DNA of 64,000 bases from Mucilaginibacter flavus (lineage in GTDB: Bacteria > Bacteroidota > Bacteroidia > Sphingobacteriales > Sphingobacteriaceae), in NCBI RefSeq assembly GCF_030409315.1, contig NZ_JAUFPS010000041.1, positions 1 to 64,000 on the forward strand, in the 5' to 3' direction. The stretch's first letter is position 1. Each line of letters opens with the position of its first letter. The notes under the pieces were generated by a model that saw only the letters and a list, made by a program, of their open reading frames with translations, made no database searches and was not told the DNA's origin. This document shows, one piece after another, positions 1-64,000 of the stretch. The position numbers and the translations under genes were made by a program.

Positions 1-82
1 AAGCTAATTCAGGACACAAATCAACCTGTAAACTCATTACAGGATTAATCTAAAAACTGTAAACTTTTTTTAGGACGAGACA

Positions 83-106
83 GATCGAAGTCGGGAGACT
101 TCGATC
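83..106. repeat. Perfect 10-bp hairpin with GGGA loop
   Basis: The ten bases GATCGAAGTC (83-92) are followed by GGGA and their exact reverse complement (97-106). No T-run follows, so it is not an obvious terminator. It lies in the non-coding tail beyond the glycan locus and resembles a REP-like palindrome. Its function is unknown. Confidence 0.6.
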
Positions 107-157
107 AACATTAGGCAGGGGAACCCGCGAAAGAATAGCGATTTAAATAACAGCCAC

Positions 158-197
158 AAAAAAGCCACCAAATCAACTGATCTGGCGGCTTTTTTAT
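158..197. terminator. Bidirectional rho-independent terminator ending the SusCD operon
   Basis: An A-run and AAGCCACCA arm pair across the loop with TGGCGGCTT and a T-run. The minus-strand reading also ends in Ts, so it fits as the terminator just after the last gene of the minus-strand glycan operon (stop codon near 212). Confidence 0.8.
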
Positions 198-211
198 AGC
201 AGCTAAAAAAA

Positions 212-1483
212 TTAAAGTGTCGGCTTGGTAGGGCGTGTTGCGGTAAGGGGTATTATCTTTTTGAACATTTTGGCACCGTCGCCGGTTAAGCGCAGGTAAT
301 AGTCAGATGAGCAAGCGGTACCATCCTCATTAAGCGGTACAAAACCCGATCCGGCAGGGATAAAATCCATGCTTTCGGCCGTTTTGGCTATCTGGTTACC
401 TTCGTTATATTCATCAAACATCGATATATAAAGTCCCTGGGCGCCAACCCTGGTCATGTTGTAAAACTGACGCCACATAAAGTCGCCATGGGCACGCTGA
501 TGAGCCGATATATCGCCCGGTAATACGCAGGGTTGGTAATCAATACCATTGGCGTTACAATAAGCCTGATCGGCCTTGTTGGTGTTCACATAAAATCCAT
601 CTGATTGATTGGCATTACCAATACGACCAACCATCCAGGGCGAAATCATATTAAGCGTTTTATACGCCTTCAAAAAATCGGGCCTCGAATCGCTAACCTG
701 GTTAAGCCAGTTGGTAGGTACGCCGCCAATTACATAACAGCCTTTGCTTTTAAACCAATTGATTACATCAATACAGGCATCGGCGGTAAAGTTGTGGTTA
801 TCATCGGCAAAACCAAAACCCCATATACACACTACGGGTTTACCGTTTTGTTTTGCATAAGCGGTTGATGAGGTGTAAGCCGACATTTTGTTGGTCCAGT
901 CGGTTTTAAGTTCGGTTTGCATATTGGTCCAACCGCTCACATCGTACATAATGTAAAACTTAACGCCATTTTTTTCGGCGGCGGTTTTTACTTTGGCTGC
1001 CATGGCATCACGTACCGGGCCTTCTAACCCGCTTGGGTTAAAGCGCTGCAGGGCCGCGCCATCTATACCATAATCCTTCATCCATTTAAACTGCACATCA
1101 ATGGTTTGATCGCTGAAGGACGAATAAACATTGGCAGGTTGCCCGTTGCCCAAATTGGCAAACTGGGTAGGAAAGGTAGTAGTATAATCGCGCACATCGG
1201 GCCATGCCGAAATCGCTTTATTGGTAGGTGAGGGCTGCTGTTCCCAGGTTTGCGACCAATGCCAGTACCTGTTAATCGGCGATCCATCGCCTATGGCGGC
1301 AAACCAACCCTGGTAACCAACTACCACTTTACCCACCACATCACCAACCGGCGATGGCGTATGTTTGGTGGTTGTATCCACAGGCGTTACCGGTGTTTGA
1401 TCGCCGCCGCTGTTCTTTTTGGAGCATCCGTAGCTTGCTGCTACAACTGCTGTAATTAGTAATACATTAAATCTTGTCCTCAT
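212..1483 (-). CDS. GH71/GH99-like glycoside hydrolase lipoprotein
   Basis: A 423-residue predicted lipoprotein: the signal peptide ends in a lipobox at Cys20 (ASYGC), followed by a Thr/Pro-rich linker to about residue 45. The catalytic region starts at VVGYQGWF and reads like the (beta/alpha)8 GH71/99-like proteins of Bacteroidota, with conserved GIDGAALQRF, FYIMYDVSGW and ISMFDEYNEG segments. True GH99 enzymes are endo-alpha-1,2-mannosidases or mannanases, which would fit the GH92 alpha-mannosidase in the same locus, but activity in this branch is not established. It is the last gene of the SusCD operon, 20 bp after the upstream GH43 gene. The lipobox predicts an outer-membrane-anchored enzyme. 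Confidence 0.75.
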   Translation of the reverse strand: MRTRFNVLLITAVVAASYGCSKKNSGGDQTPVTPVDTTTKHTPSPVGDVVGKVVVGYQGWFAAIGDGSPINRYWHWSQTWEQQPSPTNKAISAWPDVRDYTTTFPTQFANLGNGQPANVYSSFSDQTIDVQFKWMKDYGIDGAALQRFNPSGLEGPVRDAMAAKVKTAAEKNGVKFYIMYDVSGWTNMQTELKTDWTNKMSAYTSSTAYAKQNGKPVVCIWGFGFADDNHNFTADACIDVINWFKSKGCYVIGGVPTNWLNQVSDSRPDFLKAYKTLNMISPWMVGRIGNANQSDGFYVNTNKADQAYCNANGIDYQPCVLPGDISAHQRAHGDFMWRQFYNMTRVGAQGLYISMFDEYNEGNQIAKTAESMDFIPAGSGFVPLNEDGTACSSDYYLRLTGDGAKMFKKIIPLTATRPTKPTL

Positions 1484-1503
1484 TGCGTTGTTTTTTGATG
1501 TAT

Positions 1504-2508
1504 TTATTTTTTAGTGCCGTTTAAATCTGTCTGGATAATTTTGCGAATGGTGCCATCGGCGTTGTAATACAATTTGTTTACACAGATGGAGCGCAGCCAA
1601 TCGTTATGTGAAAGCGAACTGTTATGATAAAAGGCATACCATTGATTTTTAAACTCAACAATAGAGCCATGATCTGTAAAGCTATCTGTTGGGTCGATGT
1701 AAACGCCTTTATACTCCCACGGGCCAAGCGGACTGTTGCTGGTGGCATAACGCATGCGGTTATACTTACCGGCTTCGTTAAAATTATCCGCATATGATAA
1801 GTAGTAAACACCGTTGCGCTTATGCACCCAGCTGGCTTCGTGAAAATCGGTAAGGCCAGTCATGGTTTTCATATCGCCGTCAAGCTCCATCATATTGTCT
1901 TTAAGCTTGCCACCTTTACAAACGTTGCCGCCACCGTAGTACAAATATGCCTGCCCGTCATCGTCAACAAATATGCAGGGGTCAATCAGCGACTCCAGCC
2001 CTTTGATATAACCTTGCGATTTAAAGCCGCTTGCAGGGCTTTTACTGGTTGCCACGCCAATTTTCCAGGTGGTGTTCCATTCGGTACCGCTTGGGTGCGG
2101 AAAGTAGAAGTAGTAGGTGCCGTTTTTGTAAGCGCAATCGGGCGCCCACATAAAGCCGCCTTCCGGGCGACCCCAATCCACATCGCTGGCTTGCAATATC
2201 TGGCCATGATCTGTCCAATGCACCATATCGTCGGTAGAAAAAACGTGGTATTTATCCATTAAATCGCAACCTCTTGGCGGGTCGATATCGTGAGATGCAT
2301 AAACGTACAACCTGCCATCGGCCCAAACATGTGCCGATGGATCGGCAGTGTAAATGCTGGTGACAAACGGGTTTTTAAAACCATCACCATTGGGATCTTC
2401 AATAACTACCGGAGGAGTATCTTTTGCGTTATTGCTTTTTTTAGAACAGCTTGTCGCGGCAATCAGCAAACACACTATCAGTAACTTATGAAATGCTCTG
2501 TATTTCAT
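1504..2508 (-). CDS. GH43 family glycoside hydrolase, lipoprotein paralogue
   Basis: A 334-residue five-bladed beta-propeller GH43 enzyme; family members are mostly arabinofuranosidases, xylosidases, arabinanases or exo-galactanases. The expected catalytic triad is visible: Asp56 in TADPSAHVW (general base), Asp176 in SLIDPCIF (pKa modulator) and Glu224 in FHEASWVH (general acid). The signal peptide ends at lipobox Cys21 (AATSC), so it should be lipid-anchored. It starts 2 bp after the stop of the adjacent GH43 paralogue, with which it is collinear across the whole catalytic domain; all three catalytic residues have the same numbers in both. Substrate cannot be read from sequence. Confidence 0.88.
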   Translation of the reverse strand: MKYRAFHKLLIVCLLIAATSCSKKSNNAKDTPPVVIEDPNGDGFKNPFVTSIYTADPSAHVWADGRLYVYASHDIDPPRGCDLMDKYHVFSTDDMVHWTDHGQILQASDVDWGRPEGGFMWAPDCAYKNGTYYFYFPHPSGTEWNTTWKIGVATSKSPASGFKSQGYIKGLESLIDPCIFVDDDGQAYLYYGGGNVCKGGKLKDNMMELDGDMKTMTGLTDFHEASWVHKRNGVYYLSYADNFNEAGKYNRMRYATSNSPLGPWEYKGVYIDPTDSFTDHGSIVEFKNQWYAFYHNSSLSHNDWLRSICVNKLYYNADGTIRKIIQTDLNGTKK

Positions 2509-2510
2509 AG

Positions 2511-3512
2511 TTATTTACCTTTAATGGGGCCGCCCGGTATAACTTTTTTGATAGTACCATCGGCATTATAATAAAGCTTATCTACACAAATGGAACGCAG
2601 CCAATCCTGGTGCGAGATGGAGCTATTGTGATAAAACGCGTACCACTGGCCTTTAAATTTTACTATAGAGCCATGGTTGGTATAGCTATCGGTAGCATCC
2701 ATATAGATGCCTTTATAAGTCCAGGGGCCAAGCGGGTTGTTGCTGGTGGCGTAACACATCTGATTATGTTTCCCATTAACATCGTGGTTATTGGAGTAGG
2801 ATAAATAATAGATGCCATTGCGTTTATGTACCCAGCTGGCTTCATGAAAATCTTCCAAACCTTCCATTTTGCTCATTTCGCCGTCAATCTCGGTCATGTT
2901 GGCTTTAAGCTTGCCGCCTTTGCAGGTACCGCCGCCGCCGTAGTAAAAGTACGCCTGGCCGTCATCGTCAATAAACACGCAGGGGTCAATCATCGATTCG
3001 AGGCCTTTAATATAGCCTTGTGATTTAAAGCCGCTTGCGGGACTTTTGCTGGTGGCCACGCCAATTTTCCAGGTACTGTTCCAGGCTGTACCGCTTGGAT
3101 GCGGAAAATAGAAGTAGTAAGTACCGTTTTTATAAGCACAATCCGGTGCCCACATAAAGCCGCCTTCGGGGCGTCCCCATTCAACCTGGCTGGCGTTTAG
3201 GATTTCGCCATGATCTTTCCAGTGTACCATATCTGCGGTTGAATAAACGTGATAGCGGTCCATCAAATCACAGCCGCGCGCCGGGGCAATATCATGCGAA
3301 GGGTAAACATACAACCGCCCGTCTTTCCAAACATGTGCCGATGGATCGGCGGTAAACATATCGGTAACAAATGGATTGCCAACTGATGTTGCCTGCTGTT
3401 CCTGGGCAATGCCGTGTGATGAAACCATCATGGCCAGGCCTGTAATTATAATGCTAAAAAAGCGTGTTGGTTGGTCTTTCCGGTGGATATTCAATAACTG
3501 TTTGATTTTCAT
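2511..3512 (-). CDS. GH43 family glycoside hydrolase, secreted paralogue
   Basis: A 333-residue GH43 beta-propeller enzyme with Asp56, Asp176 and Glu224 as the predicted catalytic triad. It aligns without gaps to the neighbouring GH43 gene from about residue 46 onward, so the pair is a tandem duplication. The N-terminus differs: a basic 16-residue leader and hydrophobic stretch ending around SSHGIAQ suggest an ordinary signal peptidase I site rather than a lipobox, hence a periplasmic or secreted enzyme. It is translated just upstream of the lipoprotein paralogue with a 2-bp gap, implying tight co-expression. Confidence 0.88.
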   Translation of the reverse strand: MKIKQLLNIHRKDQPTRFFSIIITGLAMMVSSHGIAQEQQATSVGNPFVTDMFTADPSAHVWKDGRLYVYPSHDIAPARGCDLMDRYHVYSTADMVHWKDHGEILNASQVEWGRPEGGFMWAPDCAYKNGTYYFYFPHPSGTAWNSTWKIGVATSKSPASGFKSQGYIKGLESMIDPCVFIDDDGQAYFYYGGGGTCKGGKLKANMTEIDGEMSKMEGLEDFHEASWVHKRNGIYYLSYSNNHDVNGKHNQMCYATSNNPLGPWTYKGIYMDATDSYTNHGSIVKFKGQWYAFYHNSSISHQDWLRSICVDKLYYNADGTIKKVIPGGPIKGK

Positions 3513-3597
3513 TGGTTTTAGTTAAAACACCAGAAAGAATAGCTTCTCCCTGGTGTTATTGTAAATTAATTGTATTGATTTTAGGGGATGTTTAACG

Positions 3598-4746
3598 TTA
3601 TGGTTTGGCTCCAACCCGCACATCGTCAATCCCGTAAGTTTGATCGCTTGTGGCTTTTGCTGCCGACCAGAAAAACATTTTAAAATAGTTCATCGCCGTT
3701 AAATCAGGGCCACCATCGCCGGTTATTTGCCCGTCAGAGAATTTTAACTCTAAGTGGTTCCAGCCATTTTTGAGCGTTGGTATAATTTTATCCATGGCCC
3801 AGCCAATACGGTTTTTATCAGGATCGCCCGAACTGCTGAACTGTATTTGACCATCCAATTTTAGCAGGGAAACATCCTGAACATAAAACCAGAATTTTAA
3901 TTCGCCTGTGGCAATGGTTTCGTTGGTATTAATCGGCGCGGCAAGGGGTTTAATAAACTGCATAAAATCATTGCCGCTTGTAATGTTGTTTTTGATATAA
4001 CCGGTTCCTTCTTTTTGTCCCGATGTGGCCAGCATAGGATCGCCGGCGCTCGACCAACCATCTTTGCTATCGCAGTTATCTATTACAACATCAGCAGGCG
4101 GCGGTACGGCTGCCACCCTGATATCGTCAATGCCGTATTGCTGATCTGCAGTTGCCTTGGCCGCGCTCCAGAAGAACATCTTGAAGAAGTTCATCGCTTT
4201 TAAATCCGGACCACCGTCGCTTGTTGTTTGTCCGTCAATAAATTTAAGTTCCAGGTGGTTCCAGCCGTTTTTGAGGGTTGGGATAATTTTGTCCATGGCC
4301 CAGCCAATACGGTTTTTATCTGGGTCGCCGGAGCTGCTAAACTGTATCTGCCCATCCAACTTCAATAGCGATACATCCTGAACATAAAACCAAAACTCCA
4401 GCTCGCCTGTGGTAAGGCTTACTTTGGTATTAACCGGGGCGGGTAGGGTTTTAATAAATTGCATAAAGTCGCTTCCGGCTTTAATGCTGTTTTTGATATA
4501 GCCGGTTCCCTCTTTTTGCCCGGTTGTTGCCAATGAAGGATCACCGGCGCTCGACCAGCCATCGAGTTTATCGGCGTTGTCAATTACAACGGATGTATCA
4601 ACAACCGGTGGTTTGGTGGTATCAACCGGTGGCGGTGGTTTTAAGCCAGATGTATCCCTTGATATGTATTTCTCTTTTTTACAGCTGCCGAGTGCAAAGG
4701 CTGCTATAAAGATGGAACAAACCATCATTGCTTTAATAAATTTCAT
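3598..4746 (-). CDS. Lipoprotein with two near-identical tandem domains, putative surface glycan-binding protein
   Basis: A 382-residue predicted lipoprotein with lipobox Cys22 (LGSC) and a Pro/Thr-rich linker to about residue 50. Two copies of a roughly 160-residue domain follow, starting near residues 54 and 221. By hand alignment the copies are about 83% identical, and one stretch of about 52 residues (FWFYVQDVS to HLELKF) is unchanged while its codons differ at many synonymous sites. The conserved Trp/Phe/Tyr and the ending YGIDDxRV look like a jelly-roll carbohydrate-binding fold. It sits where surface glycan-binding proteins occur in SusCD operons. The family was not recognised; glycan binding is inferred from position and architecture. 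Confidence 0.7.
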   Translation of the reverse strand: MKFIKAMMVCSIFIAAFALGSCKKEKYISRDTSGLKPPPPVDTTKPPVVDTSVVIDNADKLDGWSSAGDPSLATTGQKEGTGYIKNSIKAGSDFMQFIKTLPAPVNTKVSLTTGELEFWFYVQDVSLLKLDGQIQFSSSGDPDKNRIGWAMDKIIPTLKNGWNHLELKFIDGQTTSDGGPDLKAMNFFKMFFWSAAKATADQQYGIDDIRVAAVPPPADVVIDNCDSKDGWSSAGDPMLATSGQKEGTGYIKNNITSGNDFMQFIKPLAAPINTNETIATGELKFWFYVQDVSLLKLDGQIQFSSSGDPDKNRIGWAMDKIIPTLKNGWNHLELKFSDGQITGDGGPDLTAMNYFKMFFWSAAKATSDQTYGIDDVRVGAKP

Positions 4747-4769
4747 TTTCCTGTTGGTTTTAGGTTAAA

Positions 4770-5474
4770 TTATTTAGGAACATCTACCTGTATTATTTCC
4801 GAAAAATTGGAGCTATTGTAACTATCACTTAAGCGCACGCCCGCTCGCACAAAAAATGTACGGCCTTTAATGAGGTTTGGAATAGTTAGGGTGATGGCCT
4901 TATCAGCATCGCTCATATCGGTATACTCCTTGTTGATGGTGATGGCGTTTACGTCCGAAAAATCGCGGATGGATGCGCCTGCGCCCACCAGTTTGGTAGT
5001 GTTAACATAAGGCTGGATATCCTTAATAGTTGGTAGGCCTGCAGCAATAGGCGCAACAATATTAAAGGTTAACGTAAGCGTTGTACCATTTAAAGCCGTT
5101 TTAAAGTTTTTGATAACGATGTATGGCGTAACAGTAAAATCGTGCCGGGTATCTTTGCCAATTTTTACTACAACGGTATCATATATAGGCCAAAAAGCGC
5201 CACCTGTAGGGATAACCTTGTAGTTACTTTGAAAAAGCTTGCTATCCTCAAACGTACCATCAAATTTGCTTGGGATGGTTTGCGGCGTTGTCCATCCAAT
5301 TTGCTGTAATTTGATGGTAACACTACCGCCCGAAGTAAGCAGATTGCCGCCTTCGGATGAAATGATGTTACCCTGGAATGAAGCATTCGGCCCATCGTAA
5401 TTATCAATTTTTGTGCAGGCAGAAATTGCCATTATAGCTACGCCCGCCAAAATTATATTAATTAGTTTTTTCAT
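4770..5474 (-). CDS. DUF3823 domain lipoprotein of the SusCD operon
   Basis: A 234-residue lipoprotein with lipobox Cys20 (AISAC). The start of the mature protein, KIDNYDGPNASFQGNI, and the following GGxVTIKLxQ stretch match the DUF3823 family, which is found next to SusD genes in Bacteroidota. The N-terminal half resembles a carboxypeptidase-regulatory-like beta-sandwich; the C-terminal half (from about 120) is a second beta-rich domain. It lies 18 bp after susD. It is probably an accessory outer-membrane component of the glycan importer, perhaps a surface glycan-binding protein; direct biochemical function is unknown. Confidence 0.8.
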   Translation of the reverse strand: MKKLINIILAGVAIMAISACTKIDNYDGPNASFQGNIISSEGGNLLTSGGSVTIKLQQIGWTTPQTIPSKFDGTFEDSKLFQSNYKVIPTGGAFWPIYDTVVVKIGKDTRHDFTVTPYIVIKNFKTALNGTTLTLTFNIVAPIAAGLPTIKDIQPYVNTTKLVGAGASIRDFSDVNAITINKEYTDMSDADKAITLTIPNLIKGRTFFVRAGVRLSDSYNSSNFSEIIQVDVPK

Positions 5475-5492
5475 ATCTTAAATTTTTAAGTC

Positions 5493-7316
5493 TTAGTAAT
5501 TAGGATTGTTAGGGAGCAAATTGGGGTTCTTGCCAATTTGGTCGCCTGGTATTCCTTCATAATAAAATTGCTTCTGAAAGGTGTATTCGCGGTTAAATAA
5601 TTCTGGCTCTACCATAAAAATGTATTTGTTTTCATTAAATACATAGTAGGGCATCAGGCCTTTAAAGTGGGCACGGTCAAGTACTACATCGGCAGTGCGC
5701 CACCTTTTTAAATCCCAGTAGTACTGGTTTTCAAAAGCAAGCTCCATACGTCTTTCTTTACGTACTTTATCCAGGTCGATAGAAGCGTAAGGGGTTGCAC
5801 CGGCGCGGGTCCTGATCAGGTTTACGCTGGTTAACGCATCCCCTGTGTTGCCTAATTCCATCGCTGCTTCGGCACGGTTCAGCAATATTTCGCCGTAGCG
5901 CAAGTCAATCCAAGGTTGTTCGCTGCGGTTAAGGTCAACCGCGGCCTGTGGTTTGTTGTAATCAACATATTTGCGTACGTAAAAACCGGTGCGGGTTAAC
6001 TCGTCGCCGCCTGTCCACGGGCCGGTAAAGCCAATTACCTGTTTACCGTTGTACAGTGTTTTAGTATCGCCGGCAAGTATATATGAGCGTGAGTTTGGCT
6101 GTTTGGCCACTTCGGCAGCTGCTGTACCGCTAAATGACGGGTAAATGCCGCGTTGCATATCAAAGGTTAAACCTCTTAAAGTTGCGCCAGGGAAATAAAC
6201 CGTAGCCAGCAATCTTGGCTCAAGGCCTTGTTGCAATTGCGCGCGGTTATCAAAACGTTTGGGTGTACCATCGGCATTGGTCACCTGTAAATCACCCCAA
6301 AGGCTAACAAAATCATAAGTCGGGTATGAGCGCGAAAGCGCGTTGGCTGTAAAATAGCGTGGCGACATAGTGGCATCCCAGCTATGAGCTGTATGGTTGG
6401 CTATGGAGTACTGTTTTATGAAAATGTTTTCGGGGCTGCCGCTTTTCAAAAACAGATCCACATAGTTTTGTACTTTATCTGAGTTGGCGTTATAAAGACT
6501 GTATTTACCATCAAGCAGTTTGGCTGCATCATAAGCGGCCTGGAAATATTTACTTGCCTGGTCTGCGGGGATACCAACCAGTCCTAATGAGCGTGCCTGG
6601 CCGTCTACAAAGTTTACCGAGCCATATTTAGCCACACAGGCAGCATACAACATGGCCCTCGATTTTAGTGCAGCGGCAACATATTTGTTTGCCCTGCCGG
6701 CATCGCTTGTTTCGGGCATCATTTTATAACCTAAATCAAGTTCGGTAGCAATAAAATCCCAGGTAGCCTGCTCTTTATCGCGGTGCACCTGCAGTTGGGA
6801 TAGGGGAGCGGCGGGATCTTGTGGCGTAGTGATGATAGGTATACCACCATAACGTTTTGCCATGGCAAAATAATAGTAGGCCCTTAAAAAGTGCGCTTCG
6901 CCTAAAAGCGCGTCGACAGTAGGCTGACTTAGGGTTGAAACATGCTTAGGCAGTTCGGCAATCAGGGTGTTTACGTTCCTGATATCGCCGTATGGCCAGT
7001 AGCCAAAGCCACCTGCTATATCCATGCCACCAAAGGGGCCAACTTCCTCACCGATACATGATGCCTCGTTATAAAAGTTTTCCCAATCGTTTGATCCAGT
7101 TCTGATACCGCCGCCCGCATCGGGTCTGAATTTAAAATCCTCAATAGGCAGGTTTTGATATATAGTAGCTAAAAACGACTTAACGCCCGCTTCGCTGCTA
7201 TATATAATATCGGGGGTAACTATATTGGTTGGCGGTATATCCAGCCTTTGGCAGGATGTTACCGAAACGCCAACGGTAACAGCTATTGCTATAACTAATT
7301 TGTTTATAATTTTCAT
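5493..7316 (-). CDS. SusD/RagB family nutrient-binding outer-membrane lipoprotein
   Basis: A 607-residue SusD-like protein, the lid that captures glycans over its SusC partner. Lipobox Cys22 (VTSC) predicts lipid anchoring at the cell surface. N-terminal helices with TPR-like repeats (LLGEAHFLRAYYYFAMAKRYGGIPI) and the typical C-terminal RxGAxPYxSIDLDKVRKERRMELAFENQYYWDLKRW region are both present, so the protein is complete. The gene follows susC by 12 bp and precedes the DUF3823 lipoprotein. Confidence 0.95.
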   Translation of the reverse strand: MKIINKLVIAIAVTVGVSVTSCQRLDIPPTNIVTPDIIYSSEAGVKSFLATIYQNLPIEDFKFRPDAGGGIRTGSNDWENFYNEASCIGEEVGPFGGMDIAGGFGYWPYGDIRNVNTLIAELPKHVSTLSQPTVDALLGEAHFLRAYYYFAMAKRYGGIPIITTPQDPAAPLSQLQVHRDKEQATWDFIATELDLGYKMMPETSDAGRANKYVAAALKSRAMLYAACVAKYGSVNFVDGQARSLGLVGIPADQASKYFQAAYDAAKLLDGKYSLYNANSDKVQNYVDLFLKSGSPENIFIKQYSIANHTAHSWDATMSPRYFTANALSRSYPTYDFVSLWGDLQVTNADGTPKRFDNRAQLQQGLEPRLLATVYFPGATLRGLTFDMQRGIYPSFSGTAAAEVAKQPNSRSYILAGDTKTLYNGKQVIGFTGPWTGGDELTRTGFYVRKYVDYNKPQAAVDLNRSEQPWIDLRYGEILLNRAEAAMELGNTGDALTSVNLIRTRAGATPYASIDLDKVRKERRMELAFENQYYWDLKRWRTADVVLDRAHFKGLMPYYVFNENKYIFMVEPELFNREYTFQKQFYYEGIPGDQIGKNPNLLPNNPNY

Positions 7317-7328
7317 GTGTAAAATGGT

Positions 7329-10300
7329 TTAAAAGGAAACGTTAGCTCCCACATTAAAAGTCCTGTTCATTGGGTAGGTGTAACCGCCAAGGGCTACGCC
7401 AAAGTTGCCGCCATCGGTTGGGTTTGGTCCCTGGTGCTCCGGATCGTAATTTTTAAGGCCGGTAAATGTTAGCAGGTTGTAGCTGTTTACATAAACTCTC
7501 AGCTTTTTGATCCCTATGGTTTTTAATGTTGCAGGAGATAACGAGTAACCAAACTCAAGCGTTTTTATGCGCAAATAACTGGCGTTTTGAATGGCCTTGG
7601 TGCCCTGCGCATCCGGTGATCCCATAGCCGGGTAAAAGCCGGGTACCCATTGCGTATTAGGATCAAACACGTTAGCGTTCGGATCGGCTGTGTGCCAGCT
7701 ATCCAGGAAACGGGTTAACGCGCTTCGGCCATACATTAGCGGTGAGGCAAACTGCTCGCCGTATTGTACATAAACACCGGCAGCACCTGCCAAAAGCAGC
7801 GTCATGTCAAAACCTTTGTAGCTTAAGCCAATGTTAAGGCCATAATTGTACAACGGGATATCATTGGTTGCAATAGGGTGGCTGTCTTTATCATCAATAA
7901 CACCGTCGTTATTCCAGTCTTTATAATAATAATCGCCGGGTACTACGTTGTTGTTGCCACCGCCGGTATTTATGCCGTAGTTATAAATTTGTTTATAGTT
8001 GGTAAATTGGCCGGCATATTCCGGTCCCCACCAAATGTTCTGGTAACGGTTTGTCTGGCTGTTTTTCCAGGCCAGGTACTCGTTGCCCGCGCCGCCTTCT
8101 AAAACTTTAATACGTTCCAACCGGGTGGTACCAATATTACCGGTAACATTTACGCCCAAAGCGCCAAAGGTATTACGGTATGATAGGCTAAAATCTAAAC
8201 CTTGCACCCTGTCGCTGTTGTAATTTATTTGCGGTACATCGGCACCTACTGTACCCGGTAAGGCTACCGCGGGTGTTGCTGGTAATCCTGTCCTGTCGTT
8301 TCTGAAAACCTCAACTGTACCATCCACTTTGCCACCAAACAGTCCAAAATCCAACGCGATGTTTTTGATGGTACTTACAGACCAGGTTAACCCAGGATTC
8401 CCCAATTTGGGGGCCGATCCGTTTACGGCGCTGGCGCCAAAAATGTAGGTGTTTACGGGGTAGGTGTAGCCGTTAACGTAGTTAAAAGCCTGCGCGTTAC
8501 TTTCATCGCCCACCTGGCCGTAAGATGCCCTTATTTTCAGGTTGGATAGGATACGGTCTGAAACAAGGTTACTGAAAAACTTTTCCTTGGTGATAACCCA
8601 ACCCACAGAGCCACCGGGGAAGAAACCCCATTGATCGGCACCGGGTTTGTAAAGGTTGTTACCATCTCTGCGGAAGCTGAACTCTGCAAGGTATTTACCC
8701 TTGTAATCATAATTAGCCCTGCCGATGATGCTCCGGTGGGCACGATCTGATAAAGCGCCGGCATCCATCCCGCCCGACATGTTGGAGTTTTGCAACCCGC
8801 CAAACAAGTAGTTTACCGGAATTTCAATATCCCTGTAGGCATTAAAGTTATCGGCAGTTTCGTGGCTTTGCTCATAGCCAATGGTAGCATTCACATTATG
8901 ATCCTGCCCAAAAGTGTGCAGGTAGCTTAATGTTAACTGGCTAAGGGTATTAAAGTGCGTGTAATAAGCACGGGTAATGCCCGATGGCGAGTTTACAAGG
9001 CTGGGGATATAAGTATTATCGGCCGCGCTGTAGGTATACAGTGAGTATGCTCTTTTGATCTGGTTAAAATCATTAACGCCGTAATCAACGTTAAATAAAG
9101 CCTTGGCAGTAAGTCCTTGTATGCCTGGGATATCGTAAGTAAAGTTTAACTGGCTGGTGATGCTTTTATTTTTACTCGTTTTAAAACCTACTTTGCTATC
9201 GTCGGTAATGATGGATGGGTTCATGTTATCGTCCATCACAGCCGGGTACAACGGGTTGTCATTGGCATAGATCTGGTGAATAGGAATCTGGTTCCAGGTG
9301 TATTTGTATACCGTCCACTCATCGGTATATGGCTGATTTTTTTGATCCATATAGGCCGATGTTAACACCTGTGCCTTTAAGCCTTTGGTTATGGTAGCCG
9401 TAACGTTGGAGCGGAAATTATACTTGTTGTAATTTAAATCGCCGGTTTTAAAAACACCATCCTGCTTTTGGTAACCAAAGTTGAAAAAGTAGCTTATTTT
9501 ATCGTTGCCACCATCAATATTCAGGTTGTGCTCAATCTGGTTGGCTGTTTTCCTGAAAACCAGGCTCGACCAATCTGCCGATTTACGTGTGCCGTTCAAA
9601 TACGGCTGGATATCGGCATATGAATATTGCGGCGTTACATTGGCTACAAAGTTATTGGCAAAATCGCGTTTAACTTTCTCATTGGTAAGCATCATGTAAT
9701 CAACAGCGTTTACACCTTCGGGCATACCCAAAAATGTTTGGATGGAGTTGTTAACCGAATAGTTTACATTGATCTTGCCGTTTTTGCCACCTTTTTTAGT
9801 GGTAACCAAAATAGCACCGCCGGCGGCACGCATACCGTAAATTGAAGCGGCGGCGTCTTTCAGTACCGACATGTTTTCAATTTCGTTCGGGTCCATTTTG
9901 GCAATAATGGCCTGGTCGTTGCCGGCAATTACCCCATCAATAACAACCAATGGCGGCAAGCCCTGGTAGCCCCTGATGTTTAGCTTGTTGGCAAAAGATC
10001 CTGGCTCGGCAGTGGTTTGGACAACGCGTATGCCCGGTATTTTACCGGTTAGCATGTTTACAACACTCTCGTTTTTGGTGGTGATGATTTCTTTGCTTTG
10101 CAGCGTTGCAATGGAGCCGGTTACAGTGGCTCTTTTTTGTACGCCGTAGCCTACAACCACTACCTCATCAAGGCTTTTGTTAGTTGCCGTTAAAGCTATA
10201 ACACCATCCTTGATATTTTTAACCGCTATTTCCTGGGTTACATAGCCTATGTATGATAATTGTAAAACGGCATCCGAGTTGGGCACTACAATCAAGAATT

Positions 10301-10475
10301 TGCCGCTTATATCTGTAACGGCTCCGGCTGTTGTGCCCTTAATTTTTACACTCACCCCCGGCAGTGTCGACCCATCAGTTAAGTCGATCACTTTCCCGCT
10401 GATGGAGATTTGCTGGGCTAACAAACCAAGCGGCGAAAGGAGGAGAAGTAGAAGTAAGTATTTAATTTTTTTCAT
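7329..10475 (-). CDS. SusC/RagA family TonB-linked outer-membrane transporter
   Basis: A 1048-residue TonB-dependent receptor. In order: signal peptide (1-20, cleavage after LLAQ), a carboxypeptidase-regulatory-like domain (about 23-100, ISGKVIDLTDGSTLPGVSVKIKG), the TonB-box-like SLDEVVVVGYG near residue 105, a plug domain (about 110-225, with VLKDAAASIYGMRAAGGAI) and a 22-strand-type barrel ending in the terminal Phe (GANVSF). This is the usual length for SusC. It is the first gene of the operon and pairs with the SusD downstream to import glycan fragments into the periplasm. Expression is probably driven from the upstream control region by the nearby hybrid sensor. Confidence 0.96.
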   Translation of the reverse strand: MKKIKYLLLLLLLSPLGLLAQQISISGKVIDLTDGSTLPGVSVKIKGTTAGAVTDISGKFLIVVPNSDAVLQLSYIGYVTQEIAVKNIKDGVIALTATNKSLDEVVVVGYGVQKRATVTGSIATLQSKEIITTKNESVVNMLTGKIPGIRVVQTTAEPGSFANKLNIRGYQGLPPLVVIDGVIAGNDQAIIAKMDPNEIENMSVLKDAAASIYGMRAAGGAILVTTKKGGKNGKINVNYSVNNSIQTFLGMPEGVNAVDYMMLTNEKVKRDFANNFVANVTPQYSYADIQPYLNGTRKSADWSSLVFRKTANQIEHNLNIDGGNDKISYFFNFGYQKQDGVFKTGDLNYNKYNFRSNVTATITKGLKAQVLTSAYMDQKNQPYTDEWTVYKYTWNQIPIHQIYANDNPLYPAVMDDNMNPSIITDDSKVGFKTSKNKSITSQLNFTYDIPGIQGLTAKALFNVDYGVNDFNQIKRAYSLYTYSAADNTYIPSLVNSPSGITRAYYTHFNTLSQLTLSYLHTFGQDHNVNATIGYEQSHETADNFNAYRDIEIPVNYLFGGLQNSNMSGGMDAGALSDRAHRSIIGRANYDYKGKYLAEFSFRRDGNNLYKPGADQWGFFPGGSVGWVITKEKFFSNLVSDRILSNLKIRASYGQVGDESNAQAFNYVNGYTYPVNTYIFGASAVNGSAPKLGNPGLTWSVSTIKNIALDFGLFGGKVDGTVEVFRNDRTGLPATPAVALPGTVGADVPQINYNSDRVQGLDFSLSYRNTFGALGVNVTGNIGTTRLERIKVLEGGAGNEYLAWKNSQTNRYQNIWWGPEYAGQFTNYKQIYNYGINTGGGNNNVVPGDYYYKDWNNDGVIDDKDSHPIATNDIPLYNYGLNIGLSYKGFDMTLLLAGAAGVYVQYGEQFASPLMYGRSALTRFLDSWHTADPNANVFDPNTQWVPGFYPAMGSPDAQGTKAIQNASYLRIKTLEFGYSLSPATLKTIGIKKLRVYVNSYNLLTFTGLKNYDPEHQGPNPTDGGNFGVALGGYTYPMNRTFNVGANVSF

Positions 10476-11126
10476 ATTGTCTCTCTGTTAATGGTTAGGG
10501 TTAATTGGAATTTGTTACCCTGGGTAAGGGTAATTAATGATGCGTTAATGCACCACGCTCAAGGCGGATGAAGCTTGTTGTTATACATTGGTTAATTGGT
10601 TTGGTGTACACCGTCTAAAGGGCTAAGGCTGCCCCGCAGACGTAATAATTGGTTAATAATACTGGTGTACAAAAGAAGAGGCCGGTATTAATAAAAGATA
10701 AATAATAGATTAATTACGGCTATAAAACGGGGTAAAAACAGGCTTTTGCAATATTTTTCGCAATCGATTGCGGTTTTTATGATAAATCAAGATCATTTTG
10801 CTCAAAAAAAAGTTTCGGTCGACAAATCTTGGCACATCGGTGTCGATGATTTTAGCCGGGTGGTAATAGGGGTAGCGACGTTCAGGATTGTAGGGGTTGC
10901 TGTTGCAGGTATCGGTTCATATCTTGAGGAGCAATTTGCAATAGATGGTGCCTTTACTGCAAGTAGTACAGTATGATTGTTTACAAATGTACGTTGCGTC
11001 AAAAAATATGCATAATTACATAACACCCCAAAATGTTATTATTGCTTATTTGCGCAACCGCAAAAGCGTAACATTTATCTTAAACTACTTTATCAAACCA
11101 ATATACACTACCTACAATTCTATTCT
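10476..11126. other. 650-bp divergent control region between susC and the GH92 gene
   Basis: No convincing gene is seen here; the short ORFs around 10746-11026 overlap each other on both strands and have no recognisable content. The region must hold the divergent promoters for susC (minus) and the GH92 gene (plus). The clearest structure is the pair of equally spaced direct repeats at 10587-10671. No good TAnnTTTG promoter box could be assigned by eye. Confidence 0.6.
10587..10671. promoter_or_regulatory. Equally spaced direct-repeat pair, candidate operator for the hybrid regulator
   Basis: The half-sites ATTGGTTAAT (10587-10596) and TGGTGTACA (10602-10610), separated by five bases, recur exactly with the same five-base gap at 10648-10657 and 10663-10671. 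The two copies are 61 bp apart, close to six helical turns, so they face the same side of DNA. They lie 112-196 bp upstream of the susC start. AraC-type domains of hybrid two-component regulators bind direct repeats; assignment to the regulator encoded at 13310-17458 is an inference. Confidence 0.5.
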
Positions 11127-13256
11127 ATGAAGAAACATGTTCTTATTATTTCCTCGTTTTTATGTTCCATAGGCGTAACCAGGGCGCAGCAATCGCCGGT
11201 TAAATATGTAAACCCATTGCTGGGTACGGCTACGGTGTGGGATGCTAAGGACGCTGGGTTTACGCCAACGCACCGCGTTTGGGGCGCCGAGGTTTTTCCG
11301 GGTTCGTCCCTGCCTAACGCTATGGTGCAGTTAACCCCGGTAACGCAATTTCACAGTGGCTCGGGTTATCAGTATGAAGATACCGTTATTTATGGTTTTG
11401 CCCATACTAGCAAGGGGCACTGGAATTTATGTAACATTCCTTTGTTGCCTGCCACTGGCAACCTCGCGGCAGATGATTATAAGTCTGGCTACAGTCATAA
11501 AAATGAATCGGCACATCCGGGGTATTACCAGGTTTATCTGAACCGCTATGGCATTAACGCCGAATTAACATCAACCCTGCGTTGCGCTTTTCATAAATAC
11601 ACCTTTAAACCCGGTGAAAGCAAAAAGCTGATAGCGGACCTGGGTATGGCTAATGAAAGGGTACATAGCTGGAACATTAGCCAGGAGGGCAAAAACGTTT
11701 TCACCGGATTTCAGCAATGCGGCGAGAAAATGTATTTCTACGCTGTTGCCAATCATGAGATTAAAAAAATAGATTCTTTGAAAAAAGACGCTAAGATTGT
11801 TCCGGTGGTAAATTTTACGGATGAGGCCAAACCGCTGGAAATTCAGATAGGTTTTTCATTTGTGAGCGTAAAAAACGCGAAGGAAAACCTGGAAAAAGAA
11901 ATGCTGGGCAAAAGTTTCACCCAGGTTAGGACCGAGGCTACCGAAACATGGACTAAGCTTTTATCAAAAATTACCGTTACCGGTGGTACCGAAAGACAAA
12001 AAGGGATATTTTATTCTTGCTTATACCGCTCGTTCCTTTGGCCTGCCTTGCGCAGCGATATTAACGGCGATTTTACCGATCAAAGCGGCAACGTGGTAAA
12101 CAAGGGGTTCAATTATTATACCGAACCATCCCTTTGGGACGATTATCGCAATAAGCTGATTTTGTTAGGCCTGGTATCGCCAAAGGTTACTGCCGATGTA
12201 ATTCAGTCGTTAATTGATAAAGGGGCCAGGAGCGGCTTTATGCCCACATTTTTCCATGGTGATCACGCATCGGTATTTATAGCCGGCTCATACCTGCGCG
12301 GGTTGCGGGGATTTGATGTAAAAACCGCTTATGCCATGATGTTAAAGAACGCTACTGTTGAAGGCACCCGCAAATATGTTGATGAGTACAATACCAAAGG
12401 TTACATAGCCGAGCTTGATGTGCCTAAACCAGTTACCGAAACGGTAACCAAAGCCGCGGTAACCAAAACATTGGAGTATGCTTATGATGATTATGCCGTT
12501 GCGCAGCTTGCCAAAGCGCTTGATGATACCGCCAACTATAAAATGCTGATGAAGCGCACCTGCAATTTCAAAAACGTATTTGACGCGTCTACCGGTTTTA
12601 TGCGGGGCAGGCTGGCAGATGGAAGCTGGGTTAAAAATTTTGATCCATATTATCCTTACTATGAATATATGTACCGTGAAGCCAACGCATGGCAGTCGTC
12701 TTTTTTTGCTCCGCATGATGTGAAAGGCCTCATTGGCTTGTATAAGAGCAATAACGCTTTTGAAAAAAAACTCGATTCATTGTTTAGCATTCCCTGGAAA
12801 GGATACGAGGTTTATAATATCTCGGGCTTTATAGGGCAGTACACCCAGGGCAACCAGCCAGATCATAGTTACCCCTTTCTGTATTATTTTGTTGGCAAAC
12901 AGCAAAAATCGCAGGTGCTGCTGGATAGCATCATGAACCATTTTTACGATATGGGTAAAGATAAACTGGCGTACGCGGGTATGGATGATGCCGGCGAAAT
13001 GTCGTCATGGTATGTGTTTAATGCCATGGGCTTTTATCCATTCTCTCCGGCCGATCCTAAGTACATTGTATCGGTACCGCTGTTTGATAAGGTGGAATTT
13101 ACCTTGGATAACAATAAAAAGTTTACCATCCTCAAGAAAAACTCAGGGAAAAAGATAAGTTCTATCAATTACGACGGGGCCAAAATTAGCGACTATTATA
13201 TAACCGATAAGGCGCTGAAGGAAGGCAAAGAGTTGTTGATTAGTACAACAAAATAG
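11127..13256 (+). CDS. GH92 family alpha-mannosidase
   Basis: A 709-residue exo-acting, calcium-dependent inverting alpha-mannosidase family member; GH92 enzymes commonly cleave alpha-1,2/1,3 mannosides in N-glycans and yeast mannan. Signal peptide 1-20 (VTRAQ) indicates export. The N-terminal beta-sandwich starts with YVNPLLGT; the (alpha/alpha)6 catalytic domain carries the family block GMDDAGEMSSWYVFNAMGFYP, with Asp620 and Asp621 as the likely base and Ca-associated acids. Family proteins usually have GNDD and QMS here, so the M-for-N and E-for-Q changes are noteworthy. It is transcribed divergently from the SusCD operon and convergently with the hybrid regulator. Confidence 0.92.
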   Translation: MKKHVLIISSFLCSIGVTRAQQSPVKYVNPLLGTATVWDAKDAGFTPTHRVWGAEVFPGSSLPNAMVQLTPVTQFHSGSGYQYEDTVIYGFAHTSKGHWNLCNIPLLPATGNLAADDYKSGYSHKNESAHPGYYQVYLNRYGINAELTSTLRCAFHKYTFKPGESKKLIADLGMANERVHSWNISQEGKNVFTGFQQCGEKMYFYAVANHEIKKIDSLKKDAKIVPVVNFTDEAKPLEIQIGFSFVSVKNAKENLEKEMLGKSFTQVRTEATETWTKLLSKITVTGGTERQKGIFYSCLYRSFLWPALRSDINGDFTDQSGNVVNKGFNYYTEPSLWDDYRNKLILLGLVSPKVTADVIQSLIDKGARSGFMPTFFHGDHASVFIAGSYLRGLRGFDVKTAYAMMLKNATVEGTRKYVDEYNTKGYIAELDVPKPVTETVTKAAVTKTLEYAYDDYAVAQLAKALDDTANYKMLMKRTCNFKNVFDASTGFMRGRLADGSWVKNFDPYYPYYEYMYREANAWQSSFFAPHDVKGLIGLYKSNNAFEKKLDSLFSIPWKGYEVYNISGFIGQYTQGNQPDHSYPFLYYFVGKQQKSQVLLDSIMNHFYDMGKDKLAYAGMDDAGEMSSWYVFNAMGFYPFSPADPKYIVSVPLFDKVEFTLDNNKKFTILKKNSGKKISSINYDGAKISDYYITDKALKEGKELLISTTK

Positions 13257-13270
13257 CAGGTTAAAAATAG

Positions 13271-13321
13271 ATTAGTGGCAGCACTGTTATTAATTAACAA
13301 GCGCTGCCACTAATTTTTTTT
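13271..13321 (+). terminator. Terminator of the GH92 gene overlapping the regulator's 3' end
   Basis: Arms ATTAGTGGCAGC (13271-13282) and GCTGCCACTAAT (13303-13314) are perfect complements and are followed by a T-run. The T-run encodes the Lys/Asn tail of the convergent regulator gene on the other strand, so coding sequence and terminator overlap. Confidence 0.85.
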
Positions 13322-16300
13322 AAGAGATTGCATAAACTGCATCGGCGATTTTCCGTATTCCTTTTTAAACGCTCTTGAAAAGTTTGAATTGCTTTGCAAG
13401 CCAATCCTATCGGCTACTTCGTTCATGGCAATATCCTCATGAGTCATAATCTGGATGGCTTTTTTGAGCCTGATGGTGCGTATAAAATCGCCTACCGACT
13501 GATCTGAAATGCTCTTTATTTTTTGATAAAGCTTGGTACGGCTCAAATACAGGTGTTTGCATAAAAAATCGACGTCAAGATCAGGGTCCTGCATATTGGT
13601 TTCAATCAGCGTTACCAGTTTCAGGAAAAACTCTTTATCTTTTTCGGAGTGAACCAATTCCGTAGCGTCTGCCAGGTAATCTTTGGTATGCCGTTGTTTT
13701 AGCTTTTCGCTTTGCTCAAATATATTGTTAACGGTTAGCAGTAAAAGATCAACACTCAAAGGTTTGGCAAAGTAAAAATCCGCTCCCGATTCCATGCCCT
13801 CAATTTTGGTATCTAAGGCGTCTTTGGCCGATAGGATGATAAAAGGAATATGGCTGGTTTCAAATGTATCTTTCACCAGCCTGCAAAGTTCAATACCATT
13901 CATACCCGGCATCATTACATCGCTGATAATCATATCCGGCACCTTGGCTATAGCTATTTCAATTCCCGCGTTTCCGTCTTCCGCTTCATAAATGGTATAA
14001 TAGTTTTCAAACGCTTTTTTCAAAAAGGTACGCAACTCCTGGTTGTCCTCAACCAGTAAAATATGTTTGCGGTTTTTTGAAGTTTGCTGTGCGCCGTTAT
14101 CATCCTGGTTGGGTAGGGGGAGTAGTATGGCATTATCAATAACCTCAAGCTGTGTTTCCACTTCCGTGCGCGATGCGCCTTTTTCGGCTTCATTGTAATT
14201 TTCTTCTCCCCATGGTATGCCAATAATAATTTCGGTGCCCTGATAGCGCTCGCTGTAAACATAAATATCGCCTTTATGTAGTTGGGTAAGGCTTTTAACC
14301 AGCGCCAGGCCCACACCTGAGCCTAAATGATTTTTGCTGATGCGGTAATAGCGGTCAAAAATACGGGTGATGGATTCGCCGGAGATGCCTATGCCGGTAT
14401 CCGCTACACGGAAATAGATGTATCTTTTTGCACGATGATCGTTGTTTAGCAGTTCAAAGCCTGTATTAAAGGCGGGCGTAAACTTATCCATGTCAAAAAA
14501 GATATCAAACGATACCTTGCCGCCGGTATTGGTGTATTTAAAAGCGTTATTTAAAAGGTTAAAAAGAATTTTTTCCAATACCTGCACATCAAAATAGCCA
14601 GTTACAGGCTGGGTTTGGTTAACGGTATGGTCGGTCATTTCAAAGCTGATACCTTTATTAACCGATAGGTTTTGAAACTCCCATGCCATATCTTTGCAAA
14701 ACTGGTTCACACCCAGGGGCTGTACCTGTAGCTTAATAATACTATCCGCTACCTTTTTAAAGTTCATCAATTCGCTGATGAGGTTAATAAGCCGTTTGGC
14801 ATTCCTGAACATTAACTGGTAGGAGTAATCAAGCGCCGGGTTTTTGTTTTGGCTGATGAGGCTTTCAAGCGGACCAAGTATCAGCGTTAGCGGCGTCCGG
14901 AACTCGTGCGATACGTTGGTAAAAAACATGAGTTGCTGCTGGTACAGGTCCTCGCGTTGTTTGTGCATTTCCTCGCGTTTCTTTTCATTAATGCCGCTTA
15001 CTTCAATTTCTCTTTTTAAACGGTACCACCGGGCCTGGTAAATGTAAATACCGGTAAGGGCCGAGAGAATGAGCAATAGGTAAATTGCTTTGGCAAAGCC
15101 CGATTTCCACCACGGCGGGGTAATAATTATGGCGGTTTCGGCACGATGTTTACTCCAGATACCGTCATTGTTGGTGGCTTCTACAATAAACTGGTAGCTA
15201 CTATAGTCGAGGTTACTGTAGGCGGCGCTGGGGTTTTTGCCATCGGTATATTTCCAGTCTTTATCGTACCTGGTAAGTTTATACCGGTACTTACACTTTA
15301 AGGGATTGGCAAAATGCATCGACGAAAAAAAGATAACGAAATTGTTTTGCAGGTGATTGAGCGTTAGTTTTTCATTATGCCCTATGGTTTGGGAGATGGC
15401 ATTTGCCATGGAGTCGGGGTTGCCGTAAACAGGTTTTTGGTTGTTGATCAAAATATCGGTTAATACCGGCCGGGCTTCAATTTTATTTGACCTGATCTGG
15501 TCGGGATAAAAATAATTGAGCCCGTTGATACCCCCAAAATACAGCCTTCCGTCTGCACCTTTAAAAGATGAGCCCACTTTAAAGCTATTGCCTTGTAGGC
15601 CATCATTTTTATCGTAACGGATTAATTTCTCTGTTAAAGGATCAAAATATTCTAACCCGTTGCCACCCATCCAGATGTTGCCGGCGTTGTCAATCTCCAT
15701 GCTTTCCACATCATTAAAAACACCATAAGCGCCCATGTATGATTTGATGGAATAATCGTCGCTGTTAGGTTTCAGCGTAAGCTTGTCAAGCCCGCCACCA
15801 ATAGTACCTATCCAATAAGTATTATCGTTTTGCTTGCAAATAGGATAGGTATAATCAGAACTTAAAGAATTGGCATTGGCCGATGCCCGGTAAGTAAAGC
15901 TTTTAGTTACGTTGCCTTCTTTATCTATCAATAGTCTTTTTAAGCCATGCGTGCTTGAAATTAACAGTTGTGGCTTATTGGTATCGGCAAAAATGAAAAA
16001 ACCTTCGCCGTAATATTTTACATGATAATAATTTTTATCGTCGGGCCATATTACGCCAAACTTATCCTGGTGATTGCCAAACCAGATGTTTCCGTAATAA
16101 TCCTTAGTAAAAGTATCTATCACATAACCCGGAAACTGATCATAACCAGGGGGGCGCCAAAGTTCCTGGCCATTAGATTTTAAAATTTCGATACCATGAG
16201 CGCTACCGATCCACAAATTATGATCGTTATCAAACGTTAAAGCGGAGATCACATCATTCTTCAGCCTTACCGGCGAATTATAGGTGTTATAAAAAGTAAA

Positions 16301-17458
16301 CTTTTGAGTTTTTAAATTATACCGATTAAGCCCATTTGCGGTAGTGCCTATCCAAATTTCATCGCCATTGGCTATTACCGACCGGATATGATTACCAGCT
16401 AAAGAGTTTCCGTCTTCGGGGTTATGTTGTAAGGTGTAGAAAAGCTTTTCGTTTAAATCGCAATAGTTTAAGCCGCCGCCAAAAGTGCCTGCCCATAAAC
16501 AACACGAACGGTCGATGAATATTTTTGATATCGAATTTGAATTTAAACTCCTCTGCGAGCTTTTATTATTTACTAACTGCACAAAGTTAAGGCCCACATT
16601 TAATCTTATTAAATTTAAGCCTGTACTTAACCAATAATCAGAACTGCCCGCCTCGGTAATGTTTCTTATTTCCCGGTTATCGGCGGTAGTATACGCTTTA
16701 ATAAAGGTAAATGAGCCTGTAGGGGTGTTATTTTCTGCCGCGCTTTCCCGGCCCAGCAGAAATAATTTATTACCCGCGGCCAGCAGTAAATTATTCCTGT
16801 TATCAAAATAAACGCGACTTAAGTTTTGGCTGGGCAGCGCGTTTATAACCACGTTTTTAAATTGATGGTTTTTATCAAGCGTCCAAAGCCCCTTGTTACT
16901 GGTAAGGTAAATAAGGCCATTTTTATCGGTTACCATATCAGAAAAACTTAGTCCTTGTGGTACTCGCAGTTTTTGAATGGTTATGGTGTGGCCTTTAATG
17001 AGGTACACGATAACACGATCGCCCGTAAAACCATATAGCAGGTTGCCAGCCGGCTTGTAAATTTTTTGTAACATGGGGGCGTACTTGTTACCGGCTTCAT
17101 CAAAATCGGTATATTTTTCTAACCGCGGATCAAAATATTGCAGACCATCTTCGGTACCAAGCCATATGTTACCCTCGTCATCAGGGTAAATACATCTTAT
17201 CCTGTTTTTAAAGGCGTTGTTGAGTGGAGTATTGCTGTTGTAATATTTTTTTATGGTGTATCCATCAAACCTATCCAGTCCAAAAAAAGTAGCTACCCAA
17301 ATATAGCCTTGTTTATCCTGGGCAATGTCGTTGGCATCGGTGTGCGATAAGCCATCATCAACCGTAAGGTAGTTGAATTTATAAGGGTATGCTTGTGCAA
17401 GGGTTTTGTATGGTGAGAAGCAGCAAATTAAAATAAAGAACAGGATTCTTATAACCAT
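13310..17458 (-). CDS. Hybrid two-component system sensor/regulator (HTCS)
   Basis: About 1382 residues combining sensor kinase and response regulator in one membrane protein. The ATG at 17458 is chosen because it opens directly into a signal peptide (MVIRILFFILICCF); an upstream ATG at 17494 adds 12 residues. Order: periplasmic two-component propeller repeats (about 20-720, motifs such as GNIWLGTEDGL), Y_Y_Y domain (about 730-790), transmembrane segment (about 800-815), HisKA with phospho-acceptor His851 in VSHEFRTPLT, HATPase (LNNAFKYTN), receiver with Asp1180 in IISDVMMPG, and a C-terminal AraC-type HTH. HTCS proteins bind glycan fragments in the periplasm and activate the local SusCD operon, which fits its position inside this locus. 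Confidence 0.95.
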   Translation of the reverse strand: MVIRILFFILICCFSPYKTLAQAYPYKFNYLTVDDGLSHTDANDIAQDKQGYIWVATFFGLDRFDGYTIKKYYNSNTPLNNAFKNRIRCIYPDDEGNIWLGTEDGLQYFDPRLEKYTDFDEAGNKYAPMLQKIYKPAGNLLYGFTGDRVIVYLIKGHTITIQKLRVPQGLSFSDMVTDKNGLIYLTSNKGLWTLDKNHQFKNVVINALPSQNLSRVYFDNRNNLLLAAGNKLFLLGRESAAENNTPTGSFTFIKAYTTADNREIRNITEAGSSDYWLSTGLNLIRLNVGLNFVQLVNNKSSQRSLNSNSISKIFIDRSCCLWAGTFGGGLNYCDLNEKLFYTLQHNPEDGNSLAGNHIRSVIANGDEIWIGTTANGLNRYNLKTQKFTFYNTYNSPVRLKNDVISALTFDNDHNLWIGSAHGIEILKSNGQELWRPPGYDQFPGYVIDTFTKDYYGNIWFGNHQDKFGVIWPDDKNYYHVKYYGEGFFIFADTNKPQLLISSTHGLKRLLIDKEGNVTKSFTYRASANANSLSSDYTYPICKQNDNTYWIGTIGGGLDKLTLKPNSDDYSIKSYMGAYGVFNDVESMEIDNAGNIWMGGNGLEYFDPLTEKLIRYDKNDGLQGNSFKVGSSFKGADGRLYFGGINGLNYFYPDQIRSNKIEARPVLTDILINNQKPVYGNPDSMANAISQTIGHNEKLTLNHLQNNFVIFFSSMHFANPLKCKYRYKLTRYDKDWKYTDGKNPSAAYSNLDYSSYQFIVEATNNDGIWSKHRAETAIIITPPWWKSGFAKAIYLLLILSALTGIYIYQARWYRLKREIEVSGINEKKREEMHKQREDLYQQQLMFFTNVSHEFRTPLTLILGPLESLISQNKNPALDYSYQLMFRNAKRLINLISELMNFKKVADSIIKLQVQPLGVNQFCKDMAWEFQNLSVNKGISFEMTDHTVNQTQPVTGYFDVQVLEKILFNLLNNAFKYTNTGGKVSFDIFFDMDKFTPAFNTGFELLNNDHRAKRYIYFRVADTGIGISGESITRIFDRYYRISKNHLGSGVGLALVKSLTQLHKGDIYVYSERYQGTEIIIGIPWGEENYNEAEKGASRTEVETQLEVIDNAILLPLPNQDDNGAQQTSKNRKHILLVEDNQELRTFLKKAFENYYTIYEAEDGNAGIEIAIAKVPDMIISDVMMPGMNGIELCRLVKDTFETSHIPFIILSAKDALDTKIEGMESGADFYFAKPLSVDLLLLTVNNIFEQSEKLKQRHTKDYLADATELVHSEKDKEFFLKLVTLIETNMQDPDLDVDFLCKHLYLSRTKLYQKIKSISDQSVGDFIRTIRLKKAIQIMTHEDIAMNEVADRIGLQSNSNFSRAFKKEYGKSPMQFMQSLKKN

Positions 17459-21010
<3,552 letters not shown>

Positions 21011-21043
21011 GAACCTGATTAATTTATAAATTGCCGATGCGTA

Positions 21044-21070
21044 GGGAGCAACTATATGTTGCTCCCTTTT
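21044..21070 (+). terminator. Terminator of the GH2 gene
   Basis: GGGAGCAAC (21044-21052), a five-base loop, then GTTGCTCCC (21058-21066) and TTTT. It stands 34 bp after the GH2 stop codon. Confidence 0.88.
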
Positions 21071-21136
21071 ATTACAAAAAGGCGTAACGGTATTTATGCT
21101 TTATTAACCAATTAACTAAACCGATTTTAAAGCAAT

Positions 21137-22399
21137 ATGAAAAAAGTAGTCACTAATAAAATACATCAGGCTTATTTGCCAATGGGCAAAGGCGCGTTGG
21201 TTTTGGCGGCTTTGGGTGTTACCATGTTTGTATGTTCATCCTATAGCTTTCCTAAACTAAAGCAAGCCAAGGCTAACGCCGATCCGGCTCCCATAACAGT
21301 AAAAGTTCAATTGATTACCGATAAACTGGAAGCGCCGACCGCAATCATATTCCCTGGAAATGGCGATACCTGGGTATTGGAGCAAAAAGGACAGATTCGC
21401 ATTGTAAGGAACGGGAAATTGCTTGATGGCCCTTTGCTTGATTTAAAAAGCAAAATGATAAAGGTGAATAATGGCTATGAAGAGCGTGGTTTACTGGGCA
21501 TAGCTTTGCACCCCAAATTTAAAACCAACAGGAAGTTTTACGTTTTTTACAGCGCGCCATCGGCCAACAAATCCGACCATATGGATGTAGTGGCCGAGTA
21601 TAAATTACCAGTAAATTCGGCCCCGATTGATCCTAATAGCGGCCGCATTATATTAACCCAGGAAAAACCGGACGGTAATCATGACGGCGGCTGTTTACAA
21701 TTTGGTCCGGATGGTTATTTATACGTTTCTTTTGGCGATGGTGGTGGCCAGGGCGATAAGCATGGCGAAATAGGTAACGGACAAAAGATGGATATTTTAT
21801 TAGGTAAAATACTGCGCATAGATATCAATACGCCTAAAGGCTACCTTGTACCCAAAACCAACCCATTTGTTGGCCGTGCCGATGCCAAAGGCGAAATATG
21901 GGCTTACGGTTTCCGCAACCCATACCGTTTTACTTTTGATAGCGCAACGGGCAAACTATTTGCCGGCGATGTTGGCCAGGATTTATGGGAAGAAGTGGAC
22001 ATAGTAACCAAAGGAGCCAACTACGGCTGGCGTTTGTTTGAAGGTACCCATCCCTACAACCCGGCAAGCGGTTCTGATACCAAAGGTATCACCATGCCCA
22101 TAACCGAATACAGCCACAAGGAAGGCGTGAGTGTGATAGGCGGGTACGTTTACCACGGCGCGCAAATAGCAAGCTTAAAAAACAAATACTTTTTTGCCGA
22201 TTGGGCAGGCCCTGTGTTTTATTTGCAAAAAACAGGCGCACAGTGGGTGAGGGGAAAAGTTGTATTACAAAATATCCCGCCAAGCCTGAAAATAACCGGT
22301 TTTGGCGAAGACGCTATCGGCGAATTATACATGTTAACCAACCAGGATACCGGCCCGGGCAGTAAAAATGGAAGTGTTTATAAAATTGTAAAGAATTAA
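21137..22399 (+). CDS. PQQ-dependent aldose sugar dehydrogenase (GSDH family)
   Basis: A 420-residue exported protein of the glucose/sorbosone dehydrogenase family, which oxidises aldoses to lactones with PQQ in a six-bladed propeller. A hydrophobic export segment covers about 20-36. Family signatures include TWVLEQKGQIRIV, RGLLGIALHPKF, HDGGCLQFGPDGYLYVSFGDGG, EIWAYGFRNPYRF and GDVGQDLWEEV; His182 in the HDGG block is the probable catalytic base. No cytochrome c CxxCH motif is seen, so a separate electron acceptor is needed. No PQQ biosynthesis genes are in the window. It may oxidise sugars released by the neighbouring hydrolases; that link is inferred from position. Confidence 0.88.
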   Translation: MKKVVTNKIHQAYLPMGKGALVLAALGVTMFVCSSYSFPKLKQAKANADPAPITVKVQLITDKLEAPTAIIFPGNGDTWVLEQKGQIRIVRNGKLLDGPLLDLKSKMIKVNNGYEERGLLGIALHPKFKTNRKFYVFYSAPSANKSDHMDVVAEYKLPVNSAPIDPNSGRIILTQEKPDGNHDGGCLQFGPDGYLYVSFGDGGGQGDKHGEIGNGQKMDILLGKILRIDINTPKGYLVPKTNPFVGRADAKGEIWAYGFRNPYRFTFDSATGKLFAGDVGQDLWEEVDIVTKGANYGWRLFEGTHPYNPASGSDTKGITMPITEYSHKEGVSVIGGYVYHGAQIASLKNKYFFADWAGPVFYLQKTGAQWVRGKVVLQNIPPSLKITGFGEDAIGELYMLTNQDTGPGSKNGSVYKIVKN

Positions 22400-22422
22400 A
22401 TGCGATTTATTTAGAGTATAAT

Positions 22423-22457
22423 AAAGGCTAAACATCTTATGATTTTAGCCTTTTTTT
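22423..22457 (+). terminator. Terminator of the PQQ dehydrogenase gene
   Basis: The arm AAAGGCTAAA (22423-22432) pairs with TTTAGCCTTT (22444-22453), and a T-run follows. It lies 24 bp after the stop codon. Confidence 0.85.
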
Positions 22458-22516
22458 ATGGCCCATGTTGTCTCTCGCTCCGGGAAATAAAATAGAAAAA
22501 TGGCTATAAAAGCAAA

Positions 22517-22547
22517 AATCCCGCTATTTGCGGGATTGCTTTTTTTT
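22517..22547. terminator. Bidirectional terminator downstream of tRNA-Ser
   Basis: Perfect 8-bp arms AATCCCGC (22517-22524) and GCGGGATT (22530-22537) with a five-base loop and T-rich flanks in both directions. On the minus strand it lies just after the tRNA 3' end. Confidence 0.8.
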
Positions 22548-22551
22548 CTTG

Positions 22552-22638
22552 CGGAGAGCTAGGGATTCGAACCCCAGGAACCTTTCACAGTTCAACAGTT
22601 TTCAAGACTGCCGCAATCGACCACTCTGCCAGCTCTCC
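22552..22638 (-). tRNA. tRNA-Ser (anticodon UGA)
   Basis: The minus strand folds as a class II tRNA of 87 nt. The acceptor strand GGAGAGC pairs with GCTCTCC, and a discriminator G follows. There is a D-arm with the GCAGAGTGG tract, an anticodon loop CTTGAAA giving UGA (plus-strand 22602-22604), a long variable arm and a T-loop GGTTCGAATCC. The long variable arm and G73 are the seryl-tRNA identity features. CCA is not encoded. Confidence 0.96.
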
Positions 22639-22643
22639 GGGGA

Positions 22644-22673
22644 CAAAAGTACAAATCCCGGCCGAATTGACAA
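22644..22673 (-). promoter_or_regulatory. Bacteroidetes-type promoter of tRNA-Ser
   Basis: On the minus strand, TACTTTTG (plus 22651-22644) matches the -7 consensus TAnnTTTG, and TTG (plus 22673-22671) lies 19 bp upstream as the -33 element. Transcription should start about 5-6 nt downstream, essentially at the mature tRNA 5' end. Confidence 0.75.
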
Positions 22674-22736
22674 GTATGGAAATGATTTTTTTTCATTTTC
22701 TTAACATTGAGTTTTAATTAACTGATAAACAGACTT

Positions 22737-23717
22737 TTAGTTTTTAATTTGCTCCGTTTTTTTCTGTCTGAAGCTGTTGTGACGCGGTTTTACAACTCTT
22801 AAACTCCGTTTTGAAAGCTCGACGGACGCGTTTAATTCAAACCCGATGAGTAAAATTAACGAGTTTAGGTACATCCAAAGCATCGCCACAATCACCGTTC
22901 CTAATGAGCCGTAAACTTTATTATACGATGAAAAGTTGTTGATATAGTAAGAGAATCCCAGTGATAATAGCAATGCTAATCCTGTTGCCAATACAGAACC
23001 AGGATTTACAAACTTCCACTTTTTTTTATGGGCGGGGGCGTACCGGTACAGGCAGGAGATGGTGACAAAAAATATCACAATAATCATCACCCAGCGGAAA
23101 AGCATAATGGGATAAATCCAGAAATGGCTTGTACTGATTACGTGCGCCTGTATAAAGCTTATTATAGCTTGCCCGGTTACAAATATGGATACCGATAACA
23201 AGAAAACCAGGCATAGTGCCACGGTGATGCTTACGGCTACCATACGCCTCTTTATCCAGCTGCGGCGATCAACAATCAGCGACGATTTATTAAAGGCCTT
23301 CATAAGGTTTATAACCCCATTAGTGGCAAAGTATATGGTAAGCAAAAAGCCAAAGGATAATAATTTACCGTTTTGATTTTTAATAATGTCAATAATGGTA
23401 CTCCTGAGCGCCAGATAAGCGTTGGTAGGCATTATGGAGGCCAGGATGTTTAATAGCGACCCCTGGAAGTGTTTAATAGGTACATAGGGGATAAGCGTAC
23501 ACAAAAATATGGTGGCCGGGAAAATGGCCATCATAAAGCTATAGGCCAACGAATATGCCCTGTTAATGAGCGAACTTTTAGAGATCTCCGATATGAAGAA
23601 TACAATTACCGTATATAAAGGCAGCGGCCTAAAACCCGGGATAATGATGTACTTGGTCCACTCAACAATGTATTGGTAAAATGTAAAGCGCAGTAAAAAG
23701 CGGTGTAGCCATCTCAT
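22737..23717 (-). CDS. YihY/virulence factor BrkB family inner-membrane protein
   Basis: A 326-residue polytopic membrane protein with about six hydrophobic segments. Family motifs visible are the N-terminal NRAYSLAYSFMMAIFPATIFL, the YRYAPAHKKKWKFVNPGSVLATGLALLLSLGFSYYI stretch and YNKVYGSLGTVIVAMLWMYLNSLILLIGFELNA. Members were once called RNase BN but that assignment was withdrawn; the function is still unknown. A charged C-terminal tail is cytoplasmic. It is the last gene of the operon starting with the PASTA protein, 10 bp after the thioesterase gene. Confidence 0.9.
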   Translation of the reverse strand: MRWLHRFLLRFTFYQYIVEWTKYIIIPGFRPLPLYTVIVFFISEISKSSLINRAYSLAYSFMMAIFPATIFLCTLIPYVPIKHFQGSLLNILASIMPTNAYLALRSTIIDIIKNQNGKLLSFGFLLTIYFATNGVINLMKAFNKSSLIVDRRSWIKRRMVAVSITVALCLVFLLSVSIFVTGQAIISFIQAHVISTSHFWIYPIMLFRWVMIIVIFFVTISCLYRYAPAHKKKWKFVNPGSVLATGLALLLSLGFSYYINNFSSYNKVYGSLGTVIVAMLWMYLNSLILLIGFELNASVELSKRSLRVVKPRHNSFRQKKTEQIKN

Positions 23718-23727
23718 CTACCCAAAC

Positions 23728-24135
23728 TTACTCAAAAAAAGGTAATAATTTATCTATAAAATCCTGCGGCGGCAGGCAGGGGCGGCTGGTTTTCATGTTA
23801 ATAAAAACCAGCAATGTTTCGCCGGTATTAATAAGCTCGCCTTTGGGGTTGCTCAGCTCATACCTGAAATGAATGCGTATGCCCGGCATTTTATCCATGA
23901 TAACTTTAACGCTGATCTCCTCATCGTATAAAGCCGGCTTAAGGTATTTACATTTCAGCTCCAATACGGGCATCATAATACCCGATTGCTCCATGCCGGC
24001 GTAGGTTAAACCCAGGCTGCGCAGCATTTCTACCCGGCCAACTTCATAAAATTCGGCATAGTTGCCGTAGTACATATAGCCCATCTGGTCGGTTTCGCCA
24101 TACCGCACCCTAATTTTGGTGGTATTTTCAAACAT
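23728..24135 (-). CDS. YbgC/4HBT-type acyl-CoA thioesterase
   Basis: A 135-residue single hot-dog-fold protein. The block GETDQMGYMYYGNYAEFYEVGRVEML matches the 4-hydroxybenzoyl-CoA thioesterase/YbgC family, where the Asp of the TDxMG motif is catalytic (here Asp16). It probably hydrolyses short-chain acyl-CoAs; the substrate is not predictable. The start codon overlaps the mltG stop by one base (24135), so translation is likely coupled. Confidence 0.9.
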   Translation of the reverse strand: MFENTTKIRVRYGETDQMGYMYYGNYAEFYEVGRVEMLRSLGLTYAGMEQSGIMMPVLELKCKYLKPALYDEEISVKVIMDKMPGIRIHFRYELSNPKGELINTGETLLVFINMKTSRPCLPPQDFIDKLLPFFE

Positions 24136-25187
24136 TACCTTTTGATGTTACGCTCGTTAAGTGCCTGCTGATATTTATGGGCATTTACCAGGTGATCGGC
24201 CATGTTGCTGGCAAAAGCGTGGTTACCGCTAAAATCGGCTTTGGCGCACATGTACAGGTAATCGTTATGTTGGTAATCCAATACCGCGTTAACCGCGTTT
24301 ACAGATGGCATCATGATAGGGCCCGGAGGCAAACCTGTATGCAGGTAAGTGTTGTAAGGCGAATTGTATGACAGGTATTTGTTTAATACCCTTTTAATGG
24401 TAAAATCATTCAGCGCGAAAATTACGGTAGGGTCGGCCTCCAGTTTCATGCCTTTTTTAAGGCGGTTAAGATACAAGCCGGCTACAGCGGGCATTTCGGC
24501 ATCGTGCAGCGCCTCGGCATCAACTATTGATGCTAAAACAGATACTTCCTGTGGGGTAAGGTTAAGCGCGGCGGCTTTTTGTTTACGTTCCGGCGTCCAG
24601 AATTTTTCATAGCTGGCATACATCTTTTTAAAGAATTTTTCGGGCGATGTATTCCAGTATAACTGGTACGAGTTTGGCATAAACATGGTGTACACGTTAT
24701 CGGTAGTAAAACCATATTTAGCAACAAAACTTGCCGAATCTAACAGGTTGATAATGGAAGCAGAATCGGGTTCGATTTTTTTAGCTACAAAACCCGCGAA
24801 TTGTTCTTTTTGCCTCAAATCGTGAAACTGCAATGATACAGGTTGCTGCGTGCCCGATGCCAGCATGTTGATTAAGGCACGGTTGCTCATACCTTCTTTA
24901 AGATGATAGCGCCCCGGTTTTACCCTGTGGGGGTAATTCATGTTGGTTGCAGCCCAGTTAAAGGTTACGGTATCATTTACCATATCCTGTTCCTGGATGG
25001 TTTTTATCACATCGGCATAAGTGGCGCCGGTATGTATATAAAGGTATTCCTGCTTGGCCGTTACGTTTGGACCAAAATATTTGTGGTAATAATTAAAACC
25101 TGTAAAGGCAAGTAATATCAAGCCCACTATAACAAGGGCTATAATGAATTTTTTAAATACGCCTGATTGTGACTTCTTTTCAGTCAT
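24135..25187 (-). CDS. mltG: Endolytic murein transglycosylase MltG
   Basis: A 350-residue membrane-anchored lytic transglycosylase that cuts nascent peptidoglycan strands. A short cytoplasmic N-terminus is followed by one transmembrane helix (about 12-31), a LysM-like subdomain and the YceG catalytic domain. The signature ASIVDAEALHDAEMPAVAGLYLNRLKKGMKLEADPTVIFAL is complete; Glu225 aligns with the conserved catalytic glutamate. The C-terminal SPYNTYLHTGLPPGPIMMPS motif is also typical. It lies 22 bp after the rhodanese gene and overlaps the thioesterase gene by one base. Confidence 0.95.
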   Translation of the reverse strand: MTEKKSQSGVFKKFIIALVIVGLILLAFTGFNYYHKYFGPNVTAKQEYLYIHTGATYADVIKTIQEQDMVNDTVTFNWAATNMNYPHRVKPGRYHLKEGMSNRALINMLASGTQQPVSLQFHDLRQKEQFAGFVAKKIEPDSASIINLLDSASFVAKYGFTTDNVYTMFMPNSYQLYWNTSPEKFFKKMYASYEKFWTPERKQKAAALNLTPQEVSVLASIVDAEALHDAEMPAVAGLYLNRLKKGMKLEADPTVIFALNDFTIKRVLNKYLSYNSPYNTYLHTGLPPGPIMMPSVNAVNAVLDYQHNDYLYMCAKADFSGNHAFASNMADHLVNAHKYQQALNERNIKR

Positions 25188-25209
25188 GATAAAATGGTAT
25201 GAGAGGTAA

Positions 25210-25515
25210 TTATTTTAGTTTTTGAATAGCCATCAATCCGCCGGCTAAGTTTTTTACGTTTTGATAACCGTTTTGCAGCAATAGTGTTTGCGCTGTCGCG
25301 CTCCGCAGGCCAACTTTGCAAATAACGATCAGTTCATCTGTTTTGTTATAATCCCAGTCGTCAATGCTTTCGGTCAATTTGTCTAATGGGATATTTACAC
25401 CGCCAATATTATAGGTATGATACTCTATAGCACCGCGAACGTCAATCATATTTAAAGCCTCGCCGCTGTTAATTCTTTCAAGCAGCTGTGTCGCGTTAAT
25501 TTGTTGGCGCTGCAT
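25210..25515 (-). CDS. Single-domain rhodanese-like protein
   Basis: A 101-residue cytoplasmic protein comprising just one rhodanese domain. The MIDVRGAIEYHTYNIGGVNIPL region is followed by the active-site loop ICKVGLRSAT with catalytic Cys66. Such proteins carry persulfide sulfur; the acceptor is unknown. Its first 20 bases overlap the end of the PASTA gene in another frame, indicating translational coupling within the operon. Confidence 0.92.
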   Translation of the reverse strand: MQRQQINATQLLERINSGEALNMIDVRGAIEYHTYNIGGVNIPLDKLTESIDDWDYNKTDELIVICKVGLRSATAQTLLLQNGYQNVKNLAGGLMAIQKLK

Positions 25516-26287
25516 TTGTTTTTGCTCCCTGCGAAACTGTTAAGTTAATACGTGTGCCGATGCTGGTTTTACTGGTCGAATCTGTATGCATTGGGTATTG
25601 CGCTGTAACCACTACGTTGGTCGAATCGGTAATGCTGCCCTGGTAAGTAATAGTTCCAATAGATAAGCCGGCACCTTTAATAGCAAAGCGGGCTGCATCC
25701 AAATCAAGATTAAGTAATTCCGGTATAGCCACCTCGCTGGCTCCTTCACCATCGCCTAACACAAGATCAACTTTTGAACCCTTAGGTAATTTATAACCCG
25801 TTTTAATCACAACGCCACCGTAGCGTATCTCCAGTATACGGTCGCGGGCGATGTCACTTCGGTAAGTAGTATCACCAACTTTAAGGCCATAGTTTGAAAG
25901 CGTTGCAAAAGCTTCGCGGTAAGTGCTTTGGTCCAAATCTGGCAAAGCTACGTTTGGAGCCTGAAGGGTAACCATAGTAAGGTATATCACCCTGCCTTCT
26001 TTAACATTGGTACCAGCGTCAGGATCTTGCTCCACAATGGTGCCCGGTTCAACATCTTGTACATAAACCGAATCTATTTTATAGCCAAAACCCTGCTCTT
26101 TTAACAAAGCCATGGCATGATCAATTTTTTCGCCTTTCAGCTTCGGTACCGGGATACCATCACCATGATGGGTGTATGATCCCAGGCTGTAAAAGGCTAT
26201 TAAAACAACAACTATTACGGTGGCTATAGCGCCTATAAGGTTATATCTGAATGATTTTGTTTTTAAGTAAGCCCCAAATTTGCTCAT
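25496..26287 (-). CDS. PASTA domain membrane protein
   Basis: A 263-residue protein with a short basic N-terminus, one transmembrane helix (about 15-33) and about three extracytoplasmic PASTA repeats (roughly 42-110, 111-180 and 185-255). Examples are VPKLKGEKIDHAMALLKEQGF and EQDPDAGTNVKEG. PASTA domains bind muropeptides or peptidoglycan in Ser/Thr kinases and penicillin-binding proteins, but no kinase or transpeptidase domain is present here. First in an operon with rhodanese, MltG, thioesterase and YihY genes, it is likely a peptidoglycan-associated accessory protein. Confidence 0.9.
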   Translation of the reverse strand: MSKFGAYLKTKSFRYNLIGAIATVIVVVLIAFYSLGSYTHHGDGIPVPKLKGEKIDHAMALLKEQGFGYKIDSVYVQDVEPGTIVEQDPDAGTNVKEGRVIYLTMVTLQAPNVALPDLDQSTYREAFATLSNYGLKVGDTTYRSDIARDRILEIRYGGVVIKTGYKLPKGSKVDLVLGDGEGASEVAIPELLNLDLDAARFAIKGAGLSIGTITYQGSITDSTNVVVTAQYPMHTDSTSKTSIGTRINLTVSQGAKTNAAPTN

Positions 26288-26323
26288 TGGTATATGTAAA
26301 AATATTTACAGTAAAATAAGTAT

Positions 26324-26331
26324 CAAACATA
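26324..26331 (-). promoter_or_regulatory. Candidate -7 promoter box of the PASTA-mltG operon
   Basis: On the minus strand the octamer reads TATGTTTG, an exact TAnnTTTG match, 37 bp upstream of the PASTA start codon. No clear -33 TTG lies at the usual distance, so the call is tentative. Confidence 0.45.
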
Positions 26332-26354
26332 GTGATAATTTCGGATTTGGATAG

Positions 26355-26630
26355 ACGGAAAGTCGGAAAAGTCCGGAAGTCAGTAAAGTCGGATAGTCAG
26401 GATAGTCCGAAAGTCAGTAAAGCGCGGGGATGAAATTGGGGGATCGCACACGTGCCGGAAATTAATCGGTATTGGAGTTCCCTTTTTGCCTCGTATCGAT
26501 TGCTTCGCTACTCAAAACTCTTTCGGATTTTTCCATAATTAAACTTCCGTAAATGAACGACGGAATAATTTAATCATTAGATTTGAAGCTATCTTTCGGA
26601 CTTTCCGACTTTTCGGACTTCTAGACTTTT
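26355..26630. repeat. Intergenic word-repeat locus A (GGAAAGTC family) in the PASTA-ddl spacer
   Basis: From 26355 to 26421 the 8-12 base words GGAAAGTC, GGAAAAGTCC, GGAAGTC and GGATAGTC recur about eight times. At 26592-26630 the same words appear in reverse complement (CTTTCGGACTTTCCGAC and onward). The inverted blocks enclose about 170 bp with no gene, so this accounts for most of the 355-bp spacer between the divergent PASTA and ddl genes. Confidence 0.75.
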
Positions 26631-26643
26631 TTCAACTAAAAAT

Positions 26644-27621
26644 ATGAAAAACATAGCCCTTTTAGCCGGTGGTTTTACCGGTGAATATGATGTATCAATA
26701 AACAGTGCTAAAAATATAGCTACCAGTCTTAATGCCGATAACTACAAGGTATATACCATATTAATTACCCGTGATAGGTGGTTTTATGAAACTGACGGCG
26801 TTACTGTTGATGTAGATAAAAACGACTTCAGCATTACAGTTAATGGCGACAAAGTAAAATTTGATTTCGCCTTTATAACTGTACACGGTACGCCTGGCGA
26901 AGACGGCAAATTGCAAGGCTACCTTGATATGCTGGGCATTCCGTATAACACCTGCGATGCAACAACATCGGCCCTTACCATGAACAAGGCGTACACCAAA
27001 ACCATTGTAAATGGTATTCACGGCTTACATACTGCCCATTCCCTGCGTTTATTTGAAAAGGATATGCACGATGTGGCTATTATAGCTGCTACGCTTAAAT
27101 TTCCGCTATTTATTAAACCCAACAATGGTGGTAGCAGCGTGGGCATGAGCAAGGTTTACAACGTAGCAGGCCTGCCCGATGCTTTGAAAAAAGCTTTCCA
27201 TGAAGATGAGCAGATTTTGGTTGAGGAATTTATTAAAGGTCGCGAGTTTAGCATCGGTATTGCCCGTTTAGATGGTAAAATAACCGTATTGCCTGCCACA
27301 GAGATCATCAGCAGTAAAGACTTTTTTGATTACGAGGCTAAATATACCCCCGGTGTAACTAAAGAAGTAACGCCTGCCGATTTGCCCGCCGAAAAGGTAG
27401 CCCTGATATCAGAAATTGTAACGGAGGTGTACATTCGCCTCAATTGTAAAGGCATGGTACGGGTTGACTTTATTTTATTGGAAGGCACCGGCGATTTTTA
27501 TTTTATCGAAATTAATACCACGCCAGGTCAATCGGCCAATAGCTTAATCCCGCAGCAGGTAAGGGCAGCGGGTATGAATGTTGGCGAGTTTTATGGGAAG
27601 TTGATAGAGGGAGCGATATAA
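26644..27621 (+). CDS. ddl: D-alanine--D-alanine ligase
   Basis: A 325-residue ATP-grasp enzyme that joins two D-alanines for peptidoglycan precursors. The N-terminal LLAGGFTGEYDVSINSA is the Ddl signature region; the central FIKPNNGGSSVGMSKV and EEFIKGREFSIGI blocks form the ATP-grasp site; the C-terminal FIEINTTPGQSANSLIPQQ provides the metal-binding Glu/Asn residues and the omega-loop ending. The length is normal. It is divergent from the PASTA operon and followed by a word-repeat block and a terminator. Confidence 0.95.
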   Translation: MKNIALLAGGFTGEYDVSINSAKNIATSLNADNYKVYTILITRDRWFYETDGVTVDVDKNDFSITVNGDKVKFDFAFITVHGTPGEDGKLQGYLDMLGIPYNTCDATTSALTMNKAYTKTIVNGIHGLHTAHSLRLFEKDMHDVAIIAATLKFPLFIKPNNGGSSVGMSKVYNVAGLPDALKKAFHEDEQILVEEFIKGREFSIGIARLDGKITVLPATEIISSKDFFDYEAKYTPGVTKEVTPADLPAEKVALISEIVTEVYIRLNCKGMVRVDFILLEGTGDFYFIEINTTPGQSANSLIPQQVRAAGMNVGEFYGKLIEGAI

Positions 27622-27657
27622 GGATTTCGGATGTCGGATTTTCGATATCGGATTTTT
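27622..27657. repeat. Intergenic word-repeat locus B (CGGAT family) after ddl
   Basis: Immediately after the ddl stop codon the sequence reads GGATTTCGGATGTCGGATT, then TTCGATATCGGATTT: four near copies of a CGGATtt word. The block is one-armed; no inverted partner was found before the next gene. Confidence 0.55.
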
Positions 27658-27681
27658 TTGAGGAATTTGAAATTTTTGTAG

Positions 27682-27705
27682 AGACGCATTATATGCGTCT
27701 TTTTT
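27682..27705 (+). terminator. Terminator downstream of ddl
   Basis: AGACGCAT (27682-27689) and ATGCGTCT (27693-27700) form an 8-bp stem with a three-base loop, followed by five Ts. Confidence 0.85.
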
Positions 27706-27749
27706 GTTTGAGCGTGTAACAAGGTTTATTGAACATCATCCAATTACCA

Positions 27750-28385
27750 ATGCTGCAATTCATAAAATATAAAAAGTTGTACGGTGGTTTCCCGGCTATG
27801 CAGGTTGATGACCTCAACATCGGTACCGGTATTTATTGGATAAGGGGGGTAAACGGATCTGGCAAAAGTACGCTGTTAAAATCCATAGCCGGGATTTTAG
27901 CTTTTGAGGGCGACATTTTACTGGATAACAACATCAGCATAAAAAAACAACCCGTGGCTTACCGCAAACTGGTGAACTTTGCCGAGGCCGAACCTTTGTT
28001 TCCTGAATTTTTAACAGGCAAGGAACTGATAGCTTTATTTGCACAAGCTAAAGACGCGCCGGCAGGGCAGGAGCAGCATTATTTAGAAAGCATGCAAATG
28101 CAAAGCTATGTAGGGCAGCCGGTGGGCACCTACTCCAGCGGGATGCTTAAAAAGCTGTCGTTAGTGTTAGCTTTTATGGGTAACCCAAAGCTGATCTTAT
28201 TGGATGAACCGCTGATTACCATTGATACCGCATCGTTAAAAGTACTCAATAGCTGGATTGCCGAAAGATATAATACCCATGCTACCACTTTCCTGCTATC
28301 ATCGCATCAAAGCCTTGAGCACGATGAATTACCTACCGCTCATGAGTTACTGGTAGAAAACCAAACCCTCAAATTTATATCCTGA
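27750..28385 (+). CDS. ABC transporter ATP-binding protein
   Basis: A 211-residue stand-alone ATPase; the ATG at 27750 is preferred over an in-frame TTG at 27729 because MLQFIKYKKLYGG is a normal first beta-strand. Walker A GVNGSGKST is at residues 33-41, the signature loop YSSGMLKKLSL near 125 and Walker B LILLDEP near 147, with a switch His in LLSSHQ. The signature is SSGM rather than LSGGQ, as often seen in CcmA/bacitracin-export-like ATPases. The stop codon overlaps the start of the following permease gene (TGATG), so the two form one exporter of unknown substrate. Confidence 0.88.
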   Translation: MLQFIKYKKLYGGFPAMQVDDLNIGTGIYWIRGVNGSGKSTLLKSIAGILAFEGDILLDNNISIKKQPVAYRKLVNFAEAEPLFPEFLTGKELIALFAQAKDAPAGQEQHYLESMQMQSYVGQPVGTYSSGMLKKLSLVLAFMGNPKLILLDEPLITIDTASLKVLNSWIAERYNTHATTFLLSSHQSLEHDELPTAHELLVENQTLKFIS

Positions 28386-29452
28386 TGCACAGGGCATTAA
28401 CCAATGTGCTCATTAAGGTATTTGCCGCCGGTTTTTACCAGGTACATATACCCATATTGTTTTTTGTGTTTTTTGTGATGGTAGGCTGTGTGCCAGGCAA
28501 TATGCTCATCAGCTACCATGAATCATTAATGATCGCCATGTGCAGCAGTCCGGTTATGCTGATGCTGGTATGCGCGGGATGGCTTATTTATATTATAAAA
28601 AGCTGGCATTACATAGCCACGCAACTGCAAAAGCCCGAAAAGCAATTCCTGTTTTACAGCGCAAATGCGTTTGAGGGTAAAAAACAAATCATAAGCTGGT
28701 GTTACACACATATTGCTATCATTAGCCCCATTTTGATATACGCGTTGTTAGCTATTGGGGTAGGTATTAAGCATCATTACTACCTGTTGCCGGGTATTAT
28801 CGCTGCTTTCTTAATTATCACTGTGTACGGTAGCGCTTTATTATACACCAGTATTTTAAACCGTTTGGTTGATGGTAGTAAACAATCATTATTGCTAAAG
28901 CTAAGCAGTAAATGGCGCAAGCCCTATTTTAGCTTGTACATTTATAATGTGTTCGATAATCTGAAAGTTCAATATTTTATAACCAAAGGACTATCCTGGC
29001 TTATTATAACTGGTGTATTTTACCTTTTTGCCGATGTTAAAACCGACATCAGGGTTGCAGGCATAGCCATTCTTGCGGTTATTACCGCCCACGTGGTAGT
29101 AGTATTTGAACAACGCCGGTTTGAAGAAACACGGCTAAGCTTTTCGCGTAACCTGCCTTACAGCAGGGGTAAACTATTTGGCAATTTTATAGGTGTTTAT
29201 TCCCTGTTGCTGCTGCCAGAAGCGGTTTGGCTATTTAGCCGGTTTAGCCCGGTAATGGCTATAGGTTTGCTACTTACCGGCCTAAGTACCGTCATGTTAT
29301 TCCACAGCTTGTTATACAGGTTCGACCTTAATATGGATAAATATATTCAATATATCCTTGCCCTTTTTATGGTACTGTTTTGGGTAATTATGTTTCACCT
29401 GCTTTGGGTGTTAATTCCGCTGAATTTGGGGGTAGCGTTTTTGATATTTTAA
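28385..29452 (+). CDS. ABC transporter membrane protein, unrecognised family
   Basis: A 355-residue integral membrane protein with about eight hydrophobic segments (for example LIYALLAIGVGI and YILALFMVLFWVIMFHLLWVLIPL). No family motif was recognised. Its start codon overlaps the stop of the ABC ATPase gene by one base, strongly suggesting it is the permease partner of that ATPase. A soluble loop around 155-200 (GSKQSLLLKLSSKWRKPYFSLYIYN) is probably the ATPase contact region. Substrate is unknown. Confidence 0.7.
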   Translation: MHRALTNVLIKVFAAGFYQVHIPILFFVFFVMVGCVPGNMLISYHESLMIAMCSSPVMLMLVCAGWLIYIIKSWHYIATQLQKPEKQFLFYSANAFEGKKQIISWCYTHIAIISPILIYALLAIGVGIKHHYYLLPGIIAAFLIITVYGSALLYTSILNRLVDGSKQSLLLKLSSKWRKPYFSLYIYNVFDNLKVQYFITKGLSWLIITGVFYLFADVKTDIRVAGIAILAVITAHVVVVFEQRRFEETRLSFSRNLPYSRGKLFGNFIGVYSLLLLPEAVWLFSRFSPVMAIGLLLTGLSTVMLFHSLLYRFDLNMDKYIQYILALFMVLFWVIMFHLLWVLIPLNLGVAFLIF

Positions 29453-29465
29453 TTACTACGGAGAA

Positions 29466-29494
29466 GTATCAAGTAGTTAGTATCAAGTATCAAG
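29466..29494. repeat. Intergenic word-repeat locus C1 (AGTATCAAG family)
   Basis: Fourteen bases after the permease stop codon, the word AGTATCAAG/AAGTAGTTAG recurs. The 29-base block matches the left arm of the phoH-purC locus (50679-50707) at 27 of 29 positions, so the two are copies of one dispersed family. Confidence 0.7.
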
Positions 29495-29597
29495 ACAGAA
29501 GATTGGGGAAATATAATGAATTTAAAATTTCGTTAATTCTTAAATTCTGAAAATTCCGGTTCAGAAAAAAAACAAACGTTCCCTTAACGCAATTTCT

Positions 29598-29630
29598 ACT
29601 AATGACTAATGACTAATGACTAATGACTAA
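29598..29630. repeat. ACTAATG heptamer tandem repeat, locus C2
   Basis: Nearly five perfect copies of the heptamer ACTAATG. The stop codon of the convergent thioesterase gene (TAG, plus-strand CTA at 29627-29629) lies inside the last copy. There are no spacers, so this is not a CRISPR. Confidence 0.9.
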
Positions 29631-30046
29631 ATAGAATAATGCGCCACCACATCGCCTGGCACTTTAGCGCCCCGGCCGGTGGCCATATCAATCATCACAT
29701 AATCAAAATACCCGTCGCAGCAAACTTTGCCGGTGGCTTTGTTGGTTAAGGTGAATTTTACGCGGCAGCCTTTATCGTCGATGGTTTCGATGCCGGTTTT
29801 TACAATAAAATAGTCGCCCATGGTGAGGGCGCGCTTGTAATCAACATGGGCCACACGCACCACCCAACCAAAGCCGCGTTCCATAAACTTTTCCATGGCC
29901 ATGCCATAGCAGCGTTCCATCTGGTCATAACGTGCTGCAAGTACATAATCAAAATACTTGCTGTTATGCACGTGCTGAAACATATCGATATCATCGGGAC
30001 GAACACGAAATTCGCTTTCAAAAGTGGAGTAAGTAGGCTTGTCCAT
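29627..30046 (-). CDS. Acyl-CoA thioesterase, 4HBT family
   Basis: A 139-residue hot-dog-fold protein. RVRPDDIDMFQHVHNSKYFDYVLAARYDQM contains the family's D-x-D-M-x-H-V-x-N motif (the Asp before MFQHVHN is the likely catalytic residue), and HVDYKRALTMGDYFIVKTGIE is the second strand pair typical of FadM/YbgC-like thioesterases. It differs from the thioesterase at 23728 in the active-site block (HVHN versus MYYGN). Substrate unknown. It follows the secreted protein gene at 30089 by 42 bp on the same strand. Confidence 0.88.
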   Translation of the reverse strand: MDKPTYSTFESEFRVRPDDIDMFQHVHNSKYFDYVLAARYDQMERCYGMAMEKFMERGFGWVVRVAHVDYKRALTMGDYFIVKTGIETIDDKGCRVKFTLTNKATGKVCCDGYFDYVMIDMATGRGAKVPGDVVAHYSI

Positions 30047-30088
30047 AAGGCAAATATAGTGATTGGTGGATGGGTTAGGGACATTTGC

Positions 30089-30781
30089 CTAATTTCCCAA
30101 ACCCATAAAAATCCCAGTCTCAAAAAAAAGCTGATTGGGTTTTGGTATGCCGTACACCCTGTTGCTGATGAAATGGCTATACCTGCCCGAAGCCTTATTA
30201 TAGCCATAACGCCAGTCGCTTTCCCAGGGTTCTACATTTATGCTACAAAAAAAGCCTGAGTTAAATGAAATTTTGTTTTTGCCCTTCCCCGTGCTGAAAT
30301 GAAACTTGTTAACATAATTTCTGCTGGATAAGCCAATATATAGCGCCGAATATTCAAGGTAAAGCTTTTTGCCGGCCTCATCTGCCGTTGGGGTGTAATT
30401 AAGCGGGCCGTCGCCATTAGCGCCATGAAAGGCAAATAAACCCAATTGTAAATTTAAAAATGAAGAGATGGCACTTTGGGGAGCGGTTAATCGGCGCCCG
30501 GCGTATATGCCGGCCAATGCATACGGGTTGCCAATAGCCGCACTCATTCCAAAATTATAGTGCCTGGTAATGGCATCTAAATTAAAAGTGCCGCCCACAG
30601 TACAGTTTTGATGGTTGTTATAATTTAATTGCGACCAGTTATTGAACGCTTTGTTGTTTATAAAAGGCTTATCAACGCCTAATGATACAATAAACATATT
30701 GTTGCTAAAACCATCGGCGTTGAGCTGCGCAAAGCAACCGGTAGTTAAAAACACGCAAAAGACAGTTAATGACAGTTTCAT
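30089..30781 (-). CDS. Secreted protein of unknown function
   Basis: A 230-residue protein with a signal peptide (1-19, LTTGCFAQ). A cysteine lies in the signal region, but the site is better read as signal peptidase I cleavage after FAQ. The rest is rich in Gly, Asn, Phe and Tyr with alternating beta-like stretches (LNLQLGLFAF, LEYSALYIGL, LFFETGIFMGL), compatible with a small outer-membrane beta-barrel. No family was recognised. It is likely co-transcribed with the thioesterase gene downstream. Confidence 0.6.
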   Translation of the reverse strand: MKLSLTVFCVFLTTGCFAQLNADGFSNNMFIVSLGVDKPFINNKAFNNWSQLNYNNHQNCTVGGTFNLDAITRHYNFGMSAAIGNPYALAGIYAGRRLTAPQSAISSFLNLQLGLFAFHGANGDGPLNYTPTADEAGKKLYLEYSALYIGLSSRNYVNKFHFSTGKGKNKISFNSGFFCSINVEPWESDWRYGYNKASGRYSHFISNRVYGIPKPNQLFFETGIFMGLGN

Positions 30782-31047
30782 AATGGTTTGTTTTAGGTTT
30801 GTACCAAAGTTAAAACAGCCATATTAGAAGTGGGTTAGAATCAGATTATAAGGCGATTAGAATGTTGTTATATTGATACGCAAAGCGCTAAACCTGTTAT
30901 TTGCGTAGAAACTATTAAGGATGCTTTTAGTTGTTTGTAACCAGGTAATATTGTTGGTTGCTAAATGGATTAATTATCATTGTTTTGTGGTAGTGGACTC
31001 ATTTGTTGTAACTGTAGCTGCCATTATTAATTGAAATAAACCAATTC

Positions 31048-33558
31048 ATGCTTATAAAAAGATATATCATTATCGCAGTTTGCCTGCTTGCCGTTATAAT
31101 ACCTTTCGCTGGGGCGGCAAAAGGATCAACCCCAAATAGCAAAACCATTGCTTTTAATACACCCAAAATCAATATGGTGCTCAATTACGGCGATGGTGTT
31201 AGCATTACAATAATGACCATAAACGGCCAAAAAGTGGTAAGTAACACCGATGGCATTTATACATCTGTAAAGGTAGGAGGAGTTACCTATTCTTCATTGC
31301 ATTTGAAAACAAGCCCCGTAATGTTAAAAACTGTTACAGGGATTATGCTTAAAAATATCGCTTACGGCGATAAAACTTTTACTATTAGCGAAAATTGGAT
31401 TTTTACTCAAAAAAACGGTACCATAAAATGGGATATAGAACGCAGCTTTTCAAAAGCTGTGAAAGTTGATGAGGCCGCTATGCCGGTAATTAACTTTGAT
31501 GATATCAAAACCTGGGAAGGCGCTTACCAGGGCTATGGCGGCCTGGCCTGGTTTTACCTGTTTAACGAAAAACTATGCACTTACGGCGTTCATACCCGTT
31601 CGTCAAATTTTTGGAACAGCAAAACAGGTAATGGCTTAAACATCACCGTTAATGCACCGGGTAAAGAGGTAGCCATGAAATACACCCGTACCAACGATGA
31701 TAAGTTAGCTTATATCGTGACCGTTGCCAGCCAGGAAATGCTGCCTAAAGCCGATAGCGGCACCAACAGGCGCAGGTTTATCAGGAAGGAAGCTGATGTT
31801 TGGGCGCCGTTTACCGTTGCTGCCGGCAAAAGCTCGCAAAGCATTACCTTTAGCTATTTTGATTATAATGAAAAATATGGCAGGGGCAAGCTGGTGGGCG
31901 TAAACCAGCAGCAGGTAAGTGCCGTATTGGGTACCATAGCACGTATCGGCGTAATTGATTCCCTGCACTTTGGCGGAAATAGCTGGGCAACGCCTTACGG
32001 ACCTATTTGCCTGCATGAGCAATATATTGGGCAGATGGGTTTGGGCATTAATGACCCTAATTATTTGAGAGGATATCAAAGCTGCCTGGATTATTATCGC
32101 GATAATGCCATAAAACCCGATGGCAGGGTTTACCCTCGCTGGGCTTACACCAATGAAGATGCGATGCCCGGCAAGTTTAACAAGGAAGGTTTTTACGAAG
32201 CGCAATGGGGGATACTCATGGACTCGAACCCCGATTTTGTGGCTAACGTTGCCGAGCTATACGATATGACCGGCGATCAAAAATGGGTTAAAACTCACCA
32301 GTTATCGTGTGAGAAGGCGTTGGACTGGATCTTAAACCGTGACACCAACAACAACGGCCTGGTGGAAATGATGACCGACCTCACCGCTCAAAAAAGAAGC
32401 AGCGATTGGATTGACATCATCTGGGCATCGTACGAAAACGCTTTTGTAAATGCCAAGCTATATCATGCCCTGGTAAAATGGGCCGCCATTGAAAGCCAGC
32501 TCCATAACGATGCTAAAGCAGCTCATTATAAAAACTACGCGATTAAATTAAAAACAAGTTTTAATAAGCCAACAACCGAAGGTGGTTTTTGGGACGAAGA
32601 AAAAAAGTGCTACGTACACTGGCGCGATAAGGATAATACCATTCATGGCCGCAATATGGTAACCCCCGTTAACTTTATGGCTATAGCCTACGGAATTTGT
32701 GATGATACTACCCGGCAAAAACTGGTACTTGATAACATTGAGACCCAGATGCAGCGCGAAAAATTGTTCTTCTGGCCTTTAGCCATGACCACTTATGAGC
32801 CGGCAGAAGGCAAGGAATATCAATATCCCTTCCCCGAATATGAAAATGGCGACCTTTTTTTATCCTGGGGATCTATCGGCGTGGCTGCTTATGCCAGTTA
32901 TAATCCGGCATTGGCGGTTAAGTACGTTAAAAACGTGCTGGAGCAATACAGCAAAGATGGGCTTGCCTACCAACGCTATGGCAGGCTAAAGCAGGATGGG
33001 AGGGGCGATGATATTTTATCGGGCAATAGCCTGTCAATAGTTGGTTTGTACCAGGCCATTTATGGAATTAACCCATTGTACAATAGGTTTTACCTTAACC
33101 CGCATATCACACCAGAGCTGGCAGGTACCGAATTGAAATACAATTTCAGGGGACAGCGTTTAAACATCAGCCTAAACAATGATAACTATGCGATATCAAA
33201 TGGTAGGTTTAAGGTTATCTGCAATAAGAATTTTGGTTTTAATGCTACAGGTAACCAATTATCCTATTTTGATGGCAGCAGCGATGTAGCTGGCTTACAG
33301 ATCACAACTGGTGCATCATTAGCAATAAGAATGAATAAATGGACCACCGAACAAATGGAGTGGGAGCAAACGGCTGAAAAGCGTTCAGGGAAATTGATTA
33401 ATTATATGCTTAGGCAGTTAAAGCCCAATGCAGTTTATTCGGTGATAGTAAATGGTAAAATAACACAAAAAGCAAAAACAGATGTGCAAGGCAATCTTTC
33501 ATTTGGCCGCACTAAAACCGGATTAAACGAAAAGGTTGGTATTGAGGACCTAAATTAA
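31048..33558 (+). CDS. Secreted six-hairpin glycosidase-like protein
   Basis: An 836-residue exported protein (signal peptide about 1-24, AGAAKG). The N-terminal third is beta-rich. From about residue 290 an alpha-helical toroid is apparent: HEQYIGQMGLGINDPNYLRGYQSCLDYYRDN, NNNGLVEMMTDLTAQKRSSDWIDIIWASYENAFVNAKLYHAL and FLSWGSIGVAAYASYNP read like (alpha/alpha)6 barrels of GH63/GH78/GH94-type enzymes, with acidic candidates in DWIDIIW and FPEYENGD. The C-terminal ILSGNSLSIVGLYQAIYGINPLYNRFYLNPHITPEL ends as in rhamnosidase/trehalase-like proteins. The exact GH family was not identified. It stands alone, away from the SusCD loci. Confidence 0.65.
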   Translation: MLIKRYIIIAVCLLAVIIPFAGAAKGSTPNSKTIAFNTPKINMVLNYGDGVSITIMTINGQKVVSNTDGIYTSVKVGGVTYSSLHLKTSPVMLKTVTGIMLKNIAYGDKTFTISENWIFTQKNGTIKWDIERSFSKAVKVDEAAMPVINFDDIKTWEGAYQGYGGLAWFYLFNEKLCTYGVHTRSSNFWNSKTGNGLNITVNAPGKEVAMKYTRTNDDKLAYIVTVASQEMLPKADSGTNRRRFIRKEADVWAPFTVAAGKSSQSITFSYFDYNEKYGRGKLVGVNQQQVSAVLGTIARIGVIDSLHFGGNSWATPYGPICLHEQYIGQMGLGINDPNYLRGYQSCLDYYRDNAIKPDGRVYPRWAYTNEDAMPGKFNKEGFYEAQWGILMDSNPDFVANVAELYDMTGDQKWVKTHQLSCEKALDWILNRDTNNNGLVEMMTDLTAQKRSSDWIDIIWASYENAFVNAKLYHALVKWAAIESQLHNDAKAAHYKNYAIKLKTSFNKPTTEGGFWDEEKKCYVHWRDKDNTIHGRNMVTPVNFMAIAYGICDDTTRQKLVLDNIETQMQREKLFFWPLAMTTYEPAEGKEYQYPFPEYENGDLFLSWGSIGVAAYASYNPALAVKYVKNVLEQYSKDGLAYQRYGRLKQDGRGDDILSGNSLSIVGLYQAIYGINPLYNRFYLNPHITPELAGTELKYNFRGQRLNISLNNDNYAISNGRFKVICNKNFGFNATGNQLSYFDGSSDVAGLQITTGASLAIRMNKWTTEQMEWEQTAEKRSGKLINYMLRQLKPNAVYSVIVNGKITQKAKTDVQGNLSFGRTKTGLNEKVGIEDLN

Positions 33559-33571
33559 AGATGATAATGCG

Positions 33572-36142
33572 CTACCTGTCAATTTGCCGGGTTATGGTTT
33601 CGTCTTTTATCTTATCATCATCAGCCAACAGAAAGGCTTTGCTCAAAATGATAGAAAGTCCGTTATCGCCCTCAAAGGGCAGAAAAATATTAGTCTGAAC
33701 CTCTTTTGGTGAACGGTCCGGAACTATACATAGATACTGGTCGTTTGGCTCCATCAATATATTGGTGCTGCCCAAATGTATTTTGTAAGTACGTTTTTTG
33801 CCTTTAACAATCAGGAAGCGGTCTTTAAGCTCGGTTACTTTGGCAATTTTAAGTCGTGGTAACAGTCGTTCCAACGTTTCCCTCCGATTTTTTGCCACTT
33901 CGCTAAGGTCGCCAAAAGAGTAAGCCTGCCAGTAACCATGATAGCCTGGCAAATCGCCGTTGTCACGCCACGTTGGGTCGTTACCTACACTGGCCACGCC
34001 AACAAACAGGTCGGTATCCCGCATTACTTCCGATAATACCACAATAGGCACATCAACCAGGTTGATAGTAGCGTTGGTTTCGGCGTTTTTAAACCGCACC
34101 TGGTCGGTAGCCACATATTTATAAATACCACTTTCGGTGACGCCTTGTTCGGCATCTACTATCGCGGTAAAATATTGGGCAATTAAATTATGTTCAAGTA
34201 AATTTAGCTGTGCAGAGCCGTTCGAGCCGCCATCGAACGCACCTTGCAAGCTGTAACGCCAGCCACGCCCTTTAGCTAAGGAGTTGAATTGGTGCTGTTT
34301 TAAAATATGCCCGGCCATTCGGTTGCTGTAGCTGCGTGTATTCATTTCAGCGTCGGTCAATAGATAAATTTCCCTAAATGCCTGTTTCAAAGGTTGTTGT
34401 AATTCATTTTTTATGAAAAACGCGCGCCATAGCTTTACATTTTCCAAGGTATCCAAAGCGGGGTGCCACAGCGATATTTCATAACCATCGCCAGGACTGA
34501 AGCTTAATCCGGAATGATTTTGCCAACTACCATTCCAATAAATAGCGTCAAATGCATCCCCTGGTTTTTCAAAACGCCAGATTAGTTTGTAACTTATGAA
34601 GGATACAAGCCCGTGGTTGAAATAATTAATATTGAAATGATCCCATGATATTTTAGCGGAGGAGCGGAACCGCTGATCAAACCGGTCGCGTTGGGTACTT
34701 AACGAGGCCTCGATAGCTTTACAGGTGGCCTTAAGCTGTTTGAGCGTGGCAGGTTGCTTTTCTTTTACTACCGCCGGATCTGAAGCTTGTGTCGTGCCGT
34801 CCGCCTTTTGCCACACCAGGTTCACTTTGCCAACTTTTTCAATGGTGATCTGCGCTGTAAAGCCTTCCAGCTCTTGCTGAATTTTGCCATTGATCAGGTC
34901 AAAATCATCTACGGCAAGGTCCTCTATATCTGCCACAGAAACTCCGCGCTCGGTAGCAGCCGTGGTAAGGTACTTTTCAATAATGCCTTGCGTGTTTGCC
35001 TGTTTAACCCGCAATTTTAACCGTGATAGATGACTGATGCCATCTAAGCCGGGGCTTTTAAACAAGGCAAACAAACAGGCGTTGCCTAACGCGGTACAAG
35101 TTTGCCCTATACCGGGCACTTTACGATAACAACGATCGGCAACTGCTGCTATCAATTGTAGTAAACCATTACTGGAGTAGATGCTGCTTAACCACACAAA
35201 GCCTTTCAGGCAGTCAACGTTTACAGCTTCAAGAAAAGTAAGTTGCTGGTAATAATCTTTCGCTACTACCTTTTCCTTCATTCGGCTGATAAACGTAAAC
35301 CAGTCGCTGATTAAGCGGATAAATTTATCCGGGCCAACGGTGTCAATAATAGTTTTCCCTGTAGTTATAAATTTTTGAGTAGGAGTGGTTGCAGTGCCCG
35401 ATTTTTGGCACAACTCCATTAGTTTATTCCATTGCGGTTTTCCCTCAGCGGGTAGCTCTGCCAATAGTTTATTGGCGTAATCAGCAAAATCGTCCTTGCC
35501 TAAAAATAGTACAGGACGTTCGTCAAGTTGTTCATCGCCTTTAAAAAGCATTGCATCAATTTGTTCTACTAATTTAATGGATGCTTTTTCGTGGGTATAG
35601 CTCTTGGTTGTTGCAAGTTGGGTACGGATAGCCGACAGGCTTGTTTCAACCAAAGCCGGGATAGGCTTGTTTTTATATTTTTTCTGGATAATACCTACCA
35701 GACTTTTCACCGGCCAGTCCATTAAATGGCCGTGGTCATAAACTTTATTTTTGATGAAAGCGGTAGTAAGCTGCTCAACTTCCTGTTCAATTAAATCAAG
35801 CTTTGAGCGAAAAAGCTGATCGATAAAGGCCTTGCTGATATGGGTTCGTTTAGATATGCCTTCATCATATTGTTTTTTGCCGTTAGCCCAGTTCCACTCT
35901 ATCAGGTTGGATACCTGGCGCAGTATAAAGGCGATTTTTTCGCTATCGGTTAGCGGTACAATTTTATCCTGGTATATGCTTACATCATTTGCTTTAACAT
36001 TGTACCAATAACGCATGGTACTCATTTGTGTTATTGCCTCCTCAATAATGGGGTCTTGCGTAGTTTCAGGTTTTTGTTCGGCAGCTTCCTGGGCAAAAAT
36101 ATTTTTTAAAAACGTAGTGATACGCATCTGATTATCCTCCAA
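33572..36142 (-). CDS. DUF4132 domain protein (MolR/YehI-like)
   Basis: An 856-residue cytoplasmic protein. The C-terminal third carries the DUF4132 hallmarks: FDAIYWNGSWQNHSG, FREIYLLTDAEMNTRSYSNRMAGHILKQHQF, GRGWRYSLQGAFDG, SEVMRDTDLFVGVASVGNDP and KRTYKIHLGSTNILMEPND. The helical N-terminal half probably matches the associated DUF5724 region. Enterobacterial relatives (YehI, MolR) lie near MoxR ATPase, VWA and SWIM-domain genes; none of those is seen here. The biochemical role is unknown. The start overlaps the preceding 132-residue gene by 11 bases; an alternative ATG at 36127 removes the overlap. The two genes form a compact pair. Confidence 0.82.
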   Translation of the reverse strand: MEDNQMRITTFLKNIFAQEAAEQKPETTQDPIIEEAITQMSTMRYWYNVKANDVSIYQDKIVPLTDSEKIAFILRQVSNLIEWNWANGKKQYDEGISKRTHISKAFIDQLFRSKLDLIEQEVEQLTTAFIKNKVYDHGHLMDWPVKSLVGIIQKKYKNKPIPALVETSLSAIRTQLATTKSYTHEKASIKLVEQIDAMLFKGDEQLDERPVLFLGKDDFADYANKLLAELPAEGKPQWNKLMELCQKSGTATTPTQKFITTGKTIIDTVGPDKFIRLISDWFTFISRMKEKVVAKDYYQQLTFLEAVNVDCLKGFVWLSSIYSSNGLLQLIAAVADRCYRKVPGIGQTCTALGNACLFALFKSPGLDGISHLSRLKLRVKQANTQGIIEKYLTTAATERGVSVADIEDLAVDDFDLINGKIQQELEGFTAQITIEKVGKVNLVWQKADGTTQASDPAVVKEKQPATLKQLKATCKAIEASLSTQRDRFDQRFRSSAKISWDHFNINYFNHGLVSFISYKLIWRFEKPGDAFDAIYWNGSWQNHSGLSFSPGDGYEISLWHPALDTLENVKLWRAFFIKNELQQPLKQAFREIYLLTDAEMNTRSYSNRMAGHILKQHQFNSLAKGRGWRYSLQGAFDGGSNGSAQLNLLEHNLIAQYFTAIVDAEQGVTESGIYKYVATDQVRFKNAETNATINLVDVPIVVLSEVMRDTDLFVGVASVGNDPTWRDNGDLPGYHGYWQAYSFGDLSEVAKNRRETLERLLPRLKIAKVTELKDRFLIVKGKKRTYKIHLGSTNILMEPNDQYLCIVPDRSPKEVQTNIFLPFEGDNGLSIILSKAFLLADDDKIKDETITRQIDR

Positions 36143-36530
36143 TTAATGGGGTTAGTTTTATGAAGCTTACGGTTGATTTATTGGTAAGTATTACATTTTC
36201 TTCCAATGATTCGGCCTGTTGATTATCAATCAATACGAAGAAGCCGTTTTGCTGAAAAGCTGCCAGCGCTATATAAACCTGCTTCTCTGCGTCAATCTTT
36301 TTTAAAGATTTTATTTTAGAACCGTTTAAAGTAAGCTCCGCTTCAGTAGGTTGTACCAAACCGTGATAAATTTGGGGTTGTTTTTTGTTGTAAGCTTCCA
36401 CCTCTGCATTAACCCGGGCTTCAATAATATCCCTAATGGTTACCAGTTCATTCTCAAGCGAGATAATGATTTCATTGAGGATTTTTCCTCCGGCGGTTTC
36501 ATCTTTAATACTAAGGTTTATCAGGCTCAT
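36132..36530 (-). CDS. Small protein of unknown function, partner of the DUF4132 gene
   Basis: A 132-residue soluble protein that I do not recognise. The N-terminal 55 residues look like a coiled coil (IIISLENELVTIRDIIEARVNAEVEAYNKK). The C-terminal part reads as an alpha/beta module (EAELTLNGSKIKSLKKIDAEKQVYIALAAFQQNGFFVLIDNQQ) ending in a beta-hairpin (STVSFIKLTPLIGG). It overlaps the DUF4132 gene by 11 bases, which argues for coupled expression and perhaps a complex. Confidence 0.65.
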   Translation of the reverse strand: MSLINLSIKDETAGGKILNEIIISLENELVTIRDIIEARVNAEVEAYNKKQPQIYHGLVQPTEAELTLNGSKIKSLKKIDAEKQVYIALAAFQQNGFFVLIDNQQAESLEENVILTNKSTVSFIKLTPLIGG

Positions 36531-36683
36531 CTATTGGTATTTTATCGGGATGAATATACAAAAATTGGATAGTTAGGAGGGGCTTATTTTTAAGAATGTA
36601 AGTAAGGAACGTAATGTTGTTTCATAATTTAATAGTGTACAGTAATTGCTTATACAGCACTTAAATCCTTTTGAATTTTTACT

Positions 36684-36713
36684 TTTGAATTTTCACTTAA
36701 AACACTATCTTTG
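36684..36713 (+). promoter_or_regulatory. Bacteroidetes-type promoter of rpsO
   Basis: A -33 TTTG (36684-36687) and a -7 TATCTTTG (36706-36713, exact TAnnTTTG) are separated by 18 bp. Transcription would begin near 36719, giving a leader of about 42 nt before rpsO. Confidence 0.8.
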
Positions 36714-36760
36714 CACCCACAATTAACAAAAGTATTTAACGCTTTAATATTATTCAAGTA

Positions 36761-37039
36761 ATGTATTTAGGTAAAGAGACAAAGGCAGAGATCTTTGCAA
36801 AACACGGTAAGGGTGCTACAGACACTGGTTCAACTGAAGGTCAGGTAGCTTTATTCACTCACCGCATCGCACACTTAACTGGTCACCTTAAGAAAAACAA
36901 ACACGATTTTTCTACCCAGTTATCACTGCAAAAATTAGTAGGTAAACGCCGCGGATTGTTGGCTTACCTGTACAAAAAAGACATTGAAAGATATCGTGCT
37001 ATCATCAAAGCTTTACAGCTAAGGGATATCATTAAATAA
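36761..37039 (+). CDS. rpsO: 30S ribosomal protein S15
   Basis: A 92-residue ribosomal protein that binds 16S rRNA in the platform. Conserved TGSTEGQVALFTHRIAHLTGHLKKNKHDFSTQLSLQKLVGKRRGLLAYLYKKDIERYRAII covers the full S15 core. It has its own promoter and a terminator before pnp, the common rpsO-pnp order; in E. coli S15 represses its own mRNA, but no such structure was demonstrated here. Confidence 0.98.
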   Translation: MYLGKETKAEIFAKHGKGATDTGSTEGQVALFTHRIAHLTGHLKKNKHDFSTQLSLQKLVGKRRGLLAYLYKKDIERYRAIIKALQLRDIIK

Positions 37040-37058
37040 TTCTCATACTTTTTATTAA

Positions 37059-37091
37059 GAAGCCATCCCGATTTAGGGGGTGGCTTTTTTA
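37059..37091 (+). terminator. Terminator between rpsO and pnp
   Basis: AAGCCATCC pairs with GGTGGCTT across a short loop, followed by a T-run. It begins 20 bp after rpsO. Confidence 0.8.
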
Positions 37092-37247
37092 CTTTAACCA
37101 CTATAAGTTTTCAAAAAAAAATATAAAAACTTATGGTAGCTTCGATGCCAATAAAAAGCATCTGTTTTTTAGATAGAAAAACAAATATTACACACATAAA
37201 ATCCGGCGCGCTCCGAAAGATGAAAAGCGTGCCACAAACAAAAAAAA

Positions 37248-39371
37248 ATGAGTTTAAACGTAATTAAAAAGGTTATTGATTTAGGCGATGGCCGTACCAT
37301 CGAAATCGAAACCGGTAAACTGGCCAAACAAGCTGATGGCGCAGTAGTAGTAAAAATGGGTGATACCATGTTATTGGCTACCGTAGTATCATCGCCAGAG
37401 GCAAAAGAAGGAGTTGATTTTTTACCCCTTTCTGTTGATTACCAGGAAAAATACGCTGCCACCGGTCGTATACCGGGTGGTTTTTTACGCCGCGAGGCTC
37501 GTTTATCAGACTATGAGGTTTTAATCTCCCGTTTGGTTGACCGCGCTTTACGCCCTTTATTCCCTGATGATTATCATGCTGATACGCAGGTGATGATCTC
37601 TCTAATTTCGGCAGATAAAGATATCATGCCCGATGCATTGGCAGGTTTAGCCGCTTCTGCTGCATTATCTGTATCAAACATCCCTTTTAACGGCCCGATC
37701 TCTGAAGTTCGTGTTGCTAAAATTGATGGTCAGTTAGTAATTAACCCAACTTTAAGCCAGCTTGAAAAAGCTACTTTAGAGTTTATTGTTGCAGGTAGCG
37801 AGCATGACATCAACATGGTGGAAGGTGAATCGAAAGAGATTCAGGAAGCTGAGTTGGTTGAAGCTATTAAATTTGCACACACTGCTATTAAATTACAGTG
37901 TTTAGCTCAAAAAGAGTTAACCATTGAAACCGGTAAAACCGAAAAACGCGTTTACAGCCATGAGCACAGCAACGAGGACTTGAAAAAGGCTATCTACGCT
38001 GCTACTTATGACCAGGTTTACGCTATCGCATCTTCTGCATCTGCAAAAGACGAACGTGGTGCTAAGTTCAAAGAAGTACGTGATACTTACATCGCTACTT
38101 TGGGCGAAATTGATGACATCACTAAAGGTCTTGCTAAGAAATATTACCACGATGTGGAGTATGACGCTATCCGTAACCTTGTATTAGATGAAGGCAAACG
38201 TTTAGACGGCCGTACAACTACCCAGATTCGCCCTATCTGGAGCGAAGTTGGTTATTTACCATCTGCACACGGTTCTGCTGTATTTACCCGTGGCGAAACT
38301 CAATCATTAACTACCGTTACCTTAGGTGCTAAGGATGATGAGCAAATGATTGATGGCGCGTTCATCAACGGTTACCAAAAATTCCTGTTACACTACAACT
38401 TCCCTGGCTTTTCAACCGGCGAGGTTCGTCCAAACAGGGGTGCTGGTCGTCGTGAAATTGGCCATGGTAACCTGGCTATGCGTTCATTGAAACAAGTATT
38501 ACCTGCCGAGGATGCAAATCCTTACACTATCCGTGTAGTATCTGATATTTTGGAATCAAATGGTTCATCATCAATGGCTACGGTTTGTGCCGGTACATTG
38601 GCTTTGATGGATGCCGGTATTAAAATTACCAACCCGGTATCTGGTATCGCTATGGGTTTGATCACCAACGAAATGGGTACTAAATATGCTATCTTATCTG
38701 ATATCCTTGGCGACGAGGATCACTTAGGTGATATGGACTTTAAAGTAACAGGTACCGTTAATGGGATTGTTGCTGTACAAATGGACTTGAAAATCAATGG
38801 CCTTTCATACGAAGTGTTAACCAACGCTTTAAACCAGGCTAAAGATGGCCGTTTACATATCCTTGGCGAAATGGCTAAAACCATTACCGCTCCACGTGAG
38901 GATTACAAACCACACGCTCCGCGTATTGTTACTCTTAGAATCGACAAAGAGTTTATTGGTGCGGTTATTGGTCCCGGTGGTAAAATCATCCAGGAAATGC
39001 AACGCGAAACAGGTGCAACTATCTCTATCGAAGAGAAAGACAACCAGGGTATTGTTCAGGTATTTGCCGATAACAAAGCATCAATTGATGCCGCTGTGTC
39101 ACGCATCCGCGCTATTGCCTCTAAACCAGAAGTTGGTGAAATTTACGAAGGTAAAGTAAAATCAATTATGCCATTTGGTGCATTTGTTGAGATCATGCCG
39201 GGTAAAGATGGCTTGCTGCACATATCTGAAATTGACCACCGCCGTATTGAAACGATGGATGGCATTTTCCAGATTGGCGACGAAGTGAGGGTTAAATTGC
39301 TTGACGTTGATAAACAAGGTAAACTTAAGTTATCGCGTAAGGCGTTATTGCCTCGTCCGGAAGCAAAATAA
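37248..39371 (+). CDS. pnp: Polyribonucleotide nucleotidyltransferase (PNPase)
   Basis: A 707-residue phosphorolytic 3'-5' exoribonuclease. Domain order is RNase PH-like domain 1 (about 10-145), an alpha-helical linker, RNase PH-like domain 2 (about 310-455, with [36 protein letters not shown] and the [18 protein letters not shown] active-site region), KH (about 555-615, [17 protein letters not shown]) and S1 (about 620-690, [33 protein letters not shown]). Residues [17 protein letters not shown] form the conserved metal/phosphate site. Full length. Codon choice is biased compared with neighbours, as expected for a highly expressed gene. Confidence 0.98.
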
Positions 39372-39389
39372 TTGATCGTTATTATATAT

Positions 39390-39416
39390 GCAAAACCCTC
39401 TTTATGAGGGTTTTGC
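39390..39416 (+). terminator. Terminator of pnp
   Basis: GCAAAACCCTC (39390-39400) and GAGGGTTTTGC (39406-39416) form an 11-bp perfect stem with a five-base loop, followed by a T-containing tail. Confidence 0.85.
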
Positions 39417-39540
39417 TATTTTAGGCTAAAAAAGTTTTAATTTTTATTAAAAAATTAAAACAAAAATCACATGTTTAAACTTTATATAAGTTGAAAGATA
39501 GTTGATTAAACCCTTTTATCCGATCCTGCTTGAAAAAAAC

Positions 39541-39813
39541 ATGACCCCTGCTACCAACGATCCTTTAGGTTTTCTTAATAATAGTCCGCAGGGAATACAA
39601 TCTGGTGCGCAAACAGATTTGGTGCAATTGCTATTGTATGAAATTATCCGCGTAAAAGAATTGATATTATATTATGACTCCATTCCCAATGGAGGTGGTC
39701 AGCTTGGCTCATCAATTTTGAATGAGCTGGTATCTGAGGCCTATAGTTCATTAGTAAACTACGATACCATACTAATGAAAAAATACTACGATTTGCTGCT
39801 TAATTGCGATTAA
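39541..39813 (+). CDS. Small protein of unknown function
   Basis: A 90-residue protein from the ATG at 39541; an in-frame TTG at 39502 would add 13 residues without a better context. After a flexible start (PATNDPLGFLNNSPQG) the rest is predicted helical and moderately hydrophobic (LVQLLLYEIIRVKELILYYDSI, NELVSEAYSSLVNYDTILMKKYYDLLLN). No family or motif was recognised. It lies alone between pnp and rpe and ends directly at a word-repeat block. Confidence 0.55.
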   Translation: MTPATNDPLGFLNNSPQGIQSGAQTDLVQLLLYEIIRVKELILYYDSIPNGGGQLGSSILNELVSEAYSSLVNYDTILMKKYYDLLLNCD

Positions 39814-39862
39814 ACTTCGGATGTGCGGATATGCAAATTTCAAATGTGCAGATGATATCCGA
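39814..39862. repeat. Intergenic word-repeat locus D (ATGTGCAAAT family)
   Basis: Directly after the stop codon, GGATGTGCGGATATGC and related words repeat. Positions 39832-39853 match 53119-53140 at 21 of 22 bases, showing a dispersed family. The block is one-armed. Confidence 0.7.
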
Positions 39863-39928
39863 TTAGTTTCAAAGCAAAACTTTACAAAAATGTGCTGCTC
39901 ACAATGATAGGGATTTATATATTTGCAT

Positions 39929-40579
39929 ATGAACCACCTGATAGCACCATCAATATTAGCTGCCGATTTTGCCAATCTGCAACGCGATCTGGAAATGATC
40001 AATCAAAGCGATGCCGACTGGGTGCATGTTGATATTATGGACGGTATGTTTGTGCCTAATATCTCTTTTGGTTTTCCCGTTGTTGCTGCCACTAAAAAGC
40101 ACGCCACCAAGCCGCTGGATGTTCACCTGATGATTGTTGACCCGGATCGTTATTTAAAAGCCTTTAAAGACGCCGGAGCGGATGGTATGACGGTACATTA
40201 CGAAGCTTGTCCGCATTTGCACAGAACCATCCAGGCCATTAAGGAGCTTGGGTGCAGGGCAGGAGTAGCGCTTAACCCGCATACGCCTGTTGCCTTATTG
40301 GAGGATATTATTGCCGATTTGGATATGGTGCTTATCATGTCTGTTAATCCTGGCTTTGGTGGCCAAAAATTTATCGCCAATACCTACAAAAAACTAAACG
40401 ACTTAAAAGAACTGAGCCAGAAGAAAAATCCGGGCTTGTTAATTGAGGTTGATGGTGGCGTTGATCAAAACAATATTCAAAATTTATTGGATGCAGGTGC
40501 AAATGTGCTTGTTGCCGGTAGTTCTGTATTCTCGTCGGCCAATCCGGCGGCCGCGATATATAATCTAAAACACCCCTAA
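39929..40579 (+). CDS. rpe: Ribulose-phosphate 3-epimerase
   Basis: A 216-residue TIM-barrel enzyme of the pentose phosphate pathway that interconverts D-ribulose 5-phosphate and D-xylulose 5-phosphate. The ATG at 39929 gives NHLIAPSILAADFANL, the usual start; the reading frame also has a TTG two codons upstream. Metal and catalytic residues sit in VHVDIMDGMFVPN and LDVHLMI; MSVNPGFGGQKF and LIEVDGGVDQNN are the phosphate-binding and second catalytic-Asp segments. Complete and typical in length. Confidence 0.97.
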   Translation: MNHLIAPSILAADFANLQRDLEMINQSDADWVHVDIMDGMFVPNISFGFPVVAATKKHATKPLDVHLMIVDPDRYLKAFKDAGADGMTVHYEACPHLHRTIQAIKELGCRAGVALNPHTPVALLEDIIADLDMVLIMSVNPGFGGQKFIANTYKKLNDLKELSQKKNPGLLIEVDGGVDQNNIQNLLDAGANVLVAGSSVFSSANPAAAIYNLKHP

Positions 40580-40779
40580 AAGTTATTACAATTGTAATAA
40601 TTACTACCAACCTTATAGGATAAATTTGATATTTGCAATCAAAAAGGCTTTTGTTGATTAATTGTTTATTTTTTCAAAAAATGTAAATAAACGCTATGTA
40701 TTTTATTAAATTGATTAACTTCGGCCCAACTAAATACAAAGTTCCTAATCAGTATTCAGAACCTACAATTCGTTAATTT

Positions 40780-41847
40780 ATGAAACATAATTTTGGTGCC
40801 GGACCAGGCATTTTACCTCAGGAGGTTTTAAAACAAGCCTCTGAGGCGGTTATTGATTTTAATGGTACAGGATTATCATTACTGGAGATCTCGCACAGAT
40901 CAAAAGAATTTGAAGCAGTTTTAGATGAAGCTGTTGCATTAGTGAAAGAATTATTTGCTGTACCAGGAGGTTACTCGGTATTGTTTTTACAGGGCGGTGC
41001 CAGCACTCAGTTTGCTTTGGCTCCTTACAACCTGTTACCGTCAACAGGCAAAGCTGCTTACCTTGAAACAGGTGTATGGGCCAACAAAGCCTTAAAAGAA
41101 GCTAAATATTTTGGCGAAGTAGAAGTTATCGCTTCTTCGAAAGATGCCAACTTTACTTACATCCCTAAAGATTATACAATTCCTGCCGATGCGGCTTATT
41201 TCCACATCACTTCAAACAACACCATTTATGGTACACAGTTACAGGAATTCCCTAAATCACCCGTACCGGTTGTTTGCGATATGTCGTCTGATATTTTCAG
41301 CCGCAAAGTAAACGTTGCCGATTTTGGTTTGATTTACGCTGGTGCTCAAAAAAATATGGGCCCTGCAGGTGTAACCCTGGTAATTGTTAAAGATGATTTG
41401 TTAGGTAAAGTTGACAGGAAAATCCCTGCCATGTTTAACTACCAAACTCAAATTGAAGGTGGTTCAATGTACAACACCCCTCCATGTTTTGCTATTTACG
41501 TATCAATGCTTACCCTGCAATGGTTAAAAGCCAAAGGTGGTGTTGAAGTAATTGAGCAGGAAAACATAACCAAAGCAAGGGTATTATACGAAGAAATAGA
41601 GCGTAACCCATTATTTAAGCCTGTTTGCGCCGTTGAAGATCGTTCAAACATGAACGTTACCTTTGTAATGGAAAATGCGGAATTAGAGAAACCATTCCTT
41701 AAACTATGTGACGAAAGAGGCATAGTAGGTATTAAAGGCCACAGAAGTGTAGGCGGTTTCCGCGCATCAATTTACAACGCCTTGCCTATCACCAGCGTTT
41801 ACGCCCTGATAGACGTAATGCAGGAATTTGCTGAATCAAACAAATAA
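40780..41847 (+). CDS. serC: Phosphoserine aminotransferase
   Basis: A 355-residue class V PLP aminotransferase of serine (and pyridoxal) synthesis. [14 protein letters not shown] is the family start; HRSKEF and LFLQGGAST lie in the substrate and PLP sites; Lys191 in [12 protein letters not shown] is the Schiff-base lysine. [23 protein letters not shown] and the C-terminal [15 protein letters not shown] are conserved. It precedes serA on the same strand; the 177-bp spacer is filled by an inverted word-repeat structure. Confidence 0.97.
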
Positions 41848-41849
41848 AT

Positions 41850-42020
41850 GTTCATTAGTTCACTGGTTCATTCGTTCATTAGTATTTGGCGGATGAATCA
41901 GCGAATTATCGGACTAAATAAATGGAATAGAAACTGTTTATTAGTTAGCCGTTCATTAGCCCGTTAAGTATTTAACGAAGCAAACCAATGAACCAATGAA
42001 CTAATGAACCAATGAACTAA
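41850..42020. repeat. Inverted word-repeat locus E (GTTCATTAG family) filling the serC-serA spacer
   Basis: Left arm (41850-41883), starting 2 nt after the serC stop: GTTCATTAGTTCACTGG and further GTTCATT copies. Right arm (41983-42020): AACCAATGAAC-type copies, ending 4 nt before the serA ATG. The right arm's reverse complement aligns to the left arm at 24 of 27 positions. The enclosed 99 bp has no ORF. Transcribed, the spacer could form a long hairpin occluding the serA start region. Confidence 0.85.
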
Positions 42021-42024
42021 CAAG

Positions 42025-42978
42025 ATGATCAAAATATTAGCTAATGATGGTATCGACCCGATTGGGAAACAACTTTTAGAAGAAGCTGGTTTCTTTGTTG
42101 ATACTAATAACATCCCACAGGATGAACTATCTGTAAAATTACAAGAGTACGATGCCATTACTGTGCGCAGTGCTACCAAAGTGCGTAAAGCGCTAATTGA
42201 CGCTTGCCCTAATTTGAAGGTAATCGGTCGTGGTGGTGTAGGTATGGATAACATTGATGTTGAATACGCAAGGGAAAAAGGCCTTAGCGTTTACAATACG
42301 CCCGCATCTTCATCATTATCTGTTGCCGAACTTGTTTTCGCGAGCCTATTTGGCGCGGTTAGGTTTTTGCCAGATAGCAACCGTAAAATGCCTGTTGATG
42401 GCGGTACTAAATTCAACGATCTGAAAAAAGCTTACGCTAAAGGTATCGAATTACGCGGTAAAACTTTAGGTATTGTAGGTTTTGGCCGTATAGGTAAAGA
42501 GGTAGCTAAAATAGCTATTGGTGTAGGGATGGAAGTTTTAGCTTACGACCTGTTCCCTTTTAACCCGGAGCTGGATATTGTTTTAGGTGGCGGTACTACA
42601 GTTAAAGTAGCTGTTAAAACTTCAACCTTAGAGGATATCATCAAAACAGCCGATTTTATTACCCTGCACACGCCATTTAGCGACAAAGCCCTTTTAGGTG
42701 CCGAAGAATTGGCGCAAACTAAAAAAGGAGTTGGCCTGGTAAACATTTCACGTGGTGGTTTAATTGACGAGCTGGCCCTGGTTGACGCTTTAAACAGCGG
42801 TCAGGTTTCATTTGCTGCTTTAGATGTATTTGACAACGAGCCAACCCCTCGCGAAGAAATATTAAAACACCCTAAAATTTCGCTTACCCCGCACATTGGT
42901 GCTGCTACCAACGAGGCACAGGAGCGTATTGGTGTTGAACTTGCTAACCTGATCATTGATCATTTTAAGAAAGCGTAA
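42025..42978 (+). CDS. serA: D-3-phosphoglycerate dehydrogenase, short form
   Basis: A 317-residue NAD-dependent 2-hydroxyacid dehydrogenase catalysing the first step of serine synthesis. The Rossmann motif GFGRIG is at 152-157; the catalytic trio is Arg243 ([10 protein letters not shown]), Glu272 (VFDNEP) and His290 (LTPHIGAAT). [15 protein letters not shown] is the family hinge. No ACT or intervening domain is present, as usual for Bacteroidota SerA, so serine feedback through an ACT domain is not expected. Its partner SerC is immediately upstream. Confidence 0.94.
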
Positions 42979-43044
42979 CACTAATTTTGCGAATTGAATC
43001 GAATTTCACGAATTTGATTTTGCGCGAAATTTGCCCATAAAAAC

Positions 43045-43080
43045 AAATGGCACGGATTCCTTTGGAGTTCGTGCCATTTT
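43045..43080 (+). terminator. Terminator of serA
   Basis: AAATGGCACG (43045-43054) pairs with CGTGCCATTT (43070-43079), followed by Ts. It marks the end of native serA sequence before the insertion element. Confidence 0.85.
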
Positions 43081-43169
43081 GGTTTAAATGCTATCTCGTT
43101 GAGAGTTGCAAAATCCGAAACCTCTAAAAATCAGAATGATCGGATTAGAAAAGAAACGGGGTCAGTCTG

Positions 43170-43392
43170 AGTTATAAAATCCGGGGCCTGTGAAAGTGGA
43201 AATGACATATCTTTGTTTTGCTGTGCAGTGTGGCCGTTCAAGTTATAGTGCGAAATTGCCTGTTGCTGAGTATGGTTCCGAAGAACAGAGTCTGAAAGTG
43301 TGGTACGATCCTTTCTAAGAGTGATTTGTCCGATGGGTAGCCTGTCTTTTTTTACACTCCTTCGGGCACGGCTTATTAAACTAAGTCAAAGA
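43170..43392 (+). ncRNA. Candidate IS110 bridge RNA region
   Basis: IS110-group elements encode a bridge RNA between the left end and the transposase start, with loops that match the target and donor DNA. Here the leader holds the 14-mer ATGGGTAGCCTGTC (43333-43346), identical to the right end, where a donor-loop guide near the transposase start would be expected. A second GCCTGT context lies upstream (43186-43191). Exact ends and folding were not determined; this is an inference. Confidence 0.4.
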
Positions 43393-44691
43393 ATGGAAAA
43401 GATGCATTTTCATGCAGCCGGTATTGATATCGGCTCCCGTAAAGTATTTGTAGGTGTTGAAAATAGTCCGGTACGGTGCTTTGAGACGTTCACAAGCGAT
43501 CTGGTTTCTCTCGGTGATTATTTATTGGATAATAAAGTAACGACTGTTGCGATGGAGGCGACGGGTGTTTACTGGTATGTTCTTTATGATATCCTGGTGG
43601 ATGCAGGCCTTGATGTGTGGCTTGTAGACGGCCGGCAAACACGCCAGTTACCGGGTAGAAAAACAGATGTAAAAGATTGCCAGTGGATACAGCAGCTGCA
43701 TAGTTATGGTTTATTAAACCGTTGTTATGTATCGGAAGGATTGATCAAGGAACTGCGTAGCTATCAACGCCTTCGGGAAGATCATTTAAGGAGTGCTGCG
43801 ATGCATGTCCAGCATATGCAAAAAGCGTTGATAGAAATGAATATCCGGCTACCGGAAGTCTTAAGCCAGGTTCATGGAGCAAGTGGTATGGCCCTGATCA
43901 CTGCCATACTGGGTGGTGAAAGAGACTTACGTAAGTTGGTTTCATTGTGCCACAAAAGTATCAGAGAAAAGAAAGAGGAAGAACTGCTGAAGGCTTTGCA
44001 GGGTCATTACACCCCTCAAGGACTTTTTGCATTAGAACAGGCTTTGAAAGCTTATCAGTTTTACCAGGGGCAAATCTTAGATTGCGACCGGCAGATAGAC
44101 GCTACATTGCAAAAGATCAATAAAGATAAACAGCTGCCGCCGGGTACAGGAGGAGGAAAGAGAAAAACGATCCGGCATAATAAACCCACTATCAAAGGCC
44201 TTGGTGACCATCTGCTGAAGATATTTGGCGGCAGGGATGCAACCAAACTTCCGGGCTTCACCGATTACAATTGGTTGCAATTGTATGCTGAAGTAGGATC
44301 AGACCTAAGTAACTGGCCGAGTGAAAAACATTTTACGAGTTGGCTTGGGTTAGCCCCGGGACAAGACAGGTCGGGAAAGAAGAATAAAAATAAAAGCAAG
44401 GGAAAACCCACTGTAGGACAAATCTTCAAACAGATGGCCCACGGTCTGTTAAACAGTAAATATATCGGATGGGGCGCTTTTGCAAGAAGGCTAAGGGGGA
44501 GGAAAGGCCTTGCAATAGCAATTAAAGCAACTGCCAGGAAATTAGCAGCCCAGTATTGGCGTCTGATTGTGAAAGGAAGCGAATTTGTTGAAAATGGTTT
44601 GCAAGCCTACGAAAATATCCTTAAAGAACAGAAAGAAAGGCGATTAGTAAAACTCGCCTTTGAGTTGAATAGGGAGTTAGTCCCTGTCTAA
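43393..44691 (+). CDS. IS110 family transposase (RuvC-like DEDD recombinase)
   Basis: A 432-residue recombinase from the ATG at 43393; an in-frame GTG at 43300 adds 31 residues with no family similarity. The N-terminal RuvC-like domain has the DEDD set Asp12 (GIDIGS), Glu55 (AMEATGVYW), Asp92 and Asp95 (KTDVKD). A coiled-coil region follows (about 120-230), then the Transposase_20 domain from about 285 (KLPGFTDYNWLQLYAEVG, FTSWLGLAPGQDRSGKK, VGQIFKQMAHGLL), which supplies the catalytic serine. The reading frame is intact, so the element may be active. It sits between serA and the MBL gene, facing the latter. Confidence 0.95.
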   Translation: MEKMHFHAAGIDIGSRKVFVGVENSPVRCFETFTSDLVSLGDYLLDNKVTTVAMEATGVYWYVLYDILVDAGLDVWLVDGRQTRQLPGRKTDVKDCQWIQQLHSYGLLNRCYVSEGLIKELRSYQRLREDHLRSAAMHVQHMQKALIEMNIRLPEVLSQVHGASGMALITAILGGERDLRKLVSLCHKSIREKKEEELLKALQGHYTPQGLFALEQALKAYQFYQGQILDCDRQIDATLQKINKDKQLPPGTGGGKRKTIRHNKPTIKGLGDHLLKIFGGRDATKLPGFTDYNWLQLYAEVGSDLSNWPSEKHFTSWLGLAPGQDRSGKKNKNKSKGKPTVGQIFKQMAHGLLNSKYIGWGAFARRLRGRKGLAIAIKATARKLAAQYWRLIVKGSEFVENGLQAYENILKEQKERRLVKLAFELNRELVPV

Positions 44692-44712
44692 TTAAAGATG
44701 TCATGGGTAGCC

Positions 44713-44886
44713 TGTCGAAGCACGCGGGCGAAGGCCTCTGCGCGCGCCCTTCGACAAGCTCAGGATGACCGGCCGCCTTAGCTTTATGATCTGTCATGTT
44801 GAACTTGTTTCAACACCCCCCACTTGCTAAGTATACTTCATGCGAGCAAAATGTCCTGTGGGTTGCCGAAATAAATTCGGCATGAC
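44713..44886. repeat. Cluster of REP-like palindromes next to the IS110 right end
   Basis: A hairpin with outer arms GTCGAAG and CTTCGAC spans about 44713-44755. Three variants of one palindromic GTCAT-initiated motif follow: minus at 44748-44769 (CTGAGCTTGTCGAAG core), plus at 44793-44815 (TTGAACTTGTTTCAA core) and minus at 44864-44886 (CCGAATTTATTTCGG core). The second and third differ by paired changes that keep the stem. It has no coding content. Confidence 0.75.
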
Positions 44887-44898
44887 TTTAACTTGGAG

Positions 44899-46299
44899 CT
44901 AAAGACTATAAGTCACATCCTTCTCCGGTACGGTAACATTATAACCTTCCTTTTCCAGATCATCAGCCAATAGCTGCATAGATGAGTCTTCGCCATGTAC
45001 CAGGAAAACGTTTTTAAGTTTGGCTTTATCCTGGTGTTTAATGTTATCCATTAAATCCTGGTGGTCGCCGTGAGCGCTTAGTACATCGGTTTGTTGTATG
45101 GTGGCGTAAACGGATAGCTCACGGTCTTTAATACGAACGATAGGATCGCCCCTTAATAACCGGTGACCTAAAGTTCCTTTGGCGCAATAGCCTATGAATA
45201 GAATGGTGCAATAGTAATTCTGGATATTGTAAAACAGGTGATCCTGGATACGGCCACCCTCTAACATACCTGCCGATGAAATAATAATGCAAGGTTCCCA
45301 GTAATTAGATATCTGACGGCTATCCTTCAAGGTTTCTACATAGGTGAGGTTATCAAATTCAAACTCATCACCTTTGTCTTTATAAAAATCCTGTGCTTCC
45401 TGGTTTACGTGGCTGTGGTATTTGCGAAAAATCCCGGTGGCCATGGTAGCCATTGGGCTATCAACAAAAACTTTTACCTGCGGAAGCTTACCCTCGGTGA
45501 AAATCTTGTTTAGAGAATACACTAAAGATTGTGTACGACCAATACTAAAAGCCGGGATAATTAAACGCCCCTGCTCTTTTATACAAGCCTTTTCAATAAC
45601 CTCAATTAAAGCATCCTCTACAGATTTACCTTTGGTATGGTATCGGCCGCCGTAAGTTGATTCTGATACGATAAAATCTACCGGAGGCAATTCCTGCGGA
45701 TCATTTAGCACCGGGTAGTTTTTCCGGCCGATATCGCCGGTAAAGGCGATTGATTTTTCTTCGCCGTGTTCTGTCACCCTTAAAACCGCTGCTGCCGCGC
45801 CTAAAAGATGACCAACCGGGATAAAGGTTAATTCGATATTACCATTAATCCTAAACGGGCGGTTAAAGCCAATGGTTACAAACCTATCCACCGTATCCAT
45901 CACGTGTTTTTGCAGGTATAGCGGCTGAGCGCCGCCGCCGGAATTGAATTTTCCTTTGCCTTTTTTACGATTACCCTTGCCGGCTTTATTCATGAAAATA
46001 CTCACCGAATCTAACAAAAGTAACTCTGTAAGATCGGCAGTAGGAGGGGTGCACAGGATCTGGCCGTTAAAGCCAAGCCTAACCAGTGTTGGCAAATTGC
46101 CCGAATGATCAATGTGCGCGTGTGTAAGTATTACCAGGTCGATTTCCTCGGGCCTGAAAGGGAAGTTTTCGTTTGATTGTATGCTGCGGTCCTTCTCATA
46201 ATCTAACCCGCAATCCACTAATATCTTATATTGGTCAACCTCAAGCAAATGCATGCTGCCGGTTACCTGTCGGGCTGCCCCGTGAATAGTTAATTTCAT
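44899..46299 (-). CDS. MBL-fold beta-CASP RNA-processing-type hydrolase
   Basis: A 466-residue metallo-beta-lactamase-fold protein of the CPSF/Ysh1-like group. Motif 2 is H60-A-H62-I-D64-H65 in LTHAHIDHSG; further metal residues lie in VGHLLGAAAA, FTGDIGR and SAHGDHQDL. The beta-CASP insertion (about 200-350) contains IIPAFSIGRTQSLVYSLNKI, and the C-terminal RMMBL segment follows. Homologues are RNA endonucleases or exonucleases; the bacterial role of this branch is not settled. It is the last gene of a minus-strand run after the ABC exporter, from which it is separated by an inverted word-repeat spacer. Confidence 0.9.
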   Translation of the reverse strand: MKLTIHGAARQVTGSMHLLEVDQYKILVDCGLDYEKDRSIQSNENFPFRPEEIDLVILTHAHIDHSGNLPTLVRLGFNGQILCTPPTADLTELLLLDSVSIFMNKAGKGNRKKGKGKFNSGGGAQPLYLQKHVMDTVDRFVTIGFNRPFRINGNIELTFIPVGHLLGAAAAVLRVTEHGEEKSIAFTGDIGRKNYPVLNDPQELPPVDFIVSESTYGGRYHTKGKSVEDALIEVIEKACIKEQGRLIIPAFSIGRTQSLVYSLNKIFTEGKLPQVKVFVDSPMATMATGIFRKYHSHVNQEAQDFYKDKGDEFEFDNLTYVETLKDSRQISNYWEPCIIISSAGMLEGGRIQDHLFYNIQNYYCTILFIGYCAKGTLGHRLLRGDPIVRIKDRELSVYATIQQTDVLSAHGDHQDLMDNIKHQDKAKLKNVFLVHGEDSSMQLLADDLEKEGYNVTVPEKDVTYSL

Positions 46300-46302
46300 T
46301 TG

Positions 46303-46444
46303 TTACGTTGAACGTTATACGTATTACGTTGTACGCTTATGTGTTGTGTGACTGCGATGCAAGGCAATCACATCTTATTTGGTGAATATAATAGTTTATT
46401 CAGGGCTTTTCAAAACGTATCACGTAAAACGCTCAACGTATAAC
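46303..46444. repeat. Inverted word-repeat locus F (ACGTTGAACGTTATACG family) in the exporter-MBL spacer
   Basis: One arm (46303-46335) repeats TACGTTGAACGTTATACG-type words and ends 3 nt from the MBL start codon. The other (46413-46444) carries the inverted words and lies 5 nt from the exporter stop codon. The arms agree at 20 of 24 compared positions. The spacer between the two co-directional minus-strand genes holds nothing else recognisable. Confidence 0.82.
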
Positions 46445-46449
46445 CTAAA

Positions 46450-48282
46450 CTACCCGGCTTGCGTTTCAAACTGTAACTGACTTAAATAGCGATACAAGCC
46501 CTGTTCGTTGCCAATCAATTCGGCATGGTTACCGCTTTCAATGATCTCGCCTTTTTCTAAAACGATGATTTTGTCAGCCTCACGGATGGTTGAAAGGCGG
46601 TGAGCGATGATGATGGATGTGCGATCTTTCATCAATTCCTCCAAAGCCTCCTGTACCAAACGCTCGGATTCTGAATCTAAAGATGAAGTGGCTTCATCAA
46701 GGATAAGGATTGACGGGTTTTTAAGTAATGCCCGCGCTATAGCGATACGCTGGCGCTGCCCTCCTGAAAGTTTCACTCCGCGCTCGCCTACAATGGTTTC
46801 ATAAGCTTCGGGAAACGAACTAATGAACTGGTGCGCATTCGCACGTTTAGCAGCCTGTATAATATCCTCTTTAGATGCATTAAGCCTGCCGTAAGCTATG
46901 TTCTCTAATATCGATCCGCCAAATAGCAAAACGTCCTGCGGTACTATGGCTACCTGGTTACGGATATCGGTAATTGAATATGCCGATGCCTCACGACCGT
47001 CAAATAAAATGCTGCCGTTTTGCGGGTGATAAAATTGCAATATCAACGAAGCCATGGTTGATTTACCAGAGCCGCTTGGCCCCACAATAGCCACTTTTTG
47101 CCCTGCTGATGCCTCAAAAGAAATTCCTTTTAAAATGGTTAACTCGGAACGGGACGGGTAGGCAAATACTACGTTATCAAAAGCCAGGTCGCCTTTTATA
47201 GGTTGGTCTATTTTGTTGTTGCTTTCAATCATGGAGATATCTTCACCTTTCTCGGCCAATATCTCTAACACACGTTCACTTGCGCCAACCGCTTTTTGCA
47301 GGTTAGCATACAAGTCTGGAAAACTACCCATAGCTGCACCCACAAATATGGAGTACATGATAAAAGTGGTTAAATCGCCTACTAAGATCTCATTGTGGCT
47401 TACCAAAACAGATCCATACCAAATAACACCCACAAATGTACCAAACAAGCAAAATACGATGAATGATGCAAAAATGCCACGGAATTTGGCCCCTTTAACA
47501 GCTATATCAACCACGTTGCGTAAAATTTTATCGTAACGGGTTGCCTCATAAGCCTCATTAACAAAAGCCTTAACGTTGGCTATACCTTGCAAAGTTTCTT
47601 CAACAATAGTGTTCGACTCGGCCAATTTATCCTGCGCCTGGCGCGATAGCTTGCGGATAAACTTTCCGAAAAATACGGCGAAAGCAACAAGGAAAGGTAG
47701 GATAGCTAAAAGGGCGAGGGTCAATTTTATGGATACTATGGCCAATAAAATAACGCTACCTACCATAATAACCAGTTGACGAATAATCTCGGCTATGGTG
47801 GTTGTTAAAGTATCCTGAATTTGAGAAAGATCGGCAGAAATGCGGCTGTTTAGTTCACCAACACGGCGGTTGGCAAAAAAGTTCATCGGAAGCGTGATGA
47901 GCTTAAAATAGGTATCGCGCCTAATATCGGCCAATGAACGTTCGGCAACCTGTACAAACCACACTACCCTGAAAAACGACACAAAGGCCTGTCCAAAAAG
48001 CAGCAGAAATCCAAAAACGGCGATGCCATTGAGGCTATGCGGTAGGTATTTGCTTACATACTTGCCTTGCGCCGCGTCAATTAACGAACCTAAAATTTTA
48101 GGAAACGCTAAACCAACCAGGCTTGATATAAACAAAAATAGCATACCTGCTATAAATTTGCCGCTGTAAGGTTTAATGTAATTGAGCAGTTTACGGATGT
48201 TTTGGATGCTCTGCCTGTTTATTTTTGCTTTTGGTAGTTCGGTTTCAGTCTTCGCGCCACTGTTCAGTCGTCCTCTTGCCAT
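46450..48282 (-). CDS. ABC exporter, MsbA-like fused permease/ATPase
   Basis: A 610-residue half-transporter that should dimerise. Six transmembrane helices (about 40-330) include the coupling region RVGELNSRISADLSQIQDTLTTTIAE. The nucleotide-binding domain (about 365-600) has Walker A GPSGSGKST, a Q-loop (AIVPQDVLLFGGSILENIAYG), signature LSGGQRQRIAIARALL, Walker B ILILDEATSSLDSES and switch HRLSTI. Lipid A/phospholipid flipping is plausible by similarity but not proven. It lies in a minus-strand run after the coiled-coil membrane protein gene (29-bp gap). Confidence 0.93.
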   Translation of the reverse strand: MARGRLNSGAKTETELPKAKINRQSIQNIRKLLNYIKPYSGKFIAGMLFLFISSLVGLAFPKILGSLIDAAQGKYVSKYLPHSLNGIAVFGFLLLFGQAFVSFFRVVWFVQVAERSLADIRRDTYFKLITLPMNFFANRRVGELNSRISADLSQIQDTLTTTIAEIIRQLVIMVGSVILLAIVSIKLTLALLAILPFLVAFAVFFGKFIRKLSRQAQDKLAESNTIVEETLQGIANVKAFVNEAYEATRYDKILRNVVDIAVKGAKFRGIFASFIVFCLFGTFVGVIWYGSVLVSHNEILVGDLTTFIMYSIFVGAAMGSFPDLYANLQKAVGASERVLEILAEKGEDISMIESNNKIDQPIKGDLAFDNVVFAYPSRSELTILKGISFEASAGQKVAIVGPSGSGKSTMASLILQFYHPQNGSILFDGREASAYSITDIRNQVAIVPQDVLLFGGSILENIAYGRLNASKEDIIQAAKRANAHQFISSFPEAYETIVGERGVKLSGGQRQRIAIARALLKNPSILILDEATSSLDSESERLVQEALEELMKDRTSIIIAHRLSTIREADKIIVLEKGEIIESGNHAELIGNEQGLYRYLSQLQFETQAG

Positions 48283-48311
48283 TTATAGTTTTAGTAGTTA
48301 AGCCGGCAAAT

Positions 48312-48827
48312 TTAAGCCTTAAGTTTGTTTCTCTGGTATAACAAATACAAAATTGACGCAAACATGAATACGATGATGGTAATATAAACCGTGCTAAGGG
48401 TACTTTTGTGTTCTAAATCGACCTTTAACTGCGCGTCGCGTTGCTTTAGTTTATTTAAAGCGGCCGCGTAATTTTGACTGATAGTTTCAGCTTCTTTCCC
48501 GTGATCCTGTATGCGGCGTTGCTGAAAAGCGCTGTATTCAAACAGAATTTTTAATTCTTTAAAAATGTTATCGTCCGTTTTGGCTATATCCATCAAAATA
48601 GCGCTCGACCGGCGAATATCATCTTTGGTTTGAAAACCAAAAATACCGGTATGCTGACTTAAACTTTGGCTGTATTGCCCAAATTTAAGTTTACGGTCGG
48701 CCAGCATCTGGTTTATTTTTTTACGCTGATTTTGGTAGGCAACAGAATCGGCATCAATTTGAGTTTGCGCGAAAACATCGCCCATGGCAAAAAGGCACAG
48801 TAAACCAAGTAGTATCAATTTTTTCAT
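48312..48827 (-). CDS. Exported coiled-coil protein with C-terminal membrane anchor
   Basis: A 171-residue protein with a cleavable signal peptide (1-20, GDVFAQ), a helical, coiled-coil-prone body (QNQRKKINQMLADRKLKF to LKQRDAQLKVDLEHK) and a single C-terminal transmembrane helix (about 147-163, VYITIIVFMFASILYLLY) followed by basic RNKLKA. This places the body in the periplasm. No family was recognised. It is 9 bp after the SAM-hydrolase gene and 29 bp before the exporter gene, so all are probably one operon. Confidence 0.7.
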   Translation of the reverse strand: MKKLILLGLLCLFAMGDVFAQTQIDADSVAYQNQRKKINQMLADRKLKFGQYSQSLSQHTGIFGFQTKDDIRRSSAILMDIAKTDDNIFKELKILFEYSAFQQRRIQDHGKEAETISQNYAAALNKLKQRDAQLKVDLEHKSTLSTVYITIIVFMFASILYLLYQRNKLKA

Positions 48828-48836
48828 ATCCTAAAA

Positions 48837-49613
48837 CTACTGAAATTCAATAATCACCTTATCATTAAGGTTTAAGCCCAATAAGCCACTGGCGTTACCT
48901 TTGTTAATGGCAATTTCTAAATGATCGCTTATGCCAAACAGGCAAAGTTTTTCGCCAACGGGCACCTCGTTGTAATGCCAGCTTAGGTGGTTTATGGTTT
49001 CATTGCGTTTAAAATTCAACACAAACTTACGGCCTTGCTGTACGCTGTTAAAAAACTCCTTGGTAATATTGGTTATTACATTTTGAAACGAATCAATATA
49101 AATCACCACGCCTTTGATCAGGTTTTTTTCGATAACAGGCTGCAGGTTCATTTTGTTTTCTATATCCTGCACCGGTAAACCAATTTCATTTAGCTTACCG
49201 CCTTTAGCCAAATGGCAGGCGGCTTTTACAAAAATATCGGCAAGAGGGAAGTGTAAAAACTTCAAATCCTGCATAATATTTATCTCCACAATTTCCTCGG
49301 GCTCGGTATCAAACATCAACGAAAAAATTCCATTATCGGCACCTACAAAATAATGTTTTTTGTACCTTACCGCCAGGTACTTTGTATGATCGCTGTAAAC
49401 GGTATCAATACCTATAAGGTGCACGGTATCCTCGGGAAAGTAATAAAAGCTGTTCTTTAATATAAACGCGGCCTGCTGCACATTGAAGGCCGCCACACTG
49501 TTGGTAATATCAACAATATTCACTGTGGGGAGTAATTTATAGATGCTTCCTTTTAAAGCAGCCTGATAAATGTCTTTATCGCCCAGGTCAGTAGTTAATG
49601 TTATTATTGCCAT
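48837..49613 (-). CDS. SAM hydrolase / SAM hydroxide adenosyltransferase family protein (DUF62)
   Basis: A 258-residue member of the fluorinase/chlorinase-like family. Typical non-halogenating members use water to convert S-adenosylmethionine to adenosine and methionine. Recognisable are the start IITLTTDLGDKDIYQAALKGSI, the VHLIGIDTVY strand, YFVGADNGIFSLMF and the C-terminal LCLFGISDHLEIAINKGNAS. The DLGDKD motif holds the ribose-binding Asp. Function as a SAM hydrolase is family-based inference. It is the first gene of the minus-strand operon, divergent from phoH. Confidence 0.9.
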   Translation of the reverse strand: MAIITLTTDLGDKDIYQAALKGSIYKLLPTVNIVDITNSVAAFNVQQAAFILKNSFYYFPEDTVHLIGIDTVYSDHTKYLAVRYKKHYFVGADNGIFSLMFDTEPEEIVEINIMQDLKFLHFPLADIFVKAACHLAKGGKLNEIGLPVQDIENKMNLQPVIEKNLIKGVVIYIDSFQNVITNITKEFFNSVQQGRKFVLNFKRNETINHLSWHYNEVPVGEKLCLFGISDHLEIAINKGNASGLLGLNLNDKVIIEFQ

Positions 49614-49714
49614 TAATTTTATAAATATTTATTGCTAATCTTGTAATAGCATTTGAAGCTACAAATATTCAATTTTTAATTCATAAAAATCCGTAACTAA
49701 AAATCAAATTAGTA

Positions 49715-50674
49715 TTGAACGAACTAAAGCTATCAATTGAAAACGTAAATCCAGCCGTATTGTGGGGGCCTAATAATGATCATTTTGAGATCATTAAGAA
49801 ACAGTATCCCAAGCTTAAAATAGTTGCACGGGGCAGCGAAGTAAAAGTTTTGGGTGATGATCACGAACTGAATGTTTTCCAGGAGAAATTTTCGCACCTG
49901 CTTAGTCACGTTGAGAAATTTGAGAACCTGAACATTACCGACCTTGAACGTATTTTAGGGTCAAAAGCAACTACAGCGCCATCTGCCGAGCAGGTAACCG
50001 ATAAGTTTGCCAGCGGCGAGGTGATTGTTTTCGGTCCGAATGGTGTAATGGTAAAGGCGCGTACTGCCAACCAGCGTAAAATGGTTGATAGTATTAACAA
50101 AAGCGATATCCTTTTTGCCATTGGCCCCGCCGGTACAGGTAAAACCTACACCGCGGTAGCACTTGCTGTACGTGCACTCAAAAACAAAGAGATCAAGCGT
50201 ATTATCCTTACTCGCCCAGCGGTTGAAGCAGGAGAGAACCTTGGTTTTTTACCCGGCGATTTGAAGGAAAAGATTGATCCGTACCTGAGGCCGTTATATG
50301 ATGCTTTAGATGATATGATCCCGGCAGAAAAACTGAAGTTTTACCTGGAGAACCGTACCATTGAAATTGCACCATTAGCCTTTATGCGCGGCCGTACGTT
50401 GGATAATTGCTTTGTGATTTTGGACGAAGCCCAAAACGCTACCGATATGCAGTTAAAAATGTTTTTAACACGTATGGGTCCATCGGCTAAGTTTATTGTT
50501 ACCGGCGATGTTACCCAGATAGATTTACCAAAAAAACAACAATCGGGCCTGCACACAGCCCTGCGCATATTAACAGATATTAAAGGAATTGAAATAGTAT
50601 ACCTAAGCGGAGAAGACGTTGTACGCCACAAACTGGTACGCAAAATATTAGCAGCTTACGGGGATATACAATAA
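49715..50674 (+). CDS. PhoH family ATPase
   Basis: A 319-residue P-loop protein. The start codon is TTG at 49715; no ATG precedes the family N-terminus NELKLSIENVNPAVLWGPNN. A short KH/RNA-binding-like region (about 25-85) comes before the PhoH domain: Walker A GPAGTGKT (137-144), TRPAVEAGENLGFLPGDLKEKI, Walker B CFVILDEAQNA and sensor VTGDVTQIDLP. Family members act in RNA metabolism and ribosome maturation; the precise role here is unknown. Co-directional with purC across an inverted word-repeat spacer. Confidence 0.93.
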   Translation: MNELKLSIENVNPAVLWGPNNDHFEIIKKQYPKLKIVARGSEVKVLGDDHELNVFQEKFSHLLSHVEKFENLNITDLERILGSKATTAPSAEQVTDKFASGEVIVFGPNGVMVKARTANQRKMVDSINKSDILFAIGPAGTGKTYTAVALAVRALKNKEIKRIILTRPAVEAGENLGFLPGDLKEKIDPYLRPLYDALDDMIPAEKLKFYLENRTIEIAPLAFMRGRTLDNCFVILDEAQNATDMQLKMFLTRMGPSAKFIVTGDVTQIDLPKKQQSGLHTALRILTDIKGIEIVYLSGEDVVRHKLVRKILAAYGDIQ

Positions 50675-50678
50675 AGGA

Positions 50679-50790
50679 GTAGCAAGTAGTAAGTATCAAG
50701 TATCAAGATTTTGACTTTAAGAGTTGATTTTTGATACGTGATAAGAAGTGCCAACCTTTGTCTTACTACTTGATACTTACTACTTGATAC
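50679..50790. repeat. Inverted word-repeat locus G (AAGTAGTAAGTATCAAG family) in the phoH-purC spacer
   Basis: The left arm (50679-50707) begins 5 nt after the phoH stop; the right arm (50762-50790) ends 7 nt before the purC ATG. The two 29-nt arms are inverted copies with about 26 matching positions. The left arm also matches 29466-29494 at 27 of 29 bases. The loop is about 54 nt with no ORF. Confidence 0.88.
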
Positions 50791-50797
50791 TAAAAGA

Positions 50798-51742
50798 ATG
50801 AACGCAATAAAAGAAACACATTTTAACTTCCCGGGACAAACGGGCTATTATAAGGGTAAGGTACGCGATGTTTACACCATACATAATAAATACCTGGCTA
50901 TGGTGGTATCTGACAGGATATCGGCTTTTGACGTGGTATTGCCCGAAGCTATTCCTTACAAAGGACAGGTGTTAAACCAGATAGCTGCCCGCTTTTTAGA
51001 GGCTACTGCCGATATTGTACCCAACTGGGTTATTTCGGTGCCAGATCCAAGCGTTACCATTGGCCGTATCTGCGAGCCATTTAAGGTAGAGATGGTAATA
51101 CGCGGTTATCTGGCTGGTCATGCGGCGCGTGAATACGCTGCCGGCCGCAGGCAGGTTTGTGGTGTTAGCTTACCCGAGGGTTTAAAAGAGAACGACATTT
51201 TACCACAACCCATCATTACGCCAACCACCAAAGCATCGGTAGGGCATGATGAGGATATATCAAAAGAAGATATCCTTGCACGTGGCATTGTATCTGCCGA
51301 AGACTATGCTCAATTGGAAGCCTACACCCAGGCCTTATTTAAACGTGGTACCGAAATTGCCGCTAAGCAAGGACTAATTTTGGTTGATACCAAATACGAG
51401 TTTGGTAAAGTTGATGGTGAGATTTTCCTGATAGATGAAATTCACACGCCCGATTCATCACGCTATTTTTATAAAGAAGGTTACGAGGAGCGCCAGCAAA
51501 AGGAGGAGCCTCAAAAGCAATTATCAAAAGAGTTTGTAAGAAGGTGGTTGATTGAAAACGGTTTTCAGGGTAAAGACGGACAGGTAGTGCCGGTGATGAC
51601 ACCCGAAATTGTGGAGTCGATTTCTGAACGCTATATTGAGCTTTACGAAAAGATAATTGGCGAACCGTTTGTAAAATCGGATACCGAAAGCGTATTAAAC
51701 AGGGTAGAAGGAGCGATTAACAACGCACTTAGTGTGATGTAA
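50798..51742 (+). CDS. purC: Phosphoribosylaminoimidazole-succinocarboxamide synthase
   Basis: A 314-residue SAICAR synthetase that joins CAIR and aspartate in purine synthesis. [49 protein letters not shown] is the family start, with the KVRD phosphate loop. [16 protein letters not shown] and [32 protein letters not shown] form the active site. The longer form (about 310 residues) is usual for this phylum. No other pur genes are adjacent. Confidence 0.97.
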
Positions 51743-51794
51743 TTTTTAATTCCACATAAATAAATCATATCTTAGCTTATAAATTTTAATAAGA

Positions 51795-52172
51795 ATGAAA
51801 TTTGCTGTCGATAAACACGAGAAGTATATTTTGGTGAAATTGAATGAATCAAAGCTGAATTCATTAGTTACACCTCAACTAAAATCCGAACTGATTCTGA
51901 TCAATACGGAGGGACAAAGGAATATCATTCTCGATCTTTCTAACGTAAAGTTTGCCGATTCATCTGGTTTAAGTAGCCTGTTGGTTGGTCATCGTTTATG
52001 TAAAAACGCTTCGGGCGTATTTATTCTTGCCGGTTTAAACGATGCTGTTGCACGTTTAATCACCATTTCGCAGTTGGATAACGTACTTACCATTGTACCT
52101 ACAGCAGAAGAAGGTGTTGATTTGATCTTTATGGAAGAGATCGAAAAGGAATTGAAAAAAGAATCAAGATAA
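51795..52172 (+). CDS. STAS domain protein, anti-sigma factor antagonist type
   Basis: A 125-residue single STAS domain resembling SpoIIAA/RsbV. The segment NIILDLSNVKFADSSGLSSLLVG carries the phosphorylatable serine motif (DSSGL, Ser56/Ser57). No anti-sigma kinase (RsbW-like) or sigma factor gene is adjacent, so its partner is elsewhere or it has another regulatory role. It lies 52 bp after purC and 21 bp before the RNase Z gene. Confidence 0.88.
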   Translation: MKFAVDKHEKYILVKLNESKLNSLVTPQLKSELILINTEGQRNIILDLSNVKFADSSGLSSLLVGHRLCKNASGVFILAGLNDAVARLITISQLDNVLTIVPTAEEGVDLIFMEEIEKELKKESR

Positions 52173-52193
52173 ATTATTTATTGTTATCCCATT

Positions 52194-53108
52194 ATGAAAT
52201 TTGAGGTAACAATACTCGGTAGCAGCTCTGCAACTCCCATATTTAACAGAAATCCTACAGCGCAGGTGCTCAACATCAATGAGCACCTGTACTTAATAGA
52301 TTGCGGCGAAGGCACCCAGCAACAAATGCTTCGTTTTGATGTTAAAGCCAGCCGGATAGACTATATTTTTATCAGCCACCTTCACGGCGATCATTACCTG
52401 GGCCTGGTAGGTTTACTATCATCCATGCATCTTAACGGGCGCAAAAAGCCGCTTTATCTTTTCGGTCCGCCACATTTAATGGAGATTATTAATCTGCAAT
52501 TAAAATATTCAGAAACAGAACTTCATTTTCCGCTGGAGTTTAAAGAAACCAATACAGAAAAACCCGAGGTGATAGTAAGCAACAATGATATTATCATTGA
52601 AACAATCCCGCTTTTTCACCGTATAGCTTGTACCGGATTTATTTTCAGGGAGAAGAAACGCTTGCGTAAACTTCGTAAAGAAGTGATTGAACAATTAGAA
52701 ATCCCGGTACCATATTTCACCTCATTAAAAAAAGGATTTGATTATACAGCGCCTAACGGCGACGTAATTAAAAACGAAGACTTAACTACAGATTCGGCCG
52801 AGCCCAAATCATATGCTTATTGCTCTGATACTATTTACTCAGAAGCTTATTTTGAGCAGATCACCGACGCTACACTGCTATATCACGAATCCACATTCTT
52901 GAATGATATGTTGGATAGGGCCAGGGAAACAAATCACACCACAGCCTTACAGGCTGGCGAGGTGGCATTAAAAACGAATGCGAGGCGCTTACTTATTGGG
53001 CACTTTTCGGCGCGTTATAAAACGCTCAACGAACTGTTAGAAGAAGCACGTTCTGTTTTTCCCAACACAGATCTGGCTATAGAAGGCAGGACGTTTTATA
53101 TAGACTGA
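52194..53108 (+). CDS. rnz: Ribonuclease Z
   Basis: A 304-residue tRNA 3'-processing endonuclease with a metallo-beta-lactamase fold. Metal motif H62-L-H64-G-D66-H67 lies in FISHLHGDHYLGL. The flexible-arm region (about 155-180, EKKRLRKLRKEVIEQL) binds tRNA; YCSDTIY and ESTFLNDMLDRARETNHTTALQAG carry later metal ligands, and LLIGHFSARY ends the active site. Full length for the short (bacterial) form. Confidence 0.95.
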   Translation: MKFEVTILGSSSATPIFNRNPTAQVLNINEHLYLIDCGEGTQQQMLRFDVKASRIDYIFISHLHGDHYLGLVGLLSSMHLNGRKKPLYLFGPPHLMEIINLQLKYSETELHFPLEFKETNTEKPEVIVSNNDIIIETIPLFHRIACTGFIFREKKRLRKLRKEVIEQLEIPVPYFTSLKKGFDYTAPNGDVIKNEDLTTDSAEPKSYAYCSDTIYSEAYFEQITDATLLYHESTFLNDMLDRARETNHTTALQAGEVALKTNARRLLIGHFSARYKTLNELLEEARSVFPNTDLAIEGRTFYID

Positions 53109-53140
53109 TGTGCAAATGTGCAAATTTCAGATGTGCAGAT
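53109..53140. repeat. Intergenic word-repeat locus H (ATGTGCAAAT family) after rnz
   Basis: Directly after the rnz stop, the words TGTGCAAATGTGC and CAAATTTCAGATGTGC repeat. Positions 53119-53140 match locus D at 21 of 22 bases. One-armed; followed by AT-rich sequence with a CTGAACCGG word whose inverse also occurs near 29555. Confidence 0.7.
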
Positions 53141-53234
53141 TTTTTGATTTGAAAATGATTTTTTCTGAACCGGGATTAAGGAGATTTCTCAGATTTTTTG
53201 GATTTTGATTTTCAATCAGGATTCTTTTACAAAT

Positions 53235-53271
53235 AAAAAGGCCTGTAATCAAAGCGATTGCAGGCCTTTTT
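53235..53271. terminator. Bidirectional terminator between rnz and the MCE gene
   Basis: AAAAAGGCCTGTAATC pairs with GATTGCAGGCCTTTTT around a short AAAGC loop, with one internal mismatch. It has A/T runs on both flanks and suits two convergent genes. Confidence 0.88.
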
Positions 53272-53322
53272 GTTTGCTATTTTTCTGTCTTGATTCTTGA
53301 CTCTAACCTCTTTATTCTTTTC

Positions 53323-54267
53323 TCAGTCTTTTTTGCCGCCGAATACGGAGAAGCTTACATAGCGTTTAGGGTGGGCTTTAAGATCGATCAACAGGTTGTT
53401 GAGGCTGTTGGTTGCGTTATCCATGTTGCGGTAAACTTTATCATCGTTAATCAGTAAGCCTAAGGTACCTTTGGTCGAGTTCATACTGGCTATGGTAGCT
53501 TGAAGGTCGGCCATGGCTTTATTGGCGTTATCTAAGGTGTTTTTGATGTTTGATGCAGCAAGATCATTGCTTACTTTTTCAAAGTTGGCGGTAATGCCGT
53601 TAACATGTACTGTGCTGGTTTTCAGGTTACCAGATACTACTTCGGCATTTGAAAGGATACCATCAATGTGTTTGGTTTGGCTGCCCACCAGGTTGTCAAT
53701 TTTTTTGGTAACACCTTCTAATGTTTGCAATGAGTTGGCAATGCTCATGAAGCTACGGTCAACATTTTTTTGAAAGTTGGGGTTCAAAATTTTGTTGATA
53801 GCCGCAAGCGATGAATCGAGCTTGTTGATTAATTGCTCGGCCTTTTTCTGGATAGGTTGCAGACTTTCTGCAAGGCTGCCTTGAATATCAGCTTTAAGAG
53901 TATCTTTATTTTCGGCAAGCACTTTGCTGTTACCCAGTTCAAAAACAATGGCTTTACTGCCCAAAAGGTCGGTACTTTCTAATTTAGCCAGTGTGTTGTT
54001 AGGTACATCGTACTTTTCTTCAATATTAAACTCAACAATAGTACGGCCGTCGGGCTGAAGCTCCATTTTGGAAATACGACCAATCTGGAAACCATTTACT
54101 AATACCGGTTTGGATACGCCAAGTCCTTCTACGCTATTGTAAACAGCATAAAATTTATTTGATCCCGAAAAAACGTCGTTGCCTTTTAAAAAGCTATAGC
54201 CTAATACAAGTATAGTTATAGCTATTACGGTAAGCGCACCTATTTTGGTTTCGTTTGAAATTTTCAT
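53323..54267 (-). CDS. MlaD/MCE domain protein
   Basis: A 314-residue membrane-anchored lipid-trafficking component. One N-terminal transmembrane helix (about 9-27) is followed by an MCE domain (about 37-115, with VEGLGVSKPVLVNGFQIGRISKMEL and STDLLGSKAIVFELG). A long helical region (about 140-290) may form a needle-like extension. MlaD subunits work with a MlaE permease and MlaF ATPase; those genes are not in the window. It is 137 bp after the amidase gene on the same strand. Confidence 0.92.
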   Translation of the reverse strand: MKISNETKIGALTVIAITILVLGYSFLKGNDVFSGSNKFYAVYNSVEGLGVSKPVLVNGFQIGRISKMELQPDGRTIVEFNIEEKYDVPNNTLAKLESTDLLGSKAIVFELGNSKVLAENKDTLKADIQGSLAESLQPIQKKAEQLINKLDSSLAAINKILNPNFQKNVDRSFMSIANSLQTLEGVTKKIDNLVGSQTKHIDGILSNAEVVSGNLKTSTVHVNGITANFEKVSNDLAASNIKNTLDNANKAMADLQATIASMNSTKGTLGLLINDDKVYRNMDNATNSLNNLLIDLKAHPKRYVSFSVFGGKKD

Positions 54268-54404
54268 TAAGCAGAGTAAGTAGTATGTGTGATTATATGT
54301 TTTTGCTTTAAAGCACCATAGTGCTATAGGTAATGTATTTACTTTTTAATATACGTTTGAGCAGGGCATTAAGTTTGGCAGTAAACGCTAAGTGCTTGTT
54401 TTTA

Positions 54405-55310
54405 TTACTGGGCAACCTGCTCAACGGCTGCTTTATAGTTTAATAAAGCACGTACTATTGAGTTTACAATCTCGTTTTGTCCGTCTTCTGAGTTTAGGTA
54501 TTCTTCATCTTTAGGATTGTTAATATATCCTGTTTCAACCAATACCGAAGGCATGGCGGTATGGCATAATACATAAATACCCTGTTCCCTTAAACCTTCA
54601 CTTTGACGGCCATCTGTTTCGGTAAACTCGTTATTAATCAGCGTAGCCAGTTTAATACTTTGCTGTCTGAATTTTCTTTTATACTCGTTAGTTAAAATAA
54701 CAGTAACAGGATCATCGGGGTCCAAGCCGGCATCCATGCCAGAGTCTTCTTCAACCTGGTTGTGAACAATTGTTTTTTCTTCTTCTTTTGATCTGTGTAA
54801 ACCATAAATAAGCAGCAACACCCCTCGGCCAGAACGATCTGGTACGGTAACCGTACGATAAACAGCTTTATGATGTTTGGTGCCCACCTGCTCGCGCACG
54901 CGCCTGTCTGATAATGAATTGCAGTGGATAGATACAAATACGTTTCCCTTGTTCTCGTTCGCTATTTCGGCACGGCGTTCAAATGATACATCGTCTTCGG
55001 TACTACGTGTTAAAACCGCGTTTACACCGGCCATATCTTTTTCTATGGCTTTTTGCAATTTTAGTGCGATGGCAAGCGTTACATTTCTTTCCTGTGAAAA
55101 GCTGCCCGAAGCTCCATGAGAAAAGTGACCCGTACCGGTAGGTTTACCACCGTGACCAGGGTCGACAATGATAGTTTTGATTTTAAAACCACCGTTATTT
55201 AAAATAGTGTCTGTTTTTATGGAACCATAAGATGTACCCGGGAAATATGAAAGGAGTATCACTAATACCGATAAACTATAAATCAATCTTTTCAATGCCC
55301 TATTTTTCAT
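54405..55310 (-). CDS. N-acetylmuramoyl-L-alanine amidase (AmiC/Amidase_3 family)
   Basis: A 301-residue exported zinc amidase that cuts the bond between muramic acid and the stem peptide. The signal region ends around residue 30. Zinc ligands are His53 (VDPGHGG), Glu74 (SQERN) and His129 (SIHCN), with the catalytic glutamate in PSVLVETGYINNP. A lysine- and acid-rich insertion (about 160-200) interrupts the domain. Divergent from the lptD-like gene, it places cell-wall and outer-membrane functions together. Confidence 0.94.
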   Translation of the reverse strand: MKNRALKRLIYSLSVLVILLSYFPGTSYGSIKTDTILNNGGFKIKTIIVDPGHGGKPTGTGHFSHGASGSFSQERNVTLAIALKLQKAIEKDMAGVNAVLTRSTEDDVSFERRAEIANENKGNVFVSIHCNSLSDRRVREQVGTKHHKAVYRTVTVPDRSGRGVLLLIYGLHRSKEEEKTIVHNQVEEDSGMDAGLDPDDPVTVILTNEYKRKFRQQSIKLATLINNEFTETDGRQSEGLREQGIYVLCHTAMPSVLVETGYINNPKDEEYLNSEDGQNEIVNSIVRALLNYKAAVEQVAQ

Positions 55311-55362
55311 TATTTTTGAACGCTGTTAACTATATCTGCAAAAATACTATTCATAATCAATT

Positions 55363-58206
55363 TTGAAATTCATAACACCTTTTTTTCTACTTGCAATTAT
55401 TTTAACGGTGAGTGTATATGTTACGCAAAGCAAAGGTACACATAAGCGCTATAGCCGCAAGGTTGTTGCCGATACTATTATAAAACTTGACACCAACAAG
55501 AAGAAGGATCGTAAACTTCTTAAAATTAATAAATCTACTCAAAGTTCATCGCTTAATAATGATGGGCAGGCCGGAAAAAACCTGAATATCGCTCCCTTAA
55601 ACGATACTATTACTAAAAAGATAGACACCGGGAAAAATAAAAAGATTAGTCCTGTGCCTGTTATTCCTGGTAAAAAAGCTGCTACCGAAGTAGATACTAC
55701 CAAAGATAAAGGTGCCATACAATCTGAAGTAAAGGCTGTTGCCGAAGATTCGACCATTGTTGACAATGATCATAACGTATTGTACCTATACGGCAGGGCA
55801 AGGGTAACTTATGAAGATTTTGAGCTGGATGCCGATTACATTAGGGTTGACCAAAAAAATCACCTCATTTTTGCCAGCGGCAGCATCGACCCACGGACAA
55901 AACGCTATATAGGTCGACCGATTTCAAAATCCAAAAACGAAAAGCCAATCGCTTCAGATTCCTTATTATTTAACTACAATACCAAAAAAGGTAAACTATA
56001 CAATCCTGCATCTGAGCAGGAGGGTAACTTTATATCTGGCGGCCAGGCCAAAAAATTGAACGAAACTGAGGTTGCTTATCGCAACGTAATTTTTAGTACC
56101 TGCGATTTGCCGTATCCTGATACCCACTTTGGTATCGTGATCACCAAAGGGATTGGCGAAAAAAACAGGATCATATCCGGCCCGGCTTACCTTGAAATTG
56201 AGGGCGTTCCTTTACCACTGGCTATTCCGTTCGGCTTTTTCCCTAAGCCCAACCAGCGAACATCCGGGGTGATATTGCCAACCTTTGGCGAGGATGCCAA
56301 ACTGGGCTTTAAGCTGGCCGGTTTTGGCTATTACCTTGGTTTTAGCGATTACATGGATTTAACCACTACGGGTACCATATATTCTAAAGGATCATATGAA
56401 GTAAATGCTACATCGAGGTATTTAGTGCGTTATAAATACAGCGGTAACTTATCTTTAAGTTATGGTTCGCATAATTACCAGTTGCCGGGCGACCCACCGG
56501 TAAAGGATATTCACATCGACTGGACGCACTCGCAAGATCCAAGTGCCAACCCTGGTTCAACGTTCAGTGCTTCGGTAAACGCGGGTACATCCGGTTACTT
56601 TTCGCGTAACCCATCAACTTCAAATTATAACGTGGTAACAGCTGCGCAAAGTAGCTTGCGTTCAAGTATATCCTATGGTAAAACCTGGGCCGGTACGCCG
56701 TTTAACTTAAGTGTGGGTATTGGGCATAGTCAGGATATTGCCAATAAAACCATCACCATTGAGTTGCCCACTGTAGCGTTTGGTATGTCGTCCATCAATC
56801 CCTTCGATTCAAAGGATAGGGTAGGCGAGCAAAAATGGTATCAAAAAATTACCATTAGTTATAACCTTAATGCCACCAATAAGGTAAACAACATTCCGGA
56901 ATCGGAACTATTTAAAAGCTCCGTTACCAGGCGCCTGCAAAACGGTTTTCAGCACCAGATTCCGGTAAGTTTGGGCCTTAATGTGCTTAAATACTTTCAA
57001 TTTAACAGCAGCGTGAACTACACCGAACGCTGGTATTTTCAAAGCATCAACAAACATTTTGAACGCGGAAGTATATCCAGTACCGACGCTTTAATTACCG
57101 ATACTTTACAGGGCTTTAAACGCGCCGGTAACTACAGCCTTAGCACCGGTTTATCAACCAAAGTATATGGCACCTGGAATTTTAAACACGGTAACCTAAA
57201 AGCCATCAGGCACGTGATGACGCCATCATTGGGTTTTGGTTACACCCCCGATTACTCGGACCCAACTTACGGCTACTATAAAACTGCCGTAAGTACGGCA
57301 AGTGTGCCTTACCCTTACACGCATACCAAATATTCTATTTTTGAAAACGGTGTTTATGGCTATCCTTCAAGCGGTAAACAGGCGGGTATCAGTTTTGCTT
57401 TGGATAATACAATCGAAGCTAAGTTAAAAGCCAAAAGTACCGATACATCTGGTACCGACAGGAAAATAACATTGCTACAGGGTTTATCATTTTCAACCTT
57501 TTACAACTTCGCGGCGGATTCTATGAAACTGGCAAACATCCAGTTTTCGGGTCATACGGCTATATTTAAGCAAAAGGTAAATATCAGCTTTAGTGGGGCG
57601 TTTAACCCATATGTTACCAGCGTGCATGATTCTATCGCCAATAATACCATCGTACGTACAAGTCAGCTTATCAATAAATACCGATGGTCAAATGGCCAGT
57701 TTCCGCAGTTAAGTCAGGCCAGTATTTCGGCAAGTGGGAGTTTAAATTCTACTACGGCTAAAGCGCCCGGTACTCCGGCTGTTAACACATTGCAAAGTAT
57801 CGGTGCCCAACAAGCTCAGCGACTGGCACTCATTAACAGCGATCCAAATTCCTATGTGGATTTTAATGTGCCCTGGAATATCTCCCTTAACTATAGCTAT
57901 AGCTATAGTAATTATCTTAACCAAATATCAACCAGCAATACCATTATGATAAGCGGTGACGTAAGTATCACCCAAAAGTGGAAGATTCAGTACTCAACCA
58001 ACTATGACTTTAAGGCGGCTAAATTGAGCAGCGCAACGTCATTTTCTATTTATCGCGACTTACATTGTTGGGATCTTTCATTTCAATGGGTACCTTTCGG
58101 TTACTTAAAATCGTATAACGTTACCTTGAAAGTTAAATCAACCATTTTGCAGGATTTGAAACTGAGCAAAAGGAACGATTATTCAAGTAACAGGACTTTT
58201 TATTAA
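55363..58206 (+). CDS. LptD-like LPS-assembly outer-membrane protein
   Basis: A 947-residue outer-membrane protein. The start codon is TTG (55363), as no ATG precedes the signal segment KFITPFFLLAIILTVSVYVTQ. After a Lys/Thr-rich linker comes an OstA/LptA-like region (about 130-235, LYLYGRARVTYEDFELDADYIRVD, ASGSIDP), then the barrel domain with PLPLAIPFGFFPKPNQRTSGVILPTFG, the LptD signature. Members insert LPS into the outer leaflet. It is longer than E. coli LptD in its linker and barrel. Overlap-free, it precedes cinA by 5 bp. Confidence 0.88.
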   Translation: MKFITPFFLLAIILTVSVYVTQSKGTHKRYSRKVVADTIIKLDTNKKKDRKLLKINKSTQSSSLNNDGQAGKNLNIAPLNDTITKKIDTGKNKKISPVPVIPGKKAATEVDTTKDKGAIQSEVKAVAEDSTIVDNDHNVLYLYGRARVTYEDFELDADYIRVDQKNHLIFASGSIDPRTKRYIGRPISKSKNEKPIASDSLLFNYNTKKGKLYNPASEQEGNFISGGQAKKLNETEVAYRNVIFSTCDLPYPDTHFGIVITKGIGEKNRIISGPAYLEIEGVPLPLAIPFGFFPKPNQRTSGVILPTFGEDAKLGFKLAGFGYYLGFSDYMDLTTTGTIYSKGSYEVNATSRYLVRYKYSGNLSLSYGSHNYQLPGDPPVKDIHIDWTHSQDPSANPGSTFSASVNAGTSGYFSRNPSTSNYNVVTAAQSSLRSSISYGKTWAGTPFNLSVGIGHSQDIANKTITIELPTVAFGMSSINPFDSKDRVGEQKWYQKITISYNLNATNKVNNIPESELFKSSVTRRLQNGFQHQIPVSLGLNVLKYFQFNSSVNYTERWYFQSINKHFERGSISSTDALITDTLQGFKRAGNYSLSTGLSTKVYGTWNFKHGNLKAIRHVMTPSLGFGYTPDYSDPTYGYYKTAVSTASVPYPYTHTKYSIFENGVYGYPSSGKQAGISFALDNTIEAKLKAKSTDTSGTDRKITLLQGLSFSTFYNFAADSMKLANIQFSGHTAIFKQKVNISFSGAFNPYVTSVHDSIANNTIVRTSQLINKYRWSNGQFPQLSQASISASGSLNSTTAKAPGTPAVNTLQSIGAQQAQRLALINSDPNSYVDFNVPWNISLNYSYSYSNYLNQISTSNTIMISGDVSITQKWKIQYSTNYDFKAAKLSSATSFSIYRDLHCWDLSFQWVPFGYLKSYNVTLKVKSTILQDLKLSKRNDYSSNRTFY

Positions 58207-58211
58207 TCACT

Positions 58212-59459
58212 ATGCTGGCAGAAATTATTACCATTGGCGACGAAATACTTATAGGGCAAATTGTTGATACCAACTCGGCCTGGATGGCCAAAGAGTTGAA
58301 TAAAGTAGGCATTCGGGTTAAACAGATTTCGTCGGTATCTGATGATAAAGATCATATTTTAAAGGCACTTGCTGAAGCCGCTGGCCGTGCAAAAATAATT
58401 TTTATTACAGGCGGCCTGGGGCCAACTAAGGATGATATTACCAAGAAAACACTGGCAGAGTATTTTGGCGTAGGGCTGATTGAAAATAAGGAAGCCCTTG
58501 AAAATGTAGCTCAAATTTTTGCAAAGTACAATCGGCCTTTATTGGAAGTGAACAGGCAGCAGGCCTTAGTTCCATCAAATTGCGAGGTTGTACCCAATAA
58601 AAACGGAACAGCCCCTGGCATGTGGTTTAACCACGAAGGCGTTATTTATGTATCGATGCCAGGTGTGCCGTTTGAGATGATGTATATGATGGAGGGAGAG
58701 GTGATACCCAAGTTACAGGCCACTGTAAAACTGCCATCCATTGTTCACAAAACTTTATTAACAGTAGGTGAGGGCGAATCGTTTTTAGCCGAACGAATTG
58801 CCGATATAGAGGATTCGCTTCCTGCCCACATTAAGCTGGCTTACCTGCCAAAACTTGGCCAGGTTAGGTTACGTTTAAGTGCCTTTGGCGATAACGTTGA
58901 GTTGCTGACAAAAGAAGTGGATGCGTTTGCCGCTAAATTAATTAAGCGGATAGGCAGGTTTTTTGTAGTTGATGAGGATATCCCGCTCGAAAAAGCCATC
59001 ATGAATAAGATGGAAGATATGGGCTTAACCGTAGCCGTTGCCGAGAGTTGCACCGGTGGGTATATTTCCCATTTGTTTACGCAGCATCCCGGCTCGTCAA
59101 AAACGTTTTTAGGCGGTGGTATTGTTTATTCGTACGATCTTAAGGAGCATATTTTGGGCGTAAAGCATGAAACGCTTGAGCAATTTGGCGCGGTGAGCGA
59201 GCAAACTGTAAAAGAAATGATAGAGGGCGCGCTTTTTAATTTTAAATCGGATTTTGCCATTGCCGTAACTGGTATTGCCGGGCCTGATGGAGGCACTGCA
59301 GACAAACTTGTTGGCACTGTGTGGATTGCGGTGGCGGGCCACGGAAAGCAGTTGATAAAGAAATACACATTTGGTAACAAACGGCAACAAAACATCGAAA
59401 GGAGCGCTGTAACGGCATTATCAATGTTGAATACTTTACTAACAGATGTTGCGGATTAA
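58212..59459 (+). CDS. CinA family protein, nicotinamide-nucleotide amidase
   Basis: A 415-residue two-domain protein. The N-terminal MoCF/COG1058 domain (about 1-170, EIITIGDEILIGQIVDTNSAWMAKEL, FITGGLGPTKDDITKKT) acts as a pyrophosphatase in characterised members. The C-terminal PncC amidase domain (about 255-410) has the nucleophile Ser279 in VAVAESCTGGYISH and TGIAGPDGGTADKLVGTVWIA. Together they recycle pyridine nucleotides. It is 5 bp after the lptD-like gene, and its 3' end contains a candidate promoter for the E2 gene. Confidence 0.94.
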   Translation: MLAEIITIGDEILIGQIVDTNSAWMAKELNKVGIRVKQISSVSDDKDHILKALAEAAGRAKIIFITGGLGPTKDDITKKTLAEYFGVGLIENKEALENVAQIFAKYNRPLLEVNRQQALVPSNCEVVPNKNGTAPGMWFNHEGVIYVSMPGVPFEMMYMMEGEVIPKLQATVKLPSIVHKTLLTVGEGESFLAERIADIEDSLPAHIKLAYLPKLGQVRLRLSAFGDNVELLTKEVDAFAAKLIKRIGRFFVVDEDIPLEKAIMNKMEDMGLTVAVAESCTGGYISHLFTQHPGSSKTFLGGGIVYSYDLKEHILGVKHETLEQFGAVSEQTVKEMIEGALFNFKSDFAIAVTGIAGPDGGTADKLVGTVWIAVAGHGKQLIKKYTFGNKRQQNIERSAVTALSMLNTLLTDVAD

Positions 59460-59480
59460 GGCTTAAAATACATATTTTTG
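59449..59480 (+). promoter_or_regulatory. Candidate promoter of the E2 gene
   Basis: TATTTTTG (59473-59480) is an exact TAnnTTTG box, and TTG (59449-59451) lies 21 bp upstream, slightly longer than ideal. The start codon at 59504 would follow a short leader. Confidence 0.5.
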
Positions 59481-59503
59481 GGGTCAAAGTATAATTTCTA
59501 CGT

Positions 59504-61162
59504 ATGGCCAAATACCAACTGTTACTGCCAAAAATGGGTGAAAGCGTTGCCGAAGCAACGGTGATTAAATGGAACAAAAAGCCAGGAGATCATGTTGACG
59601 CGGACGAGGCGGTAATGGAAATAGCTACCGATAAAGTCGATTCTGATGTACCCTCGCCAGTGGCTGGTAAATTAGTTGAACAGTTTTACCAGGAGAATGA
59701 TGTAGTGCAGGTAGGGGCTGTTATAGCCATCATTGAAACTGCCGAAGCAGAGGTATCAAACAGCCCTGTTATTGTCGCACCAGAGCCAGAAACTTTTACC
59801 GAACACACTCCCGTTATTGAACACGTGCCATTTAACGAGCCGGTGGCCCCTGCGGTTGAAGAGCAGCCGTTGCCGGTTGTGGAAACACCATCGTTTACAG
59901 CTCCTGTGGTAACTGAACAAGAACCAGATACACCAGCACCTCTTGATATACCAGGCATAAGCCAGCTGGAGCAGCAAGTTCCATCACCTTATAGTCAATC
60001 TTTTAAAGGCGAGGGACGATTCTATTCGCCGTTGGTGCGCAACATTGCAAGTCAGGAAGGAATTAGTATCAACGAACTTGATACCATTCCCGGTACAGGA
60101 TCAGAAGGGCGTTTAACAAAAGATGATCTTTTAAGTTACATTCAATATAAACACTCGCCGGCTGCTGTGCAAAAAACAGAAGCACCGGGTGAGGTTACTA
60201 CAGCACCTGTTACTACAGCATCTGTTACTGCCGAAACCCAAACGGTTGAGCCAACAGTAGTAGCCGTACCGGATGAGGAGCCTGTGGCAACACCAATTGC
60301 TGAGCCTGTAGTTGTTACCGAACCAGCGGTTGTTGCTGAACCTGTAGTTGCCGCCGAGCCTGCTGCGACTCCAGAGCCTGAAAATATACCTGAGCCTGTT
60401 AAAGAAAAGCCGGTTGAAACTAAACCTGTTACTCCTTTAAGTTCGGTATCCGGCGCGGATGAGATCATTGAAATGGATAGGATGCGCCGCCTGATTGCCG
60501 ATCACATGGTGATGAGTAAGCAAACCTCGCCGCATGTAACCTCTTTTGTTGAAGCCGACGTAACCAGCCTGGTAATGTGGCGCGAAAAGATCAAAAACAG
60601 CTTTGAAAAACGTGAAGGTGAAAAGATCACTTTCACACCGATATTTATCGAGGCGGTAGTTAAGGCTATCAAAGACTTCCCGATGATTAACGTGACCGTT
60701 AACGGTACGCAGATCATCAAAAAAGCCGCTATCAACATTAGCATGGCAACAGCCTTGCCAAGCGGTAACCTTATTGTGCCTGTAATTAAGAAAGCCGATG
60801 AGTTAAACTTGCTTGGTATCACCAAAGCGGTTAATGACCTGGCCAGCCGCGCCCGTAACGGTAAACTGTTACCAGATGATGTAAAAGAAGGTACATTTAC
60901 TATAACTAATGTTGGTTCTTTTGGCAACGTAATGGGTACACCTATCATTAATCAGCCACAGGTAGCTATACTGGCTGTAGGCGCTATCAAAAAGAAGCCT
61001 GCCGTAATAGAAACTGCCGAAGGCGATGTTATCGCGATACGTCATATGATGTTCCTGTCTTTATCTTATGACCATAGGGTAGTGGATGGCGCGTTAGGAG
61101 GCTCTTTTGTACGTAGGGTAGCAGATTACCTTGAAAAATGGGACGGAAACAGGGTTGTTTAA
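59504..61162 (+). CDS. 2-oxo acid dehydrogenase E2 component (lipoyl acyltransferase)
   Basis: A 552-residue dihydrolipoyl acyltransferase. In order: lipoyl domain (1-78) with lipoylation Lys44 in EIATDKVDSD; a Pro/Val/Glu linker; a peripheral-subunit-binding domain (about 172-213, YSPLVRNIASQEG, GSEGRLTKDDLLSYI); a second, very Pro/Ala/Val/Glu/Thr-rich linker (about 215-310); and the catalytic domain with His524 and Asp528 in DHRVVDG. This fits branched-chain or pyruvate dehydrogenase E2. No E1 or E3 gene is adjacent, so the substrate cannot be assigned. The linkers are longer than usual. Confidence 0.93.
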   Translation: MAKYQLLLPKMGESVAEATVIKWNKKPGDHVDADEAVMEIATDKVDSDVPSPVAGKLVEQFYQENDVVQVGAVIAIIETAEAEVSNSPVIVAPEPETFTEHTPVIEHVPFNEPVAPAVEEQPLPVVETPSFTAPVVTEQEPDTPAPLDIPGISQLEQQVPSPYSQSFKGEGRFYSPLVRNIASQEGISINELDTIPGTGSEGRLTKDDLLSYIQYKHSPAAVQKTEAPGEVTTAPVTTASVTAETQTVEPTVVAVPDEEPVATPIAEPVVVTEPAVVAEPVVAAEPAATPEPENIPEPVKEKPVETKPVTPLSSVSGADEIIEMDRMRRLIADHMVMSKQTSPHVTSFVEADVTSLVMWREKIKNSFEKREGEKITFTPIFIEAVVKAIKDFPMINVTVNGTQIIKKAAINISMATALPSGNLIVPVIKKADELNLLGITKAVNDLASRARNGKLLPDDVKEGTFTITNVGSFGNVMGTPIINQPQVAILAVGAIKKKPAVIETAEGDVIAIRHMMFLSLSYDHRVVDGALGGSFVRRVADYLEKWDGNRVV

Positions 61163-61190
61163 ACTGCAACCAATGCTATTATAAATTAAC

Positions 61191-61218
61191 AAAAAAGCCG
61201 GCTTTGTCCGGCTTTTTT
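61191..61218 (+). terminator. Terminator of the E2 gene
   Basis: AAAAAAGCCGG (61191-61201) pairs with CCGGCTTTTTT, beginning 28 bp after the stop codon. Confidence 0.88.
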
Positions 61219-61306
61219 GTTTGAAGGGCCTGGTAAAAGATAAACCGCTCGGTAAATGGTCGCGTTTGAAGGTACAATTGCCCGAACGCCGTCAATCCAA
61301 TGAATA

Positions 61307-61338
61307 AAAAAACCCGCTGGTTTTCACCAGGCGGGCCC
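61307..61338 (-). terminator. Terminator of the starch-like SusDE operon
   Basis: CCCGCTGG and CCAGGCGGG form the stem on either side of TTTTCA; on the minus strand a run of seven Ts follows. It lies about 30 bp after the SusE/F-like stop codon. Confidence 0.8.
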
Positions 61339-61368
61339 TTTCAAATCAATCAACTGTACAAGTATTTT

Positions 61369-62385
61369 CTATTGCTTGGTGATGCTGAAGGTATTGGCGT
61401 TTGCATCAAGTACTATTTTGTAAGTACCGCTTACCGCCACATCAATGTTTGATCCGTTTTGGGTTAAGCTTGATGTTGACCCACCAAGGTTTACATCCCA
61501 TGCATGATTAAACCTAAATTTAAATTGTTTACCGCCAATTAAAGCTACAGTAACGCTGTAAGTTTTTGTTGATGCATCGTAGGTCATATCGGTATCGTCG
61601 CTCCATCCACCCGGTGTAGCATCGCCAATAACGGCCCATATTTGTTTGGTTGCCGTAAACGTTAATGCATTTAAATCAAGATGTAATTCATATAAACCGG
61701 CAGAGGGAACAGACAAATTGCCACCACTTGTACTTACTTTACCGCTGCCAGCATCGCCATAGGCAACGTCCCAAACTTTTTTGGGAGTTATTTTAAACTC
61801 AAGATTCCCTGGAGTAAATGCTATATAACCATCGAAAAGGCCATCGCTGTTTGGCGATTTTAAGCTATCGGCGGTAGATGGGCTCCAGCCCTGGTAGGCG
61901 CCCGGTACATAAACGTAGCTTGCCAGCTTGTAAGGTTTTACTGTTAAGGTGAGTACATTGGTGTAACTAATTGAATTGGCGGCTACCGTGGATCTTACCC
62001 GTGCTTCTAAATCGGTGGTATTATCGTACGATAAATTCATGCCTAATAAAATAGCGTTTAAAGCCCCCACAGTATAAGTTTGGGTTTGGCCGGTTAATGC
62101 TACTTCAACCAATTTAGTTGATTTAAAGCTCGATCCCTTAGTGTCTATTTGTAAGGTGTAGCTAACCGGTGCAGCATAACCTGTAACCGAAGTTGCTGGC
62201 CAGCTAAAGGTTACAGCAACATTAGCGGCTGTTTCTCTGGTTAGTACAGGGGTTGTTGATGATGCAGTTAGCGTACCTGCTTTGCCCACATTGCTCACAA
62301 CCCGGGTTTCATCCTTTTTACAGGATGGCAGCAATAGCAAACCGATGCTGCTTATTGCCAAAATTTTGGTTAAAAGTTTTTTCAT
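61369..62385 (-). CDS. SusE/SusF-like outer-membrane starch-binding lipoprotein
   Basis: A 338-residue surface lipoprotein with lipobox Cys22 (LLPSC). The N-terminal Ig-like SusE domain (about 35-165, SWPATSVTGYAAPVSYTLQID) is followed by two related starch-binding modules, about 170-255 (YVPGAYQGWSPSTADSL) and 256-338 (IWAVIGDATPGGWSDDTDM). Conserved Trp residues in both (QGW, GGW) match SusE/F glucan-binding sites. It is the last gene of a minus-strand operon with susD immediately upstream. The expected substrate is an alpha-glucan such as starch or glycogen. Confidence 0.9.
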   Translation of the reverse strand: MKKLLTKILAISSIGLLLLPSCKKDETRVVSNVGKAGTLTASSTTPVLTRETAANVAVTFSWPATSVTGYAAPVSYTLQIDTKGSSFKSTKLVEVALTGQTQTYTVGALNAILLGMNLSYDNTTDLEARVRSTVAANSISYTNVLTLTVKPYKLASYVYVPGAYQGWSPSTADSLKSPNSDGLFDGYIAFTPGNLEFKITPKKVWDVAYGDAGSGKVSTSGGNLSVPSAGLYELHLDLNALTFTATKQIWAVIGDATPGGWSDDTDMTYDASTKTYSVTVALIGGKQFKFRFNHAWDVNLGGSTSSLTQNGSNIDVAVSGTYKIVLDANANTFSITKQ

Positions 62386-62460
62386 TTCGATCTTTTAATC
62401 TGTTTAATAAAATATTTTATTAGTATCCCAGGGTGCAGGAAACACCCTGGGGATAAATTT

Positions 62461-64000
62461 TTATTTATAACCGTCGTTTTGTTTTAAAGTAGGGTTATTT
62501 ACAATATCGGCAGATGGAATTGGCATTAGGTTGAAATGTGCATCAACACTTACGCCAGCTTTTACGCCACCTTTCCAGGCCCAGATATAATCGGCACCGG
62601 TAAATTTGCCAAAGCGGATCAAGTCTGTTCTTCTATGCATTTCAAACAGGAATTCGCGACCTCTTTCATTTAAAATGAACGGCAAATCAAGCTGGTTTGC
62701 GATAATGTTTCCCGCTGTGCTGCCGCCGTAAGCCCTTGTACGCACAAGGTTTACATATTGTAAAGCCGTAGCTAAATTACCTCCGGTACCACCACGTAAA
62801 ACGGCCTCGGCGTAAATAAGGTAAGCATCAGCTAAGCGGAACATAGGGAAGTCGGTATCAGGGAAGTTACCGGTTACATCAGAACCTGCTGCACCCGTTG
62901 AAGTGATGTTTCTGAATTTCTGAATAGCATAGCCATCGGTAAACGCGTACTCGTCATTAATTTCAAGATTTTGGCCATCGGTAAAGAATACCGCTCTTTT
63001 GTCGGTATTGCCACTTGGATCTGCAAACAAGCTTACGTATTGTTTGGTAGTACGGATACCTGCCCAACCGCCATTGATACCAAAGTCGGCTGCTTTCATT
63101 TTACCGCCAACAGGAGCATGGATAAGGTAAGTAATACCTCCGTAACCGGTAGTGTGTAAACCATCAAACGTAATTGGGAAAATAATCTCGTTTGATTTGT
63201 TATTATCAGCCAGGAAAAGATTTTTAAAGTTGGGTTCCAACGAGTAGCCGTCGGCTATAACTTTGCTTGAATAAGTTATGGCATCTGTACTTCTGTCTGT
63301 ACCGGTGTAAACTTTGGCATTCAGGTACAATTTTGCCAAAAGCATGTCGGCAGCACCTTTATCTGCACGGCCATACTCAAAGCGTGGTGCGCCCATATCT
63401 GTCTCGGCAGATTTTAGCTCGCTTTCGATATAGGTAAATATCTCTGTACGTGTTTTTTGTTTTGGGAAAAATACACCAACAACATCGTTTTCGGTTACAA
63501 ATGGAATTGAGCCATAAAGGTCGATGCCGTGCCAGTAAGCCAAGGCTCTTAAAAAACGAGCTTCAGCGCGGTATTGCTTGGCCAGTGTAAGGTTATTGCC
63601 TGTAATACCGTTACTTGCTAATTTAGCATCAGTTGTTTGGCGGATAAATTCATTACAAACCGAAATTGAATAAAAAATACGATTATACATGGCTGTAATG
63701 AACTCATTTTGTGAGTTCCAGGTCATGTTATGCAAGTTGTGGATGGTACCATCATTCCAAACTATGGCGGCTTCGTCGGTAGTTAGTTCCTGCATATTAT
63801 AATACTCGCGCAAATAGTTGCTAAAGCCTTCGTCAATGCCGGCGATATCGGGGTTACCCGCGGGGCCTTGCTGACCACTTAACGCAAATGAAGTATATAA
63901 TTTGGCAAGAATTGGTTTATAGTTTGAAAAGTCTGTATAAACTTTATCTGTAGTTACTGCATTACGGGGCGTAAGATCTTTCTTACATGATGTTAAATTA
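62461..64000 (-). CDS. SusD/RagB family lipoprotein of a starch-like locus (5' end outside window)
   Basis: The reading frame is open to the right edge of the window. It shows about 512 residues, beginning with NLTSCKKD, where the Cys (63985-63987) is the lipobox cysteine, so only the signal peptide is missing. An internal TTG at 63813 is not the real start. SusD features include YRAEARFLRALAYWHGIDLYGSIPFV and the C-terminal ERGREFLFEMHRRTDLIRFGKF. It is 75 bp upstream of the SusE/F-like gene, so a susC gene should lie just beyond the window. Confidence 0.92.
   Translation of the reverse strand, partial: NLTSCKKDLTPRNAVTTDKVYTDFSNYKPILAKLYTSFALSGQQGPAGNPDIAGIDEGFSNYLREYYNMQELTTDEAAIVWNDGTIHNLHNMTWNSQNEFITAMYNRIFYSISVCNEFIRQTTDAKLASNGITGNNLTLAKQYRAEARFLRALAYWHGIDLYGSIPFVTENDVVGVFFPKQKTRTEIFTYIESELKSAETDMGAPRFEYGRADKGAADMLLAKLYLNAKVYTGTDRSTDAITYSSKVIADGYSLEPNFKNLFLADNNKSNEIIFPITFDGLHTTGYGGITYLIHAPVGGKMKAADFGINGGWAGIRTTKQYVSLFADPSGNTDKRAVFFTDGQNLEINDEYAFTDGYAIQKFRNITSTGAAGSDVTGNFPDTDFPMFRLADAYLIYAEAVLRGGTGGNLATALQYVNLVRTRAYGGSTAGNIIANQLDLPFILNERGREFLFEMHRRTDLIRFGKFTGADYIWAWKGGVKAGVSVDAHFNLMPIPSADIVNNPTLKQNDGYK

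What the first reader, a model, noticed from the sequence alone, without database searches (positions are those of the whole stretch)
43333..44716. IS110 leader contains a 14-mer identical to the element's right end: possible bridge-RNA donor guide
ATGGGTAGCCTGTC occurs at 43333-43346, 47 nt before the transposase ATG, and again at 44703-44716 at the right end. In IS110-group bridge RNAs the donor-binding loop lies nearest the transposase gene and carries a guide with the sequence of the element end plus a CT core. Position, CT core and identity all fit that model. A second GCCTGT context at 43186-43191 could mark the target loop. The mechanism is established for IS621; its application here is inference.
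Basis: partly seen in the sequence, partly recalled or inferred. Interest (0 to 1): 0.62.

Follow-up and report, generated by a model that had tools for sequence, protein, structure and literature searches.

The report
Guide RNA of an IS110 jumping gene
The repeat is very likely the donor guide of an RNA-guided jumping gene, as suspected, though its joining point differs from the one proposed, and the same genome holds dozens of small, enzyme-less relatives, a few of which carry their own guide RNA that seems aimed at the ends of the others.

Summary
Observation confirmed; interpretation right in kind, wrong in detail. The window (Mucilaginibacter group) holds one complete IS110-family element (43172-44710) with a 221-nt leader. 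Multi-copy relatives fix the ends: left flank GTCATNCTGAG, right end GTCATGGGTAG. The exchange core is therefore AG, not CT. Only 8 nt of the 14-mer (ATGGGTAG) are element end; the last six are host repeat. A guide RNA at 43217-43375 is supported by compensatory changes. Its donor guide is GATGGGTAG (43332-43340) and its target guide TGCTGAG (43264-43270), not the proposed 43186-43191. Across 15 element groups (48 left flanks) the target guide follows the left target more closely than chance. Beyond the finding: 36 of 43 GTCATGGGTAG sites in this genome have the element's left end upstream and look like right ends of short transposase-less elements. Three of these keep the guide RNA. Their target guide reads AGGGTAG where readable, and the two with a readable left flank sit directly after a sister's right end, GTCATGGGTAG. 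About half of the short elements' targets (TGCGAG) fit neither guide found in this genome, so their driver may be lost. My searches found no report of IS110-derived MITEs. Nothing is bench-tested.

The parts
43161..43171 (+). left target half GTCAGTCTGAG of the host palindromic repeat; last two bases (43170-43171) = core AG
   Evidence: motif GTCATNCTGAG left of most relatives' copies
43172..44710 (+). IS110-family element; left end TTATAAAATCC (right donor) 43172-43182, right end GTCATGGGT + core AG 44700-44710
   Evidence: multi-copy boundaries in G053, G116, G125, G024, G033
43172..43209 (+). terminal 38 bp of the left end, shared with the short transposase-less elements
   Evidence: nhmmer pairing
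43208..43215 (+). TATCTTTG, candidate -7 element TAnnTTTG of a Bacteroidota promoter for the guide RNA
   Evidence: at positions 36-39 of 10 of 13 left ends examined; absent there in L169, L215 and L129; the consensus is recalled (one search is a listing only)
43217..43375 (+). guide (bridge) RNA
   Evidence: covariance model R1 (168.6 bits); 13 of 54 pairs with changes on both sides in 15 sequences, 0 of 500 shuffles as high
43264..43270 (+). left target guide TGCTGAG (core AG 43269-43270)
   Evidence: varies in step with the left target across 15 element groups
43332..43340 (+). left donor guide GATGGGTAG (core AG 43339-43340)
   Evidence: 8-nt suffix match to the element's right end, p 0.0015; differs along with the end in G009, G226, G251 and, less exactly, G163
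43341..43346 (+). CCTGTC, mostly conserved in the leader, pairs with GATGGG in the predicted fold; its match to the right flank is coincidental
   Evidence: helix 7 has no covariation
43349..43358 (+). candidate right donor guide TTTTTACACT (last two bases = complement of core AG)
   Evidence: inference from comparing leaders with left ends; not tested statistically
43393..44691 (+). IS110-family transposase, 432 aa (D12, E55, D92, D95; S327-G328)
   Evidence: PF01548, PF02371; NF033542; invariant residues; profile match to IS621 8wt6 E 8.7e-15
44711..44769 (+). right target: remainder of the host palindromic repeat (CCTGTCGAAG...CTTCGACAAGCTCAGGATGAC)
   Evidence: about 60-bp repeat found dozens of times in the genome

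Best explanation
This is a complete IS110-group insertion sequence that, by analogy with IS621, excises as a circle and inserts into the host's intergenic palindromic repeats under the direction of a guide (bridge) RNA made from its leader. The 14-mer's first eight letters are the left donor guide: they have the sequence of the element's right end including the AG core, so the RNA can pair with the opposite strand. A second guide, TGCTGAG, selects the left half of the palindrome (GTCATNCTGAG). Shown by sequence: ends, AG core, conserved RNA with compensatory changes, catalytic residues, and target guides that follow targets among relatives. Inferred: that the RNA is made, that it pairs with DNA, and the recombination steps. 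Short transposase-less derivatives with the same ends were most likely moved in trans by this element or by a related one that is no longer in this assembly.
For: Boundaries from multi-copy relatives. Donor-guide match p 0.0015 for the window. Target guide against left target over 15 element groups and 48 flanks: mean 6.16 of 7 matches against 5.06 when guides are reassigned, p 5e-5; without the mini-element, G035 and G251, p 0.011; with L105 and L106 untrimmed p 5e-5 and 0.012. Clear paired changes: guide TTGTTGAG with target ATGTTGAG (G035); guide ATTGCGAG with target ATTGCGAG (G251). RNA covariation: 13 pairs changed on both sides, 97.1% of cells paired, 0 of 500 shuffles, slid versions 0-5 pairs. 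Transposase family and residues. Short derivatives: 36 of 43 right ends preceded by the left-end motif on the same strand, 1 of 43 on the opposite strand.
Against: The single-sequence fold is not unusually stable (z -1.41; 18 of 200 shuffles as good) and the donor guide is largely paired in it. For the window alone the target guide matches its left target only over CTGAG (p 0.256). The right target varies and I could not assign its guide. In the 52% relative G121 the matches of 5 and 6 nt are not significant. The 7-nt target match of G009 falls at leader position 207, not at its proposed guide, and its donor match occurs at two places. G163's donor guide fits its own end less well than the window's would. 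Of 43 left ends near the sites, 22 have TGCGAG as left target, which fits neither guide found in this genome. phmmer with the protein alone finds no solved structure. No RNA data.
Confidence: 0.9

Rival explanations
1. The leader's 14-mer is a stray copy of the host palindromic repeat (left arm plus CCTGTC), and has nothing to do with guiding.
For: 11 of 43 GTCATGGGTAG sites in the genome read on with CCTGTC, so the 14-mer is also found at other repeats.
Against: The leader keeps GATGGGTAG in relatives whose flanks are other repeats; relatives with other ends carry other letters at the same place; no GAAG follows in the leader; the segment lies in a covarying RNA.
Confidence: 0.04
2. Core CT with all 14 nt as element end.
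For: CT is the IS621 core (PMC11208160, passages); GCCTGT occurs in both copies.
Against: In relatives the sequence after GTCATGGGTAG is variable host repeat, so the element stops at AG; left flanks also end in AG.
Confidence: 0.02
3. The GTCATGGGTAG repeats are a variant of the host palindrome spread by other means (for example a REP-associated transposase), not right ends of IS110-derived elements.
For: Two sites (C6:69065, C12:17072) are inner repeats with this arm and no left end of their own; 5 of 43 sites besides the window's own show no left-end hit, two of them at contig edges; G014 has 122 sites and no matching transposase or RNA.
Against: 36 of 43 sites have the element's left end upstream on the same strand against 1 of 43 on the opposite strand; left and right flanks mostly belong to the same repeat family (21 concordant, 3 discordant, 12 rows unclassed; p 5e-4).
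Confidence: 0.08
4. The left flank GTCATGGGTAG of the guide-RNA mini-elements arose because other short elements inserted at their left junction, not because their own guide targets right ends.
For: Such junctions also occur left of elements without a guide RNA: one in this genome (C33:12743), one in the G014 stretches (L154, as GTTATGGGTAG) and one in the G022 stretches (L161).
Against: 2 of 2 readable mini-elements show it against 1 of 41 other left ends near the 43 sites (p 0.003), and their target guide reads AGGGTAG, which fits that flank and not the GTCATTGCGAG or GTCATTTCGAG left of the neighbour.
Confidence: 0.35

Closest known systems
IS621 (IS110 group, E. coli)
   Same: DEDD residues plus serine, guide RNA in a long left end, insertion in extragenic palindromes, guides that include the core dinucleotide (PMC11208160 sections 6, 7, 12, 20 and passages; PMC11208158 passages)
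   Different: core AG instead of CT; transposase 432 aa instead of 328 (solved chain), related only at profile level; RNA predicted as a multibranched fold, not two simple internal loops
ISEc21 / ISEc11 and ISXne4 (seekRNA elements)
   Same: RNA-directed target choice; natural change of guide with target already reported for ISEc11/ISXne4 (PMC11187229, passages)
   Different: other targets; here one version of the guide appears aimed at the family's own right end
IS1111 and QMITE2 of Coxiella burnetii
   Same: an IS1111 element inserting into a REP carried by a MITE (PMC5896051, passages)
   Different: there, in the passages seen, the MITE is a target and is not described as derived from the element; here the short elements share the IS110 element's own ends

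Membership tests
IS110 family | DEDD_Tnp_IS110 and Transposase_20 domains | tested here: met
   PF01548 6.2e-15, PF02371 1.5e-9; NF033542 6e-60
IS110 family | DEDD catalytic residues and Tnp-domain serine-glycine | tested here: met
   D12, E55, D92, D95, S327, G328 invariant in 15 proteins, aligning with IS621; IS621 residues from PMC11208158 passages
IS110 group (not IS1111) | long non-coding left end with the guide RNA, short right end | tested here: met
   221 nt before the ATG, 19 nt after the stop; RNA model hit in the left end
IS1111 group | guide RNA downstream of the gene | tested here: not met
   right end is 19 nt, no room for a guide RNA
IS1111 group | subterminal inverted repeats of 7-17 bp | not tested
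   not searched for
Bridge RNA | conserved structured RNA | tested here: met
   the alignment was fitted to the model
Bridge RNA | two internal loops, each with a left and a right guide | tested here: inconclusive
   left guides located; right donor guide only a candidate; right target guide not assigned; fold is multibranched
Bridge RNA | guides covary with target and donor | tested here: met
   left target guide p 5e-5 over 15 groups; donor guide only by inspection over 4 end types, G163 less exact
Bridge RNA | expressed, bound by the transposase, needed for recombination | not testable with these tools
   needs RNA sequencing and recombination assays
MITE-like derivative (the short elements) | short, no transposase, same ends and target type as an autonomous element | tested here: met
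   transposase of this type found once in the genome
MITE-like derivative (the short elements) | terminal inverted repeats | not tested
   not searched for

The most novel reading that the evidence does not exclude
The genome carries a guide-only parasite: a 396-397-bp element with IS110 ends and its own bridge RNA but no transposase, whose target guide has been rewritten to AGGGTAG so that a transposase borrowed from a full element inserts it at the right ends of sister elements. The short elements in turn carry a fresh palindromic target inside them, so that they replenish rather than use up insertion sites.
Probability: 0.5. Interest if true: 0.8.

Novelty: new variant of a known kind. Interest (0 to 1): 0.6.

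Why it matters
It gives a natural, multi-genome test of bridge-RNA programming (guides and targets changing together, AG core instead of CT). It also adds an abundant class of IS110-derived non-autonomous elements, including ones that keep only the guide RNA. If the guide-only elements are real, bridge RNAs act in trans in nature and can be turned on the family's own ends; this can be tested with one transposase and two short DNAs.

Tried and rejected
CT core and 43186-43191 as target loop: rejected from multi-copy ends. Reading the GTCATGGGTAG sites as excision scars: first idea, dropped when the left-end motif was found upstream of 36 of 43 (two inner repeats remain unexplained). Rfam at gathering scores gave one match in the window, a tRNA elsewhere. 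phmmer against solved structures found nothing at E 0.01; the profile did. Minimum free energy as proof of structure failed (z -1.41). A second IS110-type gene in the genome (C92) was considered as driver of the short elements; no GTCATGGGTAG site lies on that contig, its guide was not looked for, and it was left aside. Literature: searches for IS110 or IS1111 with MITE, miniature, non-autonomous or bridge RNA gave no IS110-derived MITE in the listings, nor in the passages I looked at in eight of the listed papers (with 66, 64, 65). Most subscription papers and all bioRxiv preprints are outside that library.

Rows dropped. Not used: G116's truncated copy, one of two identical G009 flanks, G125's incomplete copy, four of nine G033 guide-RNA loci (not fetched), one G163 copy without a left part, all G121 and G038 copies (other target, core probably GA), G176 (39%, ends not worked out), and more distant relatives. 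In L105 and L106 an extra AG at the left was trimmed; one search repeats the test untrimmed. In one search, 12 of 36 rows fell outside the named repeat classes, which I defined after seeing the sequences; the three discordant rows can be read as nested insertions but are counted as discordant. An earlier count of 1 in 36 other left ends was replaced by 1 in 41.

Full report
OBSERVATION. The two exact copies are where stated. The protein from ATG 43393 is an IS110-family transposase (PF01548, PF02371; NF033542 'IS110 family RNA-guided transposase'). Four acidic residues and S327-G328 are invariant in 15 relatives, and a profile of these matches the solved IS621 transposase (E 8.7e-15); the single protein does not reach it at E 0.01.

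ENDS AND CORE. This genome has one copy of this transposase. The genus search found relatives in 40 of 149 genomes, the own one included. Shared contig lengths identify G024 as Mucilaginibacter gossypii and G033 as M. lappiensis. Lining up fetched copies gives a constant right end ...GTCATGGGTAG followed by different right halves of host palindromes (GAACGAAG, CTTGTCGAAG, CGCAGCGAAG, GTACGAAG ...). The left flank is GTCATNCTGAG in most copies, followed by the element's start. Left target and right end share AG, so the core is AG. The window element is 43172-44710 and its inferred empty site is GTCAGTCTGAG/CCTGTCGAAGC. Exceptions: L105 and L106 have an extra AG at the left, L122 has GTCATGGGTAA at the right, L116 has an untypical right flank.

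WHAT THE 14-MER IS. ATGGGTAG is element end plus core; CCTGTC at 44711-44716 is host repeat. Most leaders of close relatives keep CCTGTC or CCTGTT behind the 8-mer whatever their flank (L169 has TCTGTC), and in the predicted fold it pairs with GATGGG. That hairpin has no covariation, so its role is open.

GUIDE RNA. A model from six leaders finds the RNA in 8 of 149 genomes, with filters that can lose weak matches. On 15 sequences 97.1% of pair cells are standard; 13 of 54 pairs have changes on both sides; no shuffle of 500 reaches this, and structures slid by 1-3 columns give 0-5 such pairs. The alignment was fitted to the model and the sequences are related, which favours it. Stability of the single RNA is unremarkable (z -1.41). 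A TAnnTTTG motif stands at positions 36-39 in 10 of 13 left ends examined, and is absent there in L169, L215 and L129; that this is the Bacteroidota -7 motif is recalled.

GUIDES FOLLOW TARGETS. The target-guide position reads TGCTGAG (window, G053, G116, G024, G226), GTCTGAG (G125), TTCTGAG (G128), CCCTGAG and TACTGAG (G033), TGTTGAG (G035), AGGGTAG (mini-elements), CCCTGAG (G009, G125b, G163) and TTGCGAG (G251). Over 15 groups and 48 left flanks the own guide matches 6.16 of 7 positions, reassigned guides 5.06 (p 5e-5); with one group per distinct guide p 1e-4; without the mini-element, G035 and G251 p 0.011. With L105 and L106 untrimmed: p 5e-5 and 0.012. Groups are related and host repeats differ between genomes, so these are not fully independent. 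The window's own pair matches at 5 of 7.

DONOR GUIDES. Guide and right end read ATGGGTAG/ATGGGTAG (window type), TATGGTAG/ATTGGTAG (G163), CATGGTAG/AATGGTAG (G226, G251), TATGGCAG/AATGGCAG (G009, G125b), compared by eye. G163's guide fits its own end (6 of 8) less well than the window's guide would (7 of 8). Suffix matches by shuffle: window donor p 0.0015, target 0.256; G009 donor 0.0155 (two places in the leader), target 0.005 but at a place other than the proposed guide; G121 0.14 and 0.12; mini-element 0.008 for both, from the same leader 8-mer.

SHORT RELATIVES. GTCATGGGTAG occurs 43 times in this genome, its reversed control once. I extracted all 43. 36 have the element's left-end motif (14 bits or more) within 600 bp upstream on the same strand, 1 on the opposite strand; downstream 5 and 3. 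The other seven: the window element itself (left end further away), one weak hit (C95, 6.5 bits), two at contig edges, three with none. Two left ends are each shared by two right ends (nested repeats), so about 34 distinct left ends. With the weak one, 37 stretches cluster into families A (15), B (7) and C (5), all 156-174 bp, whose printed representatives carry an inner host-type palindrome, and ten others of 62 to 534 bp. Left and right flanks mostly belong to the same host repeat: TTGCGAG with R3 12, with R1/R4 2; NCTGAG with R3 1, with R1/R4 9 (p 5e-4; 12 rows unclassed). In stretches of two other genomes 19 of 26 sites pair likewise (12 bits or more), 3 of 26 on the opposite strand; one of these, G014, has 122 sites and no match to this transposase or RNA. 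The window element itself sits in a repeat whose left surroundings resemble a family A element (query 112-230 is 77% identical to L014). Against a simple picture: of 43 distinct left ends near the sites, 22 have TGCGAG as left target, which neither guide of this genome fits; that guide was seen only in G251, from another genus.

GUIDE-ONLY ELEMENTS. L002 and L003 (396 and 397 bp, 99% identical) and a copy broken by an N (L004) keep the RNA (167, 167.5 and 93 bits) without a transposase; their right ends are among the 36. The target guide of L002 and L003 is AGGGTAG, and both left flanks are GTCATGGGTAG, the right end of a short element: 2 of 2 against 1 of 41 other left ends near the sites (p 0.003). 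In L004 the guide and left flank fall in the gap. Against: such junctions also occur beside elements without guide RNA (C33:12743; L154, L161), and the mini-elements' right-donor segment is altered (ACCTC for ACTCC), so their activity is uncertain.

COMPARISON. IS621 and its bridge RNA (PMC11208160: sections 6, 7, 12, 20 and passages; PMC11208158: passages) are the model. Natural retargeting has been reported for ISEc11/ISXne4 (PMC11187229, passages). Coxiella QMITE2 is a target of IS1111 (PMC5896051, passages). Searches showed no IS110-derived MITE.

VERDICT. Bridge-RNA donor guide: very likely, with corrected core and extent. Short IS110-derived elements: likely. Guide-only elements aimed at sister ends: about even.

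Noticed in passing
G000 (own genome): 36 of 43 GTCATGGGTAG sites, e.g. L040, L044, L046: Transposase-less elements with the ends of the window's IS110; families A, B and C (156-174 bp) carry an inner palindromic repeat, i.e. a fresh target, in the printed representatives.
   Followed up: yes
L002, L003, L004 (C4:332098-332494, C6:40447-40844, C25:11760-12091): Elements of 396-397 bp (third copy broken by an N) with guide RNA but no transposase; the two readable ones have target guide AGGGTAG and sit directly behind the right end of a short sister element.
   Followed up: yes
left ends near the 43 sites: 22 of 43 distinct left ends have TGCGAG as left target, which fits neither guide RNA found in this genome; the driver of these elements is unknown.
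   Followed up: partly
G014: 122 right-end motifs, no match to this transposase or guide RNA: the short elements seem to have outlived their driver or to be served by another.
   Followed up: partly
C12:17072 and C6:69065: Inner repeats of family A elements whose left arm reads GTCATGGGTAG without a left end of their own; origin unexplained.
   Followed up: no
G000:C92:16550-16987 (L213): A second IS110-type transposase gene (378-aa open frame), not found by the protein search with the window's transposase.
   Followed up: no
G035:C1:5446346-5447741 (L170): Decayed copy whose guide (TTGTTGAG) and left flank (ATGTTGAG) differ together from the other groups.
   Followed up: partly
window 43091-43160: Sequence left of the element resembles the left part of a family A short element, so the IS110 probably sits in that element's inner repeat.
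   Followed up: partly
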